DNA from: a bacterium
GTDB lineage: Bacteria; Hydrothermota; UBA3073; JACQXS01; JAQTXJ01
DNA: 64,000 bases
Assembly: GCA_028716385.1 (NCBI GenBank)
Contig: JAQUPX010000003.1
Coordinates: forward strand, 62,001 to 126,000
Direction: 5' to 3'
Part shown: in pieces, positions 1 through 64,000 of the stretch
Layout: each line of letters starts with the position of its first letter
How positions within the stretch are numbered: the first letter of the stretch is position 1
Position numbers and translations under genes: made by a program
The notes under the pieces: generated by a model
Seen by the model: the letters and a program-made list of their open reading frames with translations, nothing else
Database searches by the model: none
Told to the model about the DNA's origin: nothing

Positions 1-294
1 CTTTTTTAAATCTTCTGCCGGCATTGCTCCAATCATCTGTTCTACAAGTTTTCCATCCTTAAAAATAATCAATGTTGGTATGCTTCTTATCCCATAAGTC
101 TCCGATACATTAGGGCTATCATCTACATTAGCTTTACATACTTTAATTTTCCCTTCGTATTCCTGGGCAATTTTTTCTACTATCGGCCCAATCATCCTGC
201 ACGCGCCACACCAGGGCGCCCAAAAATCTACCAATACTGCAAGTTTTGGATCCTTTATACCTTCATTGAAATTGGAATCCGTAAGTTCACACAT
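1..294 (-). CDS. trxA: Thioredoxin, C-terminus cut by window edge; active site WCGAC
   Basis: Reverse-strand translation MCELTDSNFNEGIKDPKLAVLVDFWAPWCGACRMIGPIVEKIAQEYEGKIKVCKANVDDSPNVSETYGIRSIPTLIIFKDGKLVEQMIGAMPAEDLKK; SD GAGGAG just upstream. Missing from the ORF track because it runs off the edge. Confidence 0.93.
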   Translation of the reverse strand, partial: MCELTDSNFNEGIKDPKLAVLVDFWAPWCGACRMIGPIVEKIAQEYEGKIKVCKANVDDSPNVSETYGIRSIPTLIIFKDGKLVEQMIGAMPAEDLKK

Positions 295-490
295 CGTTCC
301 TCCTCGTGTTATTGTTTTAGTCAATTATAGAATACTCTATTTATATTTTCTTTAATACCTTATACTGTCAAAAAGTCAACCTGTTTTTCAATAATGTTTA
401 TATAATTAGGAAACACCTGCCTTCGTTAGGCTGGGATTTTCGCAGATAAACAGAATTAAGGACAGAGCATAAAAAAACAACAAAAACATT

Positions 491-590
491 ATCTTCCTGC
501 GGTAGGCAGGAATTCCCACTGTCACTCCGCCTGAGGCGAACGGGATCTTCGACTTACGCCATGCCTATCGGCAGGCAAGCGGGAATGACA
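491..590. repeat. Cluster of nested palindromic repeats
   Basis: cctgcggtaggcagg, ccgcctgaggcg, gccatgcctatcggcaggcaag within an outer attccc...gggaat frame. Confidence 0.8.
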
Positions 591-610
591 AAATCGGGAG
601 CAAAAAGAAA

Positions 611-631
611 GGGCACGGTAACACCGTGCCC
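611..631. repeat. Palindrome gggcacggt-aac-accgtgccc
   Basis: 9-bp perfect arms, followed by cctacg; no T-tract. Confidence 0.75.
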
Positions 632-659
632 CTACGAACAGAAATTATAACCGTTTGTC

Positions 660-1193
660 TTATTTTTTTACCGGTATTTGTATCTCTGTTAAAAGTGAAT
701 CTTCCGGAACTTCCTGGGGAGAATTCAAATAAAATTCTCTTCCCGGACCGTCGGGTTTATATCCATTCTTAAATATCCATTTGAATAGTCCTCCCCATGA
801 AGGACCAACTTTACTATACGCACCTTTATGCACAAGAAAAGCCACTTCTACCGCCGGTATTTCTTTTATCTTTACATCCCCTGTAATTTTTTCTGCAATA
901 CTATCTGCTACTAGAGTTATTGGAACACACACGTCATATCGACATTTTTCCGGCGCTACCTTTTTGGGGTCATCATAATAAACTCCAAAAGGCGCTCCTG
1001 CAGTTTGAATACCATTTGTTCCTGCATACTGGAAGAGCATTCCCATCGCATTTCCTATATCGGAAAAATTTCCCTGTTTCTCAACAAATAATACCTGCAT
1101 TTTATCCACAGTTTTAACCTGGACATCAGGCAGGTTAGAAGCACATCCCGCCACAAACAAAACGGCTGAAACCGCACAAAAGAACTTCAACAT
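660..1193 (-). CDS. Lipoprotein with GyrI-like / effector-binding domain
   Basis: Lipobox FVAGC; GyrI-like features (VLFVEKQGNFSDIGNAMGMLFQYA, YYDDP, EVAFLVHKGAYSKVGPSWGGLFKWI, EFYLNSPQEVPEDSLLTEIQIPV). Confidence 0.75.
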   Translation of the reverse strand: MLKFFCAVSAVLFVAGCASNLPDVQVKTVDKMQVLFVEKQGNFSDIGNAMGMLFQYAGTNGIQTAGAPFGVYYDDPKKVAPEKCRYDVCVPITLVADSIAEKITGDVKIKEIPAVEVAFLVHKGAYSKVGPSWGGLFKWIFKNGYKPDGPGREFYLNSPQEVPEDSLLTEIQIPVKK

Positions 1194-1295
1194 CCTTCCC
1201 CCCTTTATTAATTTATAATGTGTTATAAAACTCCATTTTAAGTAACTCTTTTTTTACACTTGTCAATTAATTTTCAAGGATATCATTTCAATTTG

Positions 1296-1889
1296 TCACT
1301 GCCCTATTGCTAACAATAATGATCCCCATACTTTTTTTACCTTAGCTCTCAAAGCACTTAAACTTGAGTCATTATCAATAATTATATCTACGAGTTTATC
1401 ACACTTATCCTGACCATAATTAACTATCTGCGACTTCATAATATTATCTATAATTTCTTTGTTATACTTTAATCTTTTTGTCCTCTTTTGCCTGCTCTCA
1501 TAACTTGACGTTACAACAATAAGCCTATCAAACCACTCCTCTATTTCCCATTGATATACCAATGCGCAATCTACTATTTTAAGGATATCATCAGGTATTT
1601 TCAGGATACGATTTTTCAATTCTTTTATAAGTAAAGGATGAATAACAGAATTTAATAATTGTAATTTGTTTTTATCGTTAAAAACTATTTTTCCCAATTT
1701 TTTCCTGTCTATCTTCCCTCTTGTTATTATTTTTTCACCAAACGTATCTATAAGTTTTGCTTTCTTTTTTTCAAGGATTTCCCAGCCAAGTTTATCTACA
1801 TTTATGATTTCACCTTTGCTGAATTCTTTTAAAAACTTAGCAACTGTGGACTTTCCTGTCCCTATATCACCTGTCACGCCAATAATCAT
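1296..1889 (-). CDS. coaE: Dephospho-CoA kinase
   Basis: MIIGVTGDIGTGKSTVAKFL P-loop, VDKLGWEIL, HPLL, typical length; SD GAGGT upstream. Confidence 0.95.
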   Translation of the reverse strand: MIIGVTGDIGTGKSTVAKFLKEFSKGEIINVDKLGWEILEKKKAKLIDTFGEKIITRGKIDRKKLGKIVFNDKNKLQLLNSVIHPLLIKELKNRILKIPDDILKIVDCALVYQWEIEEWFDRLIVVTSSYESRQKRTKRLKYNKEIIDNIMKSQIVNYGQDKCDKLVDIIIDNDSSLSALRAKVKKVWGSLLLAIGQ

Positions 1890-1979
1890 ATTACCTCAAA
1901 TCAAATATTAAAAATATTAACGGTTTTCTCATCATTCCCACAATATTTTTTTCTTTTTGTATACTACTCATAATCCTTT

Positions 1980-2651
1980 TCACTTTTTTTGTATTTTCCA
2001 ATCATACTGGTATGTTACTACAATAGATGGAATATAATAAATCCCTCTAATATTTTTATCAAGAGGAATTTCCCTTAGATATTCATACCCGACAGATGTT
2101 TCAGAGCCTATATCTTGAATAGAGTAGTTAACTAAAGCTACAGTATTTTCTAATCCAATAAAAAAATATTTATTTAAAGGAAAATCAAATCCTAGCCCAA
2201 AGTGTCCTATACTATAAGTACTATGAATTCCATACGTTATTGTAGTATCACCCAAAAATTGATTCTTTAAAGAATAATTATCAATTCCTACCAAACAATA
2301 TGGCTGAAATGCTTTTTTAATAGGAAAGTAGTATTTAAAACTCAATCCTCCTCTAGAAAAAAGAACTGATTTAGATCTAAAAATTGAATCGGGAATTTGT
2401 TCCCAGTAATGTCTTATTATATCTATATCGCATTGTATTATTATCTTATTATATTTAGCACCTATTAAAAAACCACCTCCCCAGTTACTTATAGGAAGCT
2501 CAATATCGCTTGCTAAAGGAATATTATATGATGCTGGTTTTATCCCGATAAAAAAACTGACAGTGTTATATCCTTTAACTAAAACTGAATCATCCGACTG
2601 TTGAGCCAACATTGATGAGGGTAACAACAAAATTATGGAATAAAGAAACAT
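1980..2651 (-). CDS. Putative secreted / outer-membrane beta-barrel protein of unknown function
   Basis: Signal peptide MFLYSIILLLPSSMLAQ; alternating beta-rich sequence. The listed start at 2750 overlaps polA and reads through a palindromic repeat, so the start at 2651 is preferred. Confidence 0.5.
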   Translation of the reverse strand: MFLYSIILLLPSSMLAQQSDDSVLVKGYNTVSFFIGIKPASYNIPLASDIELPISNWGGGFLIGAKYNKIIIQCDIDIIRHYWEQIPDSIFRSKSVLFSRGGLSFKYYFPIKKAFQPYCLVGIDNYSLKNQFLGDTTITYGIHSTYSIGHFGLGFDFPLNKYFFIGLENTVALVNYSIQDIGSETSVGYEYLREIPLDKNIRGIYYIPSIVVTYQYDWKIQKK

Positions 2652-2712
2652 TCTTCTTAAGCTATTTGATTTTTGCTCCGCCTCAGGCGGATTGATTTTT
2701 AATCTCATTTGA

Positions 2713-5307
2713 TTACGGGTGCGCAGAATGCCAGTCTTTACCAACACCAATTCCTACCACCACAGGCACACCTATGTCCAAAGCATTTTCCATTTCATAT
2801 TTTACCAATGATTTCACTTCTTCTATTTTATTTTCAGGCACTTCCAATACCAGTTCGTCGTGAACCTGCATTATTATATTTGCACTAAAATCTTTTAATT
2901 GTGGTTGAATTTTTATCATTGCTATCTTTATCATATCTGCCGCTGTTCCCTGTAACGGGGCATTTATGGCTACCCGCTCTTCAAATTCTTTGCTTCTCCC
3001 TTTTTCCGAACCTATATTCGGCAGCCACCTTTTTCGCCCAAGAATAGTTTCCACATAACCGTTTTTCTTTGCATTTTCTATCTGTTTATCTATCCAGTTT
3101 TTTACACCGGGATAGGTAAGAAAATAAGATGTTATAAAAATTAAAGCCTCTTCAGGAAGAATGTTCAACCTCTGCGCCAATCCAAAAGGTCCCATTCCAT
3201 AAACAATTCCAAAATTAACTACTTTCGCTATATTCCTCTGTATCTGACTAACCTGCTCTTCCGGGACATTAAATATCAAACCTGCCGTTTTTTTATGGAT
3301 GTCTTCATTATTATTAAATGCCTCTAAAAGAGTATCGTCTCTTGAAACACCTGCAAGTATTCTCAACTCTATTTGAGAATAATCCGCATCCATTATAACA
3401 TACCCTTCCGGAGCAATGAATCCCTGTTTTATCTCCATATCCGGTATGTTTTGTAAGTTAGGGTCCTTTGACGACAATCTTCCCGTTATAGTACCCGTTT
3501 GCTGCCATATCGTATGTACTCTGTTGTTTTCATCCGCCAATACAGGCAAAGTATCAATGTATGTAGATTTTAATTTGAACAACTCGCGGTAATCTAAGAT
3601 TTTTTTCGGCAAAGGATGTATTTTTGCCAGTTCATCCAGAACATCCTGTTCGGTAGAATAATGCGTCTTTTTATGTTTTGATTTAGGCAGATTTAACTTT
3701 TCAAAGAGAATTTTACTCAACTGCGAAGGTGACCTTAAATTAAACCTCTCCCCTACATCATCATATATTGATTCTTCTATTTTATTGATTCTTATACCCA
3801 GCTTTTCGGATTCATCGGTAAAATATTTTTTATTTATAAGAACTCCTTTTTCCTCCATCCCGGCAAGAATTTTTGCTAACGGGAGTTCTATATCATTGTA
3901 TATAGTGTTTAACCCTTCTTCTTCGAGTTTAGCCTTCAAAACCGGATACGCTTTAGTACAGACATCCACACTTTTACCGAGATAATCTACCGCGTCCGAA
4001 CTTACAAGCGTTTTCCCGAGCCATTTAATACTCATAGCTTCAAGCGAAGGCTCTTTTACCCCGGGTTCCAGCAAATACCCCGCTAATCCTATGTCAAAAA
4101 CTTTTCCTTTTACACGAAAATTATGAAACAGATACTTACTGTCAACCGTAATCTTTTCAATATCCTCATTATTGATAATAGAATTAAGCTTCTCGAGATT
4201 CTCTTTCTTGTCGGAACCATCCGAAAAAACAATTTTCCCTTTATCCGTTCCTAACGCAAAACCCTTGTCCTTAAAAGCTACACTGACTTTATCTCCGATA
4301 CCTTTTAAGAAACTATCCCAGTCCGTTTCCAAAGCAGACTCCGGAACTTCCTGTTTCTGCGGAATCTGTGAAAAAATAGACAATGTTGACTGTTCTCCCT
4401 TACTTGTTGCAACTTTTGTTTTACCTTTGACGGTATTATCTTTGTTTGCAACTTCAAAACTATCGGGAATCAGTTTCTTAACGAGCGAATAAAACTCCAA
4501 TTCTCTCAAAATATTGAACAATTTTTCTTTATTTGTTTCTTTTACCGTCATCTCGGAGATATCAATCCCGATATCCACATCCGTCTTGATAGTAGCAAGC
4601 ATTTTTGACATATACGCATTGTCTTTATTTTTGACCAGCGACTCTTTTATTTTTTCACCTTTTACAGCAGATATATTGTCATATATTTTATCCAGCCCGC
4701 CTATTTCTGTTATAAGTTTTTGTGCATTTTTCGGACCTATTCCATACACACCGGGAATATTATCTATTGAATCTCCTGTAAGAGCAAGGTAATCAGCCAC
4801 CAAAGCAGGAGGAATACCTAATTTTTCTTCGCAGTGTACAAACTCAAAAGTCCTCGCGCTTAAAATTTTTATCCCCTGCGACTCCAATTGCAAAAAATCT
4901 TTATCATCCGCAAATATCGTAACCTCAAAACCTTTATCTCTTGCCTCTATTGCAACAGTTCCGATAATGTCATCTGCTTCCACACCGGGTTTTTCAATAA
5001 GTGTAACACCCATTATTTCCACGACATTTTTTATTATCGGAAACTGGGAAGATAAGTCCGACGGCGTTGGAGGTCTCTGGATTTTGTAATCCTTAAACTG
5101 CTCGTGACGGAAAGTAGGATGCGGCGCATCAAACGCAACAAACATATATTCGGGCTTTTTCTCGGTTAGCAATTTAACTAACGAATTAATAAACCCGAAT
5201 ACTGCAGAAGTATTTTCGCCTTTAGAATTCCTGAGAGGATTGTGCATAAAAGCGAAATAAGAACGATAAGCAATAGAATGCCCATCCACAAGCCAGAATG
5301 TTTTCAT
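2713..5307 (-). CDS. polA: DNA polymerase I (5'-3' exonuclease, degenerate 3'-5' exo domain, polymerase)
   Basis: MKTFWLVDGHSIAYRSYFAF, FDAPHPTFRHEQFKDYKIQRPPTP, DADYSQIELRILAGVS, RNIAKVVNFGIVYGMGPFGL, MQVHDELVLEVP. Start set at MKTFW (5307) because a promoter lies between 5318 and 5345. Confidence 0.98.
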   Translation of the reverse strand: MKTFWLVDGHSIAYRSYFAFMHNPLRNSKGENTSAVFGFINSLVKLLTEKKPEYMFVAFDAPHPTFRHEQFKDYKIQRPPTPSDLSSQFPIIKNVVEIMGVTLIEKPGVEADDIIGTVAIEARDKGFEVTIFADDKDFLQLESQGIKILSARTFEFVHCEEKLGIPPALVADYLALTGDSIDNIPGVYGIGPKNAQKLITEIGGLDKIYDNISAVKGEKIKESLVKNKDNAYMSKMLATIKTDVDIGIDISEMTVKETNKEKLFNILRELEFYSLVKKLIPDSFEVANKDNTVKGKTKVATSKGEQSTLSIFSQIPQKQEVPESALETDWDSFLKGIGDKVSVAFKDKGFALGTDKGKIVFSDGSDKKENLEKLNSIINNEDIEKITVDSKYLFHNFRVKGKVFDIGLAGYLLEPGVKEPSLEAMSIKWLGKTLVSSDAVDYLGKSVDVCTKAYPVLKAKLEEEGLNTIYNDIELPLAKILAGMEEKGVLINKKYFTDESEKLGIRINKIEESIYDDVGERFNLRSPSQLSKILFEKLNLPKSKHKKTHYSTEQDVLDELAKIHPLPKKILDYRELFKLKSTYIDTLPVLADENNRVHTIWQQTGTITGRLSSKDPNLQNIPDMEIKQGFIAPEGYVIMDADYSQIELRILAGVSRDDTLLEAFNNNEDIHKKTAGLIFNVPEEQVSQIQRNIAKVVNFGIVYGMGPFGLAQRLNILPEEALIFITSYFLTYPGVKNWIDKQIENAKKNGYVETILGRKRWLPNIGSEKGRSKEFEERVAINAPLQGTAADMIKIAMIKIQPQLKDFSANIIMQVHDELVLEVPENKIEEVKSLVKYEMENALDIGVPVVVGIGVGKDWHSAHP

Positions 5308-5317
5308 ATAGGTTACG

Positions 5318-5345
5318 ATTTTATTGTAAAACAAAGCTATGTCAA
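5318..5345 (-). promoter_or_regulatory. Putative sigma70-type promoter of polA
   Basis: Minus strand TTGACA (5345-5340), 16-bp spacer, TAAAAT (5323-5318), about 10 nt before ATG. Confidence 0.6.
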
Positions 5346-5373
5346 GAGTAAAACATTTTTTAACATTTCTGAC

Positions 5374-5401
5374 TTGACATTTATGCGAATTGTATTAATT
5401 T
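5374..5401 (+). promoter_or_regulatory. Putative sigma70-type promoter of tdh
   Basis: TTGACA (5374-5379), 16-bp spacer, TAATTT (5396-5401), 7 nt before the ATG at 5409. Confidence 0.55.
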
Positions 5402-5408
5402 CCACCTT

Positions 5409-6443
5409 ATGAAAATGAAAGCAATCCGTAAAATAAATCCCCAATTAGGGGCAACACTTGTAGATATTGAAGCACCTAAACCCTCTTCGTACGAGGTATT
5501 AGTTAAAGTAAAAGCTACTTCCATATGCGGGACAGACGTTCATATTTATAGCTGGAACGAATGGGCCCAAAACAGAATAAAACATATCCCCCAAACTATG
5601 GGACATGAATTTGCAGGCGAAGTAGTAGAAGTTGGTTCTTGCGTAAAAAATATAAAAGTAGGAGATTATGTATCCGCAGAAACCCATATTCCTTGCGGAG
5701 GATGTATCCAATGTATGACGGGACAGATGCACATATGTCATAACGTCAAAATACTTGGAGTAGATTGTGACGGTTGTTTTGCGGAATACATTGCAGTCCC
5801 GGAAAGTGTAATATGGAAAAACGACAAATCCATACCACCGGAATTCGCGTCAGTGCAGGAACCGATTGGCAATGCCGTATACTGCACACTCGTTGAGCCT
5901 GTTACCGCAAAAACCGTTGTTATTCTTGGCGCAGGACCAACGGGCTTATTTTCAACGGGAGTAGCAAAAGTAGCCGGAGCAGCACAAGTCATCGTCGTAG
6001 AAGTTGAACAATTCAGGCTTGACATTGCAAAAAAAATGGGAGCGGATATTTGCATTAATCCAAAGAATGAAGACCCTTTAAAAAGAATATTAGACGAAAC
6101 AAAAGGTATAGGAGCAGACGTCGTCCTTGATATGGCAGGTTCACCAAAAACAATTGAGCTCGCAATCAAAGCAGTCCGTAGAGGCGGGAGATTCTCTGCA
6201 TTCGGAATTACACCGGGAGCCATTAATATAGATTATAACAGTATCATATTCAAAGGAGTTACCATTTACGGAATAAGCGGAAGATTAATGTTTGACACAT
6301 GGTTCAAAGTAAGAAACCTGCTTGCATACAAAAAACTTGATATTTCACCTGTAATTACACATAAACTCAAACTTGAAGAATTTGACAAGGGTTTTTCCGA
6401 AATGATAAACAAAACTGCTGCGAAAGTAATTCTATTCCCGTAA
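5409..6443 (+). CDS. tdh: L-threonine 3-dehydrogenase (zinc-dependent MDR family)
   Basis: TSICGTDVHIYSWNEWAQNRI, MGHEFAGEVVEVG, GCIQCMTGQMHICHNVKILGVDCDGCFAEY, GAGPTGL. Confidence 0.92.
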   Translation: MKMKAIRKINPQLGATLVDIEAPKPSSYEVLVKVKATSICGTDVHIYSWNEWAQNRIKHIPQTMGHEFAGEVVEVGSCVKNIKVGDYVSAETHIPCGGCIQCMTGQMHICHNVKILGVDCDGCFAEYIAVPESVIWKNDKSIPPEFASVQEPIGNAVYCTLVEPVTAKTVVILGAGPTGLFSTGVAKVAGAAQVIVVEVEQFRLDIAKKMGADICINPKNEDPLKRILDETKGIGADVVLDMAGSPKTIELAIKAVRRGGRFSAFGITPGAINIDYNSIIFKGVTIYGISGRLMFDTWFKVRNLLAYKKLDISPVITHKLKLEEFDKGFSEMINKTAAKVILFP

Positions 6444-6469
6444 CTGCTAAAGCTCTTTAAGATAAAACC

Positions 6470-7153
6470 TCAATGCAATTGTATCCATAATCTAATCGCA
6501 TCTTTTATGCCTTTAGATACCGTAATTAAGTTAACACATTTAGTTTTACCACTTAGTCTTGGATAGTGCGTAGTAGTTATTTCAGAGAATCTAAATCCTT
6601 TTTTCTTTGCTTTAATAAGTATTTCTGCATCAATAAACGCTGATGTGGACTGAATACAAATTTTCTGAATTACTTCTTTTTTAAAAAGTTTTGTCCAATT
6701 CATATCTTTTATTTTTAGTCCGAAAAGCAGTCTTACAAAAAAATTCCATGTTTTTGATAAAATTGCACGGTATAAATAATCCTTTCTCTTACTACGACAA
6801 CCTATAACAATATCTGCTTTATCAATTGCTCTAAGAAATAGCTTTATTTCGGAGGTATCTTGCTGCCCATCTGCAGGCATAAAAAAAATAAAATCGCCTT
6901 TCGCCCCATTTAAACAGCTTTTTATGGCATTCCCTACTCCTAGCCTTTGTTTATGATGTATCACCCTTATATGAGTATTTTGGGCTGAAAGTCTACGGGC
7001 AATAACTCCTGTTTTGTCTGTACTGCCATCGTCTACAATTAATACTTCATATTTATTCGTCAGAGTAGAAAGAATTTTTATTGCTGATTCTGTAACGGTT
7101 TCAATATTTTCTTCTTCATTAAATGCCGGCATAACTATTGAAAGACTTTTCAT
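6470..7153 (-). CDS. Family 2 glycosyltransferase, DPM1-like
   Basis: LSIVMPAFNEEENIETV, VDDGSTDKT, FFMPADGQQD. Confidence 0.88.
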   Translation of the reverse strand: MKSLSIVMPAFNEEENIETVTESAIKILSTLTNKYEVLIVDDGSTDKTGVIARRLSAQNTHIRVIHHKQRLGVGNAIKSCLNGAKGDFIFFMPADGQQDTSEIKLFLRAIDKADIVIGCRSKRKDYLYRAILSKTWNFFVRLLFGLKIKDMNWTKLFKKEVIQKICIQSTSAFIDAEILIKAKKKGFRFSEITTTHYPRLSGKTKCVNLITVSKGIKDAIRLWIQLH

Positions 7154-7160
7154 AATTATA

Positions 7161-8801
7161 TCAAAAATTATCCCCCGGTAATTTAATTAATTCATTTGAA
7201 CCCGTTTTCTTTTTAAATAATATAAGTTTTTCTCCGGATGTTGCAATAATTTCATATTTCTTACTCTCCATTATTTGAGGAAGAAATTTACTAAAATCAA
7301 TTGGTATCTTTTCCTTTTTGCCATAATCTAACAAAATATAGTCTACTCCCCAGTTTATTTGTTTATTACTATCCTGGTCAATAAGAAATAAATGGATATT
7401 ATCTCTCTGCTTTAAATATTCACTTAAATGAGGAATAAGACACCAATTTGGAGTAGACACTGAACTATTTTTAGGAATCTTCTCCATAATTTTTTTGATT
7501 TCTACTCTGTAAGTGGTATTCGTTTTATACCCAAGAAAAAAATACTTAAATTCGCGTAATGGACCAAAAATTATACAACTTAAGAACATGTTAAGCATCA
7601 CGTAAGTCATCAGTTTTGATTTATTTATTCCTTTGTCTAATATTATTTTGCTTCCATAAGCTGCAGAAATCACTAAAAAAGGTATTAAAAGAAAATTTGT
7701 TTGACGCCATATAAAAGCCAGATTATCACCCAGAAGAAGCATTATAAGATACGGGACGATTATTAGAAAAGTTTTCCATGATATTAAAGAGAGAAACCCA
7801 ACCGGCACCAACAATTCTAAAAGCCATTCAATCTTTGAAATACTAAATATCTTTATTCCCTTAGCAATAATATTCGGGAAAACATATTTCAGAGAATTAA
7901 TATGATTACTTGCCCCCTCTATGGAATTATGAAAAAGACGAAAATGAGGATAAACATGAAAAAGATTGAAAGCCGGCACTAAAAATCCTACTGTTAGGAT
8001 AAACCAGCTTATGCCCAAAATAAACTGTAAAATTCCTATAGTCTTGTTTTTCTCCGCCAACCAGTTATAAAGACCTATACTTGCTATAACTATTGATACG
8101 TCTTCCCTGCACATTAACGCAAGTATCGTAAATATAAAGGCAAGTAGCTTATTCCTTTTTTGCGAATAATAAAAAGTAGCTAAAAGAAAAAGAGGTGCCA
8201 AAGCAAGGGAATGGAAATCAAAAAGATTGGGATATTGCAACGAGGGATATAGTAAGTAAACAAGAGGGAAAATCATAGCTAATAAGGAATTCCCTATATT
8301 CTCTTTTATTATAAAATATACGAAAATTGCTCCCAATCCAATTGCCACGGATTGAATTAGTAGAAGAATTACCGGGGAAGAATGTATCCAATAAAAAGGA
8401 ACCAGTAAAAATAGTATTGGGCTAAAATGGTCGCCAAACGGATATTTGCCAACTATAGAAACTAATGTATATACAAGTCGGAATTTACTGTATCCCCATA
8501 TCTCCTGATCATAAACACCTAAATCAAAACCATAGGCATAAAATGGCGAATATAATGAACGATATATAAAAATAGACAAGCTTCCCATAATTACAATGTA
8601 AATTCCAACTATTAGATAAATCCATTTTAATGAATCTTTAATGTCTTTTTGAAAAACTTTTGGCGCCCAAAACAATGATATTATTCCACTAACTGCTAAA
8701 ATTACAGAATATCTGATAGGGAAATTTAAAACCTTCAACAAAGCCCCCCCTATCAATACTGTAAGAAAAAATAAAAAAACAAATAATGTCTTCGTTTTCA
8801 T
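7161..8801 (-). CDS. DUF2079-type polytopic membrane protein
   Basis: YGFDLGVYDQEIWG...GDHFSPILFLLVPFYWI signature; many TM segments. Start MKTKTLF (8801) preferred over the overlapping upstream ATG. Confidence 0.8.
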   Translation of the reverse strand: MKTKTLFVFLFFLTVLIGGALLKVLNFPIRYSVILAVSGIISLFWAPKVFQKDIKDSLKWIYLIVGIYIVIMGSLSIFIYRSLYSPFYAYGFDLGVYDQEIWGYSKFRLVYTLVSIVGKYPFGDHFSPILFLLVPFYWIHSSPVILLLIQSVAIGLGAIFVYFIIKENIGNSLLAMIFPLVYLLYPSLQYPNLFDFHSLALAPLFLLATFYYSQKRNKLLAFIFTILALMCREDVSIVIASIGLYNWLAEKNKTIGILQFILGISWFILTVGFLVPAFNLFHVYPHFRLFHNSIEGASNHINSLKYVFPNIIAKGIKIFSISKIEWLLELLVPVGFLSLISWKTFLIIVPYLIMLLLGDNLAFIWRQTNFLLIPFLVISAAYGSKIILDKGINKSKLMTYVMLNMFLSCIIFGPLREFKYFFLGYKTNTTYRVEIKKIMEKIPKNSSVSTPNWCLIPHLSEYLKQRDNIHLFLIDQDSNKQINWGVDYILLDYGKKEKIPIDFSKFLPQIMESKKYEIIATSGEKLILFKKKTGSNELIKLPGDNF

Positions 8802-8802
8802 A

Positions 8803-10539
8803 TTACAATTCTTTTCTCTTGTATATTCCAATAATCGGGCCACCTGTAACATTTTTATCAAATATTGATACCTTTGAAAGAGCCTCGTAATCTACACGCC
8901 AACTATAATAATCCCACCTGGATAAAGGATACGGTTTGAATTCCTTAATAAGTTCATACCGGTCGTTTAAGGAATCAATGAAATTTTTTGGCAAGTCATT
9001 ACCAACATACTGATTTTTTGCCCAACTGGAAGTAATGAGATATTCTATTCCCTGCTCAACATACTCATCCACATTTTTATAACATTCTTTTCTGCGATAG
9101 TCTTCTTTTTCTAAAACAAGGACGTTCTTTAATGCATACGTCGGTTCACGCTGCCCCTTAATCATAGCTTCTAAATATTTATTGTATTTCCCATTTTTTT
9201 GCTCGTTTACAAGTTGCTCTTCTAATTGTTTTTTACTCTTATGTAATTGAAGCCCTAAATGCCCCGTCTGTTCAAACCCTTCATCACTATTTTCACAAAC
9301 TATTTTACTCCCGGGTAATATGTTTGACTCAACAAATTTAAGTCCGATATTCCTTGTATCCTGACGGGTTATTAGATAATTATACTTTATTGTATTTAAA
9401 AGATTTGGGAACATAAGTCCTATAAGCGTTATCCCTATAATTATATTTCTGGCAAGAAAAGATATTTTCAGTTTTGATACTATTTCATATATAAATTTAG
9501 ATGCAAACAATATAAAAAATGGAATTACGGGTATAAGATACCGTTCACAACTCAAAGGCTGGTTCAAAACAATGCCAAAATATAAAGCTAAAAATATAAT
9601 AAAAGAAATATCTTCTTTTCTATATAATGAATATAGAATGCCTATTAATCCCATTATTTCGAGAGGCAAACCTATTCCCTTTCTAAAATATTCTACTAAA
9701 TAAAATAACCATACCGGTAATGTCCCGGTATTTACATTTGGCCATTGTTCAATGGTAAATATTACTCCATAGTTCTCTATAATGAAATTACGGGAATCAA
9801 ATATCAAAGAGGGGGTACATATAAAAAATATAAGCATAGAAATACCTATTAATATAATACAATTTTTAAGTCTATCTTTGAGAGTAACCGTTTTTTCAGT
9901 TAAAATTATAAATATAGGAGAAACTATGCCTATCAATAGAGAAAACCTTGCTGCTATAGCAATCCCCATAAATATACCTGCAAATAAATATTTTTTTATT
10001 TTTAGCCCTTGATTACTGCAAAAATAAATGGACAGCAAAAGGAATAATGTTCCAAATGTATCCCCCTTCATAATTTTCGATTGGTGGATTGCTAAAAAAC
10101 ATGTACTAAATAATATGCCGGAAGCTACCGCTATAGTATTGTTATAAAGCTTCCTGCTCAGCAAGTACAATGCAACTACACACAAAACACCGATTACAAC
10201 AAAAAATATTCTGCCAATTAAGTATATAGTTGTTGGGTCCTGCATATATAAAACAAGAAAACCAAAAGGAGTTTTTATTATTCCTGAAATTTTTAAAACT
10301 ACATAATAAATACCATATAATATACCTACTAAGGAAGGGATTAGATTACCATAGAAATATCCAAAATGTATCATCCCTTTGTGAGATAATGTGTACAAAG
10401 CATTATAGGCAATTACTCGTTCATCAAAATGGAATAAACTCGGCAGCCCAAAATTTACTCCCCATATTCTTAAAACAAAAGCAATTAAAATAATAAATGA
10501 AAACAGTAGTATATTTTGTTTCCCCTTGTAAGAAATCAT
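8803..10539 (-). CDS. GT-C/GT39-type membrane glycosyltransferase, tandem paralogue 5
   Basis: RIWGVNFGLPSLFHFDERVIAYNA; many TM segments; shared C-terminal domain ending VSIFDKNVTGGPIIGIYKRK. Confidence 0.78.
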   Translation of the reverse strand: MISYKGKQNILLFSFIILIAFVLRIWGVNFGLPSLFHFDERVIAYNALYTLSHKGMIHFGYFYGNLIPSLVGILYGIYYVVLKISGIIKTPFGFLVLYMQDPTTIYLIGRIFFVVIGVLCVVALYLLSRKLYNNTIAVASGILFSTCFLAIHQSKIMKGDTFGTLFLLLSIYFCSNQGLKIKKYLFAGIFMGIAIAARFSLLIGIVSPIFIILTEKTVTLKDRLKNCIILIGISMLIFFICTPSLIFDSRNFIIENYGVIFTIEQWPNVNTGTLPVWLFYLVEYFRKGIGLPLEIMGLIGILYSLYRKEDISFIIFLALYFGIVLNQPLSCERYLIPVIPFFILFASKFIYEIVSKLKISFLARNIIIGITLIGLMFPNLLNTIKYNYLITRQDTRNIGLKFVESNILPGSKIVCENSDEGFEQTGHLGLQLHKSKKQLEEQLVNEQKNGKYNKYLEAMIKGQREPTYALKNVLVLEKEDYRRKECYKNVDEYVEQGIEYLITSSWAKNQYVGNDLPKNFIDSLNDRYELIKEFKPYPLSRWDYYSWRVDYEALSKVSIFDKNVTGGPIIGIYKRKEL

Positions 10540-12327
10540 TTATCTATCTCCCGTCAAGACAAGGCTCTCTCTCTTTTTATATATTTTTATAATAGGACCG
10601 CCAATAACCTTTCTATCAAATATTGATACTTCAGACAAAGCATTGTAATCTATTTTTGAGAAACAGTAATAATCCCACCCAAAGACCGGATTAGGTTTAA
10701 ATTCTTTTATAAGCTCATATTCCTTTTCTAATGACTTTGAAAAACCTTCTGACATTATACGACCAGCAGAGTACCATCTTGACCAACTACTTGTAATAAA
10801 GTAATCTACATTATGTTCTAAATAAATTTTAACAGTAGTATCATACCTTTCATTTTCGTAAGGAGGTTTTTCTAAAACACAAATATTCTCTAATATATAG
10901 CCCGGTTCCTTTTGCCCTTTGATTCCAGCAAGAACAAGAGCACCTCCAAAACCTTCTTCTTTTATCTTATCAAATTGTTCCTGTAATTGTTTTTTACTTT
11001 TATGTATAGGGACCCCCAGAATAGAAGTCTGTTCAAAATATTCTAATCCTTCAGATACTATATTACTCTCCGGGGAAATTGTTTTTTCAATAAATTCTTT
11101 AGCTAAATTCCTTGTATCCGGGCAGCTTATCAAATAATTATACTTTATTGTATTTAATAAACCCGGAATTATAACTATTAGACTCATAACAACAAGAAAA
11201 ATTGGTTTTAATTTCGATTTCTTTTTACAAATTATGACACTAATTTGATAAATAAACTTAGCCGCAAAGAAAACAATAAAAGGAATAATCGGAATAGCAT
11301 GCCACGAAGGAGTAGTGTGACTTAAAATAACACTCCAGAAAAGAATTACAAATACAATCAGACTAATATTCTCTCTTTTATATAACGAATATAATATTCC
11401 TAAAATTCCTATTATTTCTAATGGTACTCCGATTCCATTGCTTATAGGCTCCATCAAACAAATTATCCAATTAAAGTTAGGACTTACACTTTTTGATGTA
11501 CTCATAAGTTGTGTGCCAAGGCCAAATATATTATGAGTAAATATGGAAAACTTGAAAATTACAGAAGGAGTTAATATCAAAAACGCCGTTACACTACACA
11601 GAATGAAAACTAAAAAATTCTTAATCCTATTAGTAAATAACATTTTTCTATCCATAAGAAAAACAATTGCAGGGGTAATTAAATAAATAACCAGAGTGAA
11701 TCTTGCAGCTATTGCAAGCCCGGCAAATATACCGGCAAGAATATACTTTTTAAGTTTTACTTTTTTATTATCCGTATTATCCTCACCCTTTTGAGAAAAG
11801 CAAAAATAAACCGACAATAACATCATTAAAGTCCCTAGTGTGTCTCCTTTCATAAACTTTGCCTGTTGAGTAGGCAAGAAACTAAAAGTAAAGAAAAAAG
11901 CAGAGAGTAGACCGGTTGTTCTATTGTAAAGCCTCTTCCCTATTAAATATAGGACAACAACACAGGCGGTTGATGAAAGAACAAATAGCATTCTTCCGAT
12001 TAAATATACACTTGATGGGTCTCTCATATAAAACACCAAAAAATCAAAAGGAGTCTGAACTATTTTTATAAGTTTTAAAATTAAATAATATATACCATAA
12101 AATACGGCAAGCATATTAGGAATTAAATCACCATAAGGGTAAGCATGATGGATAATAGGGACTTGTCCTTTATGAGCTAATCTATAAAATGCATCCACCG
12201 GAAATATTCTTTCATCTAAATGAAATAATCCGGGCAATCCGAAATTAACACCCCATACTCGCAGAAAAAAAGCAATAATGCATATCAAAAACAATAAAAC
12301 ATAATGGATTTTAATATTTTTGCTCAT
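10540..12327 (-). CDS. GT-C/GT39-type membrane glycosyltransferase, tandem paralogue 4
   Basis: RVWGVNFGLPGLFHLDERIFPVDA; shared C-terminal domain. Confidence 0.78.
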   Translation of the reverse strand: MSKNIKIHYVLLFLICIIAFFLRVWGVNFGLPGLFHLDERIFPVDAFYRLAHKGQVPIIHHAYPYGDLIPNMLAVFYGIYYLILKLIKIVQTPFDFLVFYMRDPSSVYLIGRMLFVLSSTACVVVLYLIGKRLYNRTTGLLSAFFFTFSFLPTQQAKFMKGDTLGTLMMLLSVYFCFSQKGEDNTDNKKVKLKKYILAGIFAGLAIAARFTLVIYLITPAIVFLMDRKMLFTNRIKNFLVFILCSVTAFLILTPSVIFKFSIFTHNIFGLGTQLMSTSKSVSPNFNWIICLMEPISNGIGVPLEIIGILGILYSLYKRENISLIVFVILFWSVILSHTTPSWHAIPIIPFIVFFAAKFIYQISVIICKKKSKLKPIFLVVMSLIVIIPGLLNTIKYNYLISCPDTRNLAKEFIEKTISPESNIVSEGLEYFEQTSILGVPIHKSKKQLQEQFDKIKEEGFGGALVLAGIKGQKEPGYILENICVLEKPPYENERYDTTVKIYLEHNVDYFITSSWSRWYSAGRIMSEGFSKSLEKEYELIKEFKPNPVFGWDYYCFSKIDYNALSEVSIFDRKVIGGPIIKIYKKRESLVLTGDR

Positions 12328-14072
12328 CGTTTTTTATATATTTTTATAACTGGTCCCCCTACAATTTTTTTATCAAATATATGCACTTTTCCAAGCGACT
12401 CATAGTCTATCTGTTTATTATAATAATCCCATTTCAATGTGGGATTAGGCTTAAATTCTTTGACCAACTCATATTCTTTTTCAAGGGAATTCAAAAAACG
12501 TTCAGGCATTACTGTCCCTAATCCTCTCATCCAATCACTTGTTATTAAATAATCTACCCCGTGCTCTATGTAAACTTCCACAGTAGTATCATATTTAGAC
12601 ACTTTATAAGGAGGAATTTCTATATTAGGAACGTTTTCTAATATATAAGTAGGTTCTTTGTACCCGTCAATCATAGCAGAAAGTAATTTTCCAGGTATGT
12701 TTTGTTTATTTATTGATATTAATGTATCTTGTAATTGTTTTTTACTTTTACGCAAAGGAGGACCCAAGACAGAACTTTGGTCTATTAACTCCCCGCCATC
12801 ACTTACTATTTTAGTTCCTGAAGATATGGTACATTCTATAAAATTTTGTGCTAAATTCCGTGTATCCGGTTGAGATATTAAATAATTATATTTAAGGGTT
12901 TTTATCAAAGAGGGATACATAAGGATTATACAACAAAGTCCCATAATTCCCTGCCTAATAGGCAGACTAACTTTAATTCTTTTTATGCCTTCATATAAAA
13001 ATTTAGACGCAAATATTATAAAAAAAGGAATAGCGGGTATAATATAACGTTCCCAACCCGGGGAATGAATTAAAACAAGCATAAAGAATAAAAACAAAAA
13101 AATAATTATACTAAGTTCTTGTATTTTACGATATGTGAATGGACGAAATAACATGCTGATTAATGAACACATAATTCCAAGTATCGCAGTTATTTCCAGA
13201 GTACCACCTATTCCTTTATATAAATGTTCAGTAAAATAAAATAACCATATAGGTTGTGCGCCAAGATTAATTGCTGGCAAAGAAGTTGAAGTCGGCAATA
13301 TTTTATACATTTCGCTTGTAAAATCAGAAAATTGAAAAATTATTGAAGGAGTGGAAATAAAAAATATAAAAACAGTAGTAATACTGAAAATACTTATTCT
13401 TTTAAGCCTAAAACTATCTCTTGAAATAAAATATATTATTATGGGAACAATCGGAGCCAGATATAGAGTAAATCTTGATGCTACCGCAAATCCCATAAAT
13501 ACACCTGCCAATATAGTTTTCTTTATATCAAAATGATAGATTTCATCTTTAATACAGAAATAGAAAGAAAACAAAAGGAATAAAGTGCCGAGACTGTCTC
13601 CTTTCATAAACTTTGACTGATGAATAGGAAGAAAACTGAATGCAAGAAAAAAAGCAGATAATAATCCAATAGTTCTATTGTACAGTTTGCTTCCAAATAA
13701 GTATAAGGCCCAGACAGATAATGTGCTTGCGCAAACAAATAACATTCTTCCAATCAAATATACGTTTGTAGGGTCTTTCATATAAAGAACAAGAAAATCA
13801 AAAGAAGTCCTTACTATCCCTATTACTTTTAGAACTACAAAATAAATGCTATAAAGTATACTTAATAAATACGGTATTAAATTTCCATAGAAAAAAGCTT
13901 TTGGAATATGTCCTTTATGAGTTAATGCATAAAAAGCATTATACGGTAAAAAACGCTCATCAATATAAAATAATCCGGGTAATCCGAAATTAACACCCCA
14001 TACTCGCAGAACAAAAGCAATAATACATATCAAAAACAATAAAACATAATGGATTTTAATATTTTTGCTCAT
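12324..14072 (-). CDS. GT-C/GT39-type membrane glycosyltransferase, tandem paralogue 3
   Basis: RVWGVNFGLPGLFYIDERFLPYNA; 4-bp overlap with the next gene; N-terminus nearly identical to paralogue 4. Confidence 0.78.
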   Translation of the reverse strand: MSKNIKIHYVLLFLICIIAFVLRVWGVNFGLPGLFYIDERFLPYNAFYALTHKGHIPKAFFYGNLIPYLLSILYSIYFVVLKVIGIVRTSFDFLVLYMKDPTNVYLIGRMLFVCASTLSVWALYLFGSKLYNRTIGLLSAFFLAFSFLPIHQSKFMKGDSLGTLFLLFSFYFCIKDEIYHFDIKKTILAGVFMGFAVASRFTLYLAPIVPIIIYFISRDSFRLKRISIFSITTVFIFFISTPSIIFQFSDFTSEMYKILPTSTSLPAINLGAQPIWLFYFTEHLYKGIGGTLEITAILGIMCSLISMLFRPFTYRKIQELSIIIFLFLFFMLVLIHSPGWERYIIPAIPFFIIFASKFLYEGIKRIKVSLPIRQGIMGLCCIILMYPSLIKTLKYNYLISQPDTRNLAQNFIECTISSGTKIVSDGGELIDQSSVLGPPLRKSKKQLQDTLISINKQNIPGKLLSAMIDGYKEPTYILENVPNIEIPPYKVSKYDTTVEVYIEHGVDYLITSDWMRGLGTVMPERFLNSLEKEYELVKEFKPNPTLKWDYYNKQIDYESLGKVHIFDKKIVGGPVIKIYKKR

Positions 14073-15856
14073 CGTTTTTTATATATTTTTATAGTTGGCC
14101 CACCTACAACCTTTTTATCAAATATGGACACTTTTAGCAATGCATCGTAATCTATCCTGAAACAAGAATGGTCCCATTCAAAAACCGGGTAAGGGGTAAA
14201 TTCTTTTATAAGTATATATTCTTTATTAAGCGAATTCAAAAACTCTTCCGGTGGCAATCTTACTCCTCTCCAGCTTGATGTAATTAAATATTCTATCCCG
14301 GAAGTTACATATTTATCAACAGATTTGTTCGCCTTAGTTTCAAAATTAGGCCTTTCTAAAAAAGGTACATTTTCTAATACATAAGTAGTGCCTGACTGCC
14401 CCTCCAGTATAGCCTGCAGAAATTTTCCTCCCCGTCCTTCGGATTGCACTTTTTCAAGTTGCTTCAAAATTTGTGTTTTACTCTTGTGAATCGGGGGTCC
14501 CAGAACGGATGTTTGTTCATACCCTTCTATTCCTTCGTTTACAATCCTTGTACCGGAAGGAATATTTTTTTCTACAAAAGCTTTTGCAATATTTCTTGTA
14601 TCCTCACAATTTGAAATTAAATAATCATACTTTATAGCATTTAAAATATTTGGTACTGCACACCACAACAAAACAGAACACATAAGTACCACTTTCATAT
14701 ACGTTGATACTTTTAATTTTGACACAAGTTGATATATAAATTTAGCAGAAAATAATATTATAAAAGGAACTACCGGGATAACATACCGTTCAAAGTTCTG
14801 TGAATGGCTTAATACCACGGCAAAAAATAAAACTAAAAAGATAACAATCCCTAATTCCATTTTTTCACTCAAAACAATATTTTTTTTGTTTATATATTTT
14901 TTCGCATAATTACATACTGAGCTTAATATTCCTATTATCCCGGTTATTAGGAGTGGCAATCCCATACCTTTTCCGAGATGTTCTGTAATATAAAATAACC
15001 ATACAGGTTGATTGCCGGGTTTTACCCAGGGGTCTTTTTGATTATGAACCTGCCACATAAGGTCACTTGTAAAATTAGAGAATTCAAATATTAAAGATGG
15101 AGTAGTAATCAAAAATACGACTACAGTAGTAATAATAAATATAAGACAATGCTTGAGAGGCATTGATATGTTATCTCTCGTAAGTTTTGGGGGGATAAAA
15201 AAGATAATTATAAAAATAAGCGGAACAACATACAAAGTAAATCTTGATGCTATTGCTAATCCCATGAAAATACCGGCGATTATATACTTTCTTACAGCAA
15301 CCTTTTCTATAGCTACTATGAAAAAATAAAATGCAAATAAAAGTAAAAAGGTTCCTAATGTATCTCCTTTTAAAAATTTTGATTGGTGAATAGGAAGAAA
15401 AGCAAATGCAAGAAAAAAGGCAGCTATTAATCCTATCCATTTATTATATAGTTTTTTGCCTAATAAATATATTGCAAAAATAGATACAGAGCCAATAATA
15501 ACAAAAATAAATCTGGCAATTAAATATATACTTGATGGGTCTTTTATATAAAAAACAAGAAAATCAAAAGGAGTTTTAAGAACTCCGGCTATTTTTAAAA
15601 CTATATAATATACTCCATATATACTTCCAAATATATAAGGAATGAAATTACCATACCCGTAAAGTAAAACATGCCCTTTATGAGTCATTGCATAAAATAT
15701 ATCATAAATAAACCAGCGTTCATCTGCATGGAATAACTCGGGTAATCCAAAATTTATACCCCATAGTCTCAAAACAAAACCACCTATAAATATAAAAAAC
15801 AAAGGTAAAATAGCCTGTCTGTATATCAAATTTTTACCCCTATTAAATTTACCCAT
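14069..15856 (-). CDS. GT-C/GT39-type membrane glycosyltransferase, tandem paralogue 2
   Basis: RLWGINFGLPELFHADERWFIYD; 4-bp overlap; shared C-terminal domain. Confidence 0.78.
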   Translation of the reverse strand: MGKFNRGKNLIYRQAILPLFFIFIGGFVLRLWGINFGLPELFHADERWFIYDIFYAMTHKGHVLLYGYGNFIPYIFGSIYGVYYIVLKIAGVLKTPFDFLVFYIKDPSSIYLIARFIFVIIGSVSIFAIYLLGKKLYNKWIGLIAAFFLAFAFLPIHQSKFLKGDTLGTFLLLFAFYFFIVAIEKVAVRKYIIAGIFMGLAIASRFTLYVVPLIFIIIFFIPPKLTRDNISMPLKHCLIFIITTVVVFLITTPSLIFEFSNFTSDLMWQVHNQKDPWVKPGNQPVWLFYITEHLGKGMGLPLLITGIIGILSSVCNYAKKYINKKNIVLSEKMELGIVIFLVLFFAVVLSHSQNFERYVIPVVPFIILFSAKFIYQLVSKLKVSTYMKVVLMCSVLLWCAVPNILNAIKYDYLISNCEDTRNIAKAFVEKNIPSGTRIVNEGIEGYEQTSVLGPPIHKSKTQILKQLEKVQSEGRGGKFLQAILEGQSGTTYVLENVPFLERPNFETKANKSVDKYVTSGIEYLITSSWRGVRLPPEEFLNSLNKEYILIKEFTPYPVFEWDHSCFRIDYDALLKVSIFDKKVVGGPTIKIYKKR

Positions 15857-17606
15857 TTCTTTTATATATTCTAATAAAAGGCCCGCCTATAATATTTTTA
15901 TCAAATAGAGATACTTTTGAAAGACTCTTATAATCCACTGTGTAATAATACTCATATTGAAAAATTGGATAAGGAGAAAATTCTTTTACAAGAGTATATT
16001 CTTTTTTAAGTGAATTTAAAAAACTTTCCGACAATCCGGGAAGTTCAGTTGCCCATACAGATACAATTAAATACTCTACCCCTGTCTTCAAATAAATATC
16101 CACCATATTAGTATCCGGTTTTTCTAAAAACCAAATATTTTTTAATTTATACGTCGGCTCCGGTTGTCCTTCAATCATAGCAAGTAAATACTTGCCCGAT
16201 ATATTTTGTGCCCTTGCGACTTCTAATAGTTCCTTTAATTGTTCTTTGTCCTTATGAAGTTGTACTCCGTATGCTGAAATTTGTTCATAAAGTTCGCCTC
16301 CTAAATTTACAATATTTGTCCCGGCAGGAATATTTTTTTCTATAAACGCTTTGGCAGTCTTTCTCGTATCATCACACGATATTAAATAATTATACTTTAT
16401 GGCGTTATCAATGTTCGGAAATATACACCAAGCGCTTACAAAACAAACAAGTGCCTTTTTAAAAAAATTAGATATTGTTAACTTTAAGACAATTTCATAT
16501 ATAAACTTAGATGCAAATAATATAAAAAATGGGATTACAGAAACAGCATATCTTCCGGTATTAGCTGAATTATTTAATATAAAAGCAAAAAACAAAATTA
16601 AAAAGGCAATAATTCCTATAATTAAACGTTCATTGTAATTAATACTATTTTTTAAGTATAATTTGATATATCTATAAAGTGAATACAAAATCCCCATTAT
16701 AGCAAGTATCTCAAGCTGTAAACCCATTCCTTTGTGTATATGCTCTGTCAAATAAAATAACCATATAGGTTGATTGCCGGAATTAACCCATGGAGTAATA
16801 TGAAATAATTGATTTTTCATTTCTGAACTTAAACTATGTGTAAAATCAGAAAACTCGAAGATTATTGAAGGGGTACTCATCAAAAACACAACAACCGTAA
16901 TAACAATAAATATATAGCTTTTTTTAATCCTTATTAATAAATTATGCCTGTCCGGTAAAATAAGATATAAGCATATTATAGAAAGAAAAGCTATCGACAA
17001 ATAAAATCTTGTTGCTATTGCAAATCCCATAAAAATACCGGAAAAGATATATTTCTTTGATATTGGATACTGCTCAATATAAGTAAGAAAATATAACGAT
17101 ATTAAAAGAAATAAAGAAGCAAGACTATCATTTTTTATAAATTTTGCATGGTGTATAGAAAGAAAGTTAAATGCAAGAAAAGTTGCAGATATCAAACCAA
17201 TCTTTCTATTATAAAGTCTACTCCCTAATAAGTATAAAACCCAAACAGATAATGTGCTTGCGCAAACAAATAACATTCTTCCAATTAAATATACATTTGT
17301 GGGGTTTTTCATAAAAAGAACAAGAAAATCATACGGAGTTTGAACTATATTACCTATTTTTAAGATTATATAATATATTCCATAAATACCACTTAATAAA
17401 TAAAAGATTAAGTTTCCGCAAAAATATGTAACAATATGCCCTTTGTGAGTTAATGAATAAAACACGTTATAAACATAGGTAGATTCATCGCCATAAAACA
17501 AACTTGGGAAACCACAATTTACACTCCATACTCTCAAAATAAAAGCGCTAACAAGAATCAATATTAAGAAAAAAAACTCCCAATGTTGTTTTCTATAATT
17601 TATCAT
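15849..17606 (-). CDS. GT-C/GT39-type membrane glycosyltransferase, tandem paralogue 1
   Basis: RVWSVNCGFPSLFYGDESTYVYN; 8-bp overlap; shared C-terminal domain VSLFDKNIIGGPFIRIYKRNG. Confidence 0.78.
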   Translation of the reverse strand: MINYRKQHWEFFFLILILVSAFILRVWSVNCGFPSLFYGDESTYVYNVFYSLTHKGHIVTYFCGNLIFYLLSGIYGIYYIILKIGNIVQTPYDFLVLFMKNPTNVYLIGRMLFVCASTLSVWVLYLLGSRLYNRKIGLISATFLAFNFLSIHHAKFIKNDSLASLFLLISLYFLTYIEQYPISKKYIFSGIFMGFAIATRFYLSIAFLSIICLYLILPDRHNLLIRIKKSYIFIVITVVVFLMSTPSIIFEFSDFTHSLSSEMKNQLFHITPWVNSGNQPIWLFYLTEHIHKGMGLQLEILAIMGILYSLYRYIKLYLKNSINYNERLIIGIIAFLILFFAFILNNSANTGRYAVSVIPFFILFASKFIYEIVLKLTISNFFKKALVCFVSAWCIFPNIDNAIKYNYLISCDDTRKTAKAFIEKNIPAGTNIVNLGGELYEQISAYGVQLHKDKEQLKELLEVARAQNISGKYLLAMIEGQPEPTYKLKNIWFLEKPDTNMVDIYLKTGVEYLIVSVWATELPGLSESFLNSLKKEYTLVKEFSPYPIFQYEYYYTVDYKSLSKVSLFDKNIIGGPFIRIYKRNG

Positions 17607-17643
17607 ATATAGAATACATTGCTAACTAATAACTATATTTTTA

Positions 17644-18186
17644 TTAATTGGAAAGATGCCGGATTGTTTTTGCCGGTACCCCGGCAACCATAGTATAAGA
17701 TTCAACTTTTTTATTTACCAGACTACAAGCCCCTATGAAAGAACACTCTCCAATTTCTACACCGGAAAGAATCGTTGAATTAATACCAATAAATGAACCC
17801 GGTTTTATTACAACAGGATTAGAAAAACTTGGAAAAAATTTCTGTAAAGGATGATCTTTATATCCTACATTAGTATGAGTCAGTATTGTTACTCTCGCAG
17901 AAATAGTTACTTTGTTTCCTATATCCACTTTATCCGCCAAATCAATCATAGCCTCATCCCCAATAAAACATTCATCCCCAATAGTTAGTCCTCTAAATCC
18001 CTTTCTATAACAATTAATAAATTTAACCGAGTTAATAACACAATGTTTGCCAATCTTAACGCCTAATAACCTTAAGAAAAACACCCTGCAAGGAGAAAAA
18101 ATCATTAACTTAAAGATGCATAATGCAATAGTAGTAAAAATATACTTTATTCCCTTTCCAATGCCTATTTCTTCTAAAGCTCTCAT
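17644..18186 (-). CDS. Hexapeptide-repeat (LbH) O-acetyltransferase
   Basis: IGDECFIGDEAMIDLADKVDIGNKVTISARVTILTHTN...IGINSTILSGVEIGECSFIGACSLVNKKVESYTMVAGVPAKTIR. Confidence 0.88.
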   Translation of the reverse strand: MRALEEIGIGKGIKYIFTTIALCIFKLMIFSPCRVFFLRLLGVKIGKHCVINSVKFINCYRKGFRGLTIGDECFIGDEAMIDLADKVDIGNKVTISARVTILTHTNVGYKDHPLQKFFPSFSNPVVIKPGSFIGINSTILSGVEIGECSFIGACSLVNKKVESYTMVAGVPAKTIRHLSN

Positions 18187-18221
18187 AATTTGCCTATCCT
18201 CCTTAGGTAGAACAGTCAGGC

Positions 18222-18917
18222 TTATTTAAATTGAAGTAACCTTATGAAATAATTAAATGAATCAGGAAAAGTTTTAACCGTTGAGCGCCTTTCATATCTT
18301 CTGATGAATATACAAAGAATTTCTTTTACTTTATAGTTATGTAAATACGCTCTTGCCATAAATTCCGTATCCCAAAACCACCGCATATCTTCTATTTCGT
18401 CAATCATAGATAATACTTTATTAGTATCAAAAAACTTATACCCGGCTTCAGTATCCTCGTATGGAAGTCCTAAAATAATTTCTACTAATAAATGATATCC
18501 TTTCGTTAATATCCACCTATCTATTGATTTGATTTGCAATTTGTAAGTTCTATGGGCTACAGCTATATCATACCCACTTTTTATTGCATCCACAAACTCG
18601 GGAATATATTCCGCCCCTACTTCTAAGTCAATATCTATATAGCCTGTTACTTTCCCCTTAGCTATTTTAATTCCATCCTTAACTGAACCGCCTCGTCCTA
18701 TATTTTCCTTATGAAATATTTTTTGTAAGTTTTTATCCTTATACATTAACATTATTTCTTCTATTTTTTCTCTTGTCCTATCTTTACTACAATCATCAAC
18801 AAATATAATTTCATAACTCAAATTTGTTTTATCCAAAACTTCCATAACCTTAGATATATTTTTTATAAGTATCGGCTCTTCATTATAACACGCAATTATT
18901 AAGCTTAAATCGTACAT
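18222..18917 (-). CDS. Family 2 glycosyltransferase
   Basis: LSLIIACYNEEPILIKNI, FVDDCSKDRTREKI, GYIDIDLEV. Confidence 0.85.
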   Translation of the reverse strand: MYDLSLIIACYNEEPILIKNISKVMEVLDKTNLSYEIIFVDDCSKDRTREKIEEIMLMYKDKNLQKIFHKENIGRGGSVKDGIKIAKGKVTGYIDIDLEVGAEYIPEFVDAIKSGYDIAVAHRTYKLQIKSIDRWILTKGYHLLVEIILGLPYEDTEAGYKFFDTNKVLSMIDEIEDMRWFWDTEFMARAYLHNYKVKEILCIFIRRYERRSTVKTFPDSFNYFIRLLQFK

Positions 18918-18922
18918 TGTAT

Positions 18923-20089
18923 TTAATTAAAACTGTTATATAAATTTTTTGTATCGCCAATAACCTTATCCCAGTTAAAAATTTCTTCTACTTTTCTTTT
19001 CCCGGTCATTCCCATCTTAATCCTTAATGCTTTATCTTTTAATAATTTCAATACGGCTCCTGCCAAAACCTTCGAATCTTGTTTTACAAGTAACCCATCA
19101 TTTTCATCGGATATTATTTCCCTTAATGCCGGGATATCGCCACCAATTACCGGTTTGCTAAACTTCCATGCTTCAGCATATACAATTCCAAAAGCTTCTT
19201 CATAAGAAGGCATACAAAATATGTCGCAAGCCGCATAAGCACTCGATTTTTCAAAACCATCACACCACGGCAACTCAATAACTTTTCTGTCTTTTACAGG
19301 ATATGCAGATTCCCCGTTACCAATAAATACAAAGAAGGTTTCCGGTTCATCTTGCCATATTAGTTTCATAGAATCAATCACTGTATTATACCCCTTCCCC
19401 TTTGTTTTCCTGCCAATAAACAAGACCATATTTCCTTTAATATTATATTTCTCCCTGAACCACTCTGCATCACATTCATTCGTGATAATCGGCGCGCTGT
19501 AAATAACCTTTATTTTTCCCTCATTTACACCTTTTGACATCATAAATTGTTTCTCATACTCGCTTTTAACTATCACCCTGTCTGCAGACTTATACAGCTC
19601 AATATCAATGTCCCCATCACCCCAGTTCCCGGGATGACAATGTGGCAAAACTAGAAACGGTTTGTTAAGCATTTTGCAAGTTTTTAACACGCTAAAACTT
19701 AAAAGTTCAAGTCCTGTTCCATGATATTCAACAATATCTGCCAATTTTATAAATGGCGTTATTTTTTTTACCCACACTTTGTTATACATCCATTGTGCAA
19801 GCTTTTGAGTATTTAAGTTAAAATGTAATTTATATACAGGCAAAAGCCATATTTTTTCAAAAAAACTTATTCCTATAACATTAACTTTAATTTTATCGTT
19901 GAAATAAGTTTTGTTTTTTGAACTCGCCAAAAACCTATTGCTTGAAGCAAAATAATCAACAGGGCTATCAAATCTCGTTACTACTTCCACATCATACTCT
20001 TTGGACAATTCTTCGGAAATCTTATACAAATACCTTTCTCTACCCCCAATTTTATCTGTATATACCGGGATAACAAATAAAATTTGCAT
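18923..20089 (-). CDS. Family 4 glycosyltransferase (GT-B)
   Basis: VLFIGRKTKGKGYNTVIDSM, FCMPSYEEAFGIVYAEAWKFSKPVIGGDIPALREI. Confidence 0.9.
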   Translation of the reverse strand: MQILFVIPVYTDKIGGRERYLYKISEELSKEYDVEVVTRFDSPVDYFASSNRFLASSKNKTYFNDKIKVNVIGISFFEKIWLLPVYKLHFNLNTQKLAQWMYNKVWVKKITPFIKLADIVEYHGTGLELLSFSVLKTCKMLNKPFLVLPHCHPGNWGDGDIDIELYKSADRVIVKSEYEKQFMMSKGVNEGKIKVIYSAPIITNECDAEWFREKYNIKGNMVLFIGRKTKGKGYNTVIDSMKLIWQDEPETFFVFIGNGESAYPVKDRKVIELPWCDGFEKSSAYAACDIFCMPSYEEAFGIVYAEAWKFSKPVIGGDIPALREIISDENDGLLVKQDSKVLAGAVLKLLKDKALRIKMGMTGKRKVEEIFNWDKVIGDTKNLYNSFN

Positions 20090-20092
20090 TTC

Positions 20093-21124
20093 TTAAGGTA
20101 AAACACTTTCTATTTCCTTTTTATGTTCTATTAGCCATTGGTAAAGTCGTTGAACTCCTCTAGTAACATTAACATTCGGCTTCCACTTCATATCTTGTTT
20201 TGCTTTAGTAGTATCAGAGACATAAAACAACTGGTCGCCCGGTCTGGATTCACTAAATTTGCATTTTATCTTCCTGCCTAACTTGTCTTCTATCATATCT
20301 ATTAACTCTAAAAGGGATATTGTATTCTCCCTACCGCCACCGATATTATAGACTTTCCCCTTTATTTTATCCTTGTTTTTCACTGCAGACATACATAAAT
20401 TAACATAATCCTCAATAAAAAGGATATCTCTTATTTGCTTGCCATTGCCATAAATTGTTAATTGTCTATTTCTTATCGCTGTTATGATAAACCATGCAAC
20501 CCAACCCTGGTCTTCCACCCCAAATTGCCTCTCCCCATATATACAGGACATTCTGAATACTATCGTTGGCAAGTCATACATTCTTGAATAATCCCGGACG
20601 TATTGGTCTGCACATCCCTTGGAACATCCATAAGGTGAATAGAAATCCAATCCCATAGATTCATTTATACCATCTTTCAAGTTTTTAGCTTCATATCGTT
20701 TTGATTTTTCTACCAACTGAGTATTTTCTAATTTACCATATACTTTGTTCGTAGATGAAAAAATAACCAATGGTTTATTTTCCTCTTTTCTACAAGCTTC
20801 AAGCAAATTAAATGTTCCCATTGCATTTATCTCAAAATCTTCTGCAGGATTAATTACGGATGTTGTTACTGCTGTTTGTGCCGCAAAGTGGAATACGACA
20901 TCTATATGGGAATACTTTTGGAATACATTATTTACTGCTTTTTTATCTCTGGTATCACCCTTAATAAAGGTAAATTTTCCATTTTCTTTTAACCATTTCA
21001 AATTTAGTTCCGAGCCACGCCTTGACAAGTTATCAAATACAATTACCTCATTGCCATTGCTGATTAACCTATTGGCAACATTACTTCCAATAAATCCGGC
21101 TCCGCCTGTAACCAAAACTCGCAT
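20093..21124 (-). CDS. Extended SDR epimerase, CDP-paratose 2-epimerase-like
   Basis: VTGGAGFIGSNVANRL, DFYSPYGCSKGCADQYV, YGERQFGVEDQGWVAWFI, GNGKQIRDILFIEDYVNL; the DQGWV region resembles CDP-tyvelose epimerases. Confidence 0.82.
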   Translation of the reverse strand: MRVLVTGGAGFIGSNVANRLISNGNEVIVFDNLSRRGSELNLKWLKENGKFTFIKGDTRDKKAVNNVFQKYSHIDVVFHFAAQTAVTTSVINPAEDFEINAMGTFNLLEACRKEENKPLVIFSSTNKVYGKLENTQLVEKSKRYEAKNLKDGINESMGLDFYSPYGCSKGCADQYVRDYSRMYDLPTIVFRMSCIYGERQFGVEDQGWVAWFIITAIRNRQLTIYGNGKQIRDILFIEDYVNLCMSAVKNKDKIKGKVYNIGGGRENTISLLELIDMIEDKLGRKIKCKFSESRPGDQLFYVSDTTKAKQDMKWKPNVNVTRGVQRLYQWLIEHKKEIESVLP

Positions 21125-21275
21125 TTTAGTAAAATATTAACTTATTGTATAATTGTCAAGTATTTCTACAATTTGTAATTACTATTTAAAAATCTCGTAA
21201 AATAAAAAATATAATAAAATTATTAACTCTATTCTAACAACAACAAACTATACTCTATTATTGAAGTAATTTATG

Positions 21276-21303
21276 TTGACAAAATGACAAATAAATCTAC
21301 TAT
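21276..21303 (+). promoter_or_regulatory. Putative promoter of ino1
   Basis: TTGACA, 16-bp spacer, TACTAT; SD gggagg before ATG 21334. Confidence 0.45.
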
Positions 21304-21333
21304 GGTAAATAATTTTAATATTGGGAGGAATTT

Positions 21334-22425
21334 ATGGGAAAAATAAGAGTGGGGATAATAGGCGTTGGTAATTGCGCATCAAGTTTAGTCCAGGGTGTTC
21401 ATTTTTATAAAAATAAAAAAACAGGTCGTATTCCAGGCATTATGCACCTGAAATTTGGACCTTACTCAATAGAAGATATAGAATTTTCCTGCGCAATAGA
21501 TATAGATAGAAATAAAGTAGGCAAAGACTTAGGGGAAGCAATTTATGCGACTCCAAATAATACTTTCAGATTCTGTGACGTTCCGAAACTTGGAGTTCCC
21601 GTTTTAAGAGGAATGGCGCATGACGGTATTGGAAGGTATCTTGCACCTATAGTAAAAAAAGCGCCCGGCGCAACAGCAGACATTATAAGAGCATTCAAAG
21701 AAACTAAAACGGATATAGTAATAAACTACCTGCCCGTAGGTTCGGAAGAAGCTACAAAGTGGTATGTAGAACAGGTTTTACAATCAGGAAAAATAGGTTT
21801 CATAAACTGTATCCCGGTATTCATTGCAAGTTCAAAATACTGGCAGGAAAGATTCAGAAAAGCCGGTTGTCCCATAGTAGGAGACGATATAAAATCTCAA
21901 GTCGGCTCAACTATAGTTCATAGAGTTCTCACTAATTTATTCAACGACCGAGCCGTAGAACTATTAAGAACATACCAATTGAATGTAGGCGGGAATACGG
22001 ATTTCTTAAATATGCTTGAAAGAGACAGGTTAGAATCAAAAAAGATTAGTAAAACACAGGCAGTTACTTCACAAATACCTTATAAAATAGACGAAGAAAA
22101 TGTCCACGTAGGGCCATCAGATTATGTGCCCTGGCTTAAAGACAGAAAATTTGCCTTTATAAGATTAGAGGGCAGAACCTTTGGCGATGTACCATTAAAT
22201 ATAGAATTAAAAATGGAAGTGTGGGATTCGCCTAATTCGGCAGGTGTGGTAATAGATGCATTAAGAGCATGTAAAATTGCTTTAGATGCAGGGCTTGCAG
22301 GTGAAATCGTAGAACCGTCAAGTTACTTTATGAAATCACCGCCGGTTCAATTCCCTGATGATATGGCAAAACAAAAAGTGGAAGAATTCATAAAAAAGAA
22401 CAGCAAAAAAGAAAAAAGTAAGTGA
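21334..22425 (+). CDS. ino1: Inositol-3-phosphate synthase
   Basis: [63 protein letters not shown]. Confidence 0.93.
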
Positions 22426-23051
22426 AAAAAGGCTTATTCATATCTTTTGAAGGTATAGAAGGTTGCGGAAAAACCACTCAGGCGAAAAGACTTTTTAAAT
22501 ATCTAGTAAACCAAGGTTATAAATGCATCCTCACACAGGAACCTGGCGGGACCGGAATTTCAAAAAAAATACGAGAAATCTTACTTGATACGAGTAATAA
22601 AAAGTTGACACCTGTTGCGGAACTTTTTCTTTATCTCGCAGATAGGTCGCAACATACGGAAGAAGTTATATTACCGGCACTTAAAAGTAATAAAATAGTA
22701 ATTACGGATAGGTCTGTAGATTCTACTATTGCATACCAGGGTGGCGGGCGGGAAATTTCAATGGAGACGATCAAAACTCTTAATCAGTTTGTAACTAAAG
22801 GAATTACGCCAAATATAACCATACTTCTTGACATAGCGCCCGAAAAAGGACTTGCACGAATAAAAAACAAAGACAGGATGGAACTTGAAAAAATAAAATT
22901 TTATAAAAAAGTCAGGGGAGTTTATATTAATATTGCCAAAAAGGAACCGGGAAGAGTAAAAATTATAAACGGAGACTTAAAAATAGAAGAAATAGAATTG
23001 GAAATAAGAAAATTCATACAATCTAAAACCTGTCTACCGGCAGGCAGGTAG
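22422..23051 (+). CDS. tmk: Thymidylate kinase; C-terminus runs into a palindromic repeat
   Basis: [51 protein letters not shown]; last residues TCLPAGR-stop encoded by cctgtctaccggcaggcaggtag. Confidence 0.94.
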
Positions 23052-23060
23052 GAGAAAAAA

Positions 23061-24584
23061 ATGAAGAAAAAACTATTCATTGCATTAATAATCAGCGGAA
23101 CGTTAGGAGCTTTTTCCTTATGGGCATTGCCACAAACCGGAAATCTGTTGCAAATGTTAAGAACTTTTACTCAAGTCTTAAAATTAATAGAAGAAAACTA
23201 CGTTCAGCAAGTAAAAACTGATGACCTATTTCAAAATGCAATTAAAGGGATGTTATCAAAATTAGACCCGCATTCTAATTACTTAGATCCAAAACTTTAT
23301 AAGGAATTGAAAATTCATTCTGAAGGTAAATACGGAGGATTGGGATTTCAGTTCGGCATAATAAAAAACCATCCGACGATTATTTCCCCAATGGAGGGGA
23401 CACCGGCATATAGAGCAGGATTACAAGCAGGGGATGTAATAACAAAAATAGATGGTATTTCCACTAAGGGTATGGGAGACGAGGAGTCAATGAGCAAAAT
23501 GCGCGGGAAACCGGGAACAAAAGTAACTCTCACGATAGCAAGAGAAAATGCAGGCGCTCCTTTTGACCTAACAATTACAAGAGATTTTATAAAGATAAAA
23601 AATATTCCTTATGCCGGACTTATTGGAACTGATATAGGATACATACGTCTATTAAGTTTTTCTGAAAATGTAGGAGAAGATGTAAGAAAAGCTATTGATT
23701 CCTTAGTCTCAGTTGGAGCTAAGAAATTTATCATGGATTTAAGACTTAATCCGGGCGGACTTCTTGATGAAGCAGTAAAAGTATCTGAGAATTTCTTACC
23801 TCAAGGAAAACTTATTGTATCCACTAAAGGAAGAAATCCTCAAATGAACCGTGATTATTATAGTACGAAGCCATCCAAAATCACGGGACGCCCGTTGGTT
23901 ATTCTTGTAGATAAAGGTTCTGCTTCTGCATCAGAAATTGTAGCAGGTGCCATACAGGACCAGGACGCAGGACTTATCGCCGGGGATACGACTTTTGGGA
24001 AAGGTTCGGTTCAGACAGTTGTTCCCGTAGATTCCGGTGCCATAAAATTAACTACTGCAAGATATTATACCCCTTGTGGAAAATGTATTGATATGGCAGA
24101 TACTTCGGAATTTATTATACGAAATCCTACCCTTGGTAAAAAATATACTACCTTAGGTTCACTTGCAAGAGAATTAACATCATCGGGAGCAATAATCCCT
24201 GATTTAGTGTTAAAAAAACAACCTACTATTGCGTCACTTACTATAAAAATATATAAAGAAAACTTAATTTTCCAGCAATTTGCCTTAAAATATACTAAAT
24301 CACATCCAAAACTTACAGAAGACTTTAGAATTGATGATGCCGCTTTAACAGAATTTCAAACATATATAAAAGCTAAAGACATAAAGTTTACTGATGCTGA
24401 ATTTGATTCCGCGAAACCTGATTTACAAAAGCTACTAAGGCAGATGATTGCGACTGAAAAATGGGGAACAAGAGGCGGATATTATGTATCTTTACAACAA
24501 GATATTTGGATTAAAGATATTTGTGAACTCTTAAATAAATCAGATTCACAAACAGAATTATTTAAAGTTGGAGGGGTAAAATGA
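23061..24584 (+). CDS. C-terminal processing peptidase (S41) with PDZ domain
   Basis: Signal peptide; DPHSNYLDP, PDZ GGLGFQFG, LRLNPGGLLDEAV, DKGSASASEIVAGAIQD, GKGSVQTV. Confidence 0.94.
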   Translation: MKKKLFIALIISGTLGAFSLWALPQTGNLLQMLRTFTQVLKLIEENYVQQVKTDDLFQNAIKGMLSKLDPHSNYLDPKLYKELKIHSEGKYGGLGFQFGIIKNHPTIISPMEGTPAYRAGLQAGDVITKIDGISTKGMGDEESMSKMRGKPGTKVTLTIARENAGAPFDLTITRDFIKIKNIPYAGLIGTDIGYIRLLSFSENVGEDVRKAIDSLVSVGAKKFIMDLRLNPGGLLDEAVKVSENFLPQGKLIVSTKGRNPQMNRDYYSTKPSKITGRPLVILVDKGSASASEIVAGAIQDQDAGLIAGDTTFGKGSVQTVVPVDSGAIKLTTARYYTPCGKCIDMADTSEFIIRNPTLGKKYTTLGSLARELTSSGAIIPDLVLKKQPTIASLTIKIYKENLIFQQFALKYTKSHPKLTEDFRIDDAALTEFQTYIKAKDIKFTDAEFDSAKPDLQKLLRQMIATEKWGTRGGYYVSLQQDIWIKDICELLNKSDSQTELFKVGGVK

Positions 24585-25507
24585 AATTACAAAATGTAGT
24601 TCACTCGCAGCAATTTGATATTAAAACACTGGATGAATTGTTTGCTATGGCAAGGGAAATGGAAATAATAGCCAAGAATGGCAGCAATCTATTGACAGGT
24701 AAAATAATGGGAACGTTATTTTATGAACCAAGCACCAGAACAAGAATGTCTTTTGAATCGGCAATGTTAAAACTTGGCGGGAATGTAATATCAACGGAAA
24801 ATGCTAAGGAGTTTTCATCCGCAACTAAAGGCGAAACGGTTGAAGATACAATCAGAGTAATGGAAGGATATGTAGACGTAATCGTAATGAGGCATTATCG
24901 TGAAGGCTCTGCAGAAAGAGCAGCGCAAACAACTACTATCCCTTTTATAAATGCCGGTGATGGCACGGGACAACATCCGACTCAGGCCTTACTTGACTTA
25001 TACACAATACAAAAAGAACTTGGCAAAATAAATGGGATATCTATCGCTATGGTAGGCGACCTTGCGCACGGAAGAACCGTTCGTTCACTCGCATATCTTT
25101 TAGCAAAATACAAGGGAATTAAAATTTATTTTGTTGCTCCTAAAAGTGTAAAAATGAATCAGGACATAAAACTTTATCTTAAGAAACATAAAATAGAATT
25201 TATAGAAGAAGATTCATTGAAAGTAGTAGCACCGAAAGTTGATGTAATATACCAGACAAGAATACAAAGAGAAAGGTTTGTAGAAAAAGAAAATCTTGAA
25301 GAATACGAGGAAGCTCATGGAAAATACATAATTGATAACTCCATTCTGGATATTATGAAATCAAATTCTATAATTATGCATCCGCTTCCAAGAGCAGGCG
25401 AAATAAGAAAAGAAGTAGATTCCGACCCACGCGCCGCATATTTTAGACAGGCACAAAACGGGCTATATCTTAGAATGGCACTGCTGAAAGCATTACTCGT
25501 AGGATAA
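24581..25507 (+). CDS. pyrB: Aspartate carbamoyltransferase catalytic subunit
   Basis: FYEPSTRTRMSFESAMLKLGG, HPTQALLDLYTI, MHPLPRAGEI. Confidence 0.95.
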   Translation: MKLQNVVHSQQFDIKTLDELFAMAREMEIIAKNGSNLLTGKIMGTLFYEPSTRTRMSFESAMLKLGGNVISTENAKEFSSATKGETVEDTIRVMEGYVDVIVMRHYREGSAERAAQTTTIPFINAGDGTGQHPTQALLDLYTIQKELGKINGISIAMVGDLAHGRTVRSLAYLLAKYKGIKIYFVAPKSVKMNQDIKLYLKKHKIEFIEEDSLKVVAPKVDVIYQTRIQRERFVEKENLEEYEEAHGKYIIDNSILDIMKSNSIIMHPLPRAGEIRKEVDSDPRAAYFRQAQNGLYLRMALLKALLVG

Positions 25508-25561
25508 ACTAATACATTATACTTGTTTTTAACTTATCTATAAAAACTCTTACCGAAAACA

Positions 25562-26596
25562 ATGCCTATAAATTATATCCAAGAAACAATCAAACTTGCA
25601 AAACTTGGAGGAAAAACTTCCCCTAACCCTATGGTAGGCGCTGTGATAGTAAAAAATGGTAAAATAATCGGAAAGGGGTATCATAAAGGGAAGGGAACTC
25701 CCCACGCGGAAGTAGTTGCTATTCAGAATGTAAAATCAAGCGTTAAGGGAGCTATATTATATGTAAATTTAGAACCCTGCTGTCACTGGGGAACCACCCC
25801 GCCTTGTACAAAAGCTATAATAGAAGCAGGAATTAAAGAGGTTCATACCTCCATAATTGACCCCGCTAAATGGGTAAACGGAAAAGGAGTTCGTGAACTG
25901 AAACAGGCAGGAATAAAAGTACTTATCGGTGAATGTGCAAAAGAAGCAGAAAAATTAAACGAAACTTACTTGAAATATATGCGAACGGGATTGCCCTTCG
26001 TTATAATGAAAGCCGCAATAACTCTGGATGGTAAAATCGCAGGGGATACAAAAACCAAAGAGTGGATAAGTAATCCTAAAACAAGAGCATTTGTCCATCA
26101 ATTAAGAGCCCGTGTAGATGCTATTTTAGTAGGCAGTACTACTGTAAATTATGATAACCCGGAACTCACCGTAAGATTGGTCAAAGGGAAGAACCCCAAA
26201 AAAATTATTCTCTCTTCTAACTTGTCTATACCACGAAATGCAAAAATATTAGGAGATAACTGTATAATAGCTACCACAAATAAAAACAAATCTATCCCGG
26301 GTACAGAAATATGGAGATTTTCAGGGAATAAAGTAGATTTGCTCACTTTATTGCAAAAATCAGCCGAAAATAATATCCAGAGTATACTTATAGAAGGCGG
26401 GCAAGAAGTATTTACCCAGGCATTATCCGGTAAAATAGTAGATAAAGTATATTTTATAATTGCGCCAAAACTTATTGGGAATGGATTACAGGTTATAGGA
26501 AATCTCGGAATAAAACAGATTAAAGACAGTATACACTTGAACTATATCAGATTCCGAACATTTGATGATAATATGGTCCTTGAAGGCTATATATAA
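25562..26596 (+). CDS. ribD: Riboflavin biosynthesis deaminase/reductase
   Basis: GKTSPNPMVGAVIVKNGKIIGKGYH, HAEVVAI, NLEPCCHWGTTPPCTKAII, MKAAITLDGKIAG. Confidence 0.96.
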   Translation: MPINYIQETIKLAKLGGKTSPNPMVGAVIVKNGKIIGKGYHKGKGTPHAEVVAIQNVKSSVKGAILYVNLEPCCHWGTTPPCTKAIIEAGIKEVHTSIIDPAKWVNGKGVRELKQAGIKVLIGECAKEAEKLNETYLKYMRTGLPFVIMKAAITLDGKIAGDTKTKEWISNPKTRAFVHQLRARVDAILVGSTTVNYDNPELTVRLVKGKNPKKIILSSNLSIPRNAKILGDNCIIATTNKNKSIPGTEIWRFSGNKVDLLTLLQKSAENNIQSILIEGGQEVFTQALSGKIVDKVYFIIAPKLIGNGLQVIGNLGIKQIKDSIHLNYIRFRTFDDNMVLEGYI

Positions 26597-26618
26597 GGGA
26601 CAATATCATCTTTTCCCC

Positions 26619-26649
26619 TTGACAAACTCATAATTTTAAAACATATAAT
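26619..26649 (+). promoter_or_regulatory. Putative promoter
   Basis: TTGACA (26619-26624) and TATAAT (26644-26649); strong SD aggaggt before GTG 26703. Confidence 0.45.
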
Positions 26650-26702
26650 ATATGTTAAGTAGTATGTATAAAGATAAGATATTGAAGTTTTAGGAGGTAA
26701 AA

Positions 26703-28217
26703 GTGAAATTATACAAGTATACATTATTTTTATTAGTCTTTTTCTCGTCAGCATCCACAATAACCAATGCAAGAGTAGTAACATTCACAAGGGTAACGGT
26801 AGGCAGTGGATTGAATACTCCTCATGGTGACTGGACCGGCAACATAGATGGCACAAGCCCTAAATATGAACTTGATATTTTCGCAACAGTTGCCGGGAGT
26901 AAGACGGCAGTTTGGTATGCAAATACTAATAAGGGGAAAACTTGGTCGGCAAGTAACCTTATATGGAATAATCCTTATTATAATTATGAAATAGCAGGCA
27001 CTGACCTTAATAAAAATGGAATTATAGATGCCGTGTCAACAGATGACGATGTGAGCGCTACAGGTTTATCATATCTTTTACTTCACACAAATAGCGGGGG
27101 AGGGACTTTTACAACAACGGATATTAACAGCAGCGGTATTAGTGGGTTATTCAGGCAAATGAGATTTGGAGACATGGAAGGAGACGGAGACATAGATATA
27201 ATCGTGACAGTCAACACTAACAGATTTTATACTACTCAGACAGGTGTTGGCGTATACTGGTATGAAAATACAGGAAATTTGAATTTCACGCCTCATTTTG
27301 TAGGATTCTGTAATGCATGGAAAATAGATTGTTTTGACAATGATATGCCAAAAGATGGGCATCTTGATATAGTAGTTACTGAATGCTATCATGGGAACCT
27401 TGATATAACGGCAAACTGCAAATTGATTTTATATAAAAACAATGGAAGTGAAAGTTTTAGTCCGTATGTAATAGACAATACTCTCGGGCCACCCAGCGGG
27501 GCATCGAGTAGCGGTGGAGCAGGAATAAGGTGCGCAGATTTCGACAAGGATGGACTAATAGATATAGCTTCAGGAAATTCATCAACAGGAGTTTTTTACT
27601 GGTATAAAAACAATGGCGGAAATACTTTCACAAAATATACAATAGATACAAATTGCCCTGCTATTGATGGAATTGATGTGGGAGATTTTGAACCGGATGG
27701 TGATATGGATATAGTAGTAGCAGGACGAAGTTATTGGTTTAGATGGTATGAAAATGATGGGAGCGGTAACTTTACAAAACATGATATTGATACGCAATAC
27801 CAATTATTTGACCTTCCTTATGTATCTTATTTAGACGGGGACAGCTGTCCTGATATAGTACTTACAGAATCATCTTCCAGTGGATATGTTTTTGCCTATC
27901 TTAACCCTTGCTCCGATTCCGGACACAGTATAGAAGAAAGTAATTTTGAAAATGAAAATTATCTAAAATCCCCATCCATTGTTAAAGGAAACTTTGCAAA
28001 ACTAACATTACATATAAAAAATGAAACAAATATTAGATTGGAAATAAGGGATGTTACAGGCAGTATTAAAGATGTGCTTCTCGAGAAAAACAATTGTCAA
28101 CCCGGAATTTACGAAACCTTATGGAATACCAATAAAAAATCTGCCGGGATATATTTCGTAACACTAAAGACAGGGGATAACCATACACAAACAAAGAAAA
28201 TTACATATATCAAATAA
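26703..28217 (+). CDS. Secreted FG-GAP/VCBS-repeat protein with C-terminal T9SS-type sorting-like domain
   Basis: Signal peptide; repeats such as DMEGDGDIDIIVTVN, DFDKDGLIDIASGN, DFEPDGDMDIVVAG; C-term LRLEIRDVTGSIKDVLL...GIYETLWNTNKKSAGIYFVTLKTG. Confidence 0.8.
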   Translation: MKLYKYTLFLLVFFSSASTITNARVVTFTRVTVGSGLNTPHGDWTGNIDGTSPKYELDIFATVAGSKTAVWYANTNKGKTWSASNLIWNNPYYNYEIAGTDLNKNGIIDAVSTDDDVSATGLSYLLLHTNSGGGTFTTTDINSSGISGLFRQMRFGDMEGDGDIDIIVTVNTNRFYTTQTGVGVYWYENTGNLNFTPHFVGFCNAWKIDCFDNDMPKDGHLDIVVTECYHGNLDITANCKLILYKNNGSESFSPYVIDNTLGPPSGASSSGGAGIRCADFDKDGLIDIASGNSSTGVFYWYKNNGGNTFTKYTIDTNCPAIDGIDVGDFEPDGDMDIVVAGRSYWFRWYENDGSGNFTKHDIDTQYQLFDLPYVSYLDGDSCPDIVLTESSSSGYVFAYLNPCSDSGHSIEESNFENENYLKSPSIVKGNFAKLTLHIKNETNIRLEIRDVTGSIKDVLLEKNNCQPGIYETLWNTNKKSAGIYFVTLKTGDNHTQTKKITYIK

Positions 28218-28270
28218 ATCCTTACTCCCGTAATTTTCTATATATTACTTTAAAAACCGGTAATATGTTT

Positions 28271-29332
28271 TTAGAGATATGTTTTTGCTAATTCCTCTCC
28301 GTTTAGAACCCTTAGCGCACCTTGAGCAAGCGCAAGCATTTCATTCTCACCCGGAAGAACAAGCGCAGGAGCTATAAATTCTGTTCGTTCTTTTATCAAA
28401 TCAACGAGTAACTTATAATTTGCAGCAGAACCCGTAAGAACTATACCATCAACTTTTCCCTTCAACACTGTCGCCATTGCACCTATTTCCTTTGCTATTT
28501 GATAAGCCATTGCCTCAATATAAAATTTCGCCTTTTCATCGCCATTAGCTATTCTATCTCTCACCTCTTCTATACTATTTGTCCCCAGATGAGCAGTAAT
28601 CCCGCCATTTCCTACAAGTCTTTTTTTAAGCCACTTCTCGTCATATTTCCCCGAAAAACAAAGTTTAACTAGCTGTGTTACGGGTAAACTGCCACTACGT
28701 TCCGGCGAAAATGGCCCTCCCTCATTTGCATTGTTAGCATCTATTATTTTTCCCGATTTTAATGGACATATAGATATTCCTCCGCCCAAATGCGCTACTA
28801 TAAGATTAATATCATTCAGGGATTTCCCCAATTGTGAAGCAGCTTTTCTTGCCATTGCTTTTATGTTTAATGTGTGTTGTAAAGCAACCCTTGTAATTTC
28901 AGGAATGCCCGCAACTCTTGCAAGAGGTTCAAATTCGTCTACTGAAACAGGGTCAACGGTAAATGCAGGAACATTAAATTTATTAGCTACTTCCGAAGCT
29001 AATAACGGTCCTATATTTGATATATGTTCGGCTAGAACTCTGCCTTCTTTGACATCATTTAACATAGTCTCATTTACGGTATATGTTCCGCTTACAATTG
29101 GTTTAAACGGACCTCCTCTTCCGACAGCTGCATCTATTTTCTTTACATCCCATTTATTAAGAAGGTCTTCTATTATTTTAAATCTAAACCCCAGTTGTTC
29201 TAAAGAATTTTTGTATTGTTTAAGTTCTTCCTGGGAATGAGATAATTTTTCTCTCTTCACTTCCTTTTCATCTTCGAACAAAGAACATACCGTAGACGTA
29301 GATCCGGGATTTATCACAAAAAGTGTCTTCAT
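28271..29332 (-). CDS. buk: Butyrate kinase
   Basis: FVINPGSTSTVCSLFE, AVGRGGPFKPIVSGTY, HLGGGISICPLKSGKIID, GVVLTGSAA-like motif; SD GGGGG. Confidence 0.92.
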   Translation of the reverse strand: MKTLFVINPGSTSTVCSLFEDEKEVKREKLSHSQEELKQYKNSLEQLGFRFKIIEDLLNKWDVKKIDAAVGRGGPFKPIVSGTYTVNETMLNDVKEGRVLAEHISNIGPLLASEVANKFNVPAFTVDPVSVDEFEPLARVAGIPEITRVALQHTLNIKAMARKAASQLGKSLNDINLIVAHLGGGISICPLKSGKIIDANNANEGGPFSPERSGSLPVTQLVKLCFSGKYDEKWLKKRLVGNGGITAHLGTNSIEEVRDRIANGDEKAKFYIEAMAYQIAKEIGAMATVLKGKVDGIVLTGSAANYKLLVDLIKERTEFIAPALVLPGENEMLALAQGALRVLNGEELAKTYL

Positions 29333-29346
29333 TATTCCCCCTTTAA

Positions 29347-31122
29347 TTAAAATTGTTTTTTCAATCTCAAAGTTATAATATTCTCATTATAGCTATATGT
29401 ACTATCATACTCATTAGCATTATTCATAATCTTATATTCCAGTATAATAAACTTATACAATTCTATTCTCATATCCGCTGTCCAATTAAATGAAGTTGAA
29501 GAGTTGTTGTTCCCATAGCCTGTTTTGAGAGAAAACTTGTTTTTAATAAGTTCATATTCTGCATCAGCCCTGAATGAATTACCACTGCTTGTTATTCCAT
29601 AACTACTTGAGACATAGCCTTTTGCAACTCCAAATCTTATCCCGCCACTGGTAGCCGACATTCCAAAAGTATTTGAATAAATAATATACGGAGTGAATTT
29701 CCCAAGAGTATAATTTAGATAATTATAAAGCATATATTCCGTCGAATCGCTTATTTTGTATATTTCATAATTACCATTCAAGTAAAGGTTTTTATACTGG
29801 ATAGAAAATTCGTCAAGAACACCATTTTTACCGGCATCAAGATAAGGATTTCCAATTATAAAATAAGATGTATCTATGTTATTGTAAGTTAATTTATTAT
29901 CAATATACCCTGTCGTTAATTCTATTCCGGCGTTATAAGCATATCCCTCTTTTAATGCTGAATCCGGATATTGAGAACTACTTTTGCTAAATTCAATTAT
30001 CCCGATTAATTGTTCTAAAAATGGATATTTAACTTCTCCGGTAAAAAAGTCGTTTTTTAAGGGTGGTTCATACATTAGCCTATTTAAAGAAGTGTCCGAT
30101 AGAGTTGTCAAAACAGTTGAGTCATCCAACCCATAGTAATAACTCAGCCCAAAATCGGCGTTTAAGATTTTCCTGCTTATTTTCCCGCCCAATATATATC
30201 TTGCATAAGTAAGATAATTTGTATCCGATTTTTCCACCTGTGCACAAAGTAAATCAATATTCATAAATTTAGAGGTTGTGGTTAAATTAAGCCCGCGTGG
30301 CAATATTCCATATAACGTAAGCATTGACGAAGTAGTATAAATATCCCCTACTGATAATTTGCCAATGGGGTATTCCATCTCAAAATTAAAATTATAACTT
30401 TCGTCCATATTAAACCAGAAAGAAAAAGGGAAATAAAGTGAGCCATTTATATAAGTATCAAATAAAGGATGTGTTCCGGGTTCATAAGGTAAAGAGGAGG
30501 TTACGGAATCTTTACTTGTTGTATATCTTGCCCCTGCTGATGCATATCCATGAGCAGATATTTTAGAAATTATGTTAAAAGAAAAAGTAGTTTCGGTTAT
30601 ATCTTTTATTTTTACTTTCAATTGATGTTCTCCCATACCTAAGTTAGCCCTGGGGGTGTAATATATAGAGAAAGAAGTATTTTCGCAATGTGAAGTAATG
30701 TCAATGCTGTCAAGGAACACTGTTATATTTTTAGGATTAACCTCGTTGCTAAATACAATAACAATATCCGGTTTTTTGGTAGTAACCGAGCCATATGGTT
30801 CAGGGCTTACAAGCTCAATCAAATTATCTCTTGTTATGACAGAAACTTTGTATTCCGGGGATTTGATAATTTTATTATCTTTAGTTTTAACGACTATGCA
30901 ATATTTTATTGACGGTGATTCAATCAATTCATCAGGAATAGTAGCAGATAGACGAGTTTGTTCTTTTTGCATATATACCGTCTTCTCATCTATTAAAATA
31001 TATGCCATTGCGACTTCTTCAGAAACATCTGCATAAATTTGCAAGGGAGCATCAATAAAAATATTATTTGGCGGGGTATGCGTAATTTGGACTCCTACTA
31101 ATTGAAACAATAGTATATACAT
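29347..31122 (-). CDS. Putative outer-membrane beta-barrel protein with N-terminal Ig-like domains
   Basis: N-terminal Ig-like stretches (ELVSPEPYGSVTTKKPDIVIVFSNEV...GMGEHQLKVKIKD); long amphipathic-strand C-terminal half ending ...NIITLRLKKQF with terminal Phe. Confidence 0.6.
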   Translation of the reverse strand: MYILLFQLVGVQITHTPPNNIFIDAPLQIYADVSEEVAMAYILIDEKTVYMQKEQTRLSATIPDELIESPSIKYCIVVKTKDNKIIKSPEYKVSVITRDNLIELVSPEPYGSVTTKKPDIVIVFSNEVNPKNITVFLDSIDITSHCENTSFSIYYTPRANLGMGEHQLKVKIKDITETTFSFNIISKISAHGYASAGARYTTSKDSVTSSLPYEPGTHPLFDTYINGSLYFPFSFWFNMDESYNFNFEMEYPIGKLSVGDIYTTSSMLTLYGILPRGLNLTTTSKFMNIDLLCAQVEKSDTNYLTYARYILGGKISRKILNADFGLSYYYGLDDSTVLTTLSDTSLNRLMYEPPLKNDFFTGEVKYPFLEQLIGIIEFSKSSSQYPDSALKEGYAYNAGIELTTGYIDNKLTYNNIDTSYFIIGNPYLDAGKNGVLDEFSIQYKNLYLNGNYEIYKISDSTEYMLYNYLNYTLGKFTPYIIYSNTFGMSATSGGIRFGVAKGYVSSSYGITSSGNSFRADAEYELIKNKFSLKTGYGNNNSSTSFNWTADMRIELYKFIILEYKIMNNANEYDSTYSYNENIITLRLKKQF

Positions 31123-31185
31123 AAGAAAGAGAAATTTATCTTAAATATCTCTTCCGTCAAGTCTAAAATACTCCACAAATAAAAA

Positions 31186-31217
31186 GGGCACTGTCCACAC
31201 TAAACGGACAATGCCCT
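31186..31217 (-). terminator. Rho-independent terminator after the Ig-repeat gene
   Basis: Minus strand GGGCATTGTCCG-loop-GGACAGTGCCC followed by TTTTTATTTG. Confidence 0.8.
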
Positions 31218-31234
31218 AAAATTAAAATCTTACT

Positions 31235-32893
31235 CTATTGAATAATATCTACATCTGCCCCGGTACGTCCAAAACCATAGCCTGGTTTTATATCAACCAG
31301 TACTGCACATTTACATGGGACATTGCCTGCAGTAAATAAACCATTCTGTGTTACAGTCCCCGCTTTTTCCGGGAATACTTTCCACATTAAAGGAATATTC
31401 GGCACTGCGTTATTATTGGCATCAACCACTTTTGCATCAAACTGTTGAGTAGCACCGACCTTAACTTTTACAAGTTTAGGGTCTATTTTAACAATATATG
31501 AAGCAACCGTAATTTCAGCAACATCTTTACCTTTTCCAAAATTAGGAGGAATAATCGCCGCTACTATTCCTCTACCGGGCAACTTACCTGCCGTAAATAA
31601 TCCGTCTTTCGTAATCGTTCCAAGAGTATTCGGTCCGACTTCCCATATTAAAGGAATATTTTGAATATTCCCTTTCAGATCTGTCACTACAGCTTTGAAT
31701 TGAATTTGTTCTCCCGGTTTTACATTAACATTACGAGGTTCTATTTTTACATTGAATTGCATATCTTTTGCAATAAGAACACCTGCACGGTCTAATCCCA
31801 TACCAAATTCAGGCGGAACTATAGCCAAAACTTCACATTTTCCAATTTCAGGCCCTGCCGTAAATAATCCGTCCGAATTTATAGTCCCTGCTTTTTCCGG
31901 TCTAACTTCCCATTTTATAGGGACTTGTACTAAATTACCATTTATATCATAAACTTCGGCATTGAATTGAATAGTTCCCATTGGTTCTATTGAGCTGAAT
32001 TTAGGATATATTTTAACTTTTACTTTTTCCGGCTTACCGATAATAATTCCTGCGCGGTCACCACCTGTCATATCCCCTGCTTTCACCACAACGGCAATAA
32101 ATCCTTTGCCTTTCTTTTCTCCTGCAGTAAACACTCCATCCGATGTAATAGTGCCGAGATTTTCCGGTATAACTTTCCATAATGCTTTCGCAGTAATTGA
32201 ATCATTATGCGGCCCCATTATTTCATATTCAAATTTCATTGTTTCCTGCGGTTTAAGTATCGCATGAGGTGGTTTTATTTTAACCGGCAAATATTTACCG
32301 GGTTCGCCCACCATTACAGTGGCTTCTCCAATACCTTCAAGATCGCCTGCTTTTACAAGAGCTATAATTTTAGCTTTTCCATTCTCATCCCCTGTAAATA
32401 TTCCATCTTGTGAGAGTTTCCCCATATGCGGCGGGGCTAATTTCCATAGAGTCTTAAATACTTCCACCGTTTTTCCATCATTATCCAATACTTCTACTTT
32501 AAATTGCACAGGATCGCCTATTTTCGCAAAAGTACGGGTAGGAATTACTCTAACTTTCAACTCCCGTCTTTCATTTTCTCGACTAATTTTTATAAGTGAA
32601 TGCCCTATGCCTTTTCCGGCTGCTGTTTCTACTAATGCGCGAACTATACCCTTCCCTTCTTTACCACCTGCAAAAAATAAACCATTTGGACCAATTTTTC
32701 CTAACTGATTTGGTTTTACATCCCATTTTATTTTTGCTTCCACCGGATTCCCCATAGAATCAGTTACTTCTGCCTTGAACTGAACTACATCTTTTGGATG
32801 TATTATAGCAGGATTGGGAAGCACTTTAACCGTTATTGCCGCTTGTAATGCCATTGGCAAAACAAGAGCAACTATTCCGAAAAAGCGTTTCAT
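31235..32893 (-). CDS. Secreted protein of six tandem Ig-like (Big-type) repeats
   Basis: Start MKRFFGIVALVLPMALQAA with SD AGGGGG; six ~90-aa units of pattern VKV.P....P...QFKAEV.D..GN.V...W.V.PE..G.I..DGLFTAG. Confidence 0.8.
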   Translation of the reverse strand: MKRFFGIVALVLPMALQAAITVKVLPNPAIIHPKDVVQFKAEVTDSMGNPVEAKIKWDVKPNQLGKIGPNGLFFAGGKEGKGIVRALVETAAGKGIGHSLIKISRENERRELKVRVIPTRTFAKIGDPVQFKVEVLDNDGKTVEVFKTLWKLAPPHMGKLSQDGIFTGDENGKAKIIALVKAGDLEGIGEATVMVGEPGKYLPVKIKPPHAILKPQETMKFEYEIMGPHNDSITAKALWKVIPENLGTITSDGVFTAGEKKGKGFIAVVVKAGDMTGGDRAGIIIGKPEKVKVKIYPKFSSIEPMGTIQFNAEVYDINGNLVQVPIKWEVRPEKAGTINSDGLFTAGPEIGKCEVLAIVPPEFGMGLDRAGVLIAKDMQFNVKIEPRNVNVKPGEQIQFKAVVTDLKGNIQNIPLIWEVGPNTLGTITKDGLFTAGKLPGRGIVAAIIPPNFGKGKDVAEITVASYIVKIDPKLVKVKVGATQQFDAKVVDANNNAVPNIPLMWKVFPEKAGTVTQNGLFTAGNVPCKCAVLVDIKPGYGFGRTGADVDIIQ

Positions 32894-33032
32894 ATTATAC
32901 CCCCTTCCTTCTAAAACATTTGTTCTCTTACTAAATTCAGAGAAGTTTTTATTTCTTTGTATTTCTTCCATTAGTTTTTTACCTCCTTTGCTAAATTAGA
33001 TATAAATTCTATCAAAAAAGTTCCCAGAAAAT

Positions 33033-33656
33033 TTACAATTCACTACTTTTCCCATCAGGAACAACATAAAACATCTGTTCTTTTTGTTTTACTACTTTAT
33101 TATTTTTATCTATTATCTGAATTTTCATTTTATAATATCCTTCTTTCATATTCTTGTCCGATGTGTATATTATCTGGTCGGATTCTTTTTCGCGGGCAAC
33201 GACTTCATCATTGATTAGTATTTGCGCTTCCTGTGATTTAGGTTTATTATAAAACGCAGCGCTTATTGTCACATCATTGTCGGGAACTATGGAATTGACT
33301 TCCGGAGACACAATATAGATATCAGGTTTACCCGTTTTTAAATGCTGGAAAGAGAATACGGCAACAAATATTACACACATTGCACCTACCGTTATGGGAA
33401 TTAATTTAGCAAATGAGAATCTTTTAGATTTTTCCCGTTCAATCCTCGCCCATAATTTAGCTTCAAAATATGGCGGCAGGTCTACCTTCGTAACATTCTC
33501 CTTGAGAAGTTTATTGAATTTTTTCGCATTCTCAAGTTCAGCCCGACAATCTTTACACTCATTTATATGAGTTTCAAGAATGTTTTGCTCTTCCGCAGAC
33601 AACTCGTTGTCCACAAAAGCCTGAATAAGTAATTTAATATTATCACAATTTTTCAT
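33033..33656 (-). CDS. Zinc-finger anti-sigma factor with one TM helix and Ig-like extracytoplasmic domain
   Basis: ETHINECKDCRAEL (HxxxCxxC); TM IPITVGAMCVIFVAVFSF; C-terminal VSPEVNSIVPDNDVTISAAF...EGYYKMKIQIIDKNN; SD AAGGGGG before ATG 33656. Confidence 0.8.
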   Translation of the reverse strand: MKNCDNIKLLIQAFVDNELSAEEQNILETHINECKDCRAELENAKKFNKLLKENVTKVDLPPYFEAKLWARIEREKSKRFSFAKLIPITVGAMCVIFVAVFSFQHLKTGKPDIYIVSPEVNSIVPDNDVTISAAFYNKPKSQEAQILINDEVVAREKESDQIIYTSDKNMKEGYYKMKIQIIDKNNKVVKQKEQMFYVVPDGKSSEL

Positions 33657-33666
33657 AAATTCCCCC

Positions 33667-34152
33667 TTAATCCGATAAAGATGGCTGACCGCCACGCAAA
33701 TTTAATTTCTTTTCTAACATTTCCTTGCCTCTTGCAAGTCTCGACCTGACAGTCCCAATCGGGACACCTATTGTGTTCGCTATTTCTTCGTAAGGCATAT
33801 CATTATAATATTTCAAAACTATTGGTTCACGATATTCTACAGGTAAAGTTGAAATTAGTTTTTGTATCCTAAGTTTATTTTCAACATCCGGGACTGCTTC
33901 TTTTATCATTTCCGCGTTTAACGGCAGTAAAGACGTTTTATTTTTATTGAAATGCTTGTAACACTCATTTTTGGCAATCCTGTATAACCACGTGTATACA
34001 TTTGAGTCCCCTCTGAACTTACTAAAACTTTTGTAAGCAAGGAACAACGCTTCCTGTGTTATATCAGACGCATCATCATAATTGCCGGTAAATCCGAATG
34101 CCATATTAAATAACTTGTCCGAATACATAGTTACTACCTCTTCGAATTGCAT
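33667..34152 (-). CDS. ECF-family RNA polymerase sigma factor
   Basis: DDASDITQEALFLAYKSFSKFRGDSNVYTWLYRIAKNECYKHF; LPVEYREPIVLKYYNDMPYEEIANTIGVPIGTVRSRLARGKEML. Confidence 0.93.
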   Translation of the reverse strand: MQFEEVVTMYSDKLFNMAFGFTGNYDDASDITQEALFLAYKSFSKFRGDSNVYTWLYRIAKNECYKHFNKNKTSLLPLNAEMIKEAVPDVENKLRIQKLISTLPVEYREPIVLKYYNDMPYEEIANTIGVPIGTVRSRLARGKEMLEKKLNLRGGQPSLSD

Positions 34153-34265
34153 TTCAATCCTTTAGATACGTTATATTGCTAAAAAGTTCCAACAAAATTT
34201 ATATTTATTAATTAATTTATTATTTATGCGATAATTTGTCAATTTTATTCTAATACACTATCTAC

Positions 34266-34294
34266 TTGACAGATTATAACTTATATACTAACAT
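34266..34294 (+). promoter_or_regulatory. Putative promoter of leuC-like gene
   Basis: TTGACA, 17-bp spacer, TAACAT; ATG 15 nt after the -10. Confidence 0.6.
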
Positions 34295-34309
34295 TCCACC
34301 ATTAAAGCT

Positions 34310-35509
34310 ATGGCAGGCAAAACCGTTATTGAGAAAATATTGTCTAAGAAGTTAGGGAAAGACACACACATAGGCGACCGCGTATGGTTACCTACTGACC
34401 TCGTTGCTATGCGGGATTTTGGCGGTCCAAACGTGATTTTGGAATACAAAGAAAACTTCAAAGACTCTCCCCTATTCGACAAAGATAAAGTAGCCATAAC
34501 TTTTGACTTACACATTCCTCCAAGAGACGAAAAAGTAGCAAACAATCATAAAATCTGTCGGGATTTCGTTAAAAAAACAGGATGTAAATTATTTGACGTA
34601 AATGAAGGTATCGGACAACATATTCTCTTTGAACATAATCTTGTCCACCCGGGTGACGTCATAATCGGAACTGATTCTCATATGAACTTGCTTGGAGCAT
34701 TTGAAGCCCTTGCAATGGGCGTAGGAACAACCGATATAACCGGTGCAATGCGGTATGGAAAACTCTGGTATCGTATTCCACCTACAATAAGAATCGAAAT
34801 AAACGGAAAAATTAAAAAACCTGTTTGCGCAAAAGATGTTATATTATACGTTCTTAAAAACCTAAAAACGGACGGCGCCATAAATAAATCCGTCGAGTTC
34901 ACCGGGAATACCGTCAAATCTATGAATACGGCAGAACGAATCACGCTGACAAGTATGGTAACCGAAATGTCCGGGGAAATCGGGTTTGTAGAATCTAAAG
35001 ACTCTATTTTTACGGCAGATAAAGATGCAATTTATGAAAGCAAATATGAGTTTGACGTTTCAAAACTTGAACCGCAAATTGCCTGTCCACATTCGCCGGA
35101 CCTGGTAAAATCCGTCAAAGAAGTCGCAGGCACACCGATTGACCAGGTTTTCATAGGCAGCTGCACGAATGGTAAATATGAAGACTTAAAAGCCGCCGCA
35201 GACATATTAAAAGGTAAAACGGCAAAGATAAAATTGATAATAGTTCCGGCAACAATGAACGTGGCAAAAGAAGCATTAAAAAAAGGTCTTTATGAAATAT
35301 TCCTTTCTGCGGGAGCGGTAGTCGTAAACCCGGGCTGCGCATTATGCACGACAGGACATCCCGGTATTCTCGCAAACGGCGAAACAATGGTTTCAACTTC
35401 AAATCGTAATTTTATAGGTAAATTAGGTAAAGGCGGGGAAGTATATTTAGCTTCACCTGCTACGGCTGCAGCTACGGCTGTAACGGGAAAAATTGCAGTA
35501 CCTGAATAA
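34310..35509 (+). CDS. Aconitase-family dehydratase large subunit (3-isopropylmalate dehydratase / homoaconitase-like)
   Basis: GDVIIGTDSHMNLLGAFEALAMGVGTTDI, GSCTNGKYEDL, NPGCALCTTGHPGIL. Confidence 0.88.
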   Translation: MAGKTVIEKILSKKLGKDTHIGDRVWLPTDLVAMRDFGGPNVILEYKENFKDSPLFDKDKVAITFDLHIPPRDEKVANNHKICRDFVKKTGCKLFDVNEGIGQHILFEHNLVHPGDVIIGTDSHMNLLGAFEALAMGVGTTDITGAMRYGKLWYRIPPTIRIEINGKIKKPVCAKDVILYVLKNLKTDGAINKSVEFTGNTVKSMNTAERITLTSMVTEMSGEIGFVESKDSIFTADKDAIYESKYEFDVSKLEPQIACPHSPDLVKSVKEVAGTPIDQVFIGSCTNGKYEDLKAAADILKGKTAKIKLIIVPATMNVAKEALKKGLYEIFLSAGAVVVNPGCALCTTGHPGILANGETMVSTSNRNFIGKLGKGGEVYLASPATAAATAVTGKIAVPE

Positions 35510-35511
35510 CT

Positions 35512-36003
35512 ATGCTAAAAGGAAGAATTTGGAAATTTGGTGATGATATCGATACTGACCAGATATATCCCGGAAAATACCTACCGTTAACAGATAAACA
35601 GGAAATGGCAAGACACGCGATGGAAGGCGTCCCGGGCGCAGAAAAATTCATAAAAGAAGTAAAACCGGGTGATATAATGGTCGTAGGTAAAAACTTTGGC
35701 TGCGGGTCATCAAGAGAACATGCCGGCGTTGCAATAAAAGGGCTCGGAGTATCTCTTGTTATCGCAGAATCATTTGCAGGAATATACTACAGGAACTCGA
35801 TAAATATTGGGTTACCATTATTAGAATGCAAAAATATATCCTCAATTAAAGAAGGAACTATTATATCCGTTTATCCCGAAACAGGAAAAATCATAGATTC
35901 CGATACGGGAAAAGAAATTTACCGGGCAAATCCTCTTGCAAATCTTGAACTTGAAATCATTAACGCAGGCGGATTGCTTAAATTTTTGATAAAAAACGAA
36001 TGA
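35512..36003 (+). CDS. Aconitase-family dehydratase small subunit (LeuD-like)
   Basis: GDDIDTDQIYPGKYL, GKNFGCGSSREHAGVAIKGLGVSLVIAESFAGIYYRNSINIGLP. Confidence 0.9.
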   Translation: MLKGRIWKFGDDIDTDQIYPGKYLPLTDKQEMARHAMEGVPGAEKFIKEVKPGDIMVVGKNFGCGSSREHAGVAIKGLGVSLVIAESFAGIYYRNSINIGLPLLECKNISSIKEGTIISVYPETGKIIDSDTGKEIYRANPLANLELEIINAGGLLKFLIKNE

Positions 36004-36170
36004 AACCACAGAGAACACAGAGAAATTAAATATCAAAAATACATTGCCACGAAAGCACGAAAACACAAAAAGAAAACACGAAAAAATACAGGCATAGAAA
36101 ACAAAAATCTTGAGGGTTAGAAAAAGGACAGACAACAAAACAGAGAGGACACAGAGGGCAGAAAAAAAAT
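36004..36170. repeat. Short-period cacagag / acgaaagcac repeat tract
   Basis: accacagagaacacagagaaa...cacgaaagcacgaaaacac...aacagagaggacacagagggcaga. Confidence 0.75.
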
Positions 36171-36188
36171 TAAAAAAGGTGGTATAAA

Positions 36189-36722
36189 ATGATAAACGTA
36201 GAATATATAAAAAAAACTTTTCCAAAGTTGGAACTTATAAAAAATCCTGCATTGAAACAGGGAGTTGTAGATGGATGGCTTTTAGGCGTTAAAAGAGGGA
36301 ACTGGGAAAAAATAGACGACATACCTTTTACTTTGCTAATCCCTGCAAAAACTTCACTGATTGAACACACCAATAAAGTTACGGAACTTGCAGTAAATAT
36401 TGCTAATACCGTATTAAAAGACAATCCTGCAATTAAAATAGATATGGATATTCTTATAGCAGGTGGATTAACTCACGATGTAGGAAAACTTATCGAATAC
36501 GAACGTAAAGATGGCAAAATCGTCAAATCTTTTCTTGGCAATAAAGCAAGACATCCCGCATCAGGATACGCTCTTGCGCTTGAAGTTAAACTGCCAAATG
36601 AAGTCGCTCACATAATACTTGCGCATTCCCACGAAGGAGATACTCTTGAACGCTCAAGAGAAGCAATTATTATTAACCACTCCGATTTTATTGATTTCGA
36701 CCTCGCAAAAACGCTTCGGTAG
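36189..36722 (+). CDS. HD-domain phosphohydrolase
   Basis: HTNKVTELAVNIAN, GGLTHDVGKLIEY, HPASGYALALE, ILAHSHEGD. Confidence 0.8.
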   Translation: MINVEYIKKTFPKLELIKNPALKQGVVDGWLLGVKRGNWEKIDDIPFTLLIPAKTSLIEHTNKVTELAVNIANTVLKDNPAIKIDMDILIAGGLTHDVGKLIEYERKDGKIVKSFLGNKARHPASGYALALEVKLPNEVAHIILAHSHEGDTLERSREAIIINHSDFIDFDLAKTLR

Positions 36723-36821
36723 ACGAAAAATCGTTATTAGGGGAATCGTTACTAGGATATTATATTCTACTTGATAATTAACAAATACGGGTAGGTCGGG
36801 GCAACTGCCCCGATATGTGTT

Positions 36822-36985
36822 GTGTTGGTAGCCGCAACCTTTAGGTTGCGCAAACTATCCCGATATATGAAAAGTGTAATTTGTGTTGGTAGCCGCAACC
36901 TTTAGGTTGCGCAAACTATCCCGATATATGAAAAGTGTAATTTGTGTTGGTAGTCGCAACCTTTAGGTTGCGCAAACTATCCCGA
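36822..36985. repeat. 2.7 copies of a 61-bp tandem repeat with internal palindrome gcaacctttaggttgc
   Basis: Units start at 36822, 36883 and 36944; nearly identical. Confidence 0.95.
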
Positions 36986-37065
36986 ACGAAAATTGGTGAT
37001 TAGTCTGGGTAGGTAAGGTGACGTTTAGTTAAACTTTCCGACACAGGAGGATTAGTCTAACTTAT

Positions 37066-37169
37066 CCAGCTCTGCTAGGCACCCCACCGAATCTTATTTG
37101 TAAGCGGCAGAGTCTTTTACCCTGAAATGCAATAAGTCCCGCCTTGGCGGGATTATCCAGCTCAGCTGG
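37066..37169. repeat. Two copies of atccagctcNgctgggttaa plus palindrome tcccgccttggcggga
   Basis: ccagctctgctagg (37066-37079), tcccgccttggcggga (37137-37152), ccagctcagctgg (37157-37169). Confidence 0.75.
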
Positions 37170-37390
37170 GTTAACGATTCCCCCTATCTGATATTCTGGT
37201 ATCCTGATATCCTGCCAACTGGTGTTCTGATTCTCTGATATACTATTTGTTCCCTTCCCCTATTAACTATTCTCTTTTTTGACTTGACAAGACCTAATAT
37301 TTGAAGCATTACAATACCATTAAGGATTAAGGAGTGTTGTATTTAAAACTTAGTTGAATCGATTAGAGATTTGTATTTGTAAGGGGGAGA

Positions 37391-38713
37391 ATGAGAAATA
37401 AGATAAGATTTCTTATGGGGGTTTTATTTTTATTTTTTTGTCGGGAGGTAACATATTGTGAACTATTGGGTGCAAAGGGATTTGACAATCATAGAATATT
37501 GTTATCCAAAAATAGTGGGACTAATTATCCGATTTTAACATCGCCTAATGGAGGGGAAATATGGGCGGCAGGATCAAGTCATTGTGTTACATGGACTACG
37601 GTTGGCACAGGACATAAGTCCTTCAGGCTTCTTTTCGGAAACTGGAATAATGTTCCATACGCTTTTTCTTCCCAGCATCCTTACTCTGCCAATTTTGATT
37701 CTACATGGGAAATTTCACAGCCCGGCACTCCTAAAATAAAAGTTCATTTTGATACCATTAATACGGAATCGGGATGTGATTATATATATGTATACGATAA
37801 AAACAACAACCCAATTACGCAATATACTGGGGCTCACGGCAACATATGGACACCTGAAATTCCGGGAGACAGAGCAAAGATAAGATTAAAAACTGACGGT
37901 ACTGTTCAAAAATATGGTTTTTATATAGATTCCATAAGCTGCATACTCGCTGATATTGATACTATAGATAATAATATACCCGGCACATCCGTGTCTTGCG
38001 ATTGGAAAGTTCCTCCCATTAACTCTCCTGTCAATTGGTTAAGATTGGAAATGTTGGACAGCTTGGACAGTGTGATAGACTGGGATATGAACGACAGCAG
38101 TTTTGCAATTATGCTTTCTGCTAAACTTGTTTACCCGAACGGTGGCGAGAGTTGGGTAGGGAATACTGTTTATACGATAAAATGGCGTATGGTCGGCGGG
38201 GAAGCAGTAAGCACTTATAAACTAATTTACTCTACGGATGGTGGAGCTACATATCCTTACCTTATTGCAGAAAATATTGCGGCAACGGATTCTACTTATG
38301 ATTTGACAACTCCAAATATAGCTTCTGATTCCCTAAGGGTAAAAGTAATAGCGTATACAAGCGTTGATTCTGTCTGGGACACTTCGGATAACAATTTCTA
38401 TATTGCTGTAGGCGCGGAAGAGAAAATAACCATACCAACGATATTTTTTGCACAGAACTATCCCAATCCGTTTAAGTTATCAACCGATATAAAATATGGA
38501 TTACCGGGAGACGCTAACGTAGATATTAGTATTTATAATTTGTCAGGACAAAAAGTAATAAACCTTGAGAACGGTTTCATAAAAGCAGGCTGCTACGTTA
38601 AGAAATGGGACGGGAAAGACCAAAGTGGCAAATATTTGGCAAGCGGAATTTATTTCTGTAAATTTGATACACCGTATTATAAAAAGATAAATAAAATTTA
38701 CCTGATAAGATAA
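37391..38713 (+). CDS. Secreted protein with Kre9/KNH-type domains, nested CUB-like domain and C-terminal sorting-like domain
   Basis: SPNGGEIWAAGSSHCVTWT, YPNGGESWVGNTVYTIKW; CUB-like HPYSANFDSTWEISQPGTPKIKVHFDTINTESGCDYIYVYD; C-term QNYPNPFKLSTDIKYGLPGDANVDISIYNLSGQKV. Confidence 0.72.
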   Translation: MRNKIRFLMGVLFLFFCREVTYCELLGAKGFDNHRILLSKNSGTNYPILTSPNGGEIWAAGSSHCVTWTTVGTGHKSFRLLFGNWNNVPYAFSSQHPYSANFDSTWEISQPGTPKIKVHFDTINTESGCDYIYVYDKNNNPITQYTGAHGNIWTPEIPGDRAKIRLKTDGTVQKYGFYIDSISCILADIDTIDNNIPGTSVSCDWKVPPINSPVNWLRLEMLDSLDSVIDWDMNDSSFAIMLSAKLVYPNGGESWVGNTVYTIKWRMVGGEAVSTYKLIYSTDGGATYPYLIAENIAATDSTYDLTTPNIASDSLRVKVIAYTSVDSVWDTSDNNFYIAVGAEEKITIPTIFFAQNYPNPFKLSTDIKYGLPGDANVDISIYNLSGQKVINLENGFIKAGCYVKKWDGKDQSGKYLASGIYFCKFDTPYYKKINKIYLIR

Positions 38714-38916
38714 AAAGAGAAGTTTTGGAAAAGTTAAGTTTTTAGAAAATAGAAAATCGTTATTAGTGTCCTACGCTTCACCTCTGCCACCGCCAAGGGT
38801 CGCTTCGCTCCAGATAGAAAATCGTATATTAGGGTATTAGTATATTAGTTAATAGGAGAAGAGGAAGGACATAGAAAGAATAGCCTTGCTTTCCTTTTTA
38901 CTTAATTTTTGATTCT

Positions 38917-39237
38917 TTATTTCGGCAGAAGTATCTGTTTTTTCCCACCCTTTTTCTTATATTCTATAACTTTAGTTAAATTGTTCCTGAATTGCTCTGC
39001 TTCTTTCAAAGTCATCTTGCTTATAAAAGGCCAAAAAGCGTCTTCTTCTAATACTATTGTAAGCCTATCATCCTCGAAAAGTTTGCTGCCGTCTGCTCTC
39101 TTTTCCCCGGCATATTTCATTTGTCCTGTTTTCTTATTGCTGAGATATTTGCTTAGTATTTTTACTTTTGAATTTGGTAATTTTATTACACCGGTTTTAG
39201 GGATTTTATATTTACCGACATAAATTGTGTTTTCCAT
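38917..39237 (-). CDS. Hypothetical protein
   Basis: MENTIYVGKYKIPKTGVIKL... with SD AAAGGAGG; no recognisable family. Confidence 0.55.
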   Translation of the reverse strand: MENTIYVGKYKIPKTGVIKLPNSKVKILSKYLSNKKTGQMKYAGEKRADGSKLFEDDRLTIVLEEDAFWPFISKMTLKEAEQFRNNLTKVIEYKKKGGKKQILLPK

Positions 39238-39512
39238 TTTTCCTCCTTTATATGTCATTCTAAATACTAATGTTTTGTAGCCTCGGACAAGGGTCATTCA
39301 CCTCTAACACCCCAGCCATTATCTTTTTTTACTCCCCATTGATTTTTTCCCATATCGCGCATCCTTTTTTCCTCAAATGGGAATTTCCCCCTTTATTAAT
39401 TATTTAGATGTACGAAATCTTAAAAAGATTCAGAATATTGTGGTTGTTTTTGGGGACACTACAAAATTCGTTATTCGGATATTAGGGTATTCGTTAATAG
39501 GTAATTAACAAA

Positions 39513-39542
39513 GAGATTCTTCGCCTTCGTCTCAGAATGACA
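39513..39542. repeat. Dispersed repeat agattcttcgccttcgtctcagaatgaca
   Basis: Opposite orientation of the tgtcattctgaacgaag...agaatct element at about 49787-49864. Confidence 0.6.
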
Positions 39543-39593
39543 AATAAACAAACTTATTGACAATATAAGTTTTTGGATGTCTTTTATGCGGAT

Positions 39594-41159
39594 ATGGAAA
39601 CGGATTTTTTAGTTATCGGAAGTGGAATTGCGGGACTTGCTTTTGCCGTTGAATCCGCAGCTTACGGCAAAGTAACAATAATTACCAAGAAAGGTCGCAG
39701 CGAAGCAAATACTAACTACGCACAGGGTGGCATAGCCGCCGCTATTGACTCAAATGACTCTATAGAATATCATATAAAAGACACTCTGAATACCGGAGCA
39801 GGGCTTTGTAACGAAAAAGCAGTCAGGATAATGGTAACTGAGGCGCCTTCCATAATTAAAAGACTTTGTGAATTAGGCGTGGATTTTACTAAAGCAAAAA
39901 ACGGCAAATTAGATTTGGGTATGGAAGGCGGACACTCTATGCGCCGCATCGTCCACACAAAAGATGCAACAGGCGCACAAATCGAAAACTCACTGCTTCA
40001 TAATACAAGTTCCGAAGGCATAACTTTGCTTGAAGATTGGATTGCAATTGACCTTATATTAAAAGATGGAAAATGTATAGGCGTTTGGGCATTAGACGAA
40101 AAAAACAACAAAATATTTTCCATATTCTCGAAAATAATTTTAATAGCGACCGGCGGCGCAGGAAGCGTATACTTGCACACGACTAATCCTTCAATCGCCA
40201 CGGGAGACGGAATTTCAATGGGATATAGAGCAGGCGCAACAATCGCAAATATGGAATTCGTGCAGTTTCATCCTACAACTTTTTACGGAAAGAAAATAGG
40301 AGAAAGAGCCTTACTGTTATCCGAAGCTATACGAGGCGAAGGCGGAATACTAAAAACTTCTAAAGGTAATACTTTTATGGAAAAATATGATGCCAGAAAA
40401 GAATTGGCTTGCCGGGATATAGTAGCTCGCGCCATACATTTTGAACTTAAAAATACCGATACCGATTATGTGTTACTTGATGTAACCCATCTCGGCGAAA
40501 AATTCGTTAACAAATTTCCGAATATATATAATTCGTGTCTCTCTCTCGGGTTAGACCCGTTAAAAGAACCTATCCCCGTTGTTCCGGCGGCACATTACCT
40601 ATGCGGAGGCATTCTTACCGACCTTGATGGGAAAACAAATATTCCAAATCTGTATGTAGCAGGAGAATCCGCTTGCACAGGTGTTCACGGGGCAAACAGA
40701 CTAGCGTCAAACTCTCTTCTTGAGTCTATTGTTTTTGGTTTTCGCGCAGCAAAATCTGCAATAGGAGAAATCAAGAAAATTCACCTGGAAAATTCTACGT
40801 CAACATCTATAAAGAATAACCTTAATTCCTCAATTTGTGACAATAATATAATTAGCGAATACCTGTCCGATATTCGTTTCATAATGTGGGAAAAAGTTGG
40901 TATAGTCAGGAATACAAAAGATTTAGAAGATGCATTATCTAAAATATCTCAATATAAAATAGAAATAGACGCTTTATACGAGAAACACGCAATCTCATAT
41001 GCGCTTGTAGAACTTCGTAATGTCGTAAATACGGCTCTGCTTATTACAAAGTGCGCTATTATGCGAAAAGAGTCCAGAGGGCTTCATTATGTTCTTGACT
41101 ACTTAGCGAAAGATGATATTTTGTATAATCGTGACACAGTAATTAGTAATAATTCATAG
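39594..41159 (+). CDS. nadB: L-aspartate oxidase
   Basis: DFLVIGSGIAGLAFAVESA, NYAQGGIAAAID, MEGGHSMRRIVHTKDATG, LYVAGESACTGVHGANRLASNSLLE. In-frame ATG 39594 preferred to TTG 39573. Confidence 0.95.
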   Translation: METDFLVIGSGIAGLAFAVESAAYGKVTIITKKGRSEANTNYAQGGIAAAIDSNDSIEYHIKDTLNTGAGLCNEKAVRIMVTEAPSIIKRLCELGVDFTKAKNGKLDLGMEGGHSMRRIVHTKDATGAQIENSLLHNTSSEGITLLEDWIAIDLILKDGKCIGVWALDEKNNKIFSIFSKIILIATGGAGSVYLHTTNPSIATGDGISMGYRAGATIANMEFVQFHPTTFYGKKIGERALLLSEAIRGEGGILKTSKGNTFMEKYDARKELACRDIVARAIHFELKNTDTDYVLLDVTHLGEKFVNKFPNIYNSCLSLGLDPLKEPIPVVPAAHYLCGGILTDLDGKTNIPNLYVAGESACTGVHGANRLASNSLLESIVFGFRAAKSAIGEIKKIHLENSTSTSIKNNLNSSICDNNIISEYLSDIRFIMWEKVGIVRNTKDLEDALSKISQYKIEIDALYEKHAISYALVELRNVVNTALLITKCAIMRKESRGLHYVLDYLAKDDILYNRDTVISNNS

Positions 41160-41186
41160 TAACTATTAGTAACTAATGGAGAGAAG

Positions 41187-42200
41187 ATGAAAAAAGAAGA
41201 AATCATTCAAAAAGGAAACATTAAAAGAGAAGAAATCACTAAAAAAGAAGAAATTATTAAAAAGTTCCAGGGAAAACGTATTCTTGTAATCGGAGATATA
41301 ATGCTGGACAAATACGTGTGGGGCAGTGTAGAACGTATTTCACCCGAAGCTCCCGTTCCCGTACTAACCGTATCACGCGAAGTATATGTTCCGGGAGGAG
41401 CTGCTAACGTAGCCTGCAATATTAAATCTTTAAAAGGAACTTCCGTTATGGTTGGAATAATAGGAAATGATGAAGCAGGGGAAAAATTAAAATCTTCTCT
41501 GAAAGACAAAGGCGTAGATACTTCCGGTATTTTTGTCGATGATACCCGCCCGACTATAACCAAAATTCGTTTTGTTGCCGAAAAAAGAACCCAACAACTT
41601 ATAAGAATAGATTACGAATCACGCCATCTTATAAATGACAAATTACAAAAGAAAATAATTGAATTCGTGTCTTCCTGTGCTACAAAGTTTGATGCTATAC
41701 TATTTGAAGACTATGATAAAGGAATGCTTCAAACTAACTTAATCAAGAAGCTTCTCAACATTTTTAAGAATAAAATCATAACCGTTGACCCTAAGTTTGA
41801 TAACTTCTTTGCCTATGAAGGCGTAACTCTATTCAAACCCAACAAGTATGAACTTGAGCGTGCCATAGGCGAGAAAATCAATCCAAATAATATAGAATCC
41901 ATATGTAAAAAAGTCCGGAAACAATTGAACTGCAAGGCGGTATTACTTACGATGGGGAAAGAAGGGATGTTATTGGTAGATTCTGCCGGAGCATATAAAA
42001 TTCCTGCAAAAGTCCGTGAAGTTTATGATGAGACAGCCGCAGGAGATGCAGCTATCGCAGGAACGACTATTGCATTGGCAACGAATGCAAGCCTGATAGA
42101 ATCCGCCGGAATCGGTAATATCGTCGCAGGAATAGAAGTAAGTAAATTCGGAACGGTTCCTGTAACTTACGAAGAGCTACTGAAGGATATCAGAAATTAA
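41187..42200 (+). CDS. rfaE1: D-glycero-beta-D-manno-heptose-7-phosphate kinase
   Basis: ILVIGDIMLDKYVWGSVERISPEAPVPVL, PGGAANVACNI, LTMGKEGMLL, DETAAGDAAIAGT; no nucleotidyltransferase domain. Confidence 0.92.
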   Translation: MKKEEIIQKGNIKREEITKKEEIIKKFQGKRILVIGDIMLDKYVWGSVERISPEAPVPVLTVSREVYVPGGAANVACNIKSLKGTSVMVGIIGNDEAGEKLKSSLKDKGVDTSGIFVDDTRPTITKIRFVAEKRTQQLIRIDYESRHLINDKLQKKIIEFVSSCATKFDAILFEDYDKGMLQTNLIKKLLNIFKNKIITVDPKFDNFFAYEGVTLFKPNKYELERAIGEKINPNNIESICKKVRKQLNCKAVLLTMGKEGMLLVDSAGAYKIPAKVREVYDETAAGDAAIAGTTIALATNASLIESAGIGNIVAGIEVSKFGTVPVTYEELLKDIRN

Positions 42201-42232
42201 ATTTTTCTTCTTCGGTTAACTAACTTTTTTAT

Positions 42233-42261
42233 TTGACTTTATTATAAAGTTAGGTTATTCA
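42233..42261 (+). promoter_or_regulatory. Putative promoter of cutA
   Basis: TTGACT, 17-bp spacer, TATTCA; ATG only 9 nt after the -10. Confidence 0.5.
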
Positions 42262-42270
42262 ACCCTTTAA

Positions 42271-42594
42271 ATGATAGAAAAATATATTCAGGTAGTTACC
42301 ACTATTGACAATAAAAAAAAGGCAATGGAAATTACTAAAACCGTTGTATCAAAAAGACTATGCGCCTGCGCCCAGATTGTAGGTCCAATAATTAGTAACT
42401 ACCGGTGGAAAAATAAACTTACTACATCTAAAGAATGGTTATGTATTATGAAGACAAAAAAATCCCTTTATACGCAACTTGAAGCGGAAATTAAAAAACT
42501 TCATACTTATACCGTTCCTGAAATAATCGCGACTCCTATAATTGCAGGAAATAAAACTTATCTTGAGTGGATAGGGAAAGAAACAAAGAAATAA
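42271..42594 (+). CDS. cutA: CutA1-family divalent-cation tolerance protein
   Basis: VVTTIDNKKKAMEITKTVVSKRLCACAQIVGPIISNYRWKN, KTKKSLYTQLEAEIKKLHTYTVPEIIATPI. Confidence 0.95.
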   Translation: MIEKYIQVVTTIDNKKKAMEITKTVVSKRLCACAQIVGPIISNYRWKNKLTTSKEWLCIMKTKKSLYTQLEAEIKKLHTYTVPEIIATPIIAGNKTYLEWIGKETKK

Positions 42595-42610
42595 ACAAAT
42601 AAGAGAAATT

Positions 42611-42822
42611 GGACGCAGATGAACGCAGATGGGCAGGATAAAAAAAGAAAAATTGAGAGTTTAAAAAAACGGATAACAAAATACGGAAAGATTAACCCAG
42701 CAGAGCTGGATAGGTATCTCTAAGGATTTCGTCCAAGAGCTTCCTAAAAAGGATAAAACAAAAATGATAATTGCAGAAAAAAGGATTTTAAAAATCATGA
42801 TAATCTGCGTTTATCTGCGTCC
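42611..42822. repeat. 212-bp unit bounded by 20-bp inverted repeats (19/20), MITE-like
   Basis: ggacgcagatgaacgcagat (42611-42630) versus atctgcgtttatctgcgtcc (42803-42822). Confidence 0.7.
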
Positions 42823-42847
42823 TAAAAAGAAATTTAATGGATAAAAT

Positions 42848-44017
42848 ATGAAATATTGTATAGCTTTTATAACAATATTGATATTGGGACTTTCCGGCTG
42901 TATGCCTAAAGACCAAATCAAACCGGCAGAAAAACCGATATCCCCGGATGCCGTAATGAAAACAATAGATTCTCTTTCCCAAATAGGATTTGAGTTCAAA
43001 ATAGAATTCAAAAATCCGAATGTCGCCGGAACTTCAAAAGGAATTAGCTTAAACAATAAAACTCAGGTTAATATAACACGTAAACTCGGTGCAGAAAAAG
43101 AAAAAAACAAACTTATCGGCATAGATGAAACGGAATACAGTCAGGTAAAAGGAAAATGGCAAACAGACACAAGAACCTTTGATACACAGCCAATTGAATT
43201 ACTTAAAACTATATGCGGACAGAAAGATTTTAAACTAACAGAACAAAAAAATGGATTCTTTGTGTATAGTTTTACACCAAATTTATTGTTTATGGACCCT
43301 GCCTCTATGGATAAACCTGAAACGACACAGGGATTTATTTATATAGATAATAAAACTCTAATGCCTGTTAAAGTAATTGCAAAAACAGAAACCGCATCGT
43401 GGAGTATGACAGTAAAAAATATGGGAAAAAAGTTTTATATTCGCAGTCCGAAAACTAAGTTGTGGAGTTTAATAATAAATACAAATAAACCAAAAGAGGT
43501 AATTAATATTTTGAAAAAAAGACTAAACTTATATGGAGTTGAAACACTAAACAGCCAGACAACCGACAAAAGCATAATCTTCCAACTTTATTCCGAAAAC
43601 GAATTAACGGGAAAGTTATTTCAATCGGGAAAAACAGAGCTTTATATTGCAGAATACCCGAAGCAATCCATTTATGAATTGTCCTCTTCCGAGGAAAAAG
43701 ATATTTGTTTTGTAAATAATGACCCCACTAAACCTATTTTATTAAAAAATAAGATAGAAACTAAACTAACAGGTACTGAACTGGATTCCGAAGGTAAAAG
43801 TGATGGGCAGACAGGCATTAAACTTAAATTCAATACTAATTTGCCTGAAACGACTAAGATAGCAATATTATGTGATAAAGAGGTCGTTGGATTCGTTCCA
43901 CAGACGTGGGGCAAGGAGTTAGAAATAAAATGCAGTAAAGAAACATCATTAAATATAAAATTTCCCTTGCCAGATAGTTGTTTAATTGCTAAGGTAACAC
44001 AAAAGTCTTTAAAATAA
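42848..44017 (+). CDS. Lipoprotein, LolA-like N-terminus plus SecD periplasmic-domain-like C-terminus
   Basis: Lipobox ILGLSGC; C-term EVINILKKRLNLYGVETLNSQTTDKSIIFQL, KPILLKNKIETKLTGTELD, IKLKFN, AILCDKEVVGFVPQT. Confidence 0.6.
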   Translation: MKYCIAFITILILGLSGCMPKDQIKPAEKPISPDAVMKTIDSLSQIGFEFKIEFKNPNVAGTSKGISLNNKTQVNITRKLGAEKEKNKLIGIDETEYSQVKGKWQTDTRTFDTQPIELLKTICGQKDFKLTEQKNGFFVYSFTPNLLFMDPASMDKPETTQGFIYIDNKTLMPVKVIAKTETASWSMTVKNMGKKFYIRSPKTKLWSLIINTNKPKEVINILKKRLNLYGVETLNSQTTDKSIIFQLYSENELTGKLFQSGKTELYIAEYPKQSIYELSSSEEKDICFVNNDPTKPILLKNKIETKLTGTELDSEGKSDGQTGIKLKFNTNLPETTKIAILCDKEVVGFVPQTWGKELEIKCSKETSLNIKFPLPDSCLIAKVTQKSLK

Positions 44018-44027
44018 AAAAAGAAAG

Positions 44028-45470
44028 ATGAAATTTATTGCAATTTTTATAACATCGTTTTTATTTATAACCGATATAAAAGCTGATACTAAAGTATGGG
44101 CATGGGGAGCTAACGCGGATGGGCAGCTTGGAATGGGAGATACTACTGCCCGCTGGCAGCCTACCCAGATAAACCTCCTGACTAATATTACCGCAATTTC
44201 AGCAGGAGATGGACATTCCCTTGCCTTAAAGTCTGACAGCACTGTATGGGCTTGGGGAACAAACAGTGAAGGAGAACTTGGCATTGGAAGTAGTGATTTT
44301 ACCCCCCACTCCACACCTGTCCAAACTCTTAACCTAACTAATATTATTGCAATTTCCGCAGGAACTATGCATTCTCTTGCCTTAAAATCTGATAGCACTG
44401 TATGGGCTTGGGGAGATAACAGCTACGGAGAGATTGGAGACAATACTAATGGTAACAAACGCGACCAGCCTGTCCGGACAAACCTCCTGACTAATGTTAT
44501 TGCAATCGCAGCAGGAATGCAGTATTCACTTGCTTTAAAGTCCGATGACACTGTCTGGGCTTGGGGAAATAATGGTTGTGGAGAACTTGGAGATAATTCT
44601 ACTACTGACCGCGATCAGCCCGTCCAAACAAACATCCTAACCAATGTTATTGCAATCGCAGCAGGAGGAGCAACAACAGGGTATGGACATTCGCTTGCCT
44701 TAAAGTCTGACGGAACTGTCTGGGCTTGGGGATATAACGGCTACGGACAACTTGGAATTGGAGATACTACTGACCGCTGGCAGCCTGTTCAGATAACCAT
44801 CCTGACTAATGTTTCTGCAATCGCAGCAGGAATGTTACATTCACTTGCCTTAAAATCTGATAGCACCGTGTGGGCTTGGGGATGGAACGCCTTCGGAGAA
44901 CTTGGAGATAGTACCACTACTGACCGCTGGCAACCGGTCAGGACAAACATCCTGAATAATATTATTGCAATCTCAACAGGGTATGCCCATTCGCTTGCCT
45001 TAAAATCTGATAGTACTGTATGGGCTTGGGGATATAACTATGCAGGCGAACTTGGAGATAGCACTACTACTACGCGCATTCAGCCTGTCCGGACAAATAT
45101 CCTGACTAATGTTTCTGCAATTTCCACAGGAGCTATGCATTCACTTGCCTTAGCAAACGGGCCAACGGCAGTTGAGCTTGAGCCATCGAATACTATGAGC
45201 TATCTCAATATAATGCCTACAATTGCATCACATCAATTTAATATTGAATATAATATTCCAAAAGAGATTAAATTACCGGTAAGTTTGAGAATTTATGACC
45301 AACTTGGTAGAGTTATACGAACACTTTTTGATGGAACATTAACTTGCGGACAACATACTACAACCTGGGATGCTTGCGACGAATATGGCAAACCTGTCCC
45401 GCACGGTTCTTATTTTTGTATACTTAAAACAAATTATATAGAAAGAAAAAAGGTAATTGTAATAAAATAA
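44028..45470 (+). CDS. Secreted RCC1-repeat protein (7 repeats) with C-terminal sorting-like domain
   Basis: Seven VWAWGxNxxGxxG units with HSLALKSDSTVWAWG spacers; C-term SLRIYDQLGRVIRTLFDGTLTCGQHTTTWDACDEYGKPVPHGSYFCILKT. Confidence 0.9.
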   Translation: MKFIAIFITSFLFITDIKADTKVWAWGANADGQLGMGDTTARWQPTQINLLTNITAISAGDGHSLALKSDSTVWAWGTNSEGELGIGSSDFTPHSTPVQTLNLTNIIAISAGTMHSLALKSDSTVWAWGDNSYGEIGDNTNGNKRDQPVRTNLLTNVIAIAAGMQYSLALKSDDTVWAWGNNGCGELGDNSTTDRDQPVQTNILTNVIAIAAGGATTGYGHSLALKSDGTVWAWGYNGYGQLGIGDTTDRWQPVQITILTNVSAIAAGMLHSLALKSDSTVWAWGWNAFGELGDSTTTDRWQPVRTNILNNIIAISTGYAHSLALKSDSTVWAWGYNYAGELGDSTTTTRIQPVRTNILTNVSAISTGAMHSLALANGPTAVELEPSNTMSYLNIMPTIASHQFNIEYNIPKEIKLPVSLRIYDQLGRVIRTLFDGTLTCGQHTTTWDACDEYGKPVPHGSYFCILKTNYIERKKVIVIK

Positions 45471-45482
45471 TAAGGAGGAGAG

Positions 45483-46733
45483 ATGGGTAAAACATTAGCA
45501 GAAAAATTATTATCCGAAAAAAGCGGTACCGACGCAAAAGCAGGTAACCTCGTCATATCCAAAGTTGACGTTGCCGCTTTCCAGGATGGCACAGGTCCAC
45601 TTGCCATTAAAAAAATTCAAAGTATGGGATTGAAAAAGTTATTAGCTGACCGCGCAATCCTTTTTATAGACCACGCCGCACCGTCACCAAGAAAAGAGCT
45701 CTCAAATGACCATATCGTGATTAGAGAGTTCTGCAAAAATATGGGCGCAACACTCTCAGACGTAGGCGATGGCGTAATTCATCAAAGACTCATAGAATCA
45801 TTCGTTAACCCGGGAGACGTAGTAATCGGTTCGGATTCACATACCTGCACATCGGGCGCTCTCTGCGCTTTTGCAACGGGGATGGGTTCAACGGACGTAG
45901 GTTTGGGAATGGCGCTTGGAAGAACATGGTTTAAAGTCCCGGAAACCTTTAAAATAGAAGTAACCGGTAAATTCCAGAAAGGCGTTTATTCAAAAGACGT
46001 TATACTTTATCTTATAGGATTGATTGGGGCAGACGGCGCAACTTACAAAGCGCTTGAGTTCTGCGGTTCTGCGATAGAAGATATGAGTATGGATTCAAGG
46101 TTTGTTTTGTCAAATATGGCAGTAGAAGCAGGCGCAAAAGTAGGATTATGCGAATCGGATGAAAAAACAAAAGCGTGGCTTAAATTATACGGTAGGGAAG
46201 ACAAATACCGCGAAATCAAAGCCGACAAAGACGCAAAATACGAAAGAGTAATTAAAATAGATGCGAAAACCCTCGTTCCACAAATAGCATTCCCGCACAC
46301 AGTTGATAACACAAAAACAATCGATGAAGCCAAAGGGACAAAAATAGACCAGTTCGTCATCGGAACCTGCACCAACGGCAGGATGGAAGATTTGCATATA
46401 GCAGCAAAAATCTTAAAAGGCAAACATATCGCACCGTACAAAAGACTTATCATAGTTCCGGCATCGAGAGAAGGGTATTTATCCGCCATAAGAGAAGGAC
46501 TATTGGAGACTTTCGTCGAAGCGGGCGGAATAGTAATGGGACCGGGCTGTGGACCATGTGTAGGCGTTCACGAAGGAATTCTCGGGGATAATGAAAGTTG
46601 TCTCTCAACTGCAAATCGTAATTTCAAGGGCAGAATGGGCAACCCGGACGCTTTCGTTTATCTGGCTTCACCGGCGACAGTAGCTTATTCGGCATTACGA
46701 GGCGAAATCAGTGACCCAAGAGAAGTTGTGTAA
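45483..46733 (+). CDS. Second aconitase-family large subunit
   Basis: GDVVIGSDSHTCTSGALCAFATGMGSTDV, GTCTNGRMEDL, GPGCGPCVGVHEGIL; SD aaggagg. Confidence 0.88.
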   Translation: MGKTLAEKLLSEKSGTDAKAGNLVISKVDVAAFQDGTGPLAIKKIQSMGLKKLLADRAILFIDHAAPSPRKELSNDHIVIREFCKNMGATLSDVGDGVIHQRLIESFVNPGDVVIGSDSHTCTSGALCAFATGMGSTDVGLGMALGRTWFKVPETFKIEVTGKFQKGVYSKDVILYLIGLIGADGATYKALEFCGSAIEDMSMDSRFVLSNMAVEAGAKVGLCESDEKTKAWLKLYGREDKYREIKADKDAKYERVIKIDAKTLVPQIAFPHTVDNTKTIDEAKGTKIDQFVIGTCTNGRMEDLHIAAKILKGKHIAPYKRLIIVPASREGYLSAIREGLLETFVEAGGIVMGPGCGPCVGVHEGILGDNESCLSTANRNFKGRMGNPDAFVYLASPATVAYSALRGEISDPREVV

Positions 46734-46820
46734 ATAAAATTTTGCACTAAAAATAAAATATTTATACTTAAGTAATTTCCTTACTTTGGGTATTGATTTT
46801 TACATCTATAGATCAAACAA

Positions 46821-49694
46821 ATGAAAATCGCTTTTATTGGCATAGGCAATCCTCTTAAAGGCGATGATGGCGCAGGGCCGGAAATCATATCAAAAATTAA
46901 AAAATCCCCAAATCCACAATCCACAATCCCTGCCTACCGGTCAGGCAGGCAAAATCCAAAATTACTATTGTGGGACTGCGGGACTGTTCCTGAAAATTAT
47001 CTCGGGAAAATAATAAAAGAATCTCCCGATGTACTTATATTCGTTGATGCGGGGATTTTTAATGCTCCCCCCGGAACTATCAAACTTCTCAATCTAAATA
47101 ATATAGATACCAATTCCATTTCCACACACAGTCTTTCACTGGATTACATTATAAACTGGATTAAAACCGAGATTAAAACACAGGTGTTCGTAATAGGAAT
47201 TCAAGCAAAAAGCACCAACTTCGGAGACCCCATAAGCCGTGAAGTTAAAGAATCCATAAAGTTACTGTCTTCCAACAAAATAGGCGCAGAAATAACATTA
47301 AAAGGATTAGTTCAGGGAGTCGGAATGAGACCCTACTTGCACAAGTTATCAAATAAATTCTCACTAAAAGGCAGGGCAAAAAACTTTCCCGGCGGAGTGA
47401 AATTATGGGTAGAAGGGAACTTAATTGATGTATTACTATTCTTTGATACCTTAGACGGGAAAGATTCCCCGGCCCTTGCTAATATACTCGAAAAAGAACT
47501 ATTCTTCAAAACACCAAAATCCTTCAAGGAATTCAAAATAGAAACTAGCGATGAAATCGGAACCGATTTTGTTCTCATTCCACCGGACATAGCTATTTGC
47601 GACGAATGCCTTAAAGAGTTACAAAGCACTAAAGACAGAAGACATAATTATCCTTTTATAAATTGCATAAATTGCGGGCCCCGCTTTACTATCATCAAAA
47701 ATATCCCGTATGACCGCAAAAATACTACTATGCAGAAATTCACTATGTGCCCCAACTGCGCAAACGAATATAATAACATAAAAAATCGCAGATACCACGC
47801 TCAACCCAATGCCTGTTACGTATGCGGTCCTGACGTAGAAATATCCAAAAAATCAGGGAATAAAGCGCTGACGGAAACAATCAACTTATTAACAAAAGGC
47901 GAAATCATAGCGCTTAAAGGGATTGGCGGATTTCATCTTGTATGCGATGCTACTAATGAATCTGCCGTTAACAAACTGCGGAAACTAAAATCCAGACCTT
48001 TCAAGCCTTTTGCAGTAATGTGCTCAAGTATAGATAAAATAAAACAATTCGCAGAAGTCTCAAAATCGGAAGAAGAGTTATTAACTTCAAATAAAGCACC
48101 CATAGTGCTGTTAAAGAAAAAAAGTAGCAGTAAAATAGCCAAATCAATAGCTCCCGATAATAATTATATCGGCGTTATGTTAGCTTATACTCCCCTGCAT
48201 TACTTGATTGCCGATAAATTTCTATGTATCGTAGCCACAAGCGGAAACACAACGGATGAGCCTTTAATCAAAGATAACGCCGAAGCTAAAAATAAATTAT
48301 CCAAATTCACCAAAAACTTTTTGCTTCATAATCGCCCGATTGAAGTAAGATGCGATGATTCCGTGGTGAAATTTATATCAAACAAACCTGTTTTATTCCG
48401 GAGGGCAAGAGGTTATGCGCCTTTACCTGTAAAACTTCTTTCTACTTCTCCATCCATACTTGCCGTTGGAGCAGAATTGAAAAACGCTTTTTGCATTACA
48501 AGAGAAAACTTTGCGTTTTTATCCCAGCATATAGGAGACTTGAAAAACTACGAAAATTATGAAGTTTTCAAATCCACAATTGAACATTTCAAAAAACTTT
48601 TCAAGATAACCCCGGATATAATCGCTTATGATTTGCATCCCGAATATCTATCAACAAAATATGCATTGGAGTTATCGGGGAAAGACCTCACTAAAATAGG
48701 CATTCAACATCATTGGGCGCATATTGCAAGTTGTATGGCAGAAAACAATATTGATTCGCAGGTGATTGGCGTAGCATTTGACGGGACAGGATATGGAACG
48801 GACGGAAATATATGGGGCGGGGAATTTTTACTATGCACATACACGAATTTTGAACGAATAATGCATTTTAAGTATACGGGACTCCCCGGAGGAGATATTG
48901 CTTCCGTTGAAACCGGACGAATGGCAATGAGCTACTTGTTTGATATGTATGGAACATCCCGACGAGAAAAATCCCAAAAACTAATCTCTAAATGGAAAAA
49001 TTCCGACTTAATTTACAAAATGCTTGAAAATAACTTTAACTGCCCGCTAAGTTCAAGCGTAGGCAGAATATTTGATGCGGTAGCGGCTATAACGGACGTA
49101 TGTCAATTAAATACTTGTGAAGGTGAATCCGCGATGAAACTTGAAAAATTGGCAGAGGAATATATGAACCGTAGGGACATAGCGTGCTATGTCCCCGAAC
49201 CGTATACTTATAAAATAGTAACTCAATCCGCCTCAGGCGGATCCAGCTTGCCTGCCGATAGGCATGGCTTGAGGAATAAAAGTAACTCAAGCTTCCAGCT
49301 TGAAACTTCTAACCACAAGCAAGTCAACGCCACAGCGGACTCCGCAAAAGGCGGAGATGCTTGTGATACAATAGACATTTCCCCTACCATTACTGAAATA
49401 ATGTCTGAAGTCAACAAATCAACTCCTGCAGAAATATCTGCAAAGTTCCACTCCACAATCGCTCACATAGTAAAAGACGGGTGTATAAACATACGAAATA
49501 AATATGCTATAAGTAGAGTAGCATTATCCGGCGGCGTATTTCAAAATAAAGTTTTGACTGAGAGTGCCGTTAAATTATTAAAAGAAGAAGGCTTTGAAGT
49601 TTACACACATTCAATTGTCCCTCCGAATGATGGCGGAATATCGCTCGGACAAGCAGCAATCGCTCAAGCGCTTTATCTCAGCAAAGCTGGGTAA
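46821..49694 (+). CDS. hypF: Fusion of hydrogenase maturation protease (HycI/HyaD family) and carbamoyltransferase HypF
   Basis: N-term FIGIGNPLKGDDGAG...FVDAG...STHSLSLDYI; HypF acylphosphatase GLVQGVGMRPYLHKL; zinc motifs CDECLKEL, CINCGPRFTI, CPNCANEY, CYVCGPDV; Kae1-like GIQHHWAHIASCMAENN...GVAFDGTGYGTDGNIWGGEFL. Confidence 0.93.
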   Translation: MKIAFIGIGNPLKGDDGAGPEIISKIKKSPNPQSTIPAYRSGRQNPKLLLWDCGTVPENYLGKIIKESPDVLIFVDAGIFNAPPGTIKLLNLNNIDTNSISTHSLSLDYIINWIKTEIKTQVFVIGIQAKSTNFGDPISREVKESIKLLSSNKIGAEITLKGLVQGVGMRPYLHKLSNKFSLKGRAKNFPGGVKLWVEGNLIDVLLFFDTLDGKDSPALANILEKELFFKTPKSFKEFKIETSDEIGTDFVLIPPDIAICDECLKELQSTKDRRHNYPFINCINCGPRFTIIKNIPYDRKNTTMQKFTMCPNCANEYNNIKNRRYHAQPNACYVCGPDVEISKKSGNKALTETINLLTKGEIIALKGIGGFHLVCDATNESAVNKLRKLKSRPFKPFAVMCSSIDKIKQFAEVSKSEEELLTSNKAPIVLLKKKSSSKIAKSIAPDNNYIGVMLAYTPLHYLIADKFLCIVATSGNTTDEPLIKDNAEAKNKLSKFTKNFLLHNRPIEVRCDDSVVKFISNKPVLFRRARGYAPLPVKLLSTSPSILAVGAELKNAFCITRENFAFLSQHIGDLKNYENYEVFKSTIEHFKKLFKITPDIIAYDLHPEYLSTKYALELSGKDLTKIGIQHHWAHIASCMAENNIDSQVIGVAFDGTGYGTDGNIWGGEFLLCTYTNFERIMHFKYTGLPGGDIASVETGRMAMSYLFDMYGTSRREKSQKLISKWKNSDLIYKMLENNFNCPLSSSVGRIFDAVAAITDVCQLNTCEGESAMKLEKLAEEYMNRRDIACYVPEPYTYKIVTQSASGGSSLPADRHGLRNKSNSSFQLETSNHKQVNATADSAKGGDACDTIDISPTITEIMSEVNKSTPAEISAKFHSTIAHIVKDGCINIRNKYAISRVALSGGVFQNKVLTESAVKLLKEEGFEVYTHSIVPPNDGGISLGQAAIAQALYLSKAG
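46929..46949. repeat. Palindrome cctgcct-accggtc-aggcagg inside the HycI domain, in frame
   Basis: 7-bp arms; encodes IPAYRSGRQN. Confidence 0.85.
49174..49356. repeat. Cluster of palindromic elements inside hypF, in frame
   Basis: gggacatagc-gt-gctatgtccc (49174-49195); atccgcctcaggcggat (49226-49242); cttgcctgccgataggcatggc (49247-49268); caagcttccagcttg (49288-49302); ctccgcaaaaggcggag (49340-49356). Confidence 0.9.
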
Positions 49695-49724
49695 CTCTCT
49701 TCTAGGTTGAAATGTCATAAATGG

Positions 49725-49752
49725 GTAGATTGAAGCCCTCGCTTCAATCTAC
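49725..49752. repeat. Perfect 12-bp-arm hairpin gtagattgaagc-cctc-gcttcaatctac
   Basis: Direct reading; no T-tract. Confidence 0.8.
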
Positions 49753-49935
49753 TGAAAGTGGAGGCTCTTACCTAGCCCGTACTCTGTCATTCTGAACGAA
49801 GTGATTACAAACCCTTAATTTATTTAGGGTTTTGTTATCCAGAAGCGTAGCGTAGGGAGAATCTATTTTTTGGGATTTGTGTCTTCTTCCGCCTCAGGCG
49901 GATTAAAATGATATAAAAACTTGCAATAAAAAAAA

Positions 49936-49958
49936 CGAGTCCGCCTAAGGCGGACTCG
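49936..49958 (-). terminator. Terminator of citrate synthase built on the ccgcctNaggcgg palindrome
   Basis: cgagtccgcct-a-aggcggactcg flanked by A- and T-tracts; lies 19 bp after the stop. Confidence 0.85.
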
Positions 49959-49976
49959 TTTTTATTTTTAAACAAC

Positions 49977-51248
49977 TTATTTTGCTATATTATCTTTCAT
50001 CCACTTCGTGGTAACTGATTTCGGTCTCTCTATTGATTCGCCCCATGCTCTGCTCATAACAAGCTGTGCACACATTCCGAGCGCTCTCGATACTCCGAAC
50101 AATACCGTATAATACTCAAATTCCTTGACTCCGAAGAAATATAACAAGCTTCCGGATGCTGCATCGACGTTTGGCCATGGATCTTTTGCTTTGCCGTGTT
50201 CCGTCAATACCTTCGGAACGATTTCATATACTTTTTCTACTATCTGGAATATCGGGTCATTCGGGCAGGCTTTCTTACCAAAAGCTTTGAAAGCTGCATA
50301 TCTCGGGTCTGTAATTCTTAATACTGCATGTCCATAACCCGGGACAACTTTACCTGAATTAAGAGTATCCCATGCAAATTGACGTAATTGTTCATCGCTT
50401 GGTACTCCACCGAATTTATCTTTTACCATAAGAATCCATCCAAGACATTCCTGATTTGCTAATCCGTGTAAAGGTCCTGCTAATCCATTTAATCCTGCGG
50501 ATATTGCATAATAAGGATCTGACAATGCGGAACTTACGCAATGACAGGTGTGCGCGCTTACGTTTCCACCTTCATGGTCAGAATGCAAAACCATATAAAG
50601 ACGCATTAAATCTGCAAAATCCGGGCTATCTATTCCCATCATATGAGCATAATTTGCAGCCCAGTCTAATTTAGGATCCGATGGAATCTTTTTGCCTTTT
50701 CCAAATTTCATTCTGTATATTCCCGCTGCAATTTCGGGTAATTTAGCTAATAAATCCAAACAATCTTCAAGTGTTGCATCCCAATATTCTTCTTTTCTCA
50801 TTCCTTTGGTATATTTGTCTCTGAATATTGATTCTTTTTCCATCGCCAGAACTGCAGTATTGAACATTGCCATAGGATGTGCATCTTTAGGTAATGCTTC
50901 TAAAACGGCCCATACATAAGCCGGAACTTTTGCGCGTTTTTGGAATTCTGCTTTCATATCTTCTATAGCAGCTTTATCGGGTAATTCACCCGTGCATAAT
51001 AAATAAAAAGCCTCTTCTGACAATTTGCTTCCTAATTCTGCTACCGGATGCCCTCTTATTATTAATCCTTTTTCTGGTGGCACATCCGAAGTATCACATA
51101 TTAAACCTTTTACTCCTCTCATCCCTCCGTAAACCTGGGCAAGAGTCACCTGTGATACAACTTTATCCCCGTGAGCCTTAACCATTGCCTTGATGTCCTC
51201 TTTCATTGCAGGGATTTGTTCCTTCAATCTTTCCTTTAACGTAGCCAT
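49977..51248 (-). CDS. gltA: Citrate synthase, mitochondrial/eukaryotic-type
   Basis: YGGMRGVKGLICDTS, IRGHPVAEL, LHSDHEGGNVSAHTCHCVSSALSDPY, NGLAGPLHGLANQECLGWI, NSGKVVPGYGHAVLRITDPRY, YYTVLFGVSRALGMCAQL. Confidence 0.95.
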   Translation of the reverse strand: MATLKERLKEQIPAMKEDIKAMVKAHGDKVVSQVTLAQVYGGMRGVKGLICDTSDVPPEKGLIIRGHPVAELGSKLSEEAFYLLCTGELPDKAAIEDMKAEFQKRAKVPAYVWAVLEALPKDAHPMAMFNTAVLAMEKESIFRDKYTKGMRKEEYWDATLEDCLDLLAKLPEIAAGIYRMKFGKGKKIPSDPKLDWAANYAHMMGIDSPDFADLMRLYMVLHSDHEGGNVSAHTCHCVSSALSDPYYAISAGLNGLAGPLHGLANQECLGWILMVKDKFGGVPSDEQLRQFAWDTLNSGKVVPGYGHAVLRITDPRYAAFKAFGKKACPNDPIFQIVEKVYEIVPKVLTEHGKAKDPWPNVDAASGSLLYFFGVKEFEYYTVLFGVSRALGMCAQLVMSRAWGESIERPKSVTTKWMKDNIAK

Positions 51249-51462
51249 TTAGCCTCCCCTCCTTCTAAGTCGTACATTTATTTATAATATTTTTACTATT
51301 TTCAATTTTAGGTTTTATAAAGCAAAAAATTTCCATATTTACACAAATAGGCTACCATAATAATCAAGATTTTTTTCCTGTCAACTAATGTTTTTTAACA
51401 TCTGCGCAAGTTAATGAATTTCATTGAAATGTATTGACAAAATAAAGAATCTCCATAGTTTT

Positions 51463-52989
51463 ATGAGTGCTTTATTAAAGATAAAATTGAATTTTAACAA
51501 AAAATTGACACGGATGATATCAAGTTTCATATTACTAGGTGTTTTAATAGTATCCGGATGCACTACAAATACCCCAAAAAAACTAATCAGAACGCCTGCA
51601 GTCGCAGGAATGTGGTACCCGGCAGATAAAACGGAATTACAAAATACAATCCAAACATTCCTTAATAATGTACCGGCTGAACAAACCAATAAAGATAACA
51701 TATGCGCGATTATTGCACCCCACGCAGGATATGCTTTTTCCGGTCAAACTGCAGCTTATGCATTCAAACAACTTATCGGAAAAACTTATGAAACAGTAAT
51801 AATTATAGGCCCAAAACATCCGCCGAAAAGTAACACCATCCCTGATTTAACGGAAAAAGGAATTTACGTTGATTGCGCAAACGCATACAAAACACCTGTT
51901 GAAACTACAGATATAAATACTTCTATGGCAAAAGAACTTATTGCCTGCAATGAAATTTTTCACCCCATTCCCGAAACAGGCACGGATGAACATTCGGTAG
52001 AAGCTGAAATACCTTTTCTACAAGTAGTGTTTGGCAATAACCTTAAAATCGTGCCTATAATTATGACCGACCATTCTTACGAAACTTGCAAAATCCTCGC
52101 AGATGCTATTATTAAGACAACTAAAGGGAAAAATATTCTTATCGTAGCCTCCTCTGACCTTTATCATGGCTATGACTATGAAGAATGCAAAACAAGCGTA
52201 AACGAAGCTTGCAGTTTGATTTCCAAATACGATATTAATAACTTTTATTCCGCTTTCATAAACAAAAATATAGCCTGCGGAGGCGCACCGATAACTACAT
52301 TAATGCTTGTATGCAAAGAATTGAACGCAACAAATGTTATTCCTTTATGTAAAACAAATTCGGGAGATGTAACAGGTCAAAAAGGGGGGTGGATTGTGGG
52401 ATACAGCAGTTTTGCTTTTACAAAAAACACTAAAACGGAATTTAAACCGCTTGATGCGCAAGCACAAACAGAATTACTCAAAATGGCAAGAAACACGATA
52501 GAAAGTTATGCAAAAAAGAAAGAAATATTAAAATTCAAACCCGCTTTTCCTATTTTAAGTGAAAAACGAGGCGTATTTGTTACCTTGCTCACTAAAGATG
52601 ACGACCTCCGCGGATGTATCGGTCATCACGAATCAGATACCCCGCTCTATGAATTAGTCCCGGAAATGGCACTCGCATCCGCATTCCAGGATTTTAGGTT
52701 CCAACCGCTAACGGAAAAAGAACTTAATAACATAAAAATCAAAATATCCGTCTACCTTACTAATGTTTATGAAATAAAAGATACGAGCGAATACGAACTC
52801 GGAGTTCACGGTATTATTATGGAAAAAAACGGCAGGGCATCTACGTTCTTGCCTGAAGTCCCGACAGAACAAAAATGGACAAAAGAAGAAACTTTTTATT
52901 ATCTTTCGCAAAAAGCCGGGTTACCGGTAGATGCATGGAAACAAGGCGCTAAATTCCTTGTCTATAAAACACAAGTATTTGGAGAATAA
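51463..52989 (+). CDS. Predicted lipoprotein: MEMO domain fused to AMMECR1 domain
   Basis: Lipobox LIVSGC; MEMO motifs APHAGYAFSG, DEHSVEAEIPFLQ, ASSDLYHG, CGGAPI; AMMECR1 LRGCIGHHESDTPLYELVPEMALASAFQDFRF. Start uncertain (51463 or about 51513). Confidence 0.88.
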   Translation: MSALLKIKLNFNKKLTRMISSFILLGVLIVSGCTTNTPKKLIRTPAVAGMWYPADKTELQNTIQTFLNNVPAEQTNKDNICAIIAPHAGYAFSGQTAAYAFKQLIGKTYETVIIIGPKHPPKSNTIPDLTEKGIYVDCANAYKTPVETTDINTSMAKELIACNEIFHPIPETGTDEHSVEAEIPFLQVVFGNNLKIVPIIMTDHSYETCKILADAIIKTTKGKNILIVASSDLYHGYDYEECKTSVNEACSLISKYDINNFYSAFINKNIACGGAPITTLMLVCKELNATNVIPLCKTNSGDVTGQKGGWIVGYSSFAFTKNTKTEFKPLDAQAQTELLKMARNTIESYAKKKEILKFKPAFPILSEKRGVFVTLLTKDDDLRGCIGHHESDTPLYELVPEMALASAFQDFRFQPLTEKELNNIKIKISVYLTNVYEIKDTSEYELGVHGIIMEKNGRASTFLPEVPTEQKWTKEETFYYLSQKAGLPVDAWKQGAKFLVYKTQVFGE

Positions 52990-52990
52990 T

Positions 52991-53812
52991 ATGAATATAA
53001 GAGAACCTGTAGTCGCAAACCAGTTTTACCCCGGGAATCCTTCCCTGTTGAAAGATATGATACTTTCTTTCTTTAAAGATAAAAACATTCCAGATATAAA
53101 AGAAAATGTTCACGCTCTTATCGTTCCTCACGCAGGATATACTTATTCAGGTAAAACCGCCGCTTATGCTTTTAAACAAATCCAGAACAAACAATACGAT
53201 TCCGTTATAATAATTGGCCCGTCTCACAGCGCAGTTTTTGACGGAATTTCCGTATACCCTGAAGGCAAGTTTAAAACCCCTTTAGGCAATATCGAAATAG
53301 ATAAAAACCTAACGGATAAAATTATTTCTTTCGATTCACGCATCATTGATGCCACAGAACCCCATATCGAGGAACATTCAATAGAAGTTATGCTTCCTTT
53401 CTTACAGGTAGCCCTTGATAATTTCAAAATTGTGCCGGTATGTATGGGAAGCTACGACTTCTCAACCTGCAACAAACTCGCAGACGCAATACTTAATGCT
53501 ATCGGACATACTAATAAAGTCCTGATTATCGCATCTTCCGATTTTTATCACGGACATAGCTATGAAGAATGCAAACAAAGCACAACCGAATCAGCAAACC
53601 TTATTGCTTCAAATAATATAGAAGAATTTTATAATCACTTTTATAAGAATAGCGCTGCCTGCGGAGGTGCTCCAATTGTAACTACTATGCTTGTAGAAAA
53701 GAAATTGCAAAACAACAAAATAACTCTGTTGAATTTAACGAATTCCGGGGACGTTACAGGTGTAAAAGCAGGATATGTCGTAGGATATGCAAGTTTGGCA
53801 ATAACGAAATAA
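52991..53812 (+). CDS. MEMO-family protein (AmmeMemoRadiSam system protein B-like)
   Basis: VPHAGYTYSGKTAAYAFKQI, EEHSIEVMLPFLQVAL, ASSDFYHGHSYEEC, CGGAPI. Confidence 0.92.
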   Translation: MNIREPVVANQFYPGNPSLLKDMILSFFKDKNIPDIKENVHALIVPHAGYTYSGKTAAYAFKQIQNKQYDSVIIIGPSHSAVFDGISVYPEGKFKTPLGNIEIDKNLTDKIISFDSRIIDATEPHIEEHSIEVMLPFLQVALDNFKIVPVCMGSYDFSTCNKLADAILNAIGHTNKVLIIASSDFYHGHSYEECKQSTTESANLIASNNIEEFYNHFYKNSAACGGAPIVTTMLVEKKLQNNKITLLNLTNSGDVTGVKAGYVVGYASLAITK

Positions 53813-53813
53813 T

Positions 53814-54245
53814 ATGAAAGTAGACAATAAAAAAGCTTTTTTTGAATACACCGTTCTTGAAAAATACGAAGCAGGTATTTCGTTGGAAGGGCAGGAAGTT
53901 AAATCCATAAGGATAGGACAGGCATCTCTTGCAGATAGTTTTTGCAGGATTATAAAAGATGAAGTCTTTGTTATGGGAATGCATATCACACACTACGATA
54001 AAGCAAGAACTATGTTGGACTCAAAACGAACACGTAAATTACTTTTACATAAAAGGGAAATAAATTCCCTGACGGGTAAAGTCAGCGAAAAAGGATTTGC
54101 GCTCATACCATTAAGCTTGTACTTTAATAAACGCGGGAAAGCAAAACTCTGTATAGCTTTATGTAAAGGGAAAAGACAATACGAAAAAAGAGAAACAATT
54201 AAAAACCGTGAACTTGAAAGAGAAATGAGAAACTTTAAAAACTAA
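53814..54245 (+). CDS. smpB: SsrA-binding protein
   Basis: EKYEAGISLEGQEVKSIRIGQASLADSF, HITHYDK, RTRKLLLHKREI, IALCKGKRQYEKRETIKNRELEREMR. Confidence 0.92.
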   Translation: MKVDNKKAFFEYTVLEKYEAGISLEGQEVKSIRIGQASLADSFCRIIKDEVFVMGMHITHYDKARTMLDSKRTRKLLLHKREINSLTGKVSEKGFALIPLSLYFNKRGKAKLCIALCKGKRQYEKRETIKNRELEREMRNFKN

Positions 54246-54247
54246 AT

Positions 54248-54580
54248 ATGATAAACCTTGCCATTCATACACAAATGTTGGAAATAACGCAATCTTTAAA
54301 CACCGCCCTTAAAAAAGCCTGTGAAAACTTTGAAAACCTTGACGAGCTACAGGAAATATTAGACAAAAGAGAAGAGTTGATAAAAAAATTATTGCAAACA
54401 AGCAAACCTTCGACAGAAATGTCCAAAAAAATATTACTAATAGAAGAAGATAACCTGAAACTATTTCAACAGCTTATAGAAAACACCTCAAATGAAATTG
54501 AAAACATAAAGCAAACAAATAAATTACTTAAAGAATATAAAAATAGTTCCCCGGATAGCGGCCTTGATATAACAAAATAA
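54248..54580 (+). CDS. Small helical/coiled-coil protein of unknown function
   Basis: Helix-rich; immediately follows smpB. Confidence 0.5.
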   Translation: MINLAIHTQMLEITQSLNTALKKACENFENLDELQEILDKREELIKKLLQTSKPSTEMSKKILLIEEDNLKLFQQLIENTSNEIENIKQTNKLLKEYKNSSPDSGLDITK

Positions 54581-54589
54581 GAACCGTTG

Positions 54590-55264
54590 TCAATCCCTGA
54601 CACAGCGTATACTAAGAGCACACCTTTTGTCGTAGCTATTACGGTGCACACTAGTGTCATGATAGCTCATAGGATGACACCACGCACTTGTAGTATCAAA
54701 CTCCGTAGTCGACCACCATCCTCCGCTGTGCCCCATACAGCCGAACGAACCATCAGGACTGCGAGCACTACCCGGAAGCGCCGAAAAACCAGTTTCGTTG
54801 GTTGCACCGACATTAGGACTTGTCCAATGGGTTGTATCGGATTCTTTCAGTTTTCCACCTGCTATGTCTTTCCCACCCAAACAGTCAGCAAGAATCGCCC
54901 ACCCGCTATCAGAAGGTATATGCCATCCTTCGGGAGCCAAACCACGTGGGTCGTTTACCGCATACCAATTATATAACTTGCCGTAAGTTTTTTCATGCTC
55001 CGCATTGTTTTTGTAATAACACCATGCACCTGTGGTTAAGTTTTTCCATTTCTCCGCGTCTTGCACTTGCGGTATAGAGTCTCCATTACGATAACAACTT
55101 ACGTTCAGGTTTTCTGCCATCCATTCCTGCTTGTCTATCTTTATCGTTTTATAGGTGTTACCACCTTTATCAGTCATCGGAACGATAACTTCTGTTTTTA
55201 TTGGTTCTCTTACACAACCCCAAAAAAATAATCCTGATACTACTATAAGGTAAACACTTTTCAT
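54590..55264 (-). CDS. Lipoprotein with Fibrobacter succinogenes major paralogous domain
   Basis: Lipobox LFFWGC; QEWMAENLNV, YGKLYNWYAVNDPRGLAPEGWHIPSDSGW, GFSALPGSARSPDGSF, GGWWSTTE, RCVRD. Confidence 0.9.
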   Translation of the reverse strand: MKSVYLIVVSGLFFWGCVREPIKTEVIVPMTDKGGNTYKTIKIDKQEWMAENLNVSCYRNGDSIPQVQDAEKWKNLTTGAWCYYKNNAEHEKTYGKLYNWYAVNDPRGLAPEGWHIPSDSGWAILADCLGGKDIAGGKLKESDTTHWTSPNVGATNETGFSALPGSARSPDGSFGCMGHSGGWWSTTEFDTTSAWCHPMSYHDTSVHRNSYDKRCALSIRCVRD

Positions 55265-55313
55265 TCTATCTCCTCCCTACTTTCTATTCCTATAAATAAA
55301 AAAACTATAAAAA

Positions 55314-55339
55314 ATGGGCGAGATATAAACCCCGCCCAT
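55314..55339 (-). terminator. Terminator downstream of serA
   Basis: Minus strand ATGGGCG...CGCCCAT followed by TTTTTTATAG. Confidence 0.7.
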
Positions 55340-55359
55340 TTATTATAATTTTCAAAAGA

Positions 55360-56250
55360 CTAAGCTTGTTTAATGATTTTCACTACTTCTTCGCCTATTC
55401 TTGTCTGCGCTTCCCCGGTCTGAGCTCCGATATGCGGGGTAAGTGTAACATTCGGGAAACTCAACAATTCGCTTGCTGCAGGAGGTTCTGTTTCGAATAC
55501 GTCTAACCCGGCGCCTGCTAATTTACCGCTTTTCAAAGCTTCTAATAATGCGGATTCATCAACCGTTCCACCACGAGCACAATTTACGACAATTGCGCCT
55601 TTTTTCATCTTATCAAATTCCGTTTTTCCGATAAAATGTTTGGTTTCTGCTGTCAATGGCGTATGTATGGATATATAATCCGAACTTTGTAACAATTCGT
55701 CAAAAGTTGCATTCTTTATACTTCCGGTACCTTTAACATTCGGGTCATATCCTAAAACTGTCATTCCGAGCGCATTTGCACGTTTTGCAAGTTCCTGGCC
55801 GATTCTTCCTATCCCTATTATTCCAAGCGTTTTCCCCGATATTTCAGTGCCTTTAAATGCTTTTTTCTCCCACTGTCCGCCCTGGATGGATTTTGTAGCC
55901 TTAGCTATTCCCCTGGATAATGCAAACATATGGGCAAGCGCTAATTCCGCAACGGAAGCAGACGATGCTCCGGGAGTATTCACAACTTTTATTCCCTTTG
56001 ATTTTGCATAATCCGCATCTATGTTATCCATTCCAACTCCGCCTCTTATTATCATTTTCATACTCTTCATATTGTCTATCATTTCCTTGCGAACTTTAGT
56101 AGCACTGCGAACAACCAAAACGTCAAAATCCGCTACCTTAGTTACCAGTTCCTCTTTAGGTAATGCAGACAAATCTTCCACCTGGTGCCCCATTGCTTGT
56201 AACCCTTTAATCCCCTGGGCATCAAGACCATCAGCTATAAGTATTCTCAT
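55360..56250 (-). CDS. serA: D-3-phosphoglycerate dehydrogenase, short form lacking an ACT domain
   Basis: VVRSATKV, RGGVGMDNID, GIIGIGRIGQELAKRANALGMTVLGYDP, CARGGTVDESALLEAL, GLDVFETEPP, TPHIGAQTGEAQ. Confidence 0.9.
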   Translation of the reverse strand: MRILIADGLDAQGIKGLQAMGHQVEDLSALPKEELVTKVADFDVLVVRSATKVRKEMIDNMKSMKMIIRGGVGMDNIDADYAKSKGIKVVNTPGASSASVAELALAHMFALSRGIAKATKSIQGGQWEKKAFKGTEISGKTLGIIGIGRIGQELAKRANALGMTVLGYDPNVKGTGSIKNATFDELLQSSDYISIHTPLTAETKHFIGKTEFDKMKKGAIVVNCARGGTVDESALLEALKSGKLAGAGLDVFETEPPAASELLSFPNVTLTPHIGAQTGEAQTRIGEEVVKIIKQA

Positions 56251-56281
56251 TATTCCCCCTTTTACATCCGTTATAAATCAA

Positions 56282-57430
56282 TTATATAGAAGCTTTAGCA
56301 AATACTTCCTGAGCTGCTTTTAAGCCTTTACCAAGTTCAACGGGATGTTTCAAATCGTGAAGTGATAATTCAATTGCCGCTATTGCCGTAATAATATCAA
56401 ACTGGCAGATATAACCAAGATGCGTAAGTCTTATTACTTTCCCTTCAAATTGGTCCTGTCCGCCTGCTACCATAACACCATATTTTTTCTCAAGAGTCTT
56501 CTTAAGTTCTTTGCCATCTACTCCATCCGGCGCAAAAATTCCCGTAAGAGCTTTTGCAGGATGTTTTGAAATAAGCTTTAATCCGAGCGCTTTCATTGCT
56601 GCCTGTGTCGCATCTCCCATTACCGTAACTCTTTCAAGAATCTTATCTATTCCGCCATCTGCATTTATCATTTCCAATGCTTGTTTTAATCCCATAATCA
56701 AAGAAACAGCCGGTGTAAATGGGGTATCTGATTTTTCAAGTGCTTTGCGAGCTTTTTTGAAATCAAAATAAAATTTCGGTAAATTAGATTTATCCATAAA
56801 TGGCCATGCTTTGTCGCTTATCGATGCAAATGCCAATCCGGGTGGTAACATAAGTGATTTCTGTGAACCTGATACGCAAACGTCTACGCCCCAGTTGTCA
56901 ACCTGAAGATCACAAGCTGCAAGCCCTGATATTGCATCAACTACAAGTAAAGTATTTGGCCTTGATTTTATAACTTCACCATATTCTCTTATAGGATATT
57001 CGGTAGCAGTACTTGTTTCACAAAGTGTAGCAAATACAACTTTAATATCCGGATTATCGTCTAAATGTTTTTTAACAACTGCAGGATCTGCTACGTCGCC
57101 CCATTCAACTTCTACGCTTATTGCTTCTACTCCATAAGCTTTGCAAAGGTTTGCCCATCTTTCTCCAAATTTACCACCTTTAATTACCAATGCTTTGTCG
57201 CCTTTTGATAATAAATTACAAACTGCTCCTTCCATTGCCCCGGTTCCTGAAGCTGCAAAAGTAAATACGGAGTTTTTTGTCTTAAAAATAGGTTTAAGAC
57301 CTTCCGAAACTATTTTTATAGTATCTGAAAACTCTTTTGTGCGATGATGAATAATTTCTCGTGCTTCTGCTAACCTCACTTCACTTGGCACAGGAGTTGG
57401 CCCTGGCGTCATTAGGTATACTTTTTTCAT
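56282..57430 (-). CDS. Class V aminotransferase (serine-pyruvate / alternative phosphoserine aminotransferase type)
   Basis: MTPGPTPVPSEV, HHRTKEFSDTI, ASGTGAMEGAVCNLLSKGDKALVIKGGKFGERW, DAISGLAACDLQVDNWGVDVCVSGSQKSLMLPPGLAFAS. Confidence 0.92.
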   Translation of the reverse strand: MKKVYLMTPGPTPVPSEVRLAEAREIIHHRTKEFSDTIKIVSEGLKPIFKTKNSVFTFAASGTGAMEGAVCNLLSKGDKALVIKGGKFGERWANLCKAYGVEAISVEVEWGDVADPAVVKKHLDDNPDIKVVFATLCETSTATEYPIREYGEVIKSRPNTLLVVDAISGLAACDLQVDNWGVDVCVSGSQKSLMLPPGLAFASISDKAWPFMDKSNLPKFYFDFKKARKALEKSDTPFTPAVSLIMGLKQALEMINADGGIDKILERVTVMGDATQAAMKALGLKLISKHPAKALTGIFAPDGVDGKELKKTLEKKYGVMVAGGQDQFEGKVIRLTHLGYICQFDIITAIAAIELSLHDLKHPVELGKGLKAAQEVFAKASI

Positions 57431-57590
57431 TTTACCTCCTTGTAAAATTAAAAATATTTCTTAAAATAAAATACCCTATAACTTAAAAACTTAAACTCAA
57501 AAGTCAAGAAAAAAAAGATTTTATCTCATATCCTTTTGAATAATAAATAATCTAAATTAATAATATAACTAGTATATAACTCAAAAAAAC

Positions 57591-57618
57591 TTGACAAACA
57601 TAATCTTTTTAATAATCT
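57591..57618 (+). promoter_or_regulatory. Putative promoter
   Basis: TTGACA, 16-bp spacer, TAATCT; SD aagggggc before ATG 57649. Confidence 0.5.
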
Positions 57619-57648
57619 GACAAATAGAATTTGCGCAAGGGGGCGAAA

Positions 57649-58188
57649 ATGAAAGGATTTATTTGGGGAGTTGTAATTTTAGTAATTGTTATAGTGGGAT
57701 TTAAAGTATTTAATTCTGTTACAAAAAATGCTAGGGAAACGGCTCAACAGGCAGAAATCGTTTCAAAAATGAGGGCAGAAAAATATGACGAAGCCAAGGA
57801 ATTAATCGTTAAATACTACAAAGATACGGACAAAGCAAAAGAATTGTTAGCACCTATAAAAGTGAAAGAAGACGAAATAGCATTAGAAGCATATACGGAT
57901 AAAATTAAGATTCCTGATGACTGGGAATGGAAAGCCGATGAAAAGAACAGCAAGTATACTTCTATTCATGGAAAAATCGTTAATACTGGCGATAAAACAA
58001 TAACATCTTTCACAATTTTAGCAAAATACCAGGACGGAAAAAAGAAAACTCTAAGCACGGATTCTGCGAATTGTTCGGAAAGCGTTCCGGCTGGCCAAAC
58101 TAAAAACTTTGAAATCAAACACGGATATTCTTCTGATTACAAATCAGTCGTTCTATCTGTCAAGAACTTCACGTTAGACCAGCAGTAA
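57649..58188 (+). CDS. Membrane-anchored protein with FxLYD-like domain
   Basis: TM GFIWGVVILVIVIVGFKVF; KYTSIHGKIVNTGDKTITSFTILAKYQDGKKKTL...PAGQTKNFEIKH. Confidence 0.6.
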   Translation: MKGFIWGVVILVIVIVGFKVFNSVTKNARETAQQAEIVSKMRAEKYDEAKELIVKYYKDTDKAKELLAPIKVKEDEIALEAYTDKIKIPDDWEWKADEKNSKYTSIHGKIVNTGDKTITSFTILAKYQDGKKKTLSTDSANCSESVPAGQTKNFEIKHGYSSDYKSVVLSVKNFTLDQQ

Positions 58189-58295
58189 GAAACTCCCCTT
58201 TCAAGGGAAGTGAAACATAAAGTCGTCGTTGTTTGTAAATAAAAAACTTTACCGAGAATTAGGCAGAATGCCTTCTTTTTGTTTCTCCATTTGTC

Positions 58296-58315
58296 ATTCC
58301 CGCGAAAGCGGGAAT
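58296..58315. repeat. Palindrome attcccgc-gaaa-gcgggaat
   Basis: 8-bp perfect arms; embedded in gtcattcccgcgaaagcgggaatccag. Confidence 0.8.
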
Positions 58316-58542
58316 CCAGTGTTTTTGTTGTCTTTATAATGCTTCACCCTTCAGGACGGGATCATTTACTAATTTACAGTTGCGATTAATTTTTTTACCC
58401 TCGTTAATTAATATTCAATCATAGTAAGCAACTACAAAATAAATCATTCAATACATTAAAAAACAATTGACTTATAAAAAATATACTCTAACTTACTTAC
58501 AGTAAAAACTATTATCATTAACTTATAAAATAAGGGGGCAAA

Positions 58543-58881
58543 ATGAAATTACTAAACTGCGCGGATGTCCAACTGGCAGAAGTAAAAATGGAAGGCGCCA
58601 AAGATGCATATATGAAATGGCTCATCGCTAAAACCGACGGCGCGCCAAATTTTGCAATGAGGTTATTTGAAATAAAAGCAGGCGGCAATACACCTCTCCA
58701 CACTCACGCATTTGAACACGAAGTATACATCCTGGAAGGAACCGGCATTTTTGTATGTGAAGGGAAAGAACATAGTTTCAGAAAAGATTATTGCATATTC
58801 GTTCCCGGAGACAAAATGCACCAGTTCAGAAATACCGGCAATACTTCTCTTAGGTTCCTTTGCTGTGTACCGAACGATTAA
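58543..58881 (+). CDS. Cupin-domain protein
   Basis: NTPLHTHAFEHEVYILEGTGIFVCEGKEHSFRKDYCIFVPGDKMHQFRNTG; SD aagggggc. Confidence 0.9.
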   Translation: MKLLNCADVQLAEVKMEGAKDAYMKWLIAKTDGAPNFAMRLFEIKAGGNTPLHTHAFEHEVYILEGTGIFVCEGKEHSFRKDYCIFVPGDKMHQFRNTGNTSLRFLCCVPND

Positions 58882-58907
58882 TCTCTTCCTTGCTTAATCA
58901 GGTAAAT

Positions 58908-60302
58908 ATGTTAAAAAAAAGAAAACTATTTATATACTTTTTAATTATAGGAATTTTTGCTTCTCCCCTATTCTTATCTTGCCTTCCGACAAATGTTTAT
59001 GCCGACTTTGAGTCTGATTTCAACGATATCATCGTAAAAAACGGGCTGCAAAAAGTAAATTTCGGACTTGAAGTAATGAACATAGACAGCCAGACAATAA
59101 TATACTCCAGAAACTCTGAAGCTCTTTTTATGCCCGCTTCCAATGTTAAGATTCTTACTTCCTTAACCGCATTAACGGTATTAGGCGCAGATTATACGTT
59201 TAATACGGAAATTTTTTACGATGATACAAACCTTTTTATCAAAGGCTATGGAAACCCCGACCTTAAGCTTTCGGATATCATAGAACTTACGGATATTATA
59301 GCGGATTACGGGATAATTGCAATAAATGACATTGTTTACGACAACTCCTATTTCAACGAAGAAGAATGCGGAAAAGGCTGGGTAAATGAACCGAGAGCAT
59401 CTCTGGTTGCGCCTAGAGTATCTGCGATATCTTTAAATAAAAATCATATTTCAATACTGATAAAACAGGGCAAGCTCGGCAAAAAAATATCTTTATATCC
59501 TAAAACAAATTATTTTACCGTTCTTGATTCCACAAAAGCAGACGAAATGGGATTAACAATCAATCTGAAATCTACGGATGATAAAAATTATATCATAATA
59601 AAAGGTGATTCGAGCGCTTCCGGGGAATTCACAAGAAATGTAGACAATCCTGCCGCTTATATGACGACAATATTAAAAGAAATGTTAGAGAAAAAAGGAA
59701 TTACGATAACGGGAAAAGTCACCAGAGGTATAGTTAAAGACAGCTGCAAAAATATCTGCACCCACTCGTCAAATCCACTCTTATATCTTATATACTATAT
59801 GAACAAGAACAGCGATAATTTTTATGCGGAACATATTTTAAAAGCCGTAGGGGCTAAAGGCGGGACGCCACCGGGTTCATTTGAAAAAGGGACAAACGAA
59901 GTATATAAACTATTAAAAGGTATCGGATTATCAAAAGATGAAATCAGAATATTTGATGGTTCAGGATTATCAAGATATAATTTAATTTCCCCTCACGGAC
60001 TCGTAAAAGTCCTTGCTTCTGCAATATCGGAATGGGGTATAAGAAATGAGTTCATAAGTTCCCTGCCAATTGCAGGCGTAGATGGGACATTAAAACACAG
60101 ATTACGCACAAGCGAATGCAAAGGGAACGTGCGCGCAAAAACTGGAACAATGCTTTCCGTCAGTTCTCTTGCAGGCTATGCATACACACAAAACAAGAAC
60201 CTGATTATATTTTCAATTATGATGGATAATTACGTTCTTGATACCCCAAAAATAAAACAGGCTGAAGATAAAATTATAGAACTGATTATAAAGAATTTTT
60301 AG
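58908..60302 (+). CDS. dacB: D-alanyl-D-alanine carboxypeptidase/endopeptidase, PBP4 family
   Basis: FMPASNVKILTSLTAL (SxxK), KNSDNFYAEHILK, VRAKTGTMLSVSSLAGY (KTG). Confidence 0.9.
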   Translation: MLKKRKLFIYFLIIGIFASPLFLSCLPTNVYADFESDFNDIIVKNGLQKVNFGLEVMNIDSQTIIYSRNSEALFMPASNVKILTSLTALTVLGADYTFNTEIFYDDTNLFIKGYGNPDLKLSDIIELTDIIADYGIIAINDIVYDNSYFNEEECGKGWVNEPRASLVAPRVSAISLNKNHISILIKQGKLGKKISLYPKTNYFTVLDSTKADEMGLTINLKSTDDKNYIIIKGDSSASGEFTRNVDNPAAYMTTILKEMLEKKGITITGKVTRGIVKDSCKNICTHSSNPLLYLIYYMNKNSDNFYAEHILKAVGAKGGTPPGSFEKGTNEVYKLLKGIGLSKDEIRIFDGSGLSRYNLISPHGLVKVLASAISEWGIRNEFISSLPIAGVDGTLKHRLRTSECKGNVRAKTGTMLSVSSLAGYAYTQNKNLIIFSIMMDNYVLDTPKIKQAEDKIIELIIKNF

Positions 60303-60344
60303 TCCCCTTATCTAAACGTCAACCCGCTAATAACGTTTCCCTTT

Positions 60345-60910
60345 GTGCTTTCATGGTTAACTCTTTTCTGTTCTAGTTTGTCCCCTTCTGTTTTTCGCGT
60401 TAATTCGTGTCCATTCGTGGATGAAATTCTTTCCGTTTTCTGTTGTAGTTTGTTTTTAAACTCTAAAGTTCTTTCTGTTCTTTGCGACTTTGCGGCTTTG
60501 CGTGAGAAACTCTTTTTTCTATATTTTGTTATTTTTTAAACTCTAAATCTTTCTGTTTTCTGTGTTATTCCGTCTTAATCTGTGGGATTCCGTGTGCAAA
60601 ATCCTTTCTGTTTTGTTTTTTTTGTGGAATTTCTTTCTGTGCTATTCTGTGTTATTCTGTGGCTAAACTTCTTTTCCATTTTCTGTTGTAGTTTGTTTTA
60701 AACTCTAAATCTTTCTGTTTTCTGTGTTATTCCGTCTTAATCTGTGGAATTCCGTGTGCAAACTCCTTTCTGTTTTTTGTGTTGGCAGGTCTTTGTTTCT
60801 TCTTTCTGTGCTATTCTGTGTTAATCTGTGGCAAAAATCCTTTCCGTTTTGTGTTTTTTGTGTTTTAGTATCTGTCCGCTATAGAAGGGTTTATCTGCAT
60901 CCTAAAATAC
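60345..60910. repeat. T-rich short-period repeat island with duplicated blocks
   Basis: aaactctaaatctttctgttttctgtgttattccgtcttaatctgtggRattccgtgtgcaaa occurs near 60539 and near 60699; cgactttgcggctttgcgtgag near 60484. Confidence 0.85.
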
Positions 60911-60920
60911 TTCGGAAGAG

Positions 60921-61817
60921 TTAGAAGCAAAGCGAACCCGAAAGTCTTTTCACGAGTCCAAGATCGGGATGGAACTTAAAAGCATAATCTACTTTAAGAT
61001 TTTGATAAATTATCCCGCAACCTAAAGTAAGATTGCCTCTGTCTTCACCAATTCTTAAAGCAAGTTGTTGTTTCCACCAGTATTCCATTCCCAAATAGGC
61101 ATCGGTATTTAAAGAAGTAAATTCTGCAATTCTATCCTTTAATGAGGTGTCAAATCCCAGACAGATATTTATTTTAGAGTTAGCATTAGCCATATTATGC
61201 TCTAAACCTAAACCATATTTTAACATAACAGGCAATTCATCATTCGTAGCAAGCGTATCTGACCAATAAAAAGGAGTGCTTACTAAATTCTCTATACTCG
61301 CGCCATAACTAATGCCATTAAATTTTGAATTCATTCCGAAATCTACGGTAACACCTTCCGTGTTAGCAACAACCCAGCTTCTGTATATATATTTTAGAGT
61401 CAACCCCAAATTTAATGAACCAAACGGAACGGCAAAAGCAGCATAAGAAATATAATCCGTTGCGTTAATTGTACCCGTATCTATAACTATATCTGTCGTA
61501 ACCGTATCAGTTAAAGGAATACCCGGCGCAGAAAGAATATAAAAACCTGCTCCAATAGTGCAATTTTTCAAAGGATATGCGAGCATACCGCTATTTATTG
61601 TTATCGCATCATCAAAATCTCCCGAATGCATTAAAAATAATTCTTTTTTCTTAGCTTTTGCCAATCCTGAAGAATTCCAATAGACTGCCGTAGCATCATC
61701 CGCAATGCCAACAAACGCATTCCCCATACCAAGTGCTCTTGCGCCAACTCCCAGCCCCATAAAATCGTTCAAATAGGTATCCCCGAGCCCAAGAAGTAAA
61801 CAAAATAATATCATCAT
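60921..61817 (-). CDS. PorV/PorQ-like outer-membrane protein
   Basis: NDFMGLGVGARALGMGNAFVGIADDATAVYWNSSGLAKAKKKELFLMHSG. Confidence 0.82.
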   Translation of the reverse strand: MMILFCLLLGLGDTYLNDFMGLGVGARALGMGNAFVGIADDATAVYWNSSGLAKAKKKELFLMHSGDFDDAITINSGMLAYPLKNCTIGAGFYILSAPGIPLTDTVTTDIVIDTGTINATDYISYAAFAVPFGSLNLGLTLKYIYRSWVVANTEGVTVDFGMNSKFNGISYGASIENLVSTPFYWSDTLATNDELPVMLKYGLGLEHNMANANSKINICLGFDTSLKDRIAEFTSLNTDAYLGMEYWWKQQLALRIGEDRGNLTLGCGIIYQNLKVDYAFKFHPDLGLVKRLSGSLCF

Positions 61818-61852
61818 TTATCTTATATTAGATATATATAAATTCCCTGTTG

Positions 61853-62746
61853 TCAACCATTTATTTTTGGGTATATTATATTAAACCTGTATTTGTAATA
61901 CATTCTCATTCCAAGGAATATAATAACCAATACCAGAGCAAACCATAAAAATTTCACAGCCGTCAAAAGGACAAGAATCGGTGCGCTTATCCTTATAGAA
62001 AGAAAACAATAAGTCAAATTACGCTTTATATACGCAAGCAAAAACAAGGGAATCGCTATAATAGAAGTAATCCCGCATAACCAGTCTTTCAGGTAAACAC
62101 AAAGTATGAATGAAACTATAACCAGTATAGTCGAAAACAAATATGCGTTATTCCCCATCAACACACCGGTAGTTATTTTCCCTGATTTTCTATCCCCTTC
62201 CATATCCGGGATGGTAGTATTTATGAACACCGCTCCAACCGCAAACAAATAAGGCAACGCATACAAAATGGTATCAAATGAAACGTGTCTCACTGCAGCC
62301 CAGCCAAGCGAAAAGGCAACCAATCCATACCCGAAAGAATTTGAGAAAAGGTCAAGAATCGGTCGTCCCTTAAACTGGAACGGCGGCACGGAATATAAAA
62401 TTCCGCCGATAAAGGATACGAACAGAAGCACTTTGAATCGTAAAGGATAAGGAATAGCGCATACAAAAGCAAGCGCAAACAAGAGAATAGCTTCTATCCA
62501 GGCTTGTTTTACGGAAATATACCCCTCCGGCAAAAGATAAAGTTTTTTGTTTATCCTGTCCGATTCGATATCCATAATCTGGTTTATGACGTAAATCCCG
62601 CCCATCATAAGAGTCGCAGAAACAAAAGCCAACACGGGTATACGTTGGGATATGCCTGTTCTATAAAAGCCAATTAGAAAGAAAGTCCAACCGGGGACAA
62701 GAAGCGTTGGACGCATCAAAAATATATAATCAAGAAAATGTATCAT
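61853..62746 (-). CDS. UbiA-family prenyltransferase
   Basis: YVINQIMDIESDRINKK (NxxxDxxxD) and NTTIPDMEGDRKSGK (DxxxD); many TM helices. Confidence 0.9.
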   Translation of the reverse strand: MIHFLDYIFLMRPTLLVPGWTFFLIGFYRTGISQRIPVLAFVSATLMMGGIYVINQIMDIESDRINKKLYLLPEGYISVKQAWIEAILLFALAFVCAIPYPLRFKVLLFVSFIGGILYSVPPFQFKGRPILDLFSNSFGYGLVAFSLGWAAVRHVSFDTILYALPYLFAVGAVFINTTIPDMEGDRKSGKITTGVLMGNNAYLFSTILVIVSFILCVYLKDWLCGITSIIAIPLFLLAYIKRNLTYCFLSIRISAPILVLLTAVKFLWFALVLVIIFLGMRMYYKYRFNIIYPKING

Positions 62747-62820
62747 ATATAATATCTTATACTAATTCAAACATATGGAACATTAATGATTTTATAATAT
62801 ATGTGTCCAAAGATTCGTAT

Positions 62821-62956
62821 ACCTACCGTCAGGCAGGTATGAATTACCCTGCCCTTTAGGACGGATAATAAAACTGCTGACTCAAATTCCTTTTTTAAAT
62901 TACCCTGCCCTTTAGGGCGGGGGTCTAAAAATACTAAAAAACTCTCTCGGGCTTTA
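62821..62956. repeat. Cluster of palindromic repeats
   Basis: acctaccgtcaggcaggt (62821-62838), two copies of ttaccctgccctttaggRcgg, and cgggctttagccc near 62949. Confidence 0.75.
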
Positions 62957-63155
62957 GCCCAAAACAACCCACAACGTCCATCCACAATACTATATCGTTG
63001 ACGACGCATTATTTTCAATTATATGACATACGAAACTCTGCCTTTTGTTGCTGCAAACTTTACTCTACCTCCGTTTCGTATTCTCTTTCTGGTTTTGGAT
63101 TTTATCATTTTGAATCTTACACTTGTTGTTTAATGTCTGTTGCCGTGTTTTGTAT

Positions 63156-64000
63156 TTAGCTTTTGAGCAAATTAAAGCCCATTTTTAAGAATCGCGGACT
63201 GAATTTAAGTATGCTTTTAATTACGTCTATTTCGTTTGGCATTTTAGTCAAATTATGACCGGCAAAGTTTTCTTTACAGAAATCAAACAGCAACTCAATG
63301 TCCGAATCCTTGAGTTTCATAGCTATTTTGCGAGCCTGAAGTTTAATCTTGAAATTCCTGCCTTCCCATTTTTCCCAATCTTTTTCGTATAGCTTAAGTC
63401 TTTTGATATCGTCTTTTTTTATGGCGTCGGCTGCGGCTTTACCTGCTAATTGTCCTGTCAGGAGAGCATTCCCGATACCGCCGCCGGAAATCGGGTCAAT
63501 CAGTCTGCCTGCATCCCCGACCAAACACACGTTATTTTTGACGAGAGTTTTTACGCCCTTGGAAGGTACCATACTCATACCTTCCGAGATTATGCTATAT
63601 TTCTTAAATCTCCACTTTAAAAAGTTATCGAGCACCGTTTTGGGAGATTCCCTTGTAATTGCAGGGCAAACTCCGGCTCCGACATTAGCAAGATATTTTG
63701 ATTTCGGGAATATCCAGATATATCCGCCGGGCACAGTTTCTCTTCCGGCGATAAGTTCGACTATATTTTCGGTTACTTCAGCCGCAAGCAAATACTCGCA
63801 GGTCGTCCAGAAATCTTTTTTCTCAAGTTTAGTATCAATACCCGCCCATCTGGAGACTCGTGAAAGTCCTCCATCCGCGCCGATAATTATTTTCGCATCT
63901 ATTTTACCTTTATTTGTATCTATGCCGGTTTTAGTCAAGCCGGTTGCTCTTGTTTTGACTCTTACTTCAGCCCCGGCTTCCGCTGCAAGTCCGGCAAGGT
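63156..64000 (-). CDS. Geranylgeranyl reductase-family flavoprotein, N-terminus beyond window edge
   Basis: IGADGGLSRVSRWAGI, PGGYIWIFPKSKYLANVGAGV, CLVGDAGRLIDPISGGGIGNALLTGQLAGKAA; frame stays open from 63938 to 64000 (LAGLAAEAGAEVRVKTRATG), so the TTG start in the ORF track is artificial. Confidence 0.88.
   Translation of the reverse strand, partial: LAGLAAEAGAEVRVKTRATGLTKTGIDTNKGKIDAKIIIGADGGLSRVSRWAGIDTKLEKKDFWTTCEYLLAAEVTENIVELIAGRETVPGGYIWIFPKSKYLANVGAGVCPAITRESPKTVLDNFLKWRFKKYSIISEGMSMVPSKGVKTLVKNNVCLVGDAGRLIDPISGGGIGNALLTGQLAGKAAADAIKKDDIKRLKLYEKDWEKWEGRNFKIKLQARKIAMKLKDSDIELLFDFCKENFAGHNLTKMPNEIDVIKSILKFSPRFLKMGFNLLKS

Follow-up and report, generated by a model that had tools for sequence, protein, structure and literature searches.

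An ECF Sigma Factor Locus Whose Anti-Sigma Factor and Predicted Outer-Membrane Barrel Share an Ig-like Domain

Introduction

The closest described parallels to the locus reported here are the FecA/FecR/FecI, PupB/PupR/PupI and FoxA/FoxR/FoxI systems, in which an ECF sigma factor is likewise joined to a single-pass anti-sigma factor, and the C-terminal periplasmic domain of the latter is homologous to the N-terminus of a linked, TonB-dependent barrel (PMC7186176, PMC11637429). In these classical iron systems, the domain common to barrel and anti-sigma factor carries an outer-membrane signal to transcription, and the signalling domain of FoxA shields FoxR from proteolysis (PMC11637429).

Here, a four-gene locus is described from a 64,000-nucleotide stretch of DNA of a member of the Hydrothermota (the window, meaning the whole stretch analyzed). 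The locus is a genuine module, both specific and conserved; its signalling varies a known theme, by a mechanism that we infer. Its sequences suggest, at somewhat less than an even chance, a sigma/anti-sigma signalling module for a set of surface proteins, which would be wired through Ig contact to a dedicated outer-membrane barrel. The likeliest mechanism would resemble cell-surface signalling of the FecA/FecR or PupB/PupR kind, except that an Ig-like domain would take the role of STN and a TonB receptor would be missing.

Genes of the Locus

The coordinates, order and common minus-strand orientation of the four genes are as an earlier note on this DNA had given them (Table 1). Adjacent genes carrying PF04542, PF08281 and PF13490 form a pair of ECF sigma factor and zf-HC2 anti-sigma factor. 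The anti-sigma factor has a single hydrophobic membrane segment at about residues 84–104, preceded by an RsiW-like cytoplasmic part (E 1.9e-9; RsiW is the best solved-structure match). The sensor domain follows this segment, within the limits proposed earlier, and adopts an Ig/Fn3-like fold in the model (block pLDDT 72–89).

Table 1. Positions of the locus features in the window
Feature	Position	Strand	Evidence
ECF sigma gene, 161 aa	33667..34152	-	PF08281 3.6e-17, PF04542 1.2e-14 (Pfam: Sigma70_r4/r2)
zf-HC2 anti-sigma gene, 207 aa	33033..33656	-	PF13490 4.5e-9
IgRep, exported six-repeat Big_2 protein gene	31235..32971	-	PF02368 1.7e-20
Barrel gene, 591 aa, predicted outer-membrane barrel with two N-terminal Ig-like domains	29347..31122	-	AF2, orthologues
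Anti-sigma Ig-like sensor domain, periplasmic, residues 110-200	33057..33329	-	Homology to barrel Ig2; model
Barrel Ig-like domain 2 (Ig2), residues 100-187, common to anti-sigma	30562..30825	-	Profile comparisons
Candidate sigma promoter 5' of sigma gene, GGAACTTTTTAGCAATATAACGTATCTAA	34162..34190	-	Exact match, genome-wide search
Second candidate sigma promoter, 5' of IgRep, GGAACTTTTTTGATAGAATTTATATCTAA	32996..33024	-	Exact match, genome-wide search
Intrinsic terminator between IgRep and barrel	31185..31217	-	14-pair stem + T run, -21.7 kcal/mol, z -6.3
Sigma-70-like candidate promoter of barrel gene, TTGACG-N16-TAAATT	31133..31160	-	Consensus scan only

IgRep contains six W-x-V-x-P...GxFxAG repeats. 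Two starts are possible for this protein: a signal peptide begins at the ATG at 32892, and a start codon further upstream, at 32971, would lengthen the product by 26 aa. In genomes G000, G001, G007 and G008, the upstream start is always 24 nt away from the candidate promoter, and the leader that it places before the signal peptide measures about 23–26 aa across the four.

For the barrel, an AF2 model based on 11 relatives (mean pLDDT 80) predicts about 22 long strands after two N-terminal domains. The protein has no Pfam or NCBIfam family match, and neither a TonB plug nor an STN family was found on the barrels of the window, G044 or G030. The top PDB matches of the model are the ushers FimD and PapC (E 2e-9), a class with a 24-strand translocation pore fold, but with TM scores of only 0.32–0.47. 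Membership of the chaperone-usher family was rejected on sequence, given that PF00577 (Usher) matched nothing in six genomes, with a positive E. coli control, and that the barrel has no PDB sequence match. Judged from the model, an usher-like fold would suit export of the Ig-repeat protein.

The hairpin between IgRep and the barrel gene, previously read as a terminator, is real, and the sister genome G001 has a hairpin of -24.9 kcal/mol at the same position. Immediately past the barrel gene, an acetate/butyrate kinase-family gene (28271-29332) starts 15 nt after the stop codon in G000 and G001, and it may be co-transcribed with the barrel gene. Elsewhere, the window holds five tandem paralogous membrane proteins of 578–595 aa, all in one direction and probably glycosyltransferase-like (8803-17606), and two neighbouring MEMO-like genes (51424-53812), the first apparently fused with an AMMECR1-like part (names assigned by eye).

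A Domain Common to Anti-Sigma Factor and Barrel

The earlier note had aligned the anti-sigma sensor by eye with the N-terminal region of the barrel. Comparison of orthologue alignments with hhalign confirmed a relationship and narrowed it: the barrel N-terminus comprises two domains, and only the second is common to both proteins (probability 98.0, E 2e-13, as against only 26.5 for the first). With all families pooled, the match to Ig2 remained at 97.4 (E 1e-11), whereas the pooled query scored just 0.1 with IgRep, 0.2 with barrel Ig1 and with a reversed profile, and 1.9 with a regulon lipoprotein that carries an Ig domain. Barrel Ig1 and IgRep were accordingly rejected as relatives of the sensor.

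Genome-wide searches agreed. In six-frame searches with the anti-sigma domain profile, the barrel domain was the sole non-self match in G000 (E 3.8e-7), G001 (E 3.4e-8) and G002 (E 3.6e-5); in G007, the score of a 2374-aa protein was close to that of the barrel. Conversely, the barrel profile picked up the anti-sigma factors of G002, G007 and G008, and plain BLASTP across genomes related the anti-sigma and barrel domains at E 4e-5. Taken together, the profile, control and reciprocal results establish that the alignment made by eye reflects homology, and the profile comparison of sensor with barrel N-terminus thus bears out the similarity expected of them.

The two domains are short (85–94 residues) and about 24% identical. 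The anti-sigma factors of all cluster families, distant ones included, end in an Ig-like domain. Within family f8, similarity between anti-sigma factor and barrel is moderate (58.5%, E 1e-4), and in genome-wide searches of the five f8 genomes the f8 anti-sigma profile found the barrel in G040 alone (E 0.004). The domain tree is poorly resolved and makes no choice between one and two origins of the common domain.

Conservation and Gene Order

A profile built from 11 barrels recovered a full-length barrel in 13 of the 148 genomes of the phylum, 12 of them complete and one cut by a contig end. Members scored E ≤ 5.5e-111 and the next best match 3.7e-18; matches of this second kind are partial and belong to a broader barrel superfamily, and those read lack this N-terminus. 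Sigma factor, anti-sigma factor and IgRep are present in all 13 barrel genomes, with a sigma orthologue and a linked IgRep orthologue in every cluster. The four genes are contiguous in 10 of the 13 and span about 11 kb in one more; in G002 and G007, they are divided between two contigs. A scan with the sigma alignment returned, among the matches listed, general RpoE-type sigma factors.

Three kinds of arrangement were found. G000 and G001 have the order sigma, anti-sigma, IgRep, barrel. In G008, sigma and anti-sigma are followed by several other genes and then by IgRep, convergent with the barrel gene; the same order recurs in G007, with sigma on another contig, and in G002, with the two gene pairs on two contigs. 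The remaining genomes (G017, G029, G030, G040, G044, G048, G060, G052) carry barrel, sigma, anti-sigma and IgRep on one strand, with a FecR-domain gene inserted after the barrel gene in four of them (G044, G048, G060, G052). Relatives of this gene lie outside the cluster in G029 (L245 1504-2688) and G017 (L246 1504-2682), and the promoter motif described below stands at the G029 copy only. The linkage on which the earlier note's idea depended therefore holds across the phylum, through several changes of gene order.

Ig-type anti-sigma factors with the same domain also occur in G057 (L253 8436-9068) and G041 (L254 7101-7676). Here, a Spy-like gene lies upstream of sigma, and no barrel or IgRep was found within the regions read around the anti-sigma gene. 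Their sigma factors fall near those of the clusters in a weakly resolved tree. The domain thus does not imply a barrel and can serve another role.

Predicted Promoter Motif and Regulon

The promoter search suggested earlier for this sigma factor yielded a predicted promoter motif, GGAAC-N18/19-TCTAA. In all 13 clusters it stands 5' of sigma or of a FecR-domain gene in the same operon, and it also occurs 5' of IgRep where this gene stands apart. In G000, G001, G002, G007 and G008, it takes the form GGAACTTTT-N15-TCTAA (equal to GGAAC-N19-TCTAA) before both sigma and IgRep, and the N19 form precedes sigma in G030. The N18 form, GGAAC-N18-TCTAA, is found after the barrel stop codon and ahead of sigma in G017, G029 and G040, and ahead of the FecR-domain gene in G044, G048, G060 and G052. 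It is absent before 13 other ECF genes of the same phylum and from every barrel upstream region read. Sigma-70-like sequences occur upstream of the barrels instead, including TTGACA-type sites in G040 and G044.

Because the motif precedes sigma and IgRep and never the barrel, the first two appear to be controlled by the sigma factor and the barrel to be expressed separately. The separation of the barrel gene from its neighbours, which the hairpin had first suggested, thus proves general: in every arrangement the barrel is outside the sigma-type promoter.

In the genomes of families f1, f2 and f16, 21 exact sites were examined, and 19 of them have an ORF starting no more than 230 nt downstream; this mostly encodes sigma, IgRep or another product bearing an export signal. 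As this set had been gathered by motif, a second was drawn without choice of genes, comprising 24 sites found genome-wide in four f8 genomes. Roughly half of these fall between genes, where most are followed by a sigma, FecR-domain or exported/lipoprotein gene, among them a serpin-like lipoprotein gene and the displaced FecR-domain gene of G029. The remaining f8 sites fall inside genes, in numbers in line with the reversed-pattern control counts. Many regulon genes end in what appears by eye to be a T9SS-like sorting domain; IgRep does not.

A sigma-type site also precedes a gene for a small secreted protein at L068 6770-7261 (G000 C4) and L069 5528-8770 (G001). The genes that follow encode a 94-aa PqqD-like protein, an ATP-grasp-like protein and a PLP decarboxylase-like protein, named by eye.

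Proposed Mechanism and Alternatives

In the mechanism that we favour, the barrel would be made independently of the sigma factor, and its periplasmic Ig2 would touch the anti-sigma Ig domain or hold a partner that this domain would otherwise bind. During contact, the anti-sigma factor would be shielded and the sigma factor held. If the barrel became occupied or damaged, or if it were outnumbered, regulated proteolysis, for which there is an RseP-type protease gene, would be able to attack the anti-sigma factor, and the freed sigma factor would drive production of more sigma, of IgRep and of the other surface proteins. Regulated proteolysis is assumed from the RsiW-like cytoplasmic part and from M50 proteases, which are near universal: they were found in all 10 genomes tested but equally in each of the 14 controls, which makes them an unspecific feature.

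Contact of one Ig domain with the other is favoured by the specific domain homology, by the company of the other three genes in all 13 barrel genomes, by the promoter motif in 13 of 13 clusters, and by a predicted regulon of mostly exported proteins; against it count the G057 and G041 anti-sigma factors, the unspecific M50 proteases, the weaker similarity in f8 and the position of the barrel outside the regulon. A more ambitious formulation, which we put forward with slightly greater reserve, is that cell-surface signalling evolved a second time, independently: a non-TonB barrel would signal to an ECF anti-sigma factor through a shared Ig-like domain, so that IgRep output follows the condition of the pore that exports or anchors it. 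If true, the same wiring would have been assembled from unrelated parts in another phylum, meaning that such wiring arose more than once, and the locus would make it practicable to study how a cell senses the assembly of its own surface. A directly testable regulon is defined by the motif.

The main rival to direct contact makes IgRep the common partner, as the earlier note had envisaged. Both Ig domains would bind a third protein, most simply IgRep during export; the anti-sigma factor, competing with the barrel, would gauge unassembled IgRep, and feedback from the product would set sigma activity. IgRep is linked in every cluster and is the most constant promoter target besides sigma, and the best matches of the barrel model, FimD and PapC, are pores that export Ig-like subunits. 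This usher likeness is confined to the fold, however, at the low TM scores given above and with no Usher-family or PDB sequence match, and the competition idea is weakened by G057 and G041, where the domain occurs with no IgRep nearby. We consider this explanation rather unlikely.

Less probable again is that the common domain is a general periplasmic Ig-like module for an envelope ligand or stress, acquired independently by the two proteins, with no signalling between them and with linkage due to service of the same envelope. Sensors often have Ig folds, no single transfer emerges from the domain tree, and the G057 and G041 anti-sigma genes adjoin a Spy-like gene and not a barrel; yet the domain profile finds only anti-sigma factor and barrel in G000–G002, and the linkage outlasts repeated reordering of the genes. 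That the similarity reflects chance or a mere common Ig fold, as the shortness and low identity of the domains might suggest, is highly improbable, being already contradicted by the hhalign score set against silent Ig-like and reversed controls, by the six-frame and BLASTP matches, and by the return of anti-sigma factors to the barrel profile.

Comparison with Known Systems

Several regulatory systems resemble the locus in part. Among autoregulated ECF pairs, those of the SigW/RsiW type are close, RsiW being the nearest solved structure to the anti-sigma cytoplasmic part; the locus differs from them in its dedicated barrel, its Ig-repeat protein and its promoter. Clostridial biomass sensing by sigma-I/RsgI (PMC6056542) offers a parallel, its anti-sigma sensors being akin to modules on regulon proteins, although sigma-I is not an ECF factor, its sensors bind polysaccharide and there is no outer membrane. 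In PorXY-SigP control of the T9SS, an ECF sigma factor likewise governs surface-protein biogenesis (PMC4800418), but SigP pairs with a response regulator and targets T9SS components, not an Ig-repeat protein.

The chaperone-usher pores FimD and PapC provide the closest solved folds to the barrel model, together with an Ig-like partner. No sequence relation was detected between them and the locus barrel and no chaperone gene was seen at the locus, and one six-Ig-repeat protein stands in place of the pilus subunits.

TonB-dependent signalling remains the nearest comparison. Its common domain is STN, whereas the locus has an Ig-like domain and lacks a family match to TonB plug or STN. Its anti-sigma factors belong to the FecR family, while that of the locus matches zf-HC2 and not FecR; the FecR domain sits on a separate protein in four clusters. 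The classical barrel is itself a regulon member, whereas the barrel described here lies outside the regulon promoter. Finally, where TonB-dependent systems target iron uptake, the target of this locus is a surface protein.

Follow-up and report, generated by a model that had tools for sequence, protein, structure and literature searches.

A putative envelope lipoprotein with a SecD P1-type domain and its gene linkage to type IX secretion genes

How the cargo of the type IX secretion system (T9SS) travels through the periplasm between Sec and the translocon in the outer membrane is poorly understood. At the Sec exit, the P1 domain of SecD is thought to handle precursor proteins (PMC9508474), and the periplasmic domains of SecDF have been reported to contact the BAM complex, the core of which is an Omp85 protein (PMC8669966). 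The lipoprotein presented here contains a domain homologous to P1 and is encoded, in related genomes, next to genes of the T9SS and of an Omp85-type protein. In the literature searched, which was a part of the whole, no description of a lipoprotein with a SecD P1 domain was found.

The lipoprotein gene and its surroundings

The gene is located on the forward strand of the window, i.e., of the whole stretch of 64,000 nucleotides that was analysed, and comprises the following parts:

42848–44017, + strand: lipoprotein gene, ATG at 42848 and stop at 44017, coding for 389 aa (from the ORF list)
42848–42901, + strand: signal peptide and lipobox LSGC, with Cys18 as the predicted lipidation site, followed by Met (from the sequence and the family tally)
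42935–43453, + strand: N-terminal domain, residues 30–202, possibly of a LolA/RseB-like fold; its weak match to a LolA profile is above all shuffles
43454–44014, + strand: C-terminal domain, residues 203–389, a homologue of the periplasmic domain P1 of SecD; the P1-base part comprises approximately residues 216–247 (KEVINILKKRLNLYGVE..SIIFQL) and the P1-head part approximately residues 295–389

A signal peptide with a lipobox cysteine, by which bacterial lipoproteins are recognised, is thus present in the window protein. The first-pass annotation was accurate in this respect: the lipobox LSGC with Cys18, the motifs that it quoted and the coordinates that it gave for the gene are all found in the ORF. 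A lipobox is present in most relatives as well, and was not seen in L021. Asp never follows the cysteine in those family members whose lipobox was recognised, and this, by the enterobacterial rule, which may not hold in this phylum, predicts localization in the outer membrane. The protein is most likely an envelope lipoprotein that is attached to the periplasmic face of the outer membrane.

The gene occurs in a single copy in its genome, and the product of its counterpart in a sister genome (L031) is 89% identical. Comparison of the two genes gives a dN/dS of 0.16, with 65 of the 112 differences located in third codon positions; such purifying selection, together with the existence of the sister copy, indicates that the gene is real and functional. 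In both genomes it is situated between cutA and a LeuC/aconitase-type gene. Linkage to rfaE1 and cutA in relatives, which the first-pass annotation had proposed as a check, held only in part: cutA precedes the lipoprotein gene within the genus but not beyond it, and the linkage to rfaE1 is not conserved. The window's genome also has a PorU-type gene (C3:173249-176980) and an Omp85-type gene (C2:334614-337454), both unlinked to the lipoprotein gene; since the three genes are scattered in the window's genus, their association is invisible from the window alone.

Several other elements lie close to the gene. Between it and the LeuC/aconitase-type gene, the window carries a gene for an RCC1-repeat protein with a FlgD-Ig/T9SS-type tail (44028–45470), which is missing from that position in the sister genome and whose linkage to the lipoprotein gene is not conserved. 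The segment of ca. 210 bp that separates cutA from the lipoprotein gene (42611–42822) has a 20-base inverted repeat at its bounds (GGACGCAGATGAACGCAGAT, with one mismatch), and a 241-base query across this segment gave 48 matches in the genome, itself included, which identifies the segment as a dispersed repeat element. At 46821–49694 there is a single ORF of 957 aa, in which a hydrogenase maturation protease (HycI) is fused to HypF.

The two domains of the lipoprotein

When the window protein is searched by itself, no entry of Pfam, NCBIfam or PDB is matched significantly, and the protein stays below the gathering cut-off of the Pfam family SecDF_P1_head (PF22599). That cut-off is exceeded by two relatives, L021 and L022 (61.7 and 69.1 bits vs. 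27), which also match the NCBIfam secD model across both base and head; the cut-off of the latter model (TIGR01129, 244.4 bits) is missed by the best relatives (44.8 and 63.7 bits), and the window protein does not match it. When a profile of 31 C-terminal halves of the family was compared with 177,635 PDB sequences, the best matches were SecDF entries, with the P1 domain of Thermus SecDF (3aqo) at E 7.9e-10; profile positions 14–189 were aligned to 25–224, that is to nearly the whole of the isolated P1 domain. After three members that match SecD on their own were left out, 3aqo was still the best match, at E 6e-5.

The C-terminal halves were also compared, profile to profile, with P1 of SecD from the same phylum (hhalign, whose E-values are rough and each refer to a single comparison), giving E 2.8e-4 without the three SecD-like members; the N-half profile gave nothing in the same comparison. 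The score of the C-terminal half exceeded those of all 100 column shuffles and of one reversed control, and crossed controls did not exceed theirs. With the closest relatives alone, the stretch aligned to SecD P1 was KEVINILKKRLNLYGVETL..SIIFQL, the P1-base segment already named in the first-pass annotation. The resemblance to SecD P1 claimed there is borne out over base and head by way of the family profiles, the single protein being without a significant match; similarity to P1, the absence of which had been named as the outcome that would speak against the claim, was present at the family level.

Hydropathy shows no transmembrane helix past the signal peptide of the window protein, vs. six in the SecD controls from the phylum; a few relatives (L009–L013) carry a single hydrophobic segment around residue 315, within the head. 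The true SecD of the window's genome is encoded separately (G000:C4). Judged by its sequence, the protein is one that contains a SecD P1 domain yet is no SecD.

The N-terminal half had been read as a LolA-like domain, for which the evidence is only suggestive. Compared with LolA of the same phylum, it gives an hhalign probability of ca. 3%, the absolute significance being nil, yet the score is above 100 of 100 shuffles and a reversed control, and crossed controls do not exceed theirs. The N-half profile has no match in PDB and the N-domain no significant profile match to the LolA family (PF03548), and comparison with Pfam yields weak, scattered matches, including MucB_RseB in 2 of 34 members at E 0.1. 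The Pfam names MtrC-MtrF_N and DUF2996 were rejected, both being below the cut-off and common to at most 2 of the 34 members. A LolA-like fold of this half is plausible from the profile comparison; an AlphaFold2 model made from two sequences had a pLDDT of 40.

Gene neighbourhood and distribution in the phylum

Inspection of the neighbourhoods in 20 relatives revealed a recurring gene set around the lipoprotein gene. The downstream neighbour codes for a protein of ca. 1270 aa comprising Propeptide_C25, Peptidase_C25 and a T9SS tail. Two of these neighbours were tested and exceed the NCBIfam PorU equivalog cut-off (436 and 484 bits vs. 420), and two residues, H795 and C830, which are presumably the catalytic His and Cys of family C25, are invariant in the alignment of the porU-type neighbours. 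The upstream neighbour, of ca. 940 aa, combines Peptidase_MA_2, a PD40 propeller and an Omp85 barrel. In some genomes a gene of the PorV family follows, and in some a gene for a GT2 glycosyltransferase lies in between. The fusion of Peptidase_MA_2, PD40 propeller and Omp85 barrel, an outer-membrane protein (e.g., L095:1498-4284 and G000:C2:334614-337454), is found in 137 of the 147 genomes of the phylum.

A porU-type gene is located no more than 5 kb from the lipoprotein gene in 59 of the 82 genomes that have the latter, always on the same strand and in 58 cases downstream, so that linkage to a T9SS gene is conserved outside the window's genus. In 37 genomes the Omp85-type gene is the immediate upstream neighbour in the same orientation, mostly separated by 2–60 bp. 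At least one of the two partners is linked in 75 genomes and both in 21. The seven genomes without either link comprise three in which the lipoprotein gene is near a contig end (G020, G031 and G059), G124 and G119, and the window's genome with its sister. In a taxonomic family without the lipoprotein (f7), the Omp85-type gene directly adjoins a C25 peptidase gene, at L159 (G131:C36) as well as in G038:C12 and G016:C2, so that the two are linked even where the lipoprotein is missing.

The lipoprotein family was detected by profile search as a single copy in 82 of the 147 genomes of the phylum and in none of the other 65; the weakest matches of the profile (E 5e-5 to 6e-4; ORFs of 525–807 aa) are SecD/SecDF genes themselves, e.g., those in G048:C30, G017:C23 and G028:C23, each positive for SecDF_P1_head. 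Presence of the lipoprotein is nearly all-or-none per taxonomic family, and a search for hidden family members beside the porU or Omp85-type genes of the lipoprotein-less genomes gave only chance-level scores. Of the 147 genomes, 145 have a PorU-type gene, 137 the Omp85-type gene and 137 SprA_N, the last of these indicating that the T9SS translocon is present. The occurrence of PorU and SprA suggests that the phylum belongs to the FCB group or is close to it. As the lipoprotein is lacking in 65 genomes, almost all of which possess PorU, SprA and the Omp85-type gene, it is optional and no obligatory part of the T9SS, and its absence argues against a general requirement for it in T9SS secretion.

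The window's genome has the marks of a T9SS host, i.e., the PorU-type gene, an SprA_N match (C1:576497-577000) and at least 36 sorting-tail matches. Across the phylum, the density of T9SS-tail candidates, counted as loose first-pass matches, has a median of 51 per Mb in genomes with the lipoprotein vs. 33 in those without; by taxonomic family the medians are 54 and 33 per Mb, respectively (p 4e-4, the families not being phylogenetically independent). The highest number of first-pass T9SS-tail candidates in the phylum, 401, is that of the window's genome.

Possible role and relation to known systems

The P1 domain detached from the Sec machine and the position of the lipoprotein gene beside that of the PorU sortase in related genomes suggest a helper, not described before, which passes proteins from the periplasm to an outer-membrane export route. 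The chances seem to us evenly balanced that the protein is a lipoprotein of the type IX (PorU)/Omp85 export route whose P1 module holds or hands over polypeptides. A stand-alone P1, being without the proton channel of SecDF, would be unable to pull. It could bind unfolded or partly folded Sec-exported proteins, be they T9SS cargo or the products of the porU- and Omp85-type genes, and would keep them export-competent or docked at the machine in the outer membrane. A second binding surface may be offered by the N-terminal domain, whose fold is perhaps LolA-like and lipid- or peptide-binding. Most simply, the protein would be a passive factor that holds or docks polypeptides on their way from Sec to the export machine of the outer membrane, its clients being either T9SS cargo at large or its partners in the operon. 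A more specific scenario can be put forward only tentatively: P1 may have left the translocase of the inner membrane for a lipoprotein of the outer membrane, and this lipoprotein would take over Sec-exported polypeptides and hand them to SprA/PorU or to the Omp85-type machine in lineages with many T9SS cargo proteins.

The immediate vicinity of the partner genes, with the Omp85-type gene immediately preceding in the same orientation, mostly at 2–60 bp, in 37 genomes and porU adjacent in 59, would also suit an assembly factor serving only these partners in the operon (the peptidase-MA/propeller/Omp85 protein, or else PorU) and not T9SS cargo generally. Such a restriction is rather unlikely, given that nearly all genomes devoid of the lipoprotein possess both partners, so neither of them generally needs it, and that the link between the lipoprotein and the number of tail-bearing proteins is easier to reconcile with a role for cargo in general. 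Homology to P1, which in SecDF is considered to do its work where proteins leave Sec (PMC9508474), could point to the inner membrane, where the protein would form a second P1 at SecYEG/SecDF and keep long secreted proteins from sliding back or aid their release, its connection with the T9SS arising solely through abundant cargo; however, sec genes are linked in none of the 20 neighbourhoods and the lipobox cysteine is not followed by Asp, a sign of outer-membrane localization under the enterobacterial rule, and we consider this location improbable.

An accessory role in lipoprotein export by the Lol pathway, exerted through the LolA-like N-terminal domain, had been suggested in the first-pass annotation. 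Against the score of the N-terminal half above 100 of 100 shuffles with same-phylum LolA, and an order of elements which, as the alignment suggests, is LolA-like, stand the hhalign probability of 3% with no absolute significance, the lack of a PDB or Pfam match, and a conserved neighbourhood without any Lol gene; a function in the Lol pathway is therefore highly unlikely, and the reading as a lipoprotein-export accessory is not supported by the partners that are conserved, namely PorU, the T9SS sortase, and an Omp85-type protein. It is hardly conceivable that the protein is a degenerate copy of SecD, or resembles it by chance, with no role of its own. The single window protein, without a significant match, might give this impression, but purifying selection, retention of a single copy across many families, conserved linkage and significance at the family level largely refute it.

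If the protein does act as a helper of the T9SS/Omp85 export route, a SecD P1 domain would be able to work without its proton-driven membrane part. A P1-bearing lipoprotein with its gene beside that of the sortase offers a direct candidate for the step in which T9SS cargo crosses the periplasm.

Among the known systems, the LolA/RseB/LppX superfamily offers a possible fold for the N-terminal half, with a like order of elements and no significant sequence or profile match. To our knowledge, a SecD-type domain has been described in no known T9SS component (PorU, PorV, PorQ, PorZ, PorK, PorW or PorE). SecD is not mentioned in four papers on the T9SS (PMC7463736, PMC8754138, PMC10202324 and PMC9143113). 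With the attachment and sortase module of the T9SS (PorU, PorV, PorQ and PorZ), the lipoprotein is connected through its gene, which has PorU as a conserved neighbour and in some genomes also lies by PorV-family genes, and with PorK, PorW and PorE it has in common that it is likewise an envelope lipoprotein. In SecD and SecDF (PF22599; 3aqo, 3aqp and 5xam), P1 base and head are homologous to its C-terminal half, most clearly in L021 and L022, whereas the six transmembrane helices, and hence the proton path, have no counterpart in the lipoprotein, where TM1 of SecD is replaced by a lipid anchor together with an additional domain at the N-terminus.

Follow-up and report, generated by a model that had tools for sequence, protein, structure and literature searches.

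The hypF locus analysed here raises the question of how hairpin-forming DNA came to be read as protein within a hydrogenase maturation gene. Palindromes that encode protein are known above all from Rickettsia, and REPs inside genes from a few cultured species. Intragenic REPs with GTAG and CGTC tags were described in 2013, including clusters encoding 43-82 aa and the Rickettsia palindromic elements (RPE) RPE-4/6 (PMC3733652). The original prediction for this locus was that five palindromes had entered hypF in frame, in the manner of RPEs. We analysed a window of 64,000 nucleotides (G000:C3:62001-126000; positions below are those of the window unless a contig or locus is named) together with its own genome, G000 (3.27 Mb in 25 contigs, incomplete at 91.5%), in which hypF is located on a 400-kb contig. 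The sister genome, G001 (JAQTXJ01), is the sole genome of the same genus in our set of relatives. Gene-level counts were obtained with a simple gene caller on a 955-kb sample of the own genome and a 772-kb sample of the sister.

Results

The HypF insertion is absent from homologues

The 957-aa host ORF carries the Pfam domains HycI, Acylphosphatase, zf-HYPF, Sua5_yciO_yrdC, HypF_C and HypF_C_2. The predicted sequence, ORF, open frame and hairpins are real, with hairpin arms located at 49174-49195 (GGGACATAGC-gt-GCTATGTCCC), 49226-49242 (ATCCGCCT-c-AGGCGGAT) and 49314-49321/49358-49365 (CACAAGCA/TGCTTGTG). In an alignment with 24 other HypF genes, which the sister HypF entered as two pieces, extra residues between ...PYTYKI and DTIDIS... 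were found in the own HypF only. They number about 47; the extra stretch had been predicted, at about 60 aa. The sister also provided the empty site that the original prediction had proposed to look for: its sequence ...CTTATACTATAAAAGAAGACACAATAGATATT... is spanned by the end of contig C135 and the start of contig C122, which overlap by 19 nt. Relative to this site, the own gene has a net gain of 141 nt, or 47 codons, and about 11 nt of the ancestral hypF loop are missing at the BIME insertion point. The younger hypF insertion postdates the split from the sister species.

The last bases of sister contig C135, AGATCGGA (L068:4128-4135), resemble leftover Illumina adapter sequence in the public assembly JAQTXJ01.

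Residues 805-845, which lie between strands 798-800 and 849-852, had pLDDT < 50 in an AlphaFold2 model based on 22 sequences. The remaining HypF was modelled with confidence, and the N-terminal HycI part poorly, probably owing to the few homologues in the alignment. The insertion site is predicted to be the turn of a surface beta-hairpin of HypF, with a disordered loop that lies off the conserved core. Conservation of this core suggests that the own HypF still works, and the insert-bearing protein would be functional.

The insert is a mosaic of dispersed hairpins

A BLAST comparison of the insert with the genome returned 46 matches, separate sub-segments matching separate loci. The insert is a mosaic of genome-dispersed repeats. 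Six units were resolved where five elements had been predicted: F, A1 with nested G and B, A2, and D with nested E (Table 1).

Table 1. Coordinates of the host ORF, of the units of the hypF insert and of related features in the window.
Feature	Position	Strand	Description	Basis or relatives
Host ORF	46821..49694	+	957 aa, HycI-type hydrogenase maturation protease fused to HypF	ORF call and Pfam
B-type palindrome	46929..46949	+	CCTGCCTACCGGTCAGGCAGG, HycI-domain loop of the same ORF	
F	49171..49195	+	GTAG-tagged hairpin GTAGGGACATAGCgtGCTATGTCCC	decayed sister copy; GTAGGGGCATAGC copies in L052 and L058
Young BIME-like insert	49218..49369	+	outward tags GTAAC ... GATAC	sister empty site, own-sister alignment
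A1	49218..49274	+	GTAACTCAA[G]TCCAGCTTG[B]CTTGAGG, family-A hairpin (stem GTAACTCAAGCT-tcc-AGCTTGAG) broken by G and B	A+B composite also at G000:C6:195226
G	49227..49241	+	TCCGCCTCAGGCGGA, encodes SASGG, replaces GCT at the A1 hairpin tip	family-A copies without G: C6a and L243
B	49251..49267	+	CCTGCCGATAGGCATGG, nested in A1 between two CTTG 4-mers	
A2	49282..49303	+	GTAACTCAAGCTTCCAGCTTGA, intact family-A copy	
D	49314..49369	-	GTATCACAAGCAtctTGCTTGTG, inverted hairpin (stem GTATCACAAGCA-tct-TGCTTGTG), loop broken by E	
E	49324..49356	+	TCAACGCCACAGCGGACTCCGCAAAAGGCGGAG, nested in the D loop	copies elsewhere
Copy of B and flank	558..579	-	exact reverse-complement copy of 49247-49268, intergenic cluster	
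G	49941..49955	+	TCCGCCTAAGGCGGA, tip of the hypF/gltA intergenic terminator-like hairpin	sister stem common, tip different

The units are of two ages. F is present in the sister as a decayed copy with mismatches in its stem and so predates the other hypF units. The A-A-D unit is young and absent from the sister site. As regards target-site duplications, CTTG flanks B within A1, and none was seen for the BIME when the own and sister sites were compared. In addition, GAACCGTA 8-mers flank F, but their 31-nt spacing misfits a clean in-frame insertion.

The exact 22-nt match with an intergenic cluster was confirmed. Elsewhere, the elements are not confined to intergenic positions, many of them being located in other ORFs. 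Moreover, the stretch was not built by independent in-place hits alone, since the A-spacer-D unit, the D/E composite and the A+B composite all recur ready-made at other loci. The A-spacer-D unit is found again inside a called ORF at G000:C3:365104-365214. There, as in hypF, A and D form an inverted pair around the spacer (hairpins at 365134-365193), the arrangement of a BIME or REP dimer.

At the HycI-domain loop that holds a B-type palindrome in the own genome, the sister carries a different, longer insert with a G-like and a GTAG-REP-like hairpin (about L068:1727-1850). This single tolerant site has had two insertion histories. The repeated entry of mobile palindromes at tolerant loops of a coding gene is thus borne out by the older F, the younger BIME and the differing own and sister inserts at the N-terminal loop.

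GTAG tags and RAYT genes

Family A has 18 copies in the own genome, 17 in the sister and none in the four other genomes of the six searched. Among 154 strong hairpins of the 955-kb sample, GTAG adjoins hairpins 45 times for 3.2 expected, the top value of all 256 tetranucleotides; CGTC is mildly enriched (9 vs 1.9 expected). The own genome contains two Y1_Tnp (RAYT) genes, at C2:340959 and C2:182982, each with GTAG hairpins on both sides as in REPtrons. One is flanked by hairpins of the GTAGCGCGAAGCTTTAGCTTCGC and GTAGCGCGACCCTTCAGGGTCGC types, and the second has arrays of GTAGGCGCAGGTTTTAACCTGCG and related hairpins on both sides.

Element F corresponds to the definition of a GTAG-tagged REP, a stem-loop with GTAG at one end. 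A and D are called REP-like only, because their tags are GTAA and GTAT instead of GTAG: A mostly has GTAAC (GTAGC at G000:C6:93958) and D has GTATC. Degeneracy of the GTAG tag at positions 2-3 has been described (PMC3733652). Families A and D flank neither RAYT gene of the own genome, and no RAYT hit was obtained in the sister, though family A is present there. G, B, E and a 24-nt element carry no tag.

Further GTAG hairpins were observed in the window. Three tandem GTAG-REP copies, GGTAGCCGCAACCTTTAGGTTGCG, lie 61 nt apart in an intergenic region (36833-36972). Another GTAG hairpin, GGGTAGATTGAAGCCCTCGCTTCAATCTAC, is found just downstream of hypF (49722-49756), and a paralogue of it elsewhere has G at its tip. 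At 49789-49866, a repeat GTCATTCTGAACGAAGTG...GTAGGGAGAATCT is broken by another hairpin, AAACCCTtaatttatttAGGGTTT, possibly a case of nesting.

The 15-bp palindrome G and hairpin tips

The genome-wide palindrome search proposed with the original prediction gave a clear result for CCGCCTNAGGCGG: with at most 1 mismatch, 105 copies were found in the genome and none for the reversed control, and 5 in the window for 0.02 expected. Copies of the palindrome TCCGCCTNAGGCGGA number 92 in the own genome and 53 in the sister. G006, from a different family of the order, has 101; G030, from a different family of the phylum, has 74, and G125 has 29. Four genomes from three families thus have 53-101 copies each. 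No copy occurs in 113 of the phylum's 148 genomes, and the reversed control gives 0 wherever copies exist. Several copies in G006 and G030 are located within long ORFs. In CarB of G030, G encodes SASGG, and E. coli CarB has 3 residues fewer at that point.

The own and sister samples contain 57 distinct copies of G, 21 of which are informative in that an empty paralogous repeat exists, chance AT-rich paralogues being excluded. In 10 of these 21, G has replaced 3-9 nt at most 3 nt from the dyad of another hairpin, for about 2.5 expected by chance (p ~5e-5 under a simple uniform model). Several further informative copies have imperfect stems. A1 of HypF is one example of such replacement. In another, the array beside the second RAYT gene contains both CGCAGGTTAA[AAC]CTGCG and CGCAGGTTAA[TCCGCCTCAGGCGGA]CTGCG. 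Similarly, the hypF/gltA terminator-like hairpins of the own and sister genomes have a common stem (AAAACGAG...CTCG) and different tips. Perfect outer stems of at least 6 bp surround only 4 of the 57 copies, because the replacement is often off-centre and consumes part of the stem. These tip replacements suggest that G would spread via exchange of hairpin tips. A broader proposal can be put forward only tentatively and is rather unlikely to hold in full: TCCGCCTNAGGCGGA, with its 15 bp or 5 codons, would be a minimal mobile cassette that replaces hairpin tips and enters coding sequence in frame, by a route undescribed for REPs, RPEs or MITEs, and that expanded separately in several families of one phylum of uncultured bacteria.

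Nesting in hairpin loops was considered for B too and rejected: none of 15 informative copies lies at the dyad of another hairpin. The A1 composite and a case in the own-versus-sister comparison (C2:60580) are exceptions.

Reading frame and insertions in other genes

Only one of the six frames is open across the 155-nt hypF insert, and it is the frame in use. The peptide stretches encoded by the insert include NSSFQLETSNHK and QVNATADSAK. Across the two genomes, composites of D/E type lie outside ORFs and also in four convincing ORFs, those of HypF, L206 (1019 aa in the whole contig), L053 and L213, where they are read in one frame throughout. Of the 13 genic copies of G, some of which may be paralogues, 8 encode SASGG (p = 0.001 on the assumption of five equally open frames). 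Among own-sister indels of at least 12 nt, 9 of the 10 that lie well inside genes change the length by a net multiple of 3, vs 4 of 13 elsewhere, which fits selection against frameshifts.

In the 955-kb own sample, 55 called genes hold at least one element, though some of these may reflect chance or misplaced starts, as with copies near starts. As start sites are uncertain, elements near called starts were left out of the counts of mid-gene insertions. In other genes, B encodes PAYSAGR (7 aa), and the 24-nt element, with 15 of its 19 copies in called genes, encodes GTSRYGGD (8 aa); both correspond to clean gaps in the sister. Further in-gene cases of B, G and GTAG elements also show clean gaps in relatives, and reciprocal cases were found in the sister.

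Some individual proteins may be mentioned. A Sir2-family protein of G006 (L278:679-1551) has about 15 extra residues (NTHPPAGCRAGM...) relative to a solved structure, near the zinc-binding cysteines, in a stretch that looks B-derived. An RsmD-like methyltransferase of the same genome (L276:1010-1633) carries G (read as PPEAD) and a second repeat-like stretch, PARHLAGSEGIPLRASSERGGRQ; its alignment with solved RsmD structures did not cross the insert. Finally, proteins of G000:C1 and C2 that share a C-terminal IEE...NPF.KSTVISY...IYDI.GKLV (for example C1:280279-281199, C1:316120-317181 and C1:375715-376989) have been entered repeatedly by B, G, GTAG and 24-nt elements, in or before this region.

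Discussion

Overall, the hypF insert is probably an intragenic insertion of REP/BIME type, the elements having been dispersed by a GTAG/RAYT (TnpA-REP, Y1) machinery. Small non-autonomous palindromic elements would have entered the turn of the HypF beta-hairpin in at least two steps. The GTAG-tagged hairpin F would have landed before the split from the sister species, and the A-A-D unit, with its tags outward, would have arrived later, G, B and E being already aboard or nested afterwards. Elements of GTAG type would move by RAYT action on single-stranded hairpins and land mostly between genes; we infer that A and D were moved by RAYT too. Within genes, survival would require an open frame and a tolerant loop, out-of-frame insertions being purged by selection. 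The hypF insert would persist because its sole open frame matches that of the gene and because the loop is predicted to be disordered and to lie away from the conserved core.

A refinement compatible with this explanation has, in our view, an even chance of being correct. RAYT would move only A, D and F, and G, B, E and the 24-nt element would spread otherwise, by tip exchange in replication or repair or through another transposase. The lack of tags on these four elements, the position of G at hairpin dyads with loss of 3-9 nt as opposed to that of B, and the own and sister terminators with one stem and differing tips all favour it. On the other hand, many copies of G in coding sequence have no obvious outer hairpin, and some of the palindromes without tags may be tagged ones that have decayed.

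Other origins have been weighed against the REP/BIME reading. The elements are very unlikely to be RPEs or their direct homologues, even though they behave alike, entering unrelated genes in frame, with a reused frame and one open frame, and even though RPE-4/6 belong to the CGTC-tagged REPs (PMC3733652) and CGTC shows mild enrichment beside hairpins here. The CGTC tag is absent from F, A, B, D, E and G of HypF, GTAG is enriched far above CGTC, and family A is confined to this genus among the six genomes searched. The original likening to RPEs therefore stands for in-frame behaviour, the closest known systems being GTAG-tagged REPs/BIMEs with RAYT. We regard the resemblance to RPEs as an analogy of behaviour and do not claim homology. 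The possibility that the hairpins are native to hypF, as structural or regulatory features that arose in place, is extremely improbable: template switching at quasi-palindromes can create palindromes, and the 24-nt and 15-nt elements are very short, but each unit has exact or near-exact copies at many unrelated loci, and the insert is missing from the sister site and from other homologues.

An artefact of metagenome assembly could be suspected, given that the genome is incomplete, that repeats mislead assemblers and that the sister contigs break exactly here. Such an origin is highly unlikely in view of the open frame across 141 extra nt of a conserved gene on a 400-kb contig, of a combination of units that is unique to hypF within the genome, and of comparable in-frame inserts throughout the own-sister alignments. 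Finally, the insert might be skipped by the ribosome through translational bypassing, as in mitochondrial genes of Magnusiomyces capitatus, for which bypassed in-gene hairpin inserts are reported in work cited in PMC6649704. As the insert is a net multiple of 3 with an open frame, bypassing would be needless; 9 of 10 in-gene indels moreover preserve the frame, and we consider this mechanism barely credible for hypF.

Intragenic REPs and RPEs are already known, and the hypF insert alone adds one more member. Relative to the open-licence literature, what is new is that many proteins carry such a load, that the composites are nested, and that a 15-bp palindrome which replaces hairpin tips occurs in several families. 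The proteome of an uncultured bacterium is loaded with palindromes in dated layers, namely the older F common to both species, the younger BIME and the differing inserts at one loop, and like hairpins have entered many other proteins in the own genome and in distant relatives. Such layered inserts form a natural series for how selfish DNA turns into protein sequence, and the nesting of palindromes in the tips of other hairpins is a testable clue to the multiplication of tiny elements.

Several known systems can be compared with these elements. Like MITEs of the ERIC/RU and Correia types (PMC2229807, PMC2759123), they are non-autonomous, mainly intergenic and sometimes fused in frame to genes; those MITEs are 100-200 bp long and mostly have terminal inverted repeats, which are not seen here, and target duplications, none of which was seen for the BIME. 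As with the IS elements that target REPs (IS1397 and others, PMC1525189), REP hairpins serve as insertion targets, but the inserted sequences here are palindromes of 15-33 nt without a transposase gene, and 3-9 nt of the tip are lost. RPEs share with them in-frame insertion into unrelated protein genes, one preferred frame and the loss of stem pairing with age. Unlike RPEs, each of which is one element of about 100-150 bp, the present units occur outside Rickettsia, have no CGTC tag and measure 15-33 nt within a composite. GTAG REPs/BIMEs and REPtrons with their RAYT (PMC3733652, PMC2817692, PMC8266576) likewise consist of short stem-loops with GTAG beside hairpins and inverted pairs, and RAYT genes flanked by hairpins and intragenic in-frame units are common to both. 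In contrast to these systems, the tags of A and D are GTAA and GTAT, untagged palindromes are nested within the array, and the untagged 15-bp palindrome is itself abundant and present in many ORFs.

Follow-up and report, generated by a model that had tools for sequence, protein, structure and literature searches.

A putative envelope AmmeMemoRadiSam system: a predicted lipoprotein MEMO–AMMECR1 fusion and a predicted exported radical-SAM partner

A predicted lipoprotein in which MEMO and AMMECR1 domains are fused, together with a separately encoded radical-SAM protein that also appears to be exported, likely forms an envelope version of the AmmeMemoRadiSam system, with radical-SAM chemistry taking place outside the cytoplasm. 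We put this reading at a probability of roughly 0.72; it is inferred from sequence alone, without experiment. Export of both parts and their matched compartments are predictions with good sequence support, as is the intactness of the catalytic residues; physical cooperation, the electron route, the source of SAM, the substrate and the reaction are inferred. AmmeMemoRadiSam denotes AMMECR1, MEMO and a radical-SAM protein, which are usually associated and generally taken to be cytosolic. All three are widespread and conserved; AMMECR1 and MEMO extend to humans and are associated there with disease. The trio is not known to catalyse any particular reaction.

The window, a 64,000-nucleotide stretch of DNA (G000:C3:62001–126000), encodes the fusion on its forward strand (51463–52989; 508 residues from the ATG at 51463). 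The open reading frame could begin at TTG 51424 or ATG 51463 and its stop ends at 52989. It comprises a predicted signal peptide with a lipobox (MSALLKIKLNFNKKLTRMISSFILLGVLIVSG^C; 51463–51561, the codon of the lipidated cysteine being 51559–51561), a MEMO domain (TIGR04336/PF01875; 51586–52422) and an AMMECR1 domain containing LRGCIG (TIGR04335/PF01871; 52474–52989). After 1 bp there follows, on the same strand, a MEMO paralogue without a signal peptide (52991–53812, from an ATG at 52991). Against NCBIfam profiles the fusion scores 214 bits for MEMO (TIGR04336) and 155 bits for AMMECR1 (TIGR04335), while the second gene scores 266 bits for TIGR04336, with the MEMO domain alone. These matches, and those to TIGR04337 given below, exceed the curated cut-offs (26, 99 and 220 bits for TIGR04336, TIGR04335 and the radical-SAM family TIGR04337, respectively), and Pfam concurs on the MEMO and AMMECR1 domains. 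The sequence-only reading of this DNA had proposed a lipoprotein MEMO–AMMECR1 fusion followed by a MEMO without a signal peptide. Both proposals held in the reading-frame check and in the NCBIfam and Pfam searches, and each of the motifs it named (HAG, DEHS, CGGAP and LRGCIG) was confirmed.

The lipobox, LIVSGC, was called by rule, without SignalP or LipoP. A true start downstream of it, which would have refuted the lipoprotein assignment, can be ruled out: the in-frame starts at 51463, 51487, 51505 and 51514 all lie 5' of the cysteine codon, and the first one 3' of it, at 51610, falls within the MEMO core, leaving none between lipobox and core. A lack of signals among homologues would equally have counted against the assignment; close homologues retain them. 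A lipobox is present in the nearest homologues (G001, G002, G007, G003, G010, G004 and G006), including that of a genome of the same genus (G001, MIPSFVLLGVLIVSGC), and the homologue in G005 has a signal-like N-terminus. The tandem arrangement of lipoprotein MEMO and non-exported MEMO is conserved across the order (G000, the window's own genome, and G001, G002, G006 and G007). The own genome encodes TatC and has three matches to LspA above the cut-off (PF01252); in profile searches it contains two MEMO genes and one AMMECR1, the fusion carrying the sole copy found. That the fusion protein is a lipoprotein, with lipidation and processing, remains an inference.

In the AlphaFold model of the mature fusion (pLDDT 94.4), the MEMO half is predicted to resemble the solved MEMO1 structure 7kq8 (TM 0.82) and the AMMECR1 half the solved AMMECR1 structure 1vaj (TM 0.84). 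The metal ligands of human MEMO1 are H49, H81 and C244 (PMC11081632), and on this basis the window's MEMO domain keeps the His/His/Cys positions (in HAG, GPKH and CGG).

Two other genes of the window are of separate interest. A single 957-residue open reading frame (46821–49694, forward strand) encodes HypF with an N-terminally fused HycI-type hydrogenase maturation protease. Two unusual in-frame stretches that look like inserts occur in it, near QSTIPAYRSGRQN and SSLPADRHGLRNKSNSS; inverted or palindromic repeats were sought within this reading frame and none was found. At 54590–55264 on the reverse strand, a small predicted lipoprotein resembles, as judged by eye only, the Fibrobacter succinogenes major paralogous (FISUMP) domain.

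The sequence-only reading had noted that no radical-SAM gene lies in the window. This holds for the window, but the idea of a genome without the radical-SAM component is ruled out by two TIGR04337 genes elsewhere in it, both on contigs other than that of the MEMO genes and hence unlinked to them. The stronger match (G000:C1:219586–220713, minus strand; 427 bits) begins with a predicted Sec-type signal, MRMFLFVALSLVSISALFA^EE. This C1 gene overlaps one for a membrane-anchored GltD-like flavoprotein, is preceded by one for a thioredoxin/CcdA-like membrane protein and is faced by a NapH-like polyferredoxin gene. In the model of the radical-SAM protein (pLDDT 95.4) the nearest solved fold is that of PflA, the pyruvate formate-lyase activating enzyme, with SAM (3cb8, TM 0.79 by target), and the neck directly after the signal is confidently folded. 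The weaker match (G000:C6:238501–239460; 298 bits) has no signal and belongs to a clade separate from the exported copies. Genes of this C6-type clade in relatives (the L215, L216, L228 and L219 regions) adjoin ApbE, NusG-II-like or Gx-transporter-like genes, and G023 and G064, in which exported MEMO was the only MEMO found, have the clade as well. The evidence does not support the C6 copy as a partner dedicated to the cytosolic MEMO, given its separate clade and different neighbours; judging by the latter, the function of the clade may lie apart from MEMO and AMMECR1.

The N-termini of about 100 MEMO and about 100 radical-SAM genes were compared across the phylum, which we take to be WOR-3/Caldifarciminota. 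Signals were called by a lax hydrophobicity and motif rule, without SignalP or a topology tool; this rule also flags 40% of other open reading frames, so single calls are weak. The weight of the case for export, which is inferential, therefore rests on consistency across clades and on the match between Tat signals and TatC. By genome, exported MEMO and exported radical-SAM coincide closely (49/4/2/21 in a two-by-two table; Fisher P = 9.5e-13, which ignores relatedness). Most of the six mismatched genomes have technical causes: G088 is cut off at the edge of its contig, the anchor in G079 was misplaced, the heuristic missed G004 and G038, fragments in G089 were left uncounted, and G018 has a split gene. 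Signals are confined to one radical-SAM clade, in which 68 of 69 rows carry them, against none of the classified rows elsewhere; the truncated G088 and the rule miss G038 had been set to exported by hand before this tree was drawn. AMMECR1 is fused in 55/56 exported MEMO and unfused in 40/48 non-exported MEMO. Two genomes, G071 and G085, hold both types of set, with one exported and one non-exported copy of each protein. Independent gains or losses of export within the phylum are few, 2 for radical-SAM and 5 in the MEMO tree, and pairing tests that control for the tree fall short of significance, there being too few events. Charge bias about the hydrophobic segment predicts a C-out orientation on average, with the reverse in 14/66 radical-SAM and 16/56 MEMO proteins.

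Apparent exceptions, in which a signal-less radical-SAM gene accompanies an exported MEMO (G018, G149, G167 and G129), are mostly accounted for by a separate small open reading frame beside it (L055:1071–1301, L294:6418–6629, L295:960–1235 and L296:1147–1377). These encode 70–90 residues with a Tat-like signal or anchor, and most have at their end a segment like the radical-SAM neck. A regular expression for the neck did not discriminate, matching 41/68 exported and 20/35 non-exported radical-SAM proteins. The small frames could be halves of split genes or export helpers. Some Tat substrates are exported as heterodimers (PMC10924467), and by analogy the small proteins could conceivably carry the signal-less radical-SAM across the membrane, a suggestion with only four loci and one short motif behind it.

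If export is needed, exchange between Tat and Sec signals would be expected to follow the presence of TatC. Among the exported radical-SAM proteins some have Tat motifs (for example SRRDFLK) and others Sec signals, the two being interleaved in the tree. TatC is encoded in 26 of the 27 genomes with Tat-signal radical-SAM and is absent from 24 of the 28 with Sec-only signals (26/1/4/24; Fisher P = 2e-10, again ignoring relatedness). Within one family (f5), two genomes without TatC (G011 and G014) have Sec-type signals and three with TatC (G009, G013 and G015) have Tat signals. The tree-controlled test is again short of significance for want of events, and the C1 protein of the own genome, which encodes TatC, is of Sec type.

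Signal-bearing versions of the system were found in at least three phyla. At 12 or more loci, nearly all from Omnitrophota, a signal-bearing radical-SAM gene lies directly upstream of a signal-bearing MEMO–AMMECR1 gene, often with a DsbD_2/CcdA-like membrane gene next. Similar operons occur in Desulfobacterota (which we take to be the source of a locus set including L092, from Mailhella), where radical-SAM, MEMO and AMMECR1 carry anchors; many radical-SAM copies there have Tat signals, and some operons have membrane electron-transfer genes alongside. One operon (L294) encodes an FMN-binding/polyferredoxin membrane protein, a small anchor protein, radical-SAM, a membrane-anchored MEMO and a membrane-anchored AMMECR1. 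A locus from Lentisphaerales also has a Tat-signal radical-SAM copy. The Omnitrophota and Desulfobacterota loci were picked by score, and are examples rather than frequencies. The proposal of the sequence-only reading that one copy of the system works in the envelope is thus supported, as an inference, and the evidence extends further than it had claimed, since the radical-SAM partner is also predicted to be exported.

Two further gene arrangements were observed in Omnitrophota and Desulfobacterota. At 12 Omnitrophota loci (L253–L262), a non-exported TIGR04337 radical-SAM gene lies directly 3' of a PP-loop gene with SGGLDS and PCIDC motifs, and thiamine-pathway-like genes are near some loci of this type. 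In Desulfobacterota a second, distant family of Tat-signal radical-SAM proteins adjoins the exported AmmeMemo radical-SAM (L297:4025–5083, L302:6420–7466 and L304:3285–4364).

The catalytic residues are intact in the exported copies. In exported radical-SAM proteins the CxxxCxxC motif and four N-terminal and four C-terminal cysteines are 97–100% conserved, with C121, C125 and C128 of CxxxCxxC invariant in 65 sequences; in exported MEMO the His/His/Cys metal positions are likewise 97–100% conserved. Binding and reductive cleavage of SAM are inferred from sequence alone.

Neighbouring genes were compared between 98 exported radical-SAM loci and 72 non-exported ones. In 12 exported copies, from four phyla, and in no non-exported ones the adjoining gene encodes a membrane protein that contains a spermidine-synthase domain (P = 0.0014); examples are L206:3994–6339, L304:633–2966 and L298:600–2999. 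DUF362 proteins with ferredoxin domains adjoin 19 exported and no non-exported copies (P = 2e-5), clustered in WOR-3 lineages. An assignment of NapH-like polyferredoxins beside many exported WOR-3 radical-SAM genes proved wrong, the weak 24–35-bit matches being these DUF362 proteins with ferredoxin domains. Genuine NapH-like neighbours are limited to the own genome and, as FMN_bind/Fer4_5 proteins, to L265, L267 and L294. The genes for electron supply vary among lineages.

In the proposed mechanism, the lipoprotein MEMO–AMMECR1 and the PflA-like radical-SAM protein, in the own genome the C1 copy, would both be exported across the cytoplasmic membrane and cooperate in the envelope. Reductive cleavage of SAM by the radical-SAM protein would lead to removal of a hydrogen atom from a substrate in the envelope, or from AMMECR1 or MEMO, with MEMO acting via its His-His-Cys metal site. 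Polyferredoxin/NosR-like or CcdA/DsbD-like proteins encoded nearby may pass reducing power across the membrane, and the outcome would be modification of an envelope target or production of an envelope metabolite. A bolder version is no more than possible: SAM would reach the radical-SAM protein across the membrane, perhaps with the aid of the adjoining spermidine-synthase-like membrane protein, electrons would come via polyferredoxin/NosR-like proteins, and a glycyl or thiyl radical would be placed on AMMECR1, at its invariant RGCIG, for use by MEMO on an envelope substrate. Against the envelope reading, SAM is not known from the periplasm.

The matched export of three parts is strong circumstantial evidence for a single machine, and narrows its substrate to the envelope of anaerobes. 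If the proposal is true, an extracytoplasmic radical-SAM enzyme would be, to our knowledge, unprecedented, and would raise the question of its sources of SAM and low-potential electrons. The literature searched contained no exported or periplasmic radical-SAM protein and no compartment for AmmeMemoRadiSam; the search excluded the comparative Memo–AMMECR1 paper of Burroughs et al. 2019 (cited in PMC7159879), and priority is uncertain. The Tat-signal versions of Desulfobacterota may allow experiments in cultivable organisms.

Three other explanations can be considered. In the first, which we regard as unlikely, the N-terminal segments do no more than anchor the proteins in the inner membrane, with the catalytic domains on its cytoplasmic face, giving a system that is membrane-attached yet cytosolic. 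SAM and reductants are indeed cytosolic, and some of the Sec-type segments are short, preceded by few positive charges and followed by several (the 14/66 radical-SAM and 16/56 MEMO cases). Against this stand the lipobox in the window's lineage, Tat motifs that track TatC, which fit cytosolic proteins poorly, and the mean charge bias, which predicts N-in/C-out. In the second, also unlikely, the lipoprotein has an envelope role that involves no radical-SAM chemistry, such as metal binding, and the co-occurrence reflects shared ancestry. In its favour, linkage between the genes is absent from the window's genome, independent events are few, and human MEMO1 binds Fe and Cu with no known reaction (PMC11081632). 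However, the two signal-bearing genes are directly adjacent in Omnitrophota and Desulfobacterota, and G071 and G085 carry one exported and one non-exported copy of each. Least plausible is that both MEMO proteins are in truth served by the cytosolic C6 protein, also above the TIGR04337 cut-off, with the exported copy being part of something different; the separate clade of the C6 protein, the neighbours of its relatives, the occurrence of that clade with only exported MEMO in G023 and G064, and the adjacency of the exported clade to MEMO–AMMECR1 in other phyla all speak against it.

The envelope system favoured here can be set beside several that are known. FMN-binding and Fer4_5 membrane proteins adjoin the exported radical-SAM at L294, L267 and L265, and a NapH-like protein adjoins that of the own genome, recalling NosR, NapH and RnfG; these neighbours, found in some lineages only, score far below the cut-offs of the characterised proteins. 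LigAB and 2-aminophenol dioxygenase, extradiol dioxygenases of the LigB family, are weaker fold matches to the MEMO half. The His-His-Glu ligands of class III extradiol dioxygenases are not met, MEMO having cysteine at the Glu position (PMC11081632), and AMMECR1 is a marker of anaerobes (PMC13386939), which makes O2-dependent ring cleavage unlikely. Human MEMO1 shares both the fold and the two histidine and one cysteine ligand positions. PflA is the nearest solved fold and best PDB sequence match of the radical-SAM partner, in which CxxxCxxC is likewise invariant, but the partner has an additional N-terminal cysteine motif, a C-terminal four-cysteine motif and a signal peptide, and no glycyl-radical enzyme target has been identified for it. 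With AmmeMemoRadiSam itself (TIGR04335, TIGR04336 and TIGR04337) the likeness is in all three components, which exceed the cut-offs and have the same motifs. The system described here differs in that MEMO and AMMECR1 are fused and predicted to be lipidated and the radical-SAM protein is predicted to be exported by Sec or Tat, all being predicted to be extracytoplasmic; the adjacency of the radical-SAM gene, frequent but not required in such systems, is unmet in the window's own genome and met in Omnitrophota.
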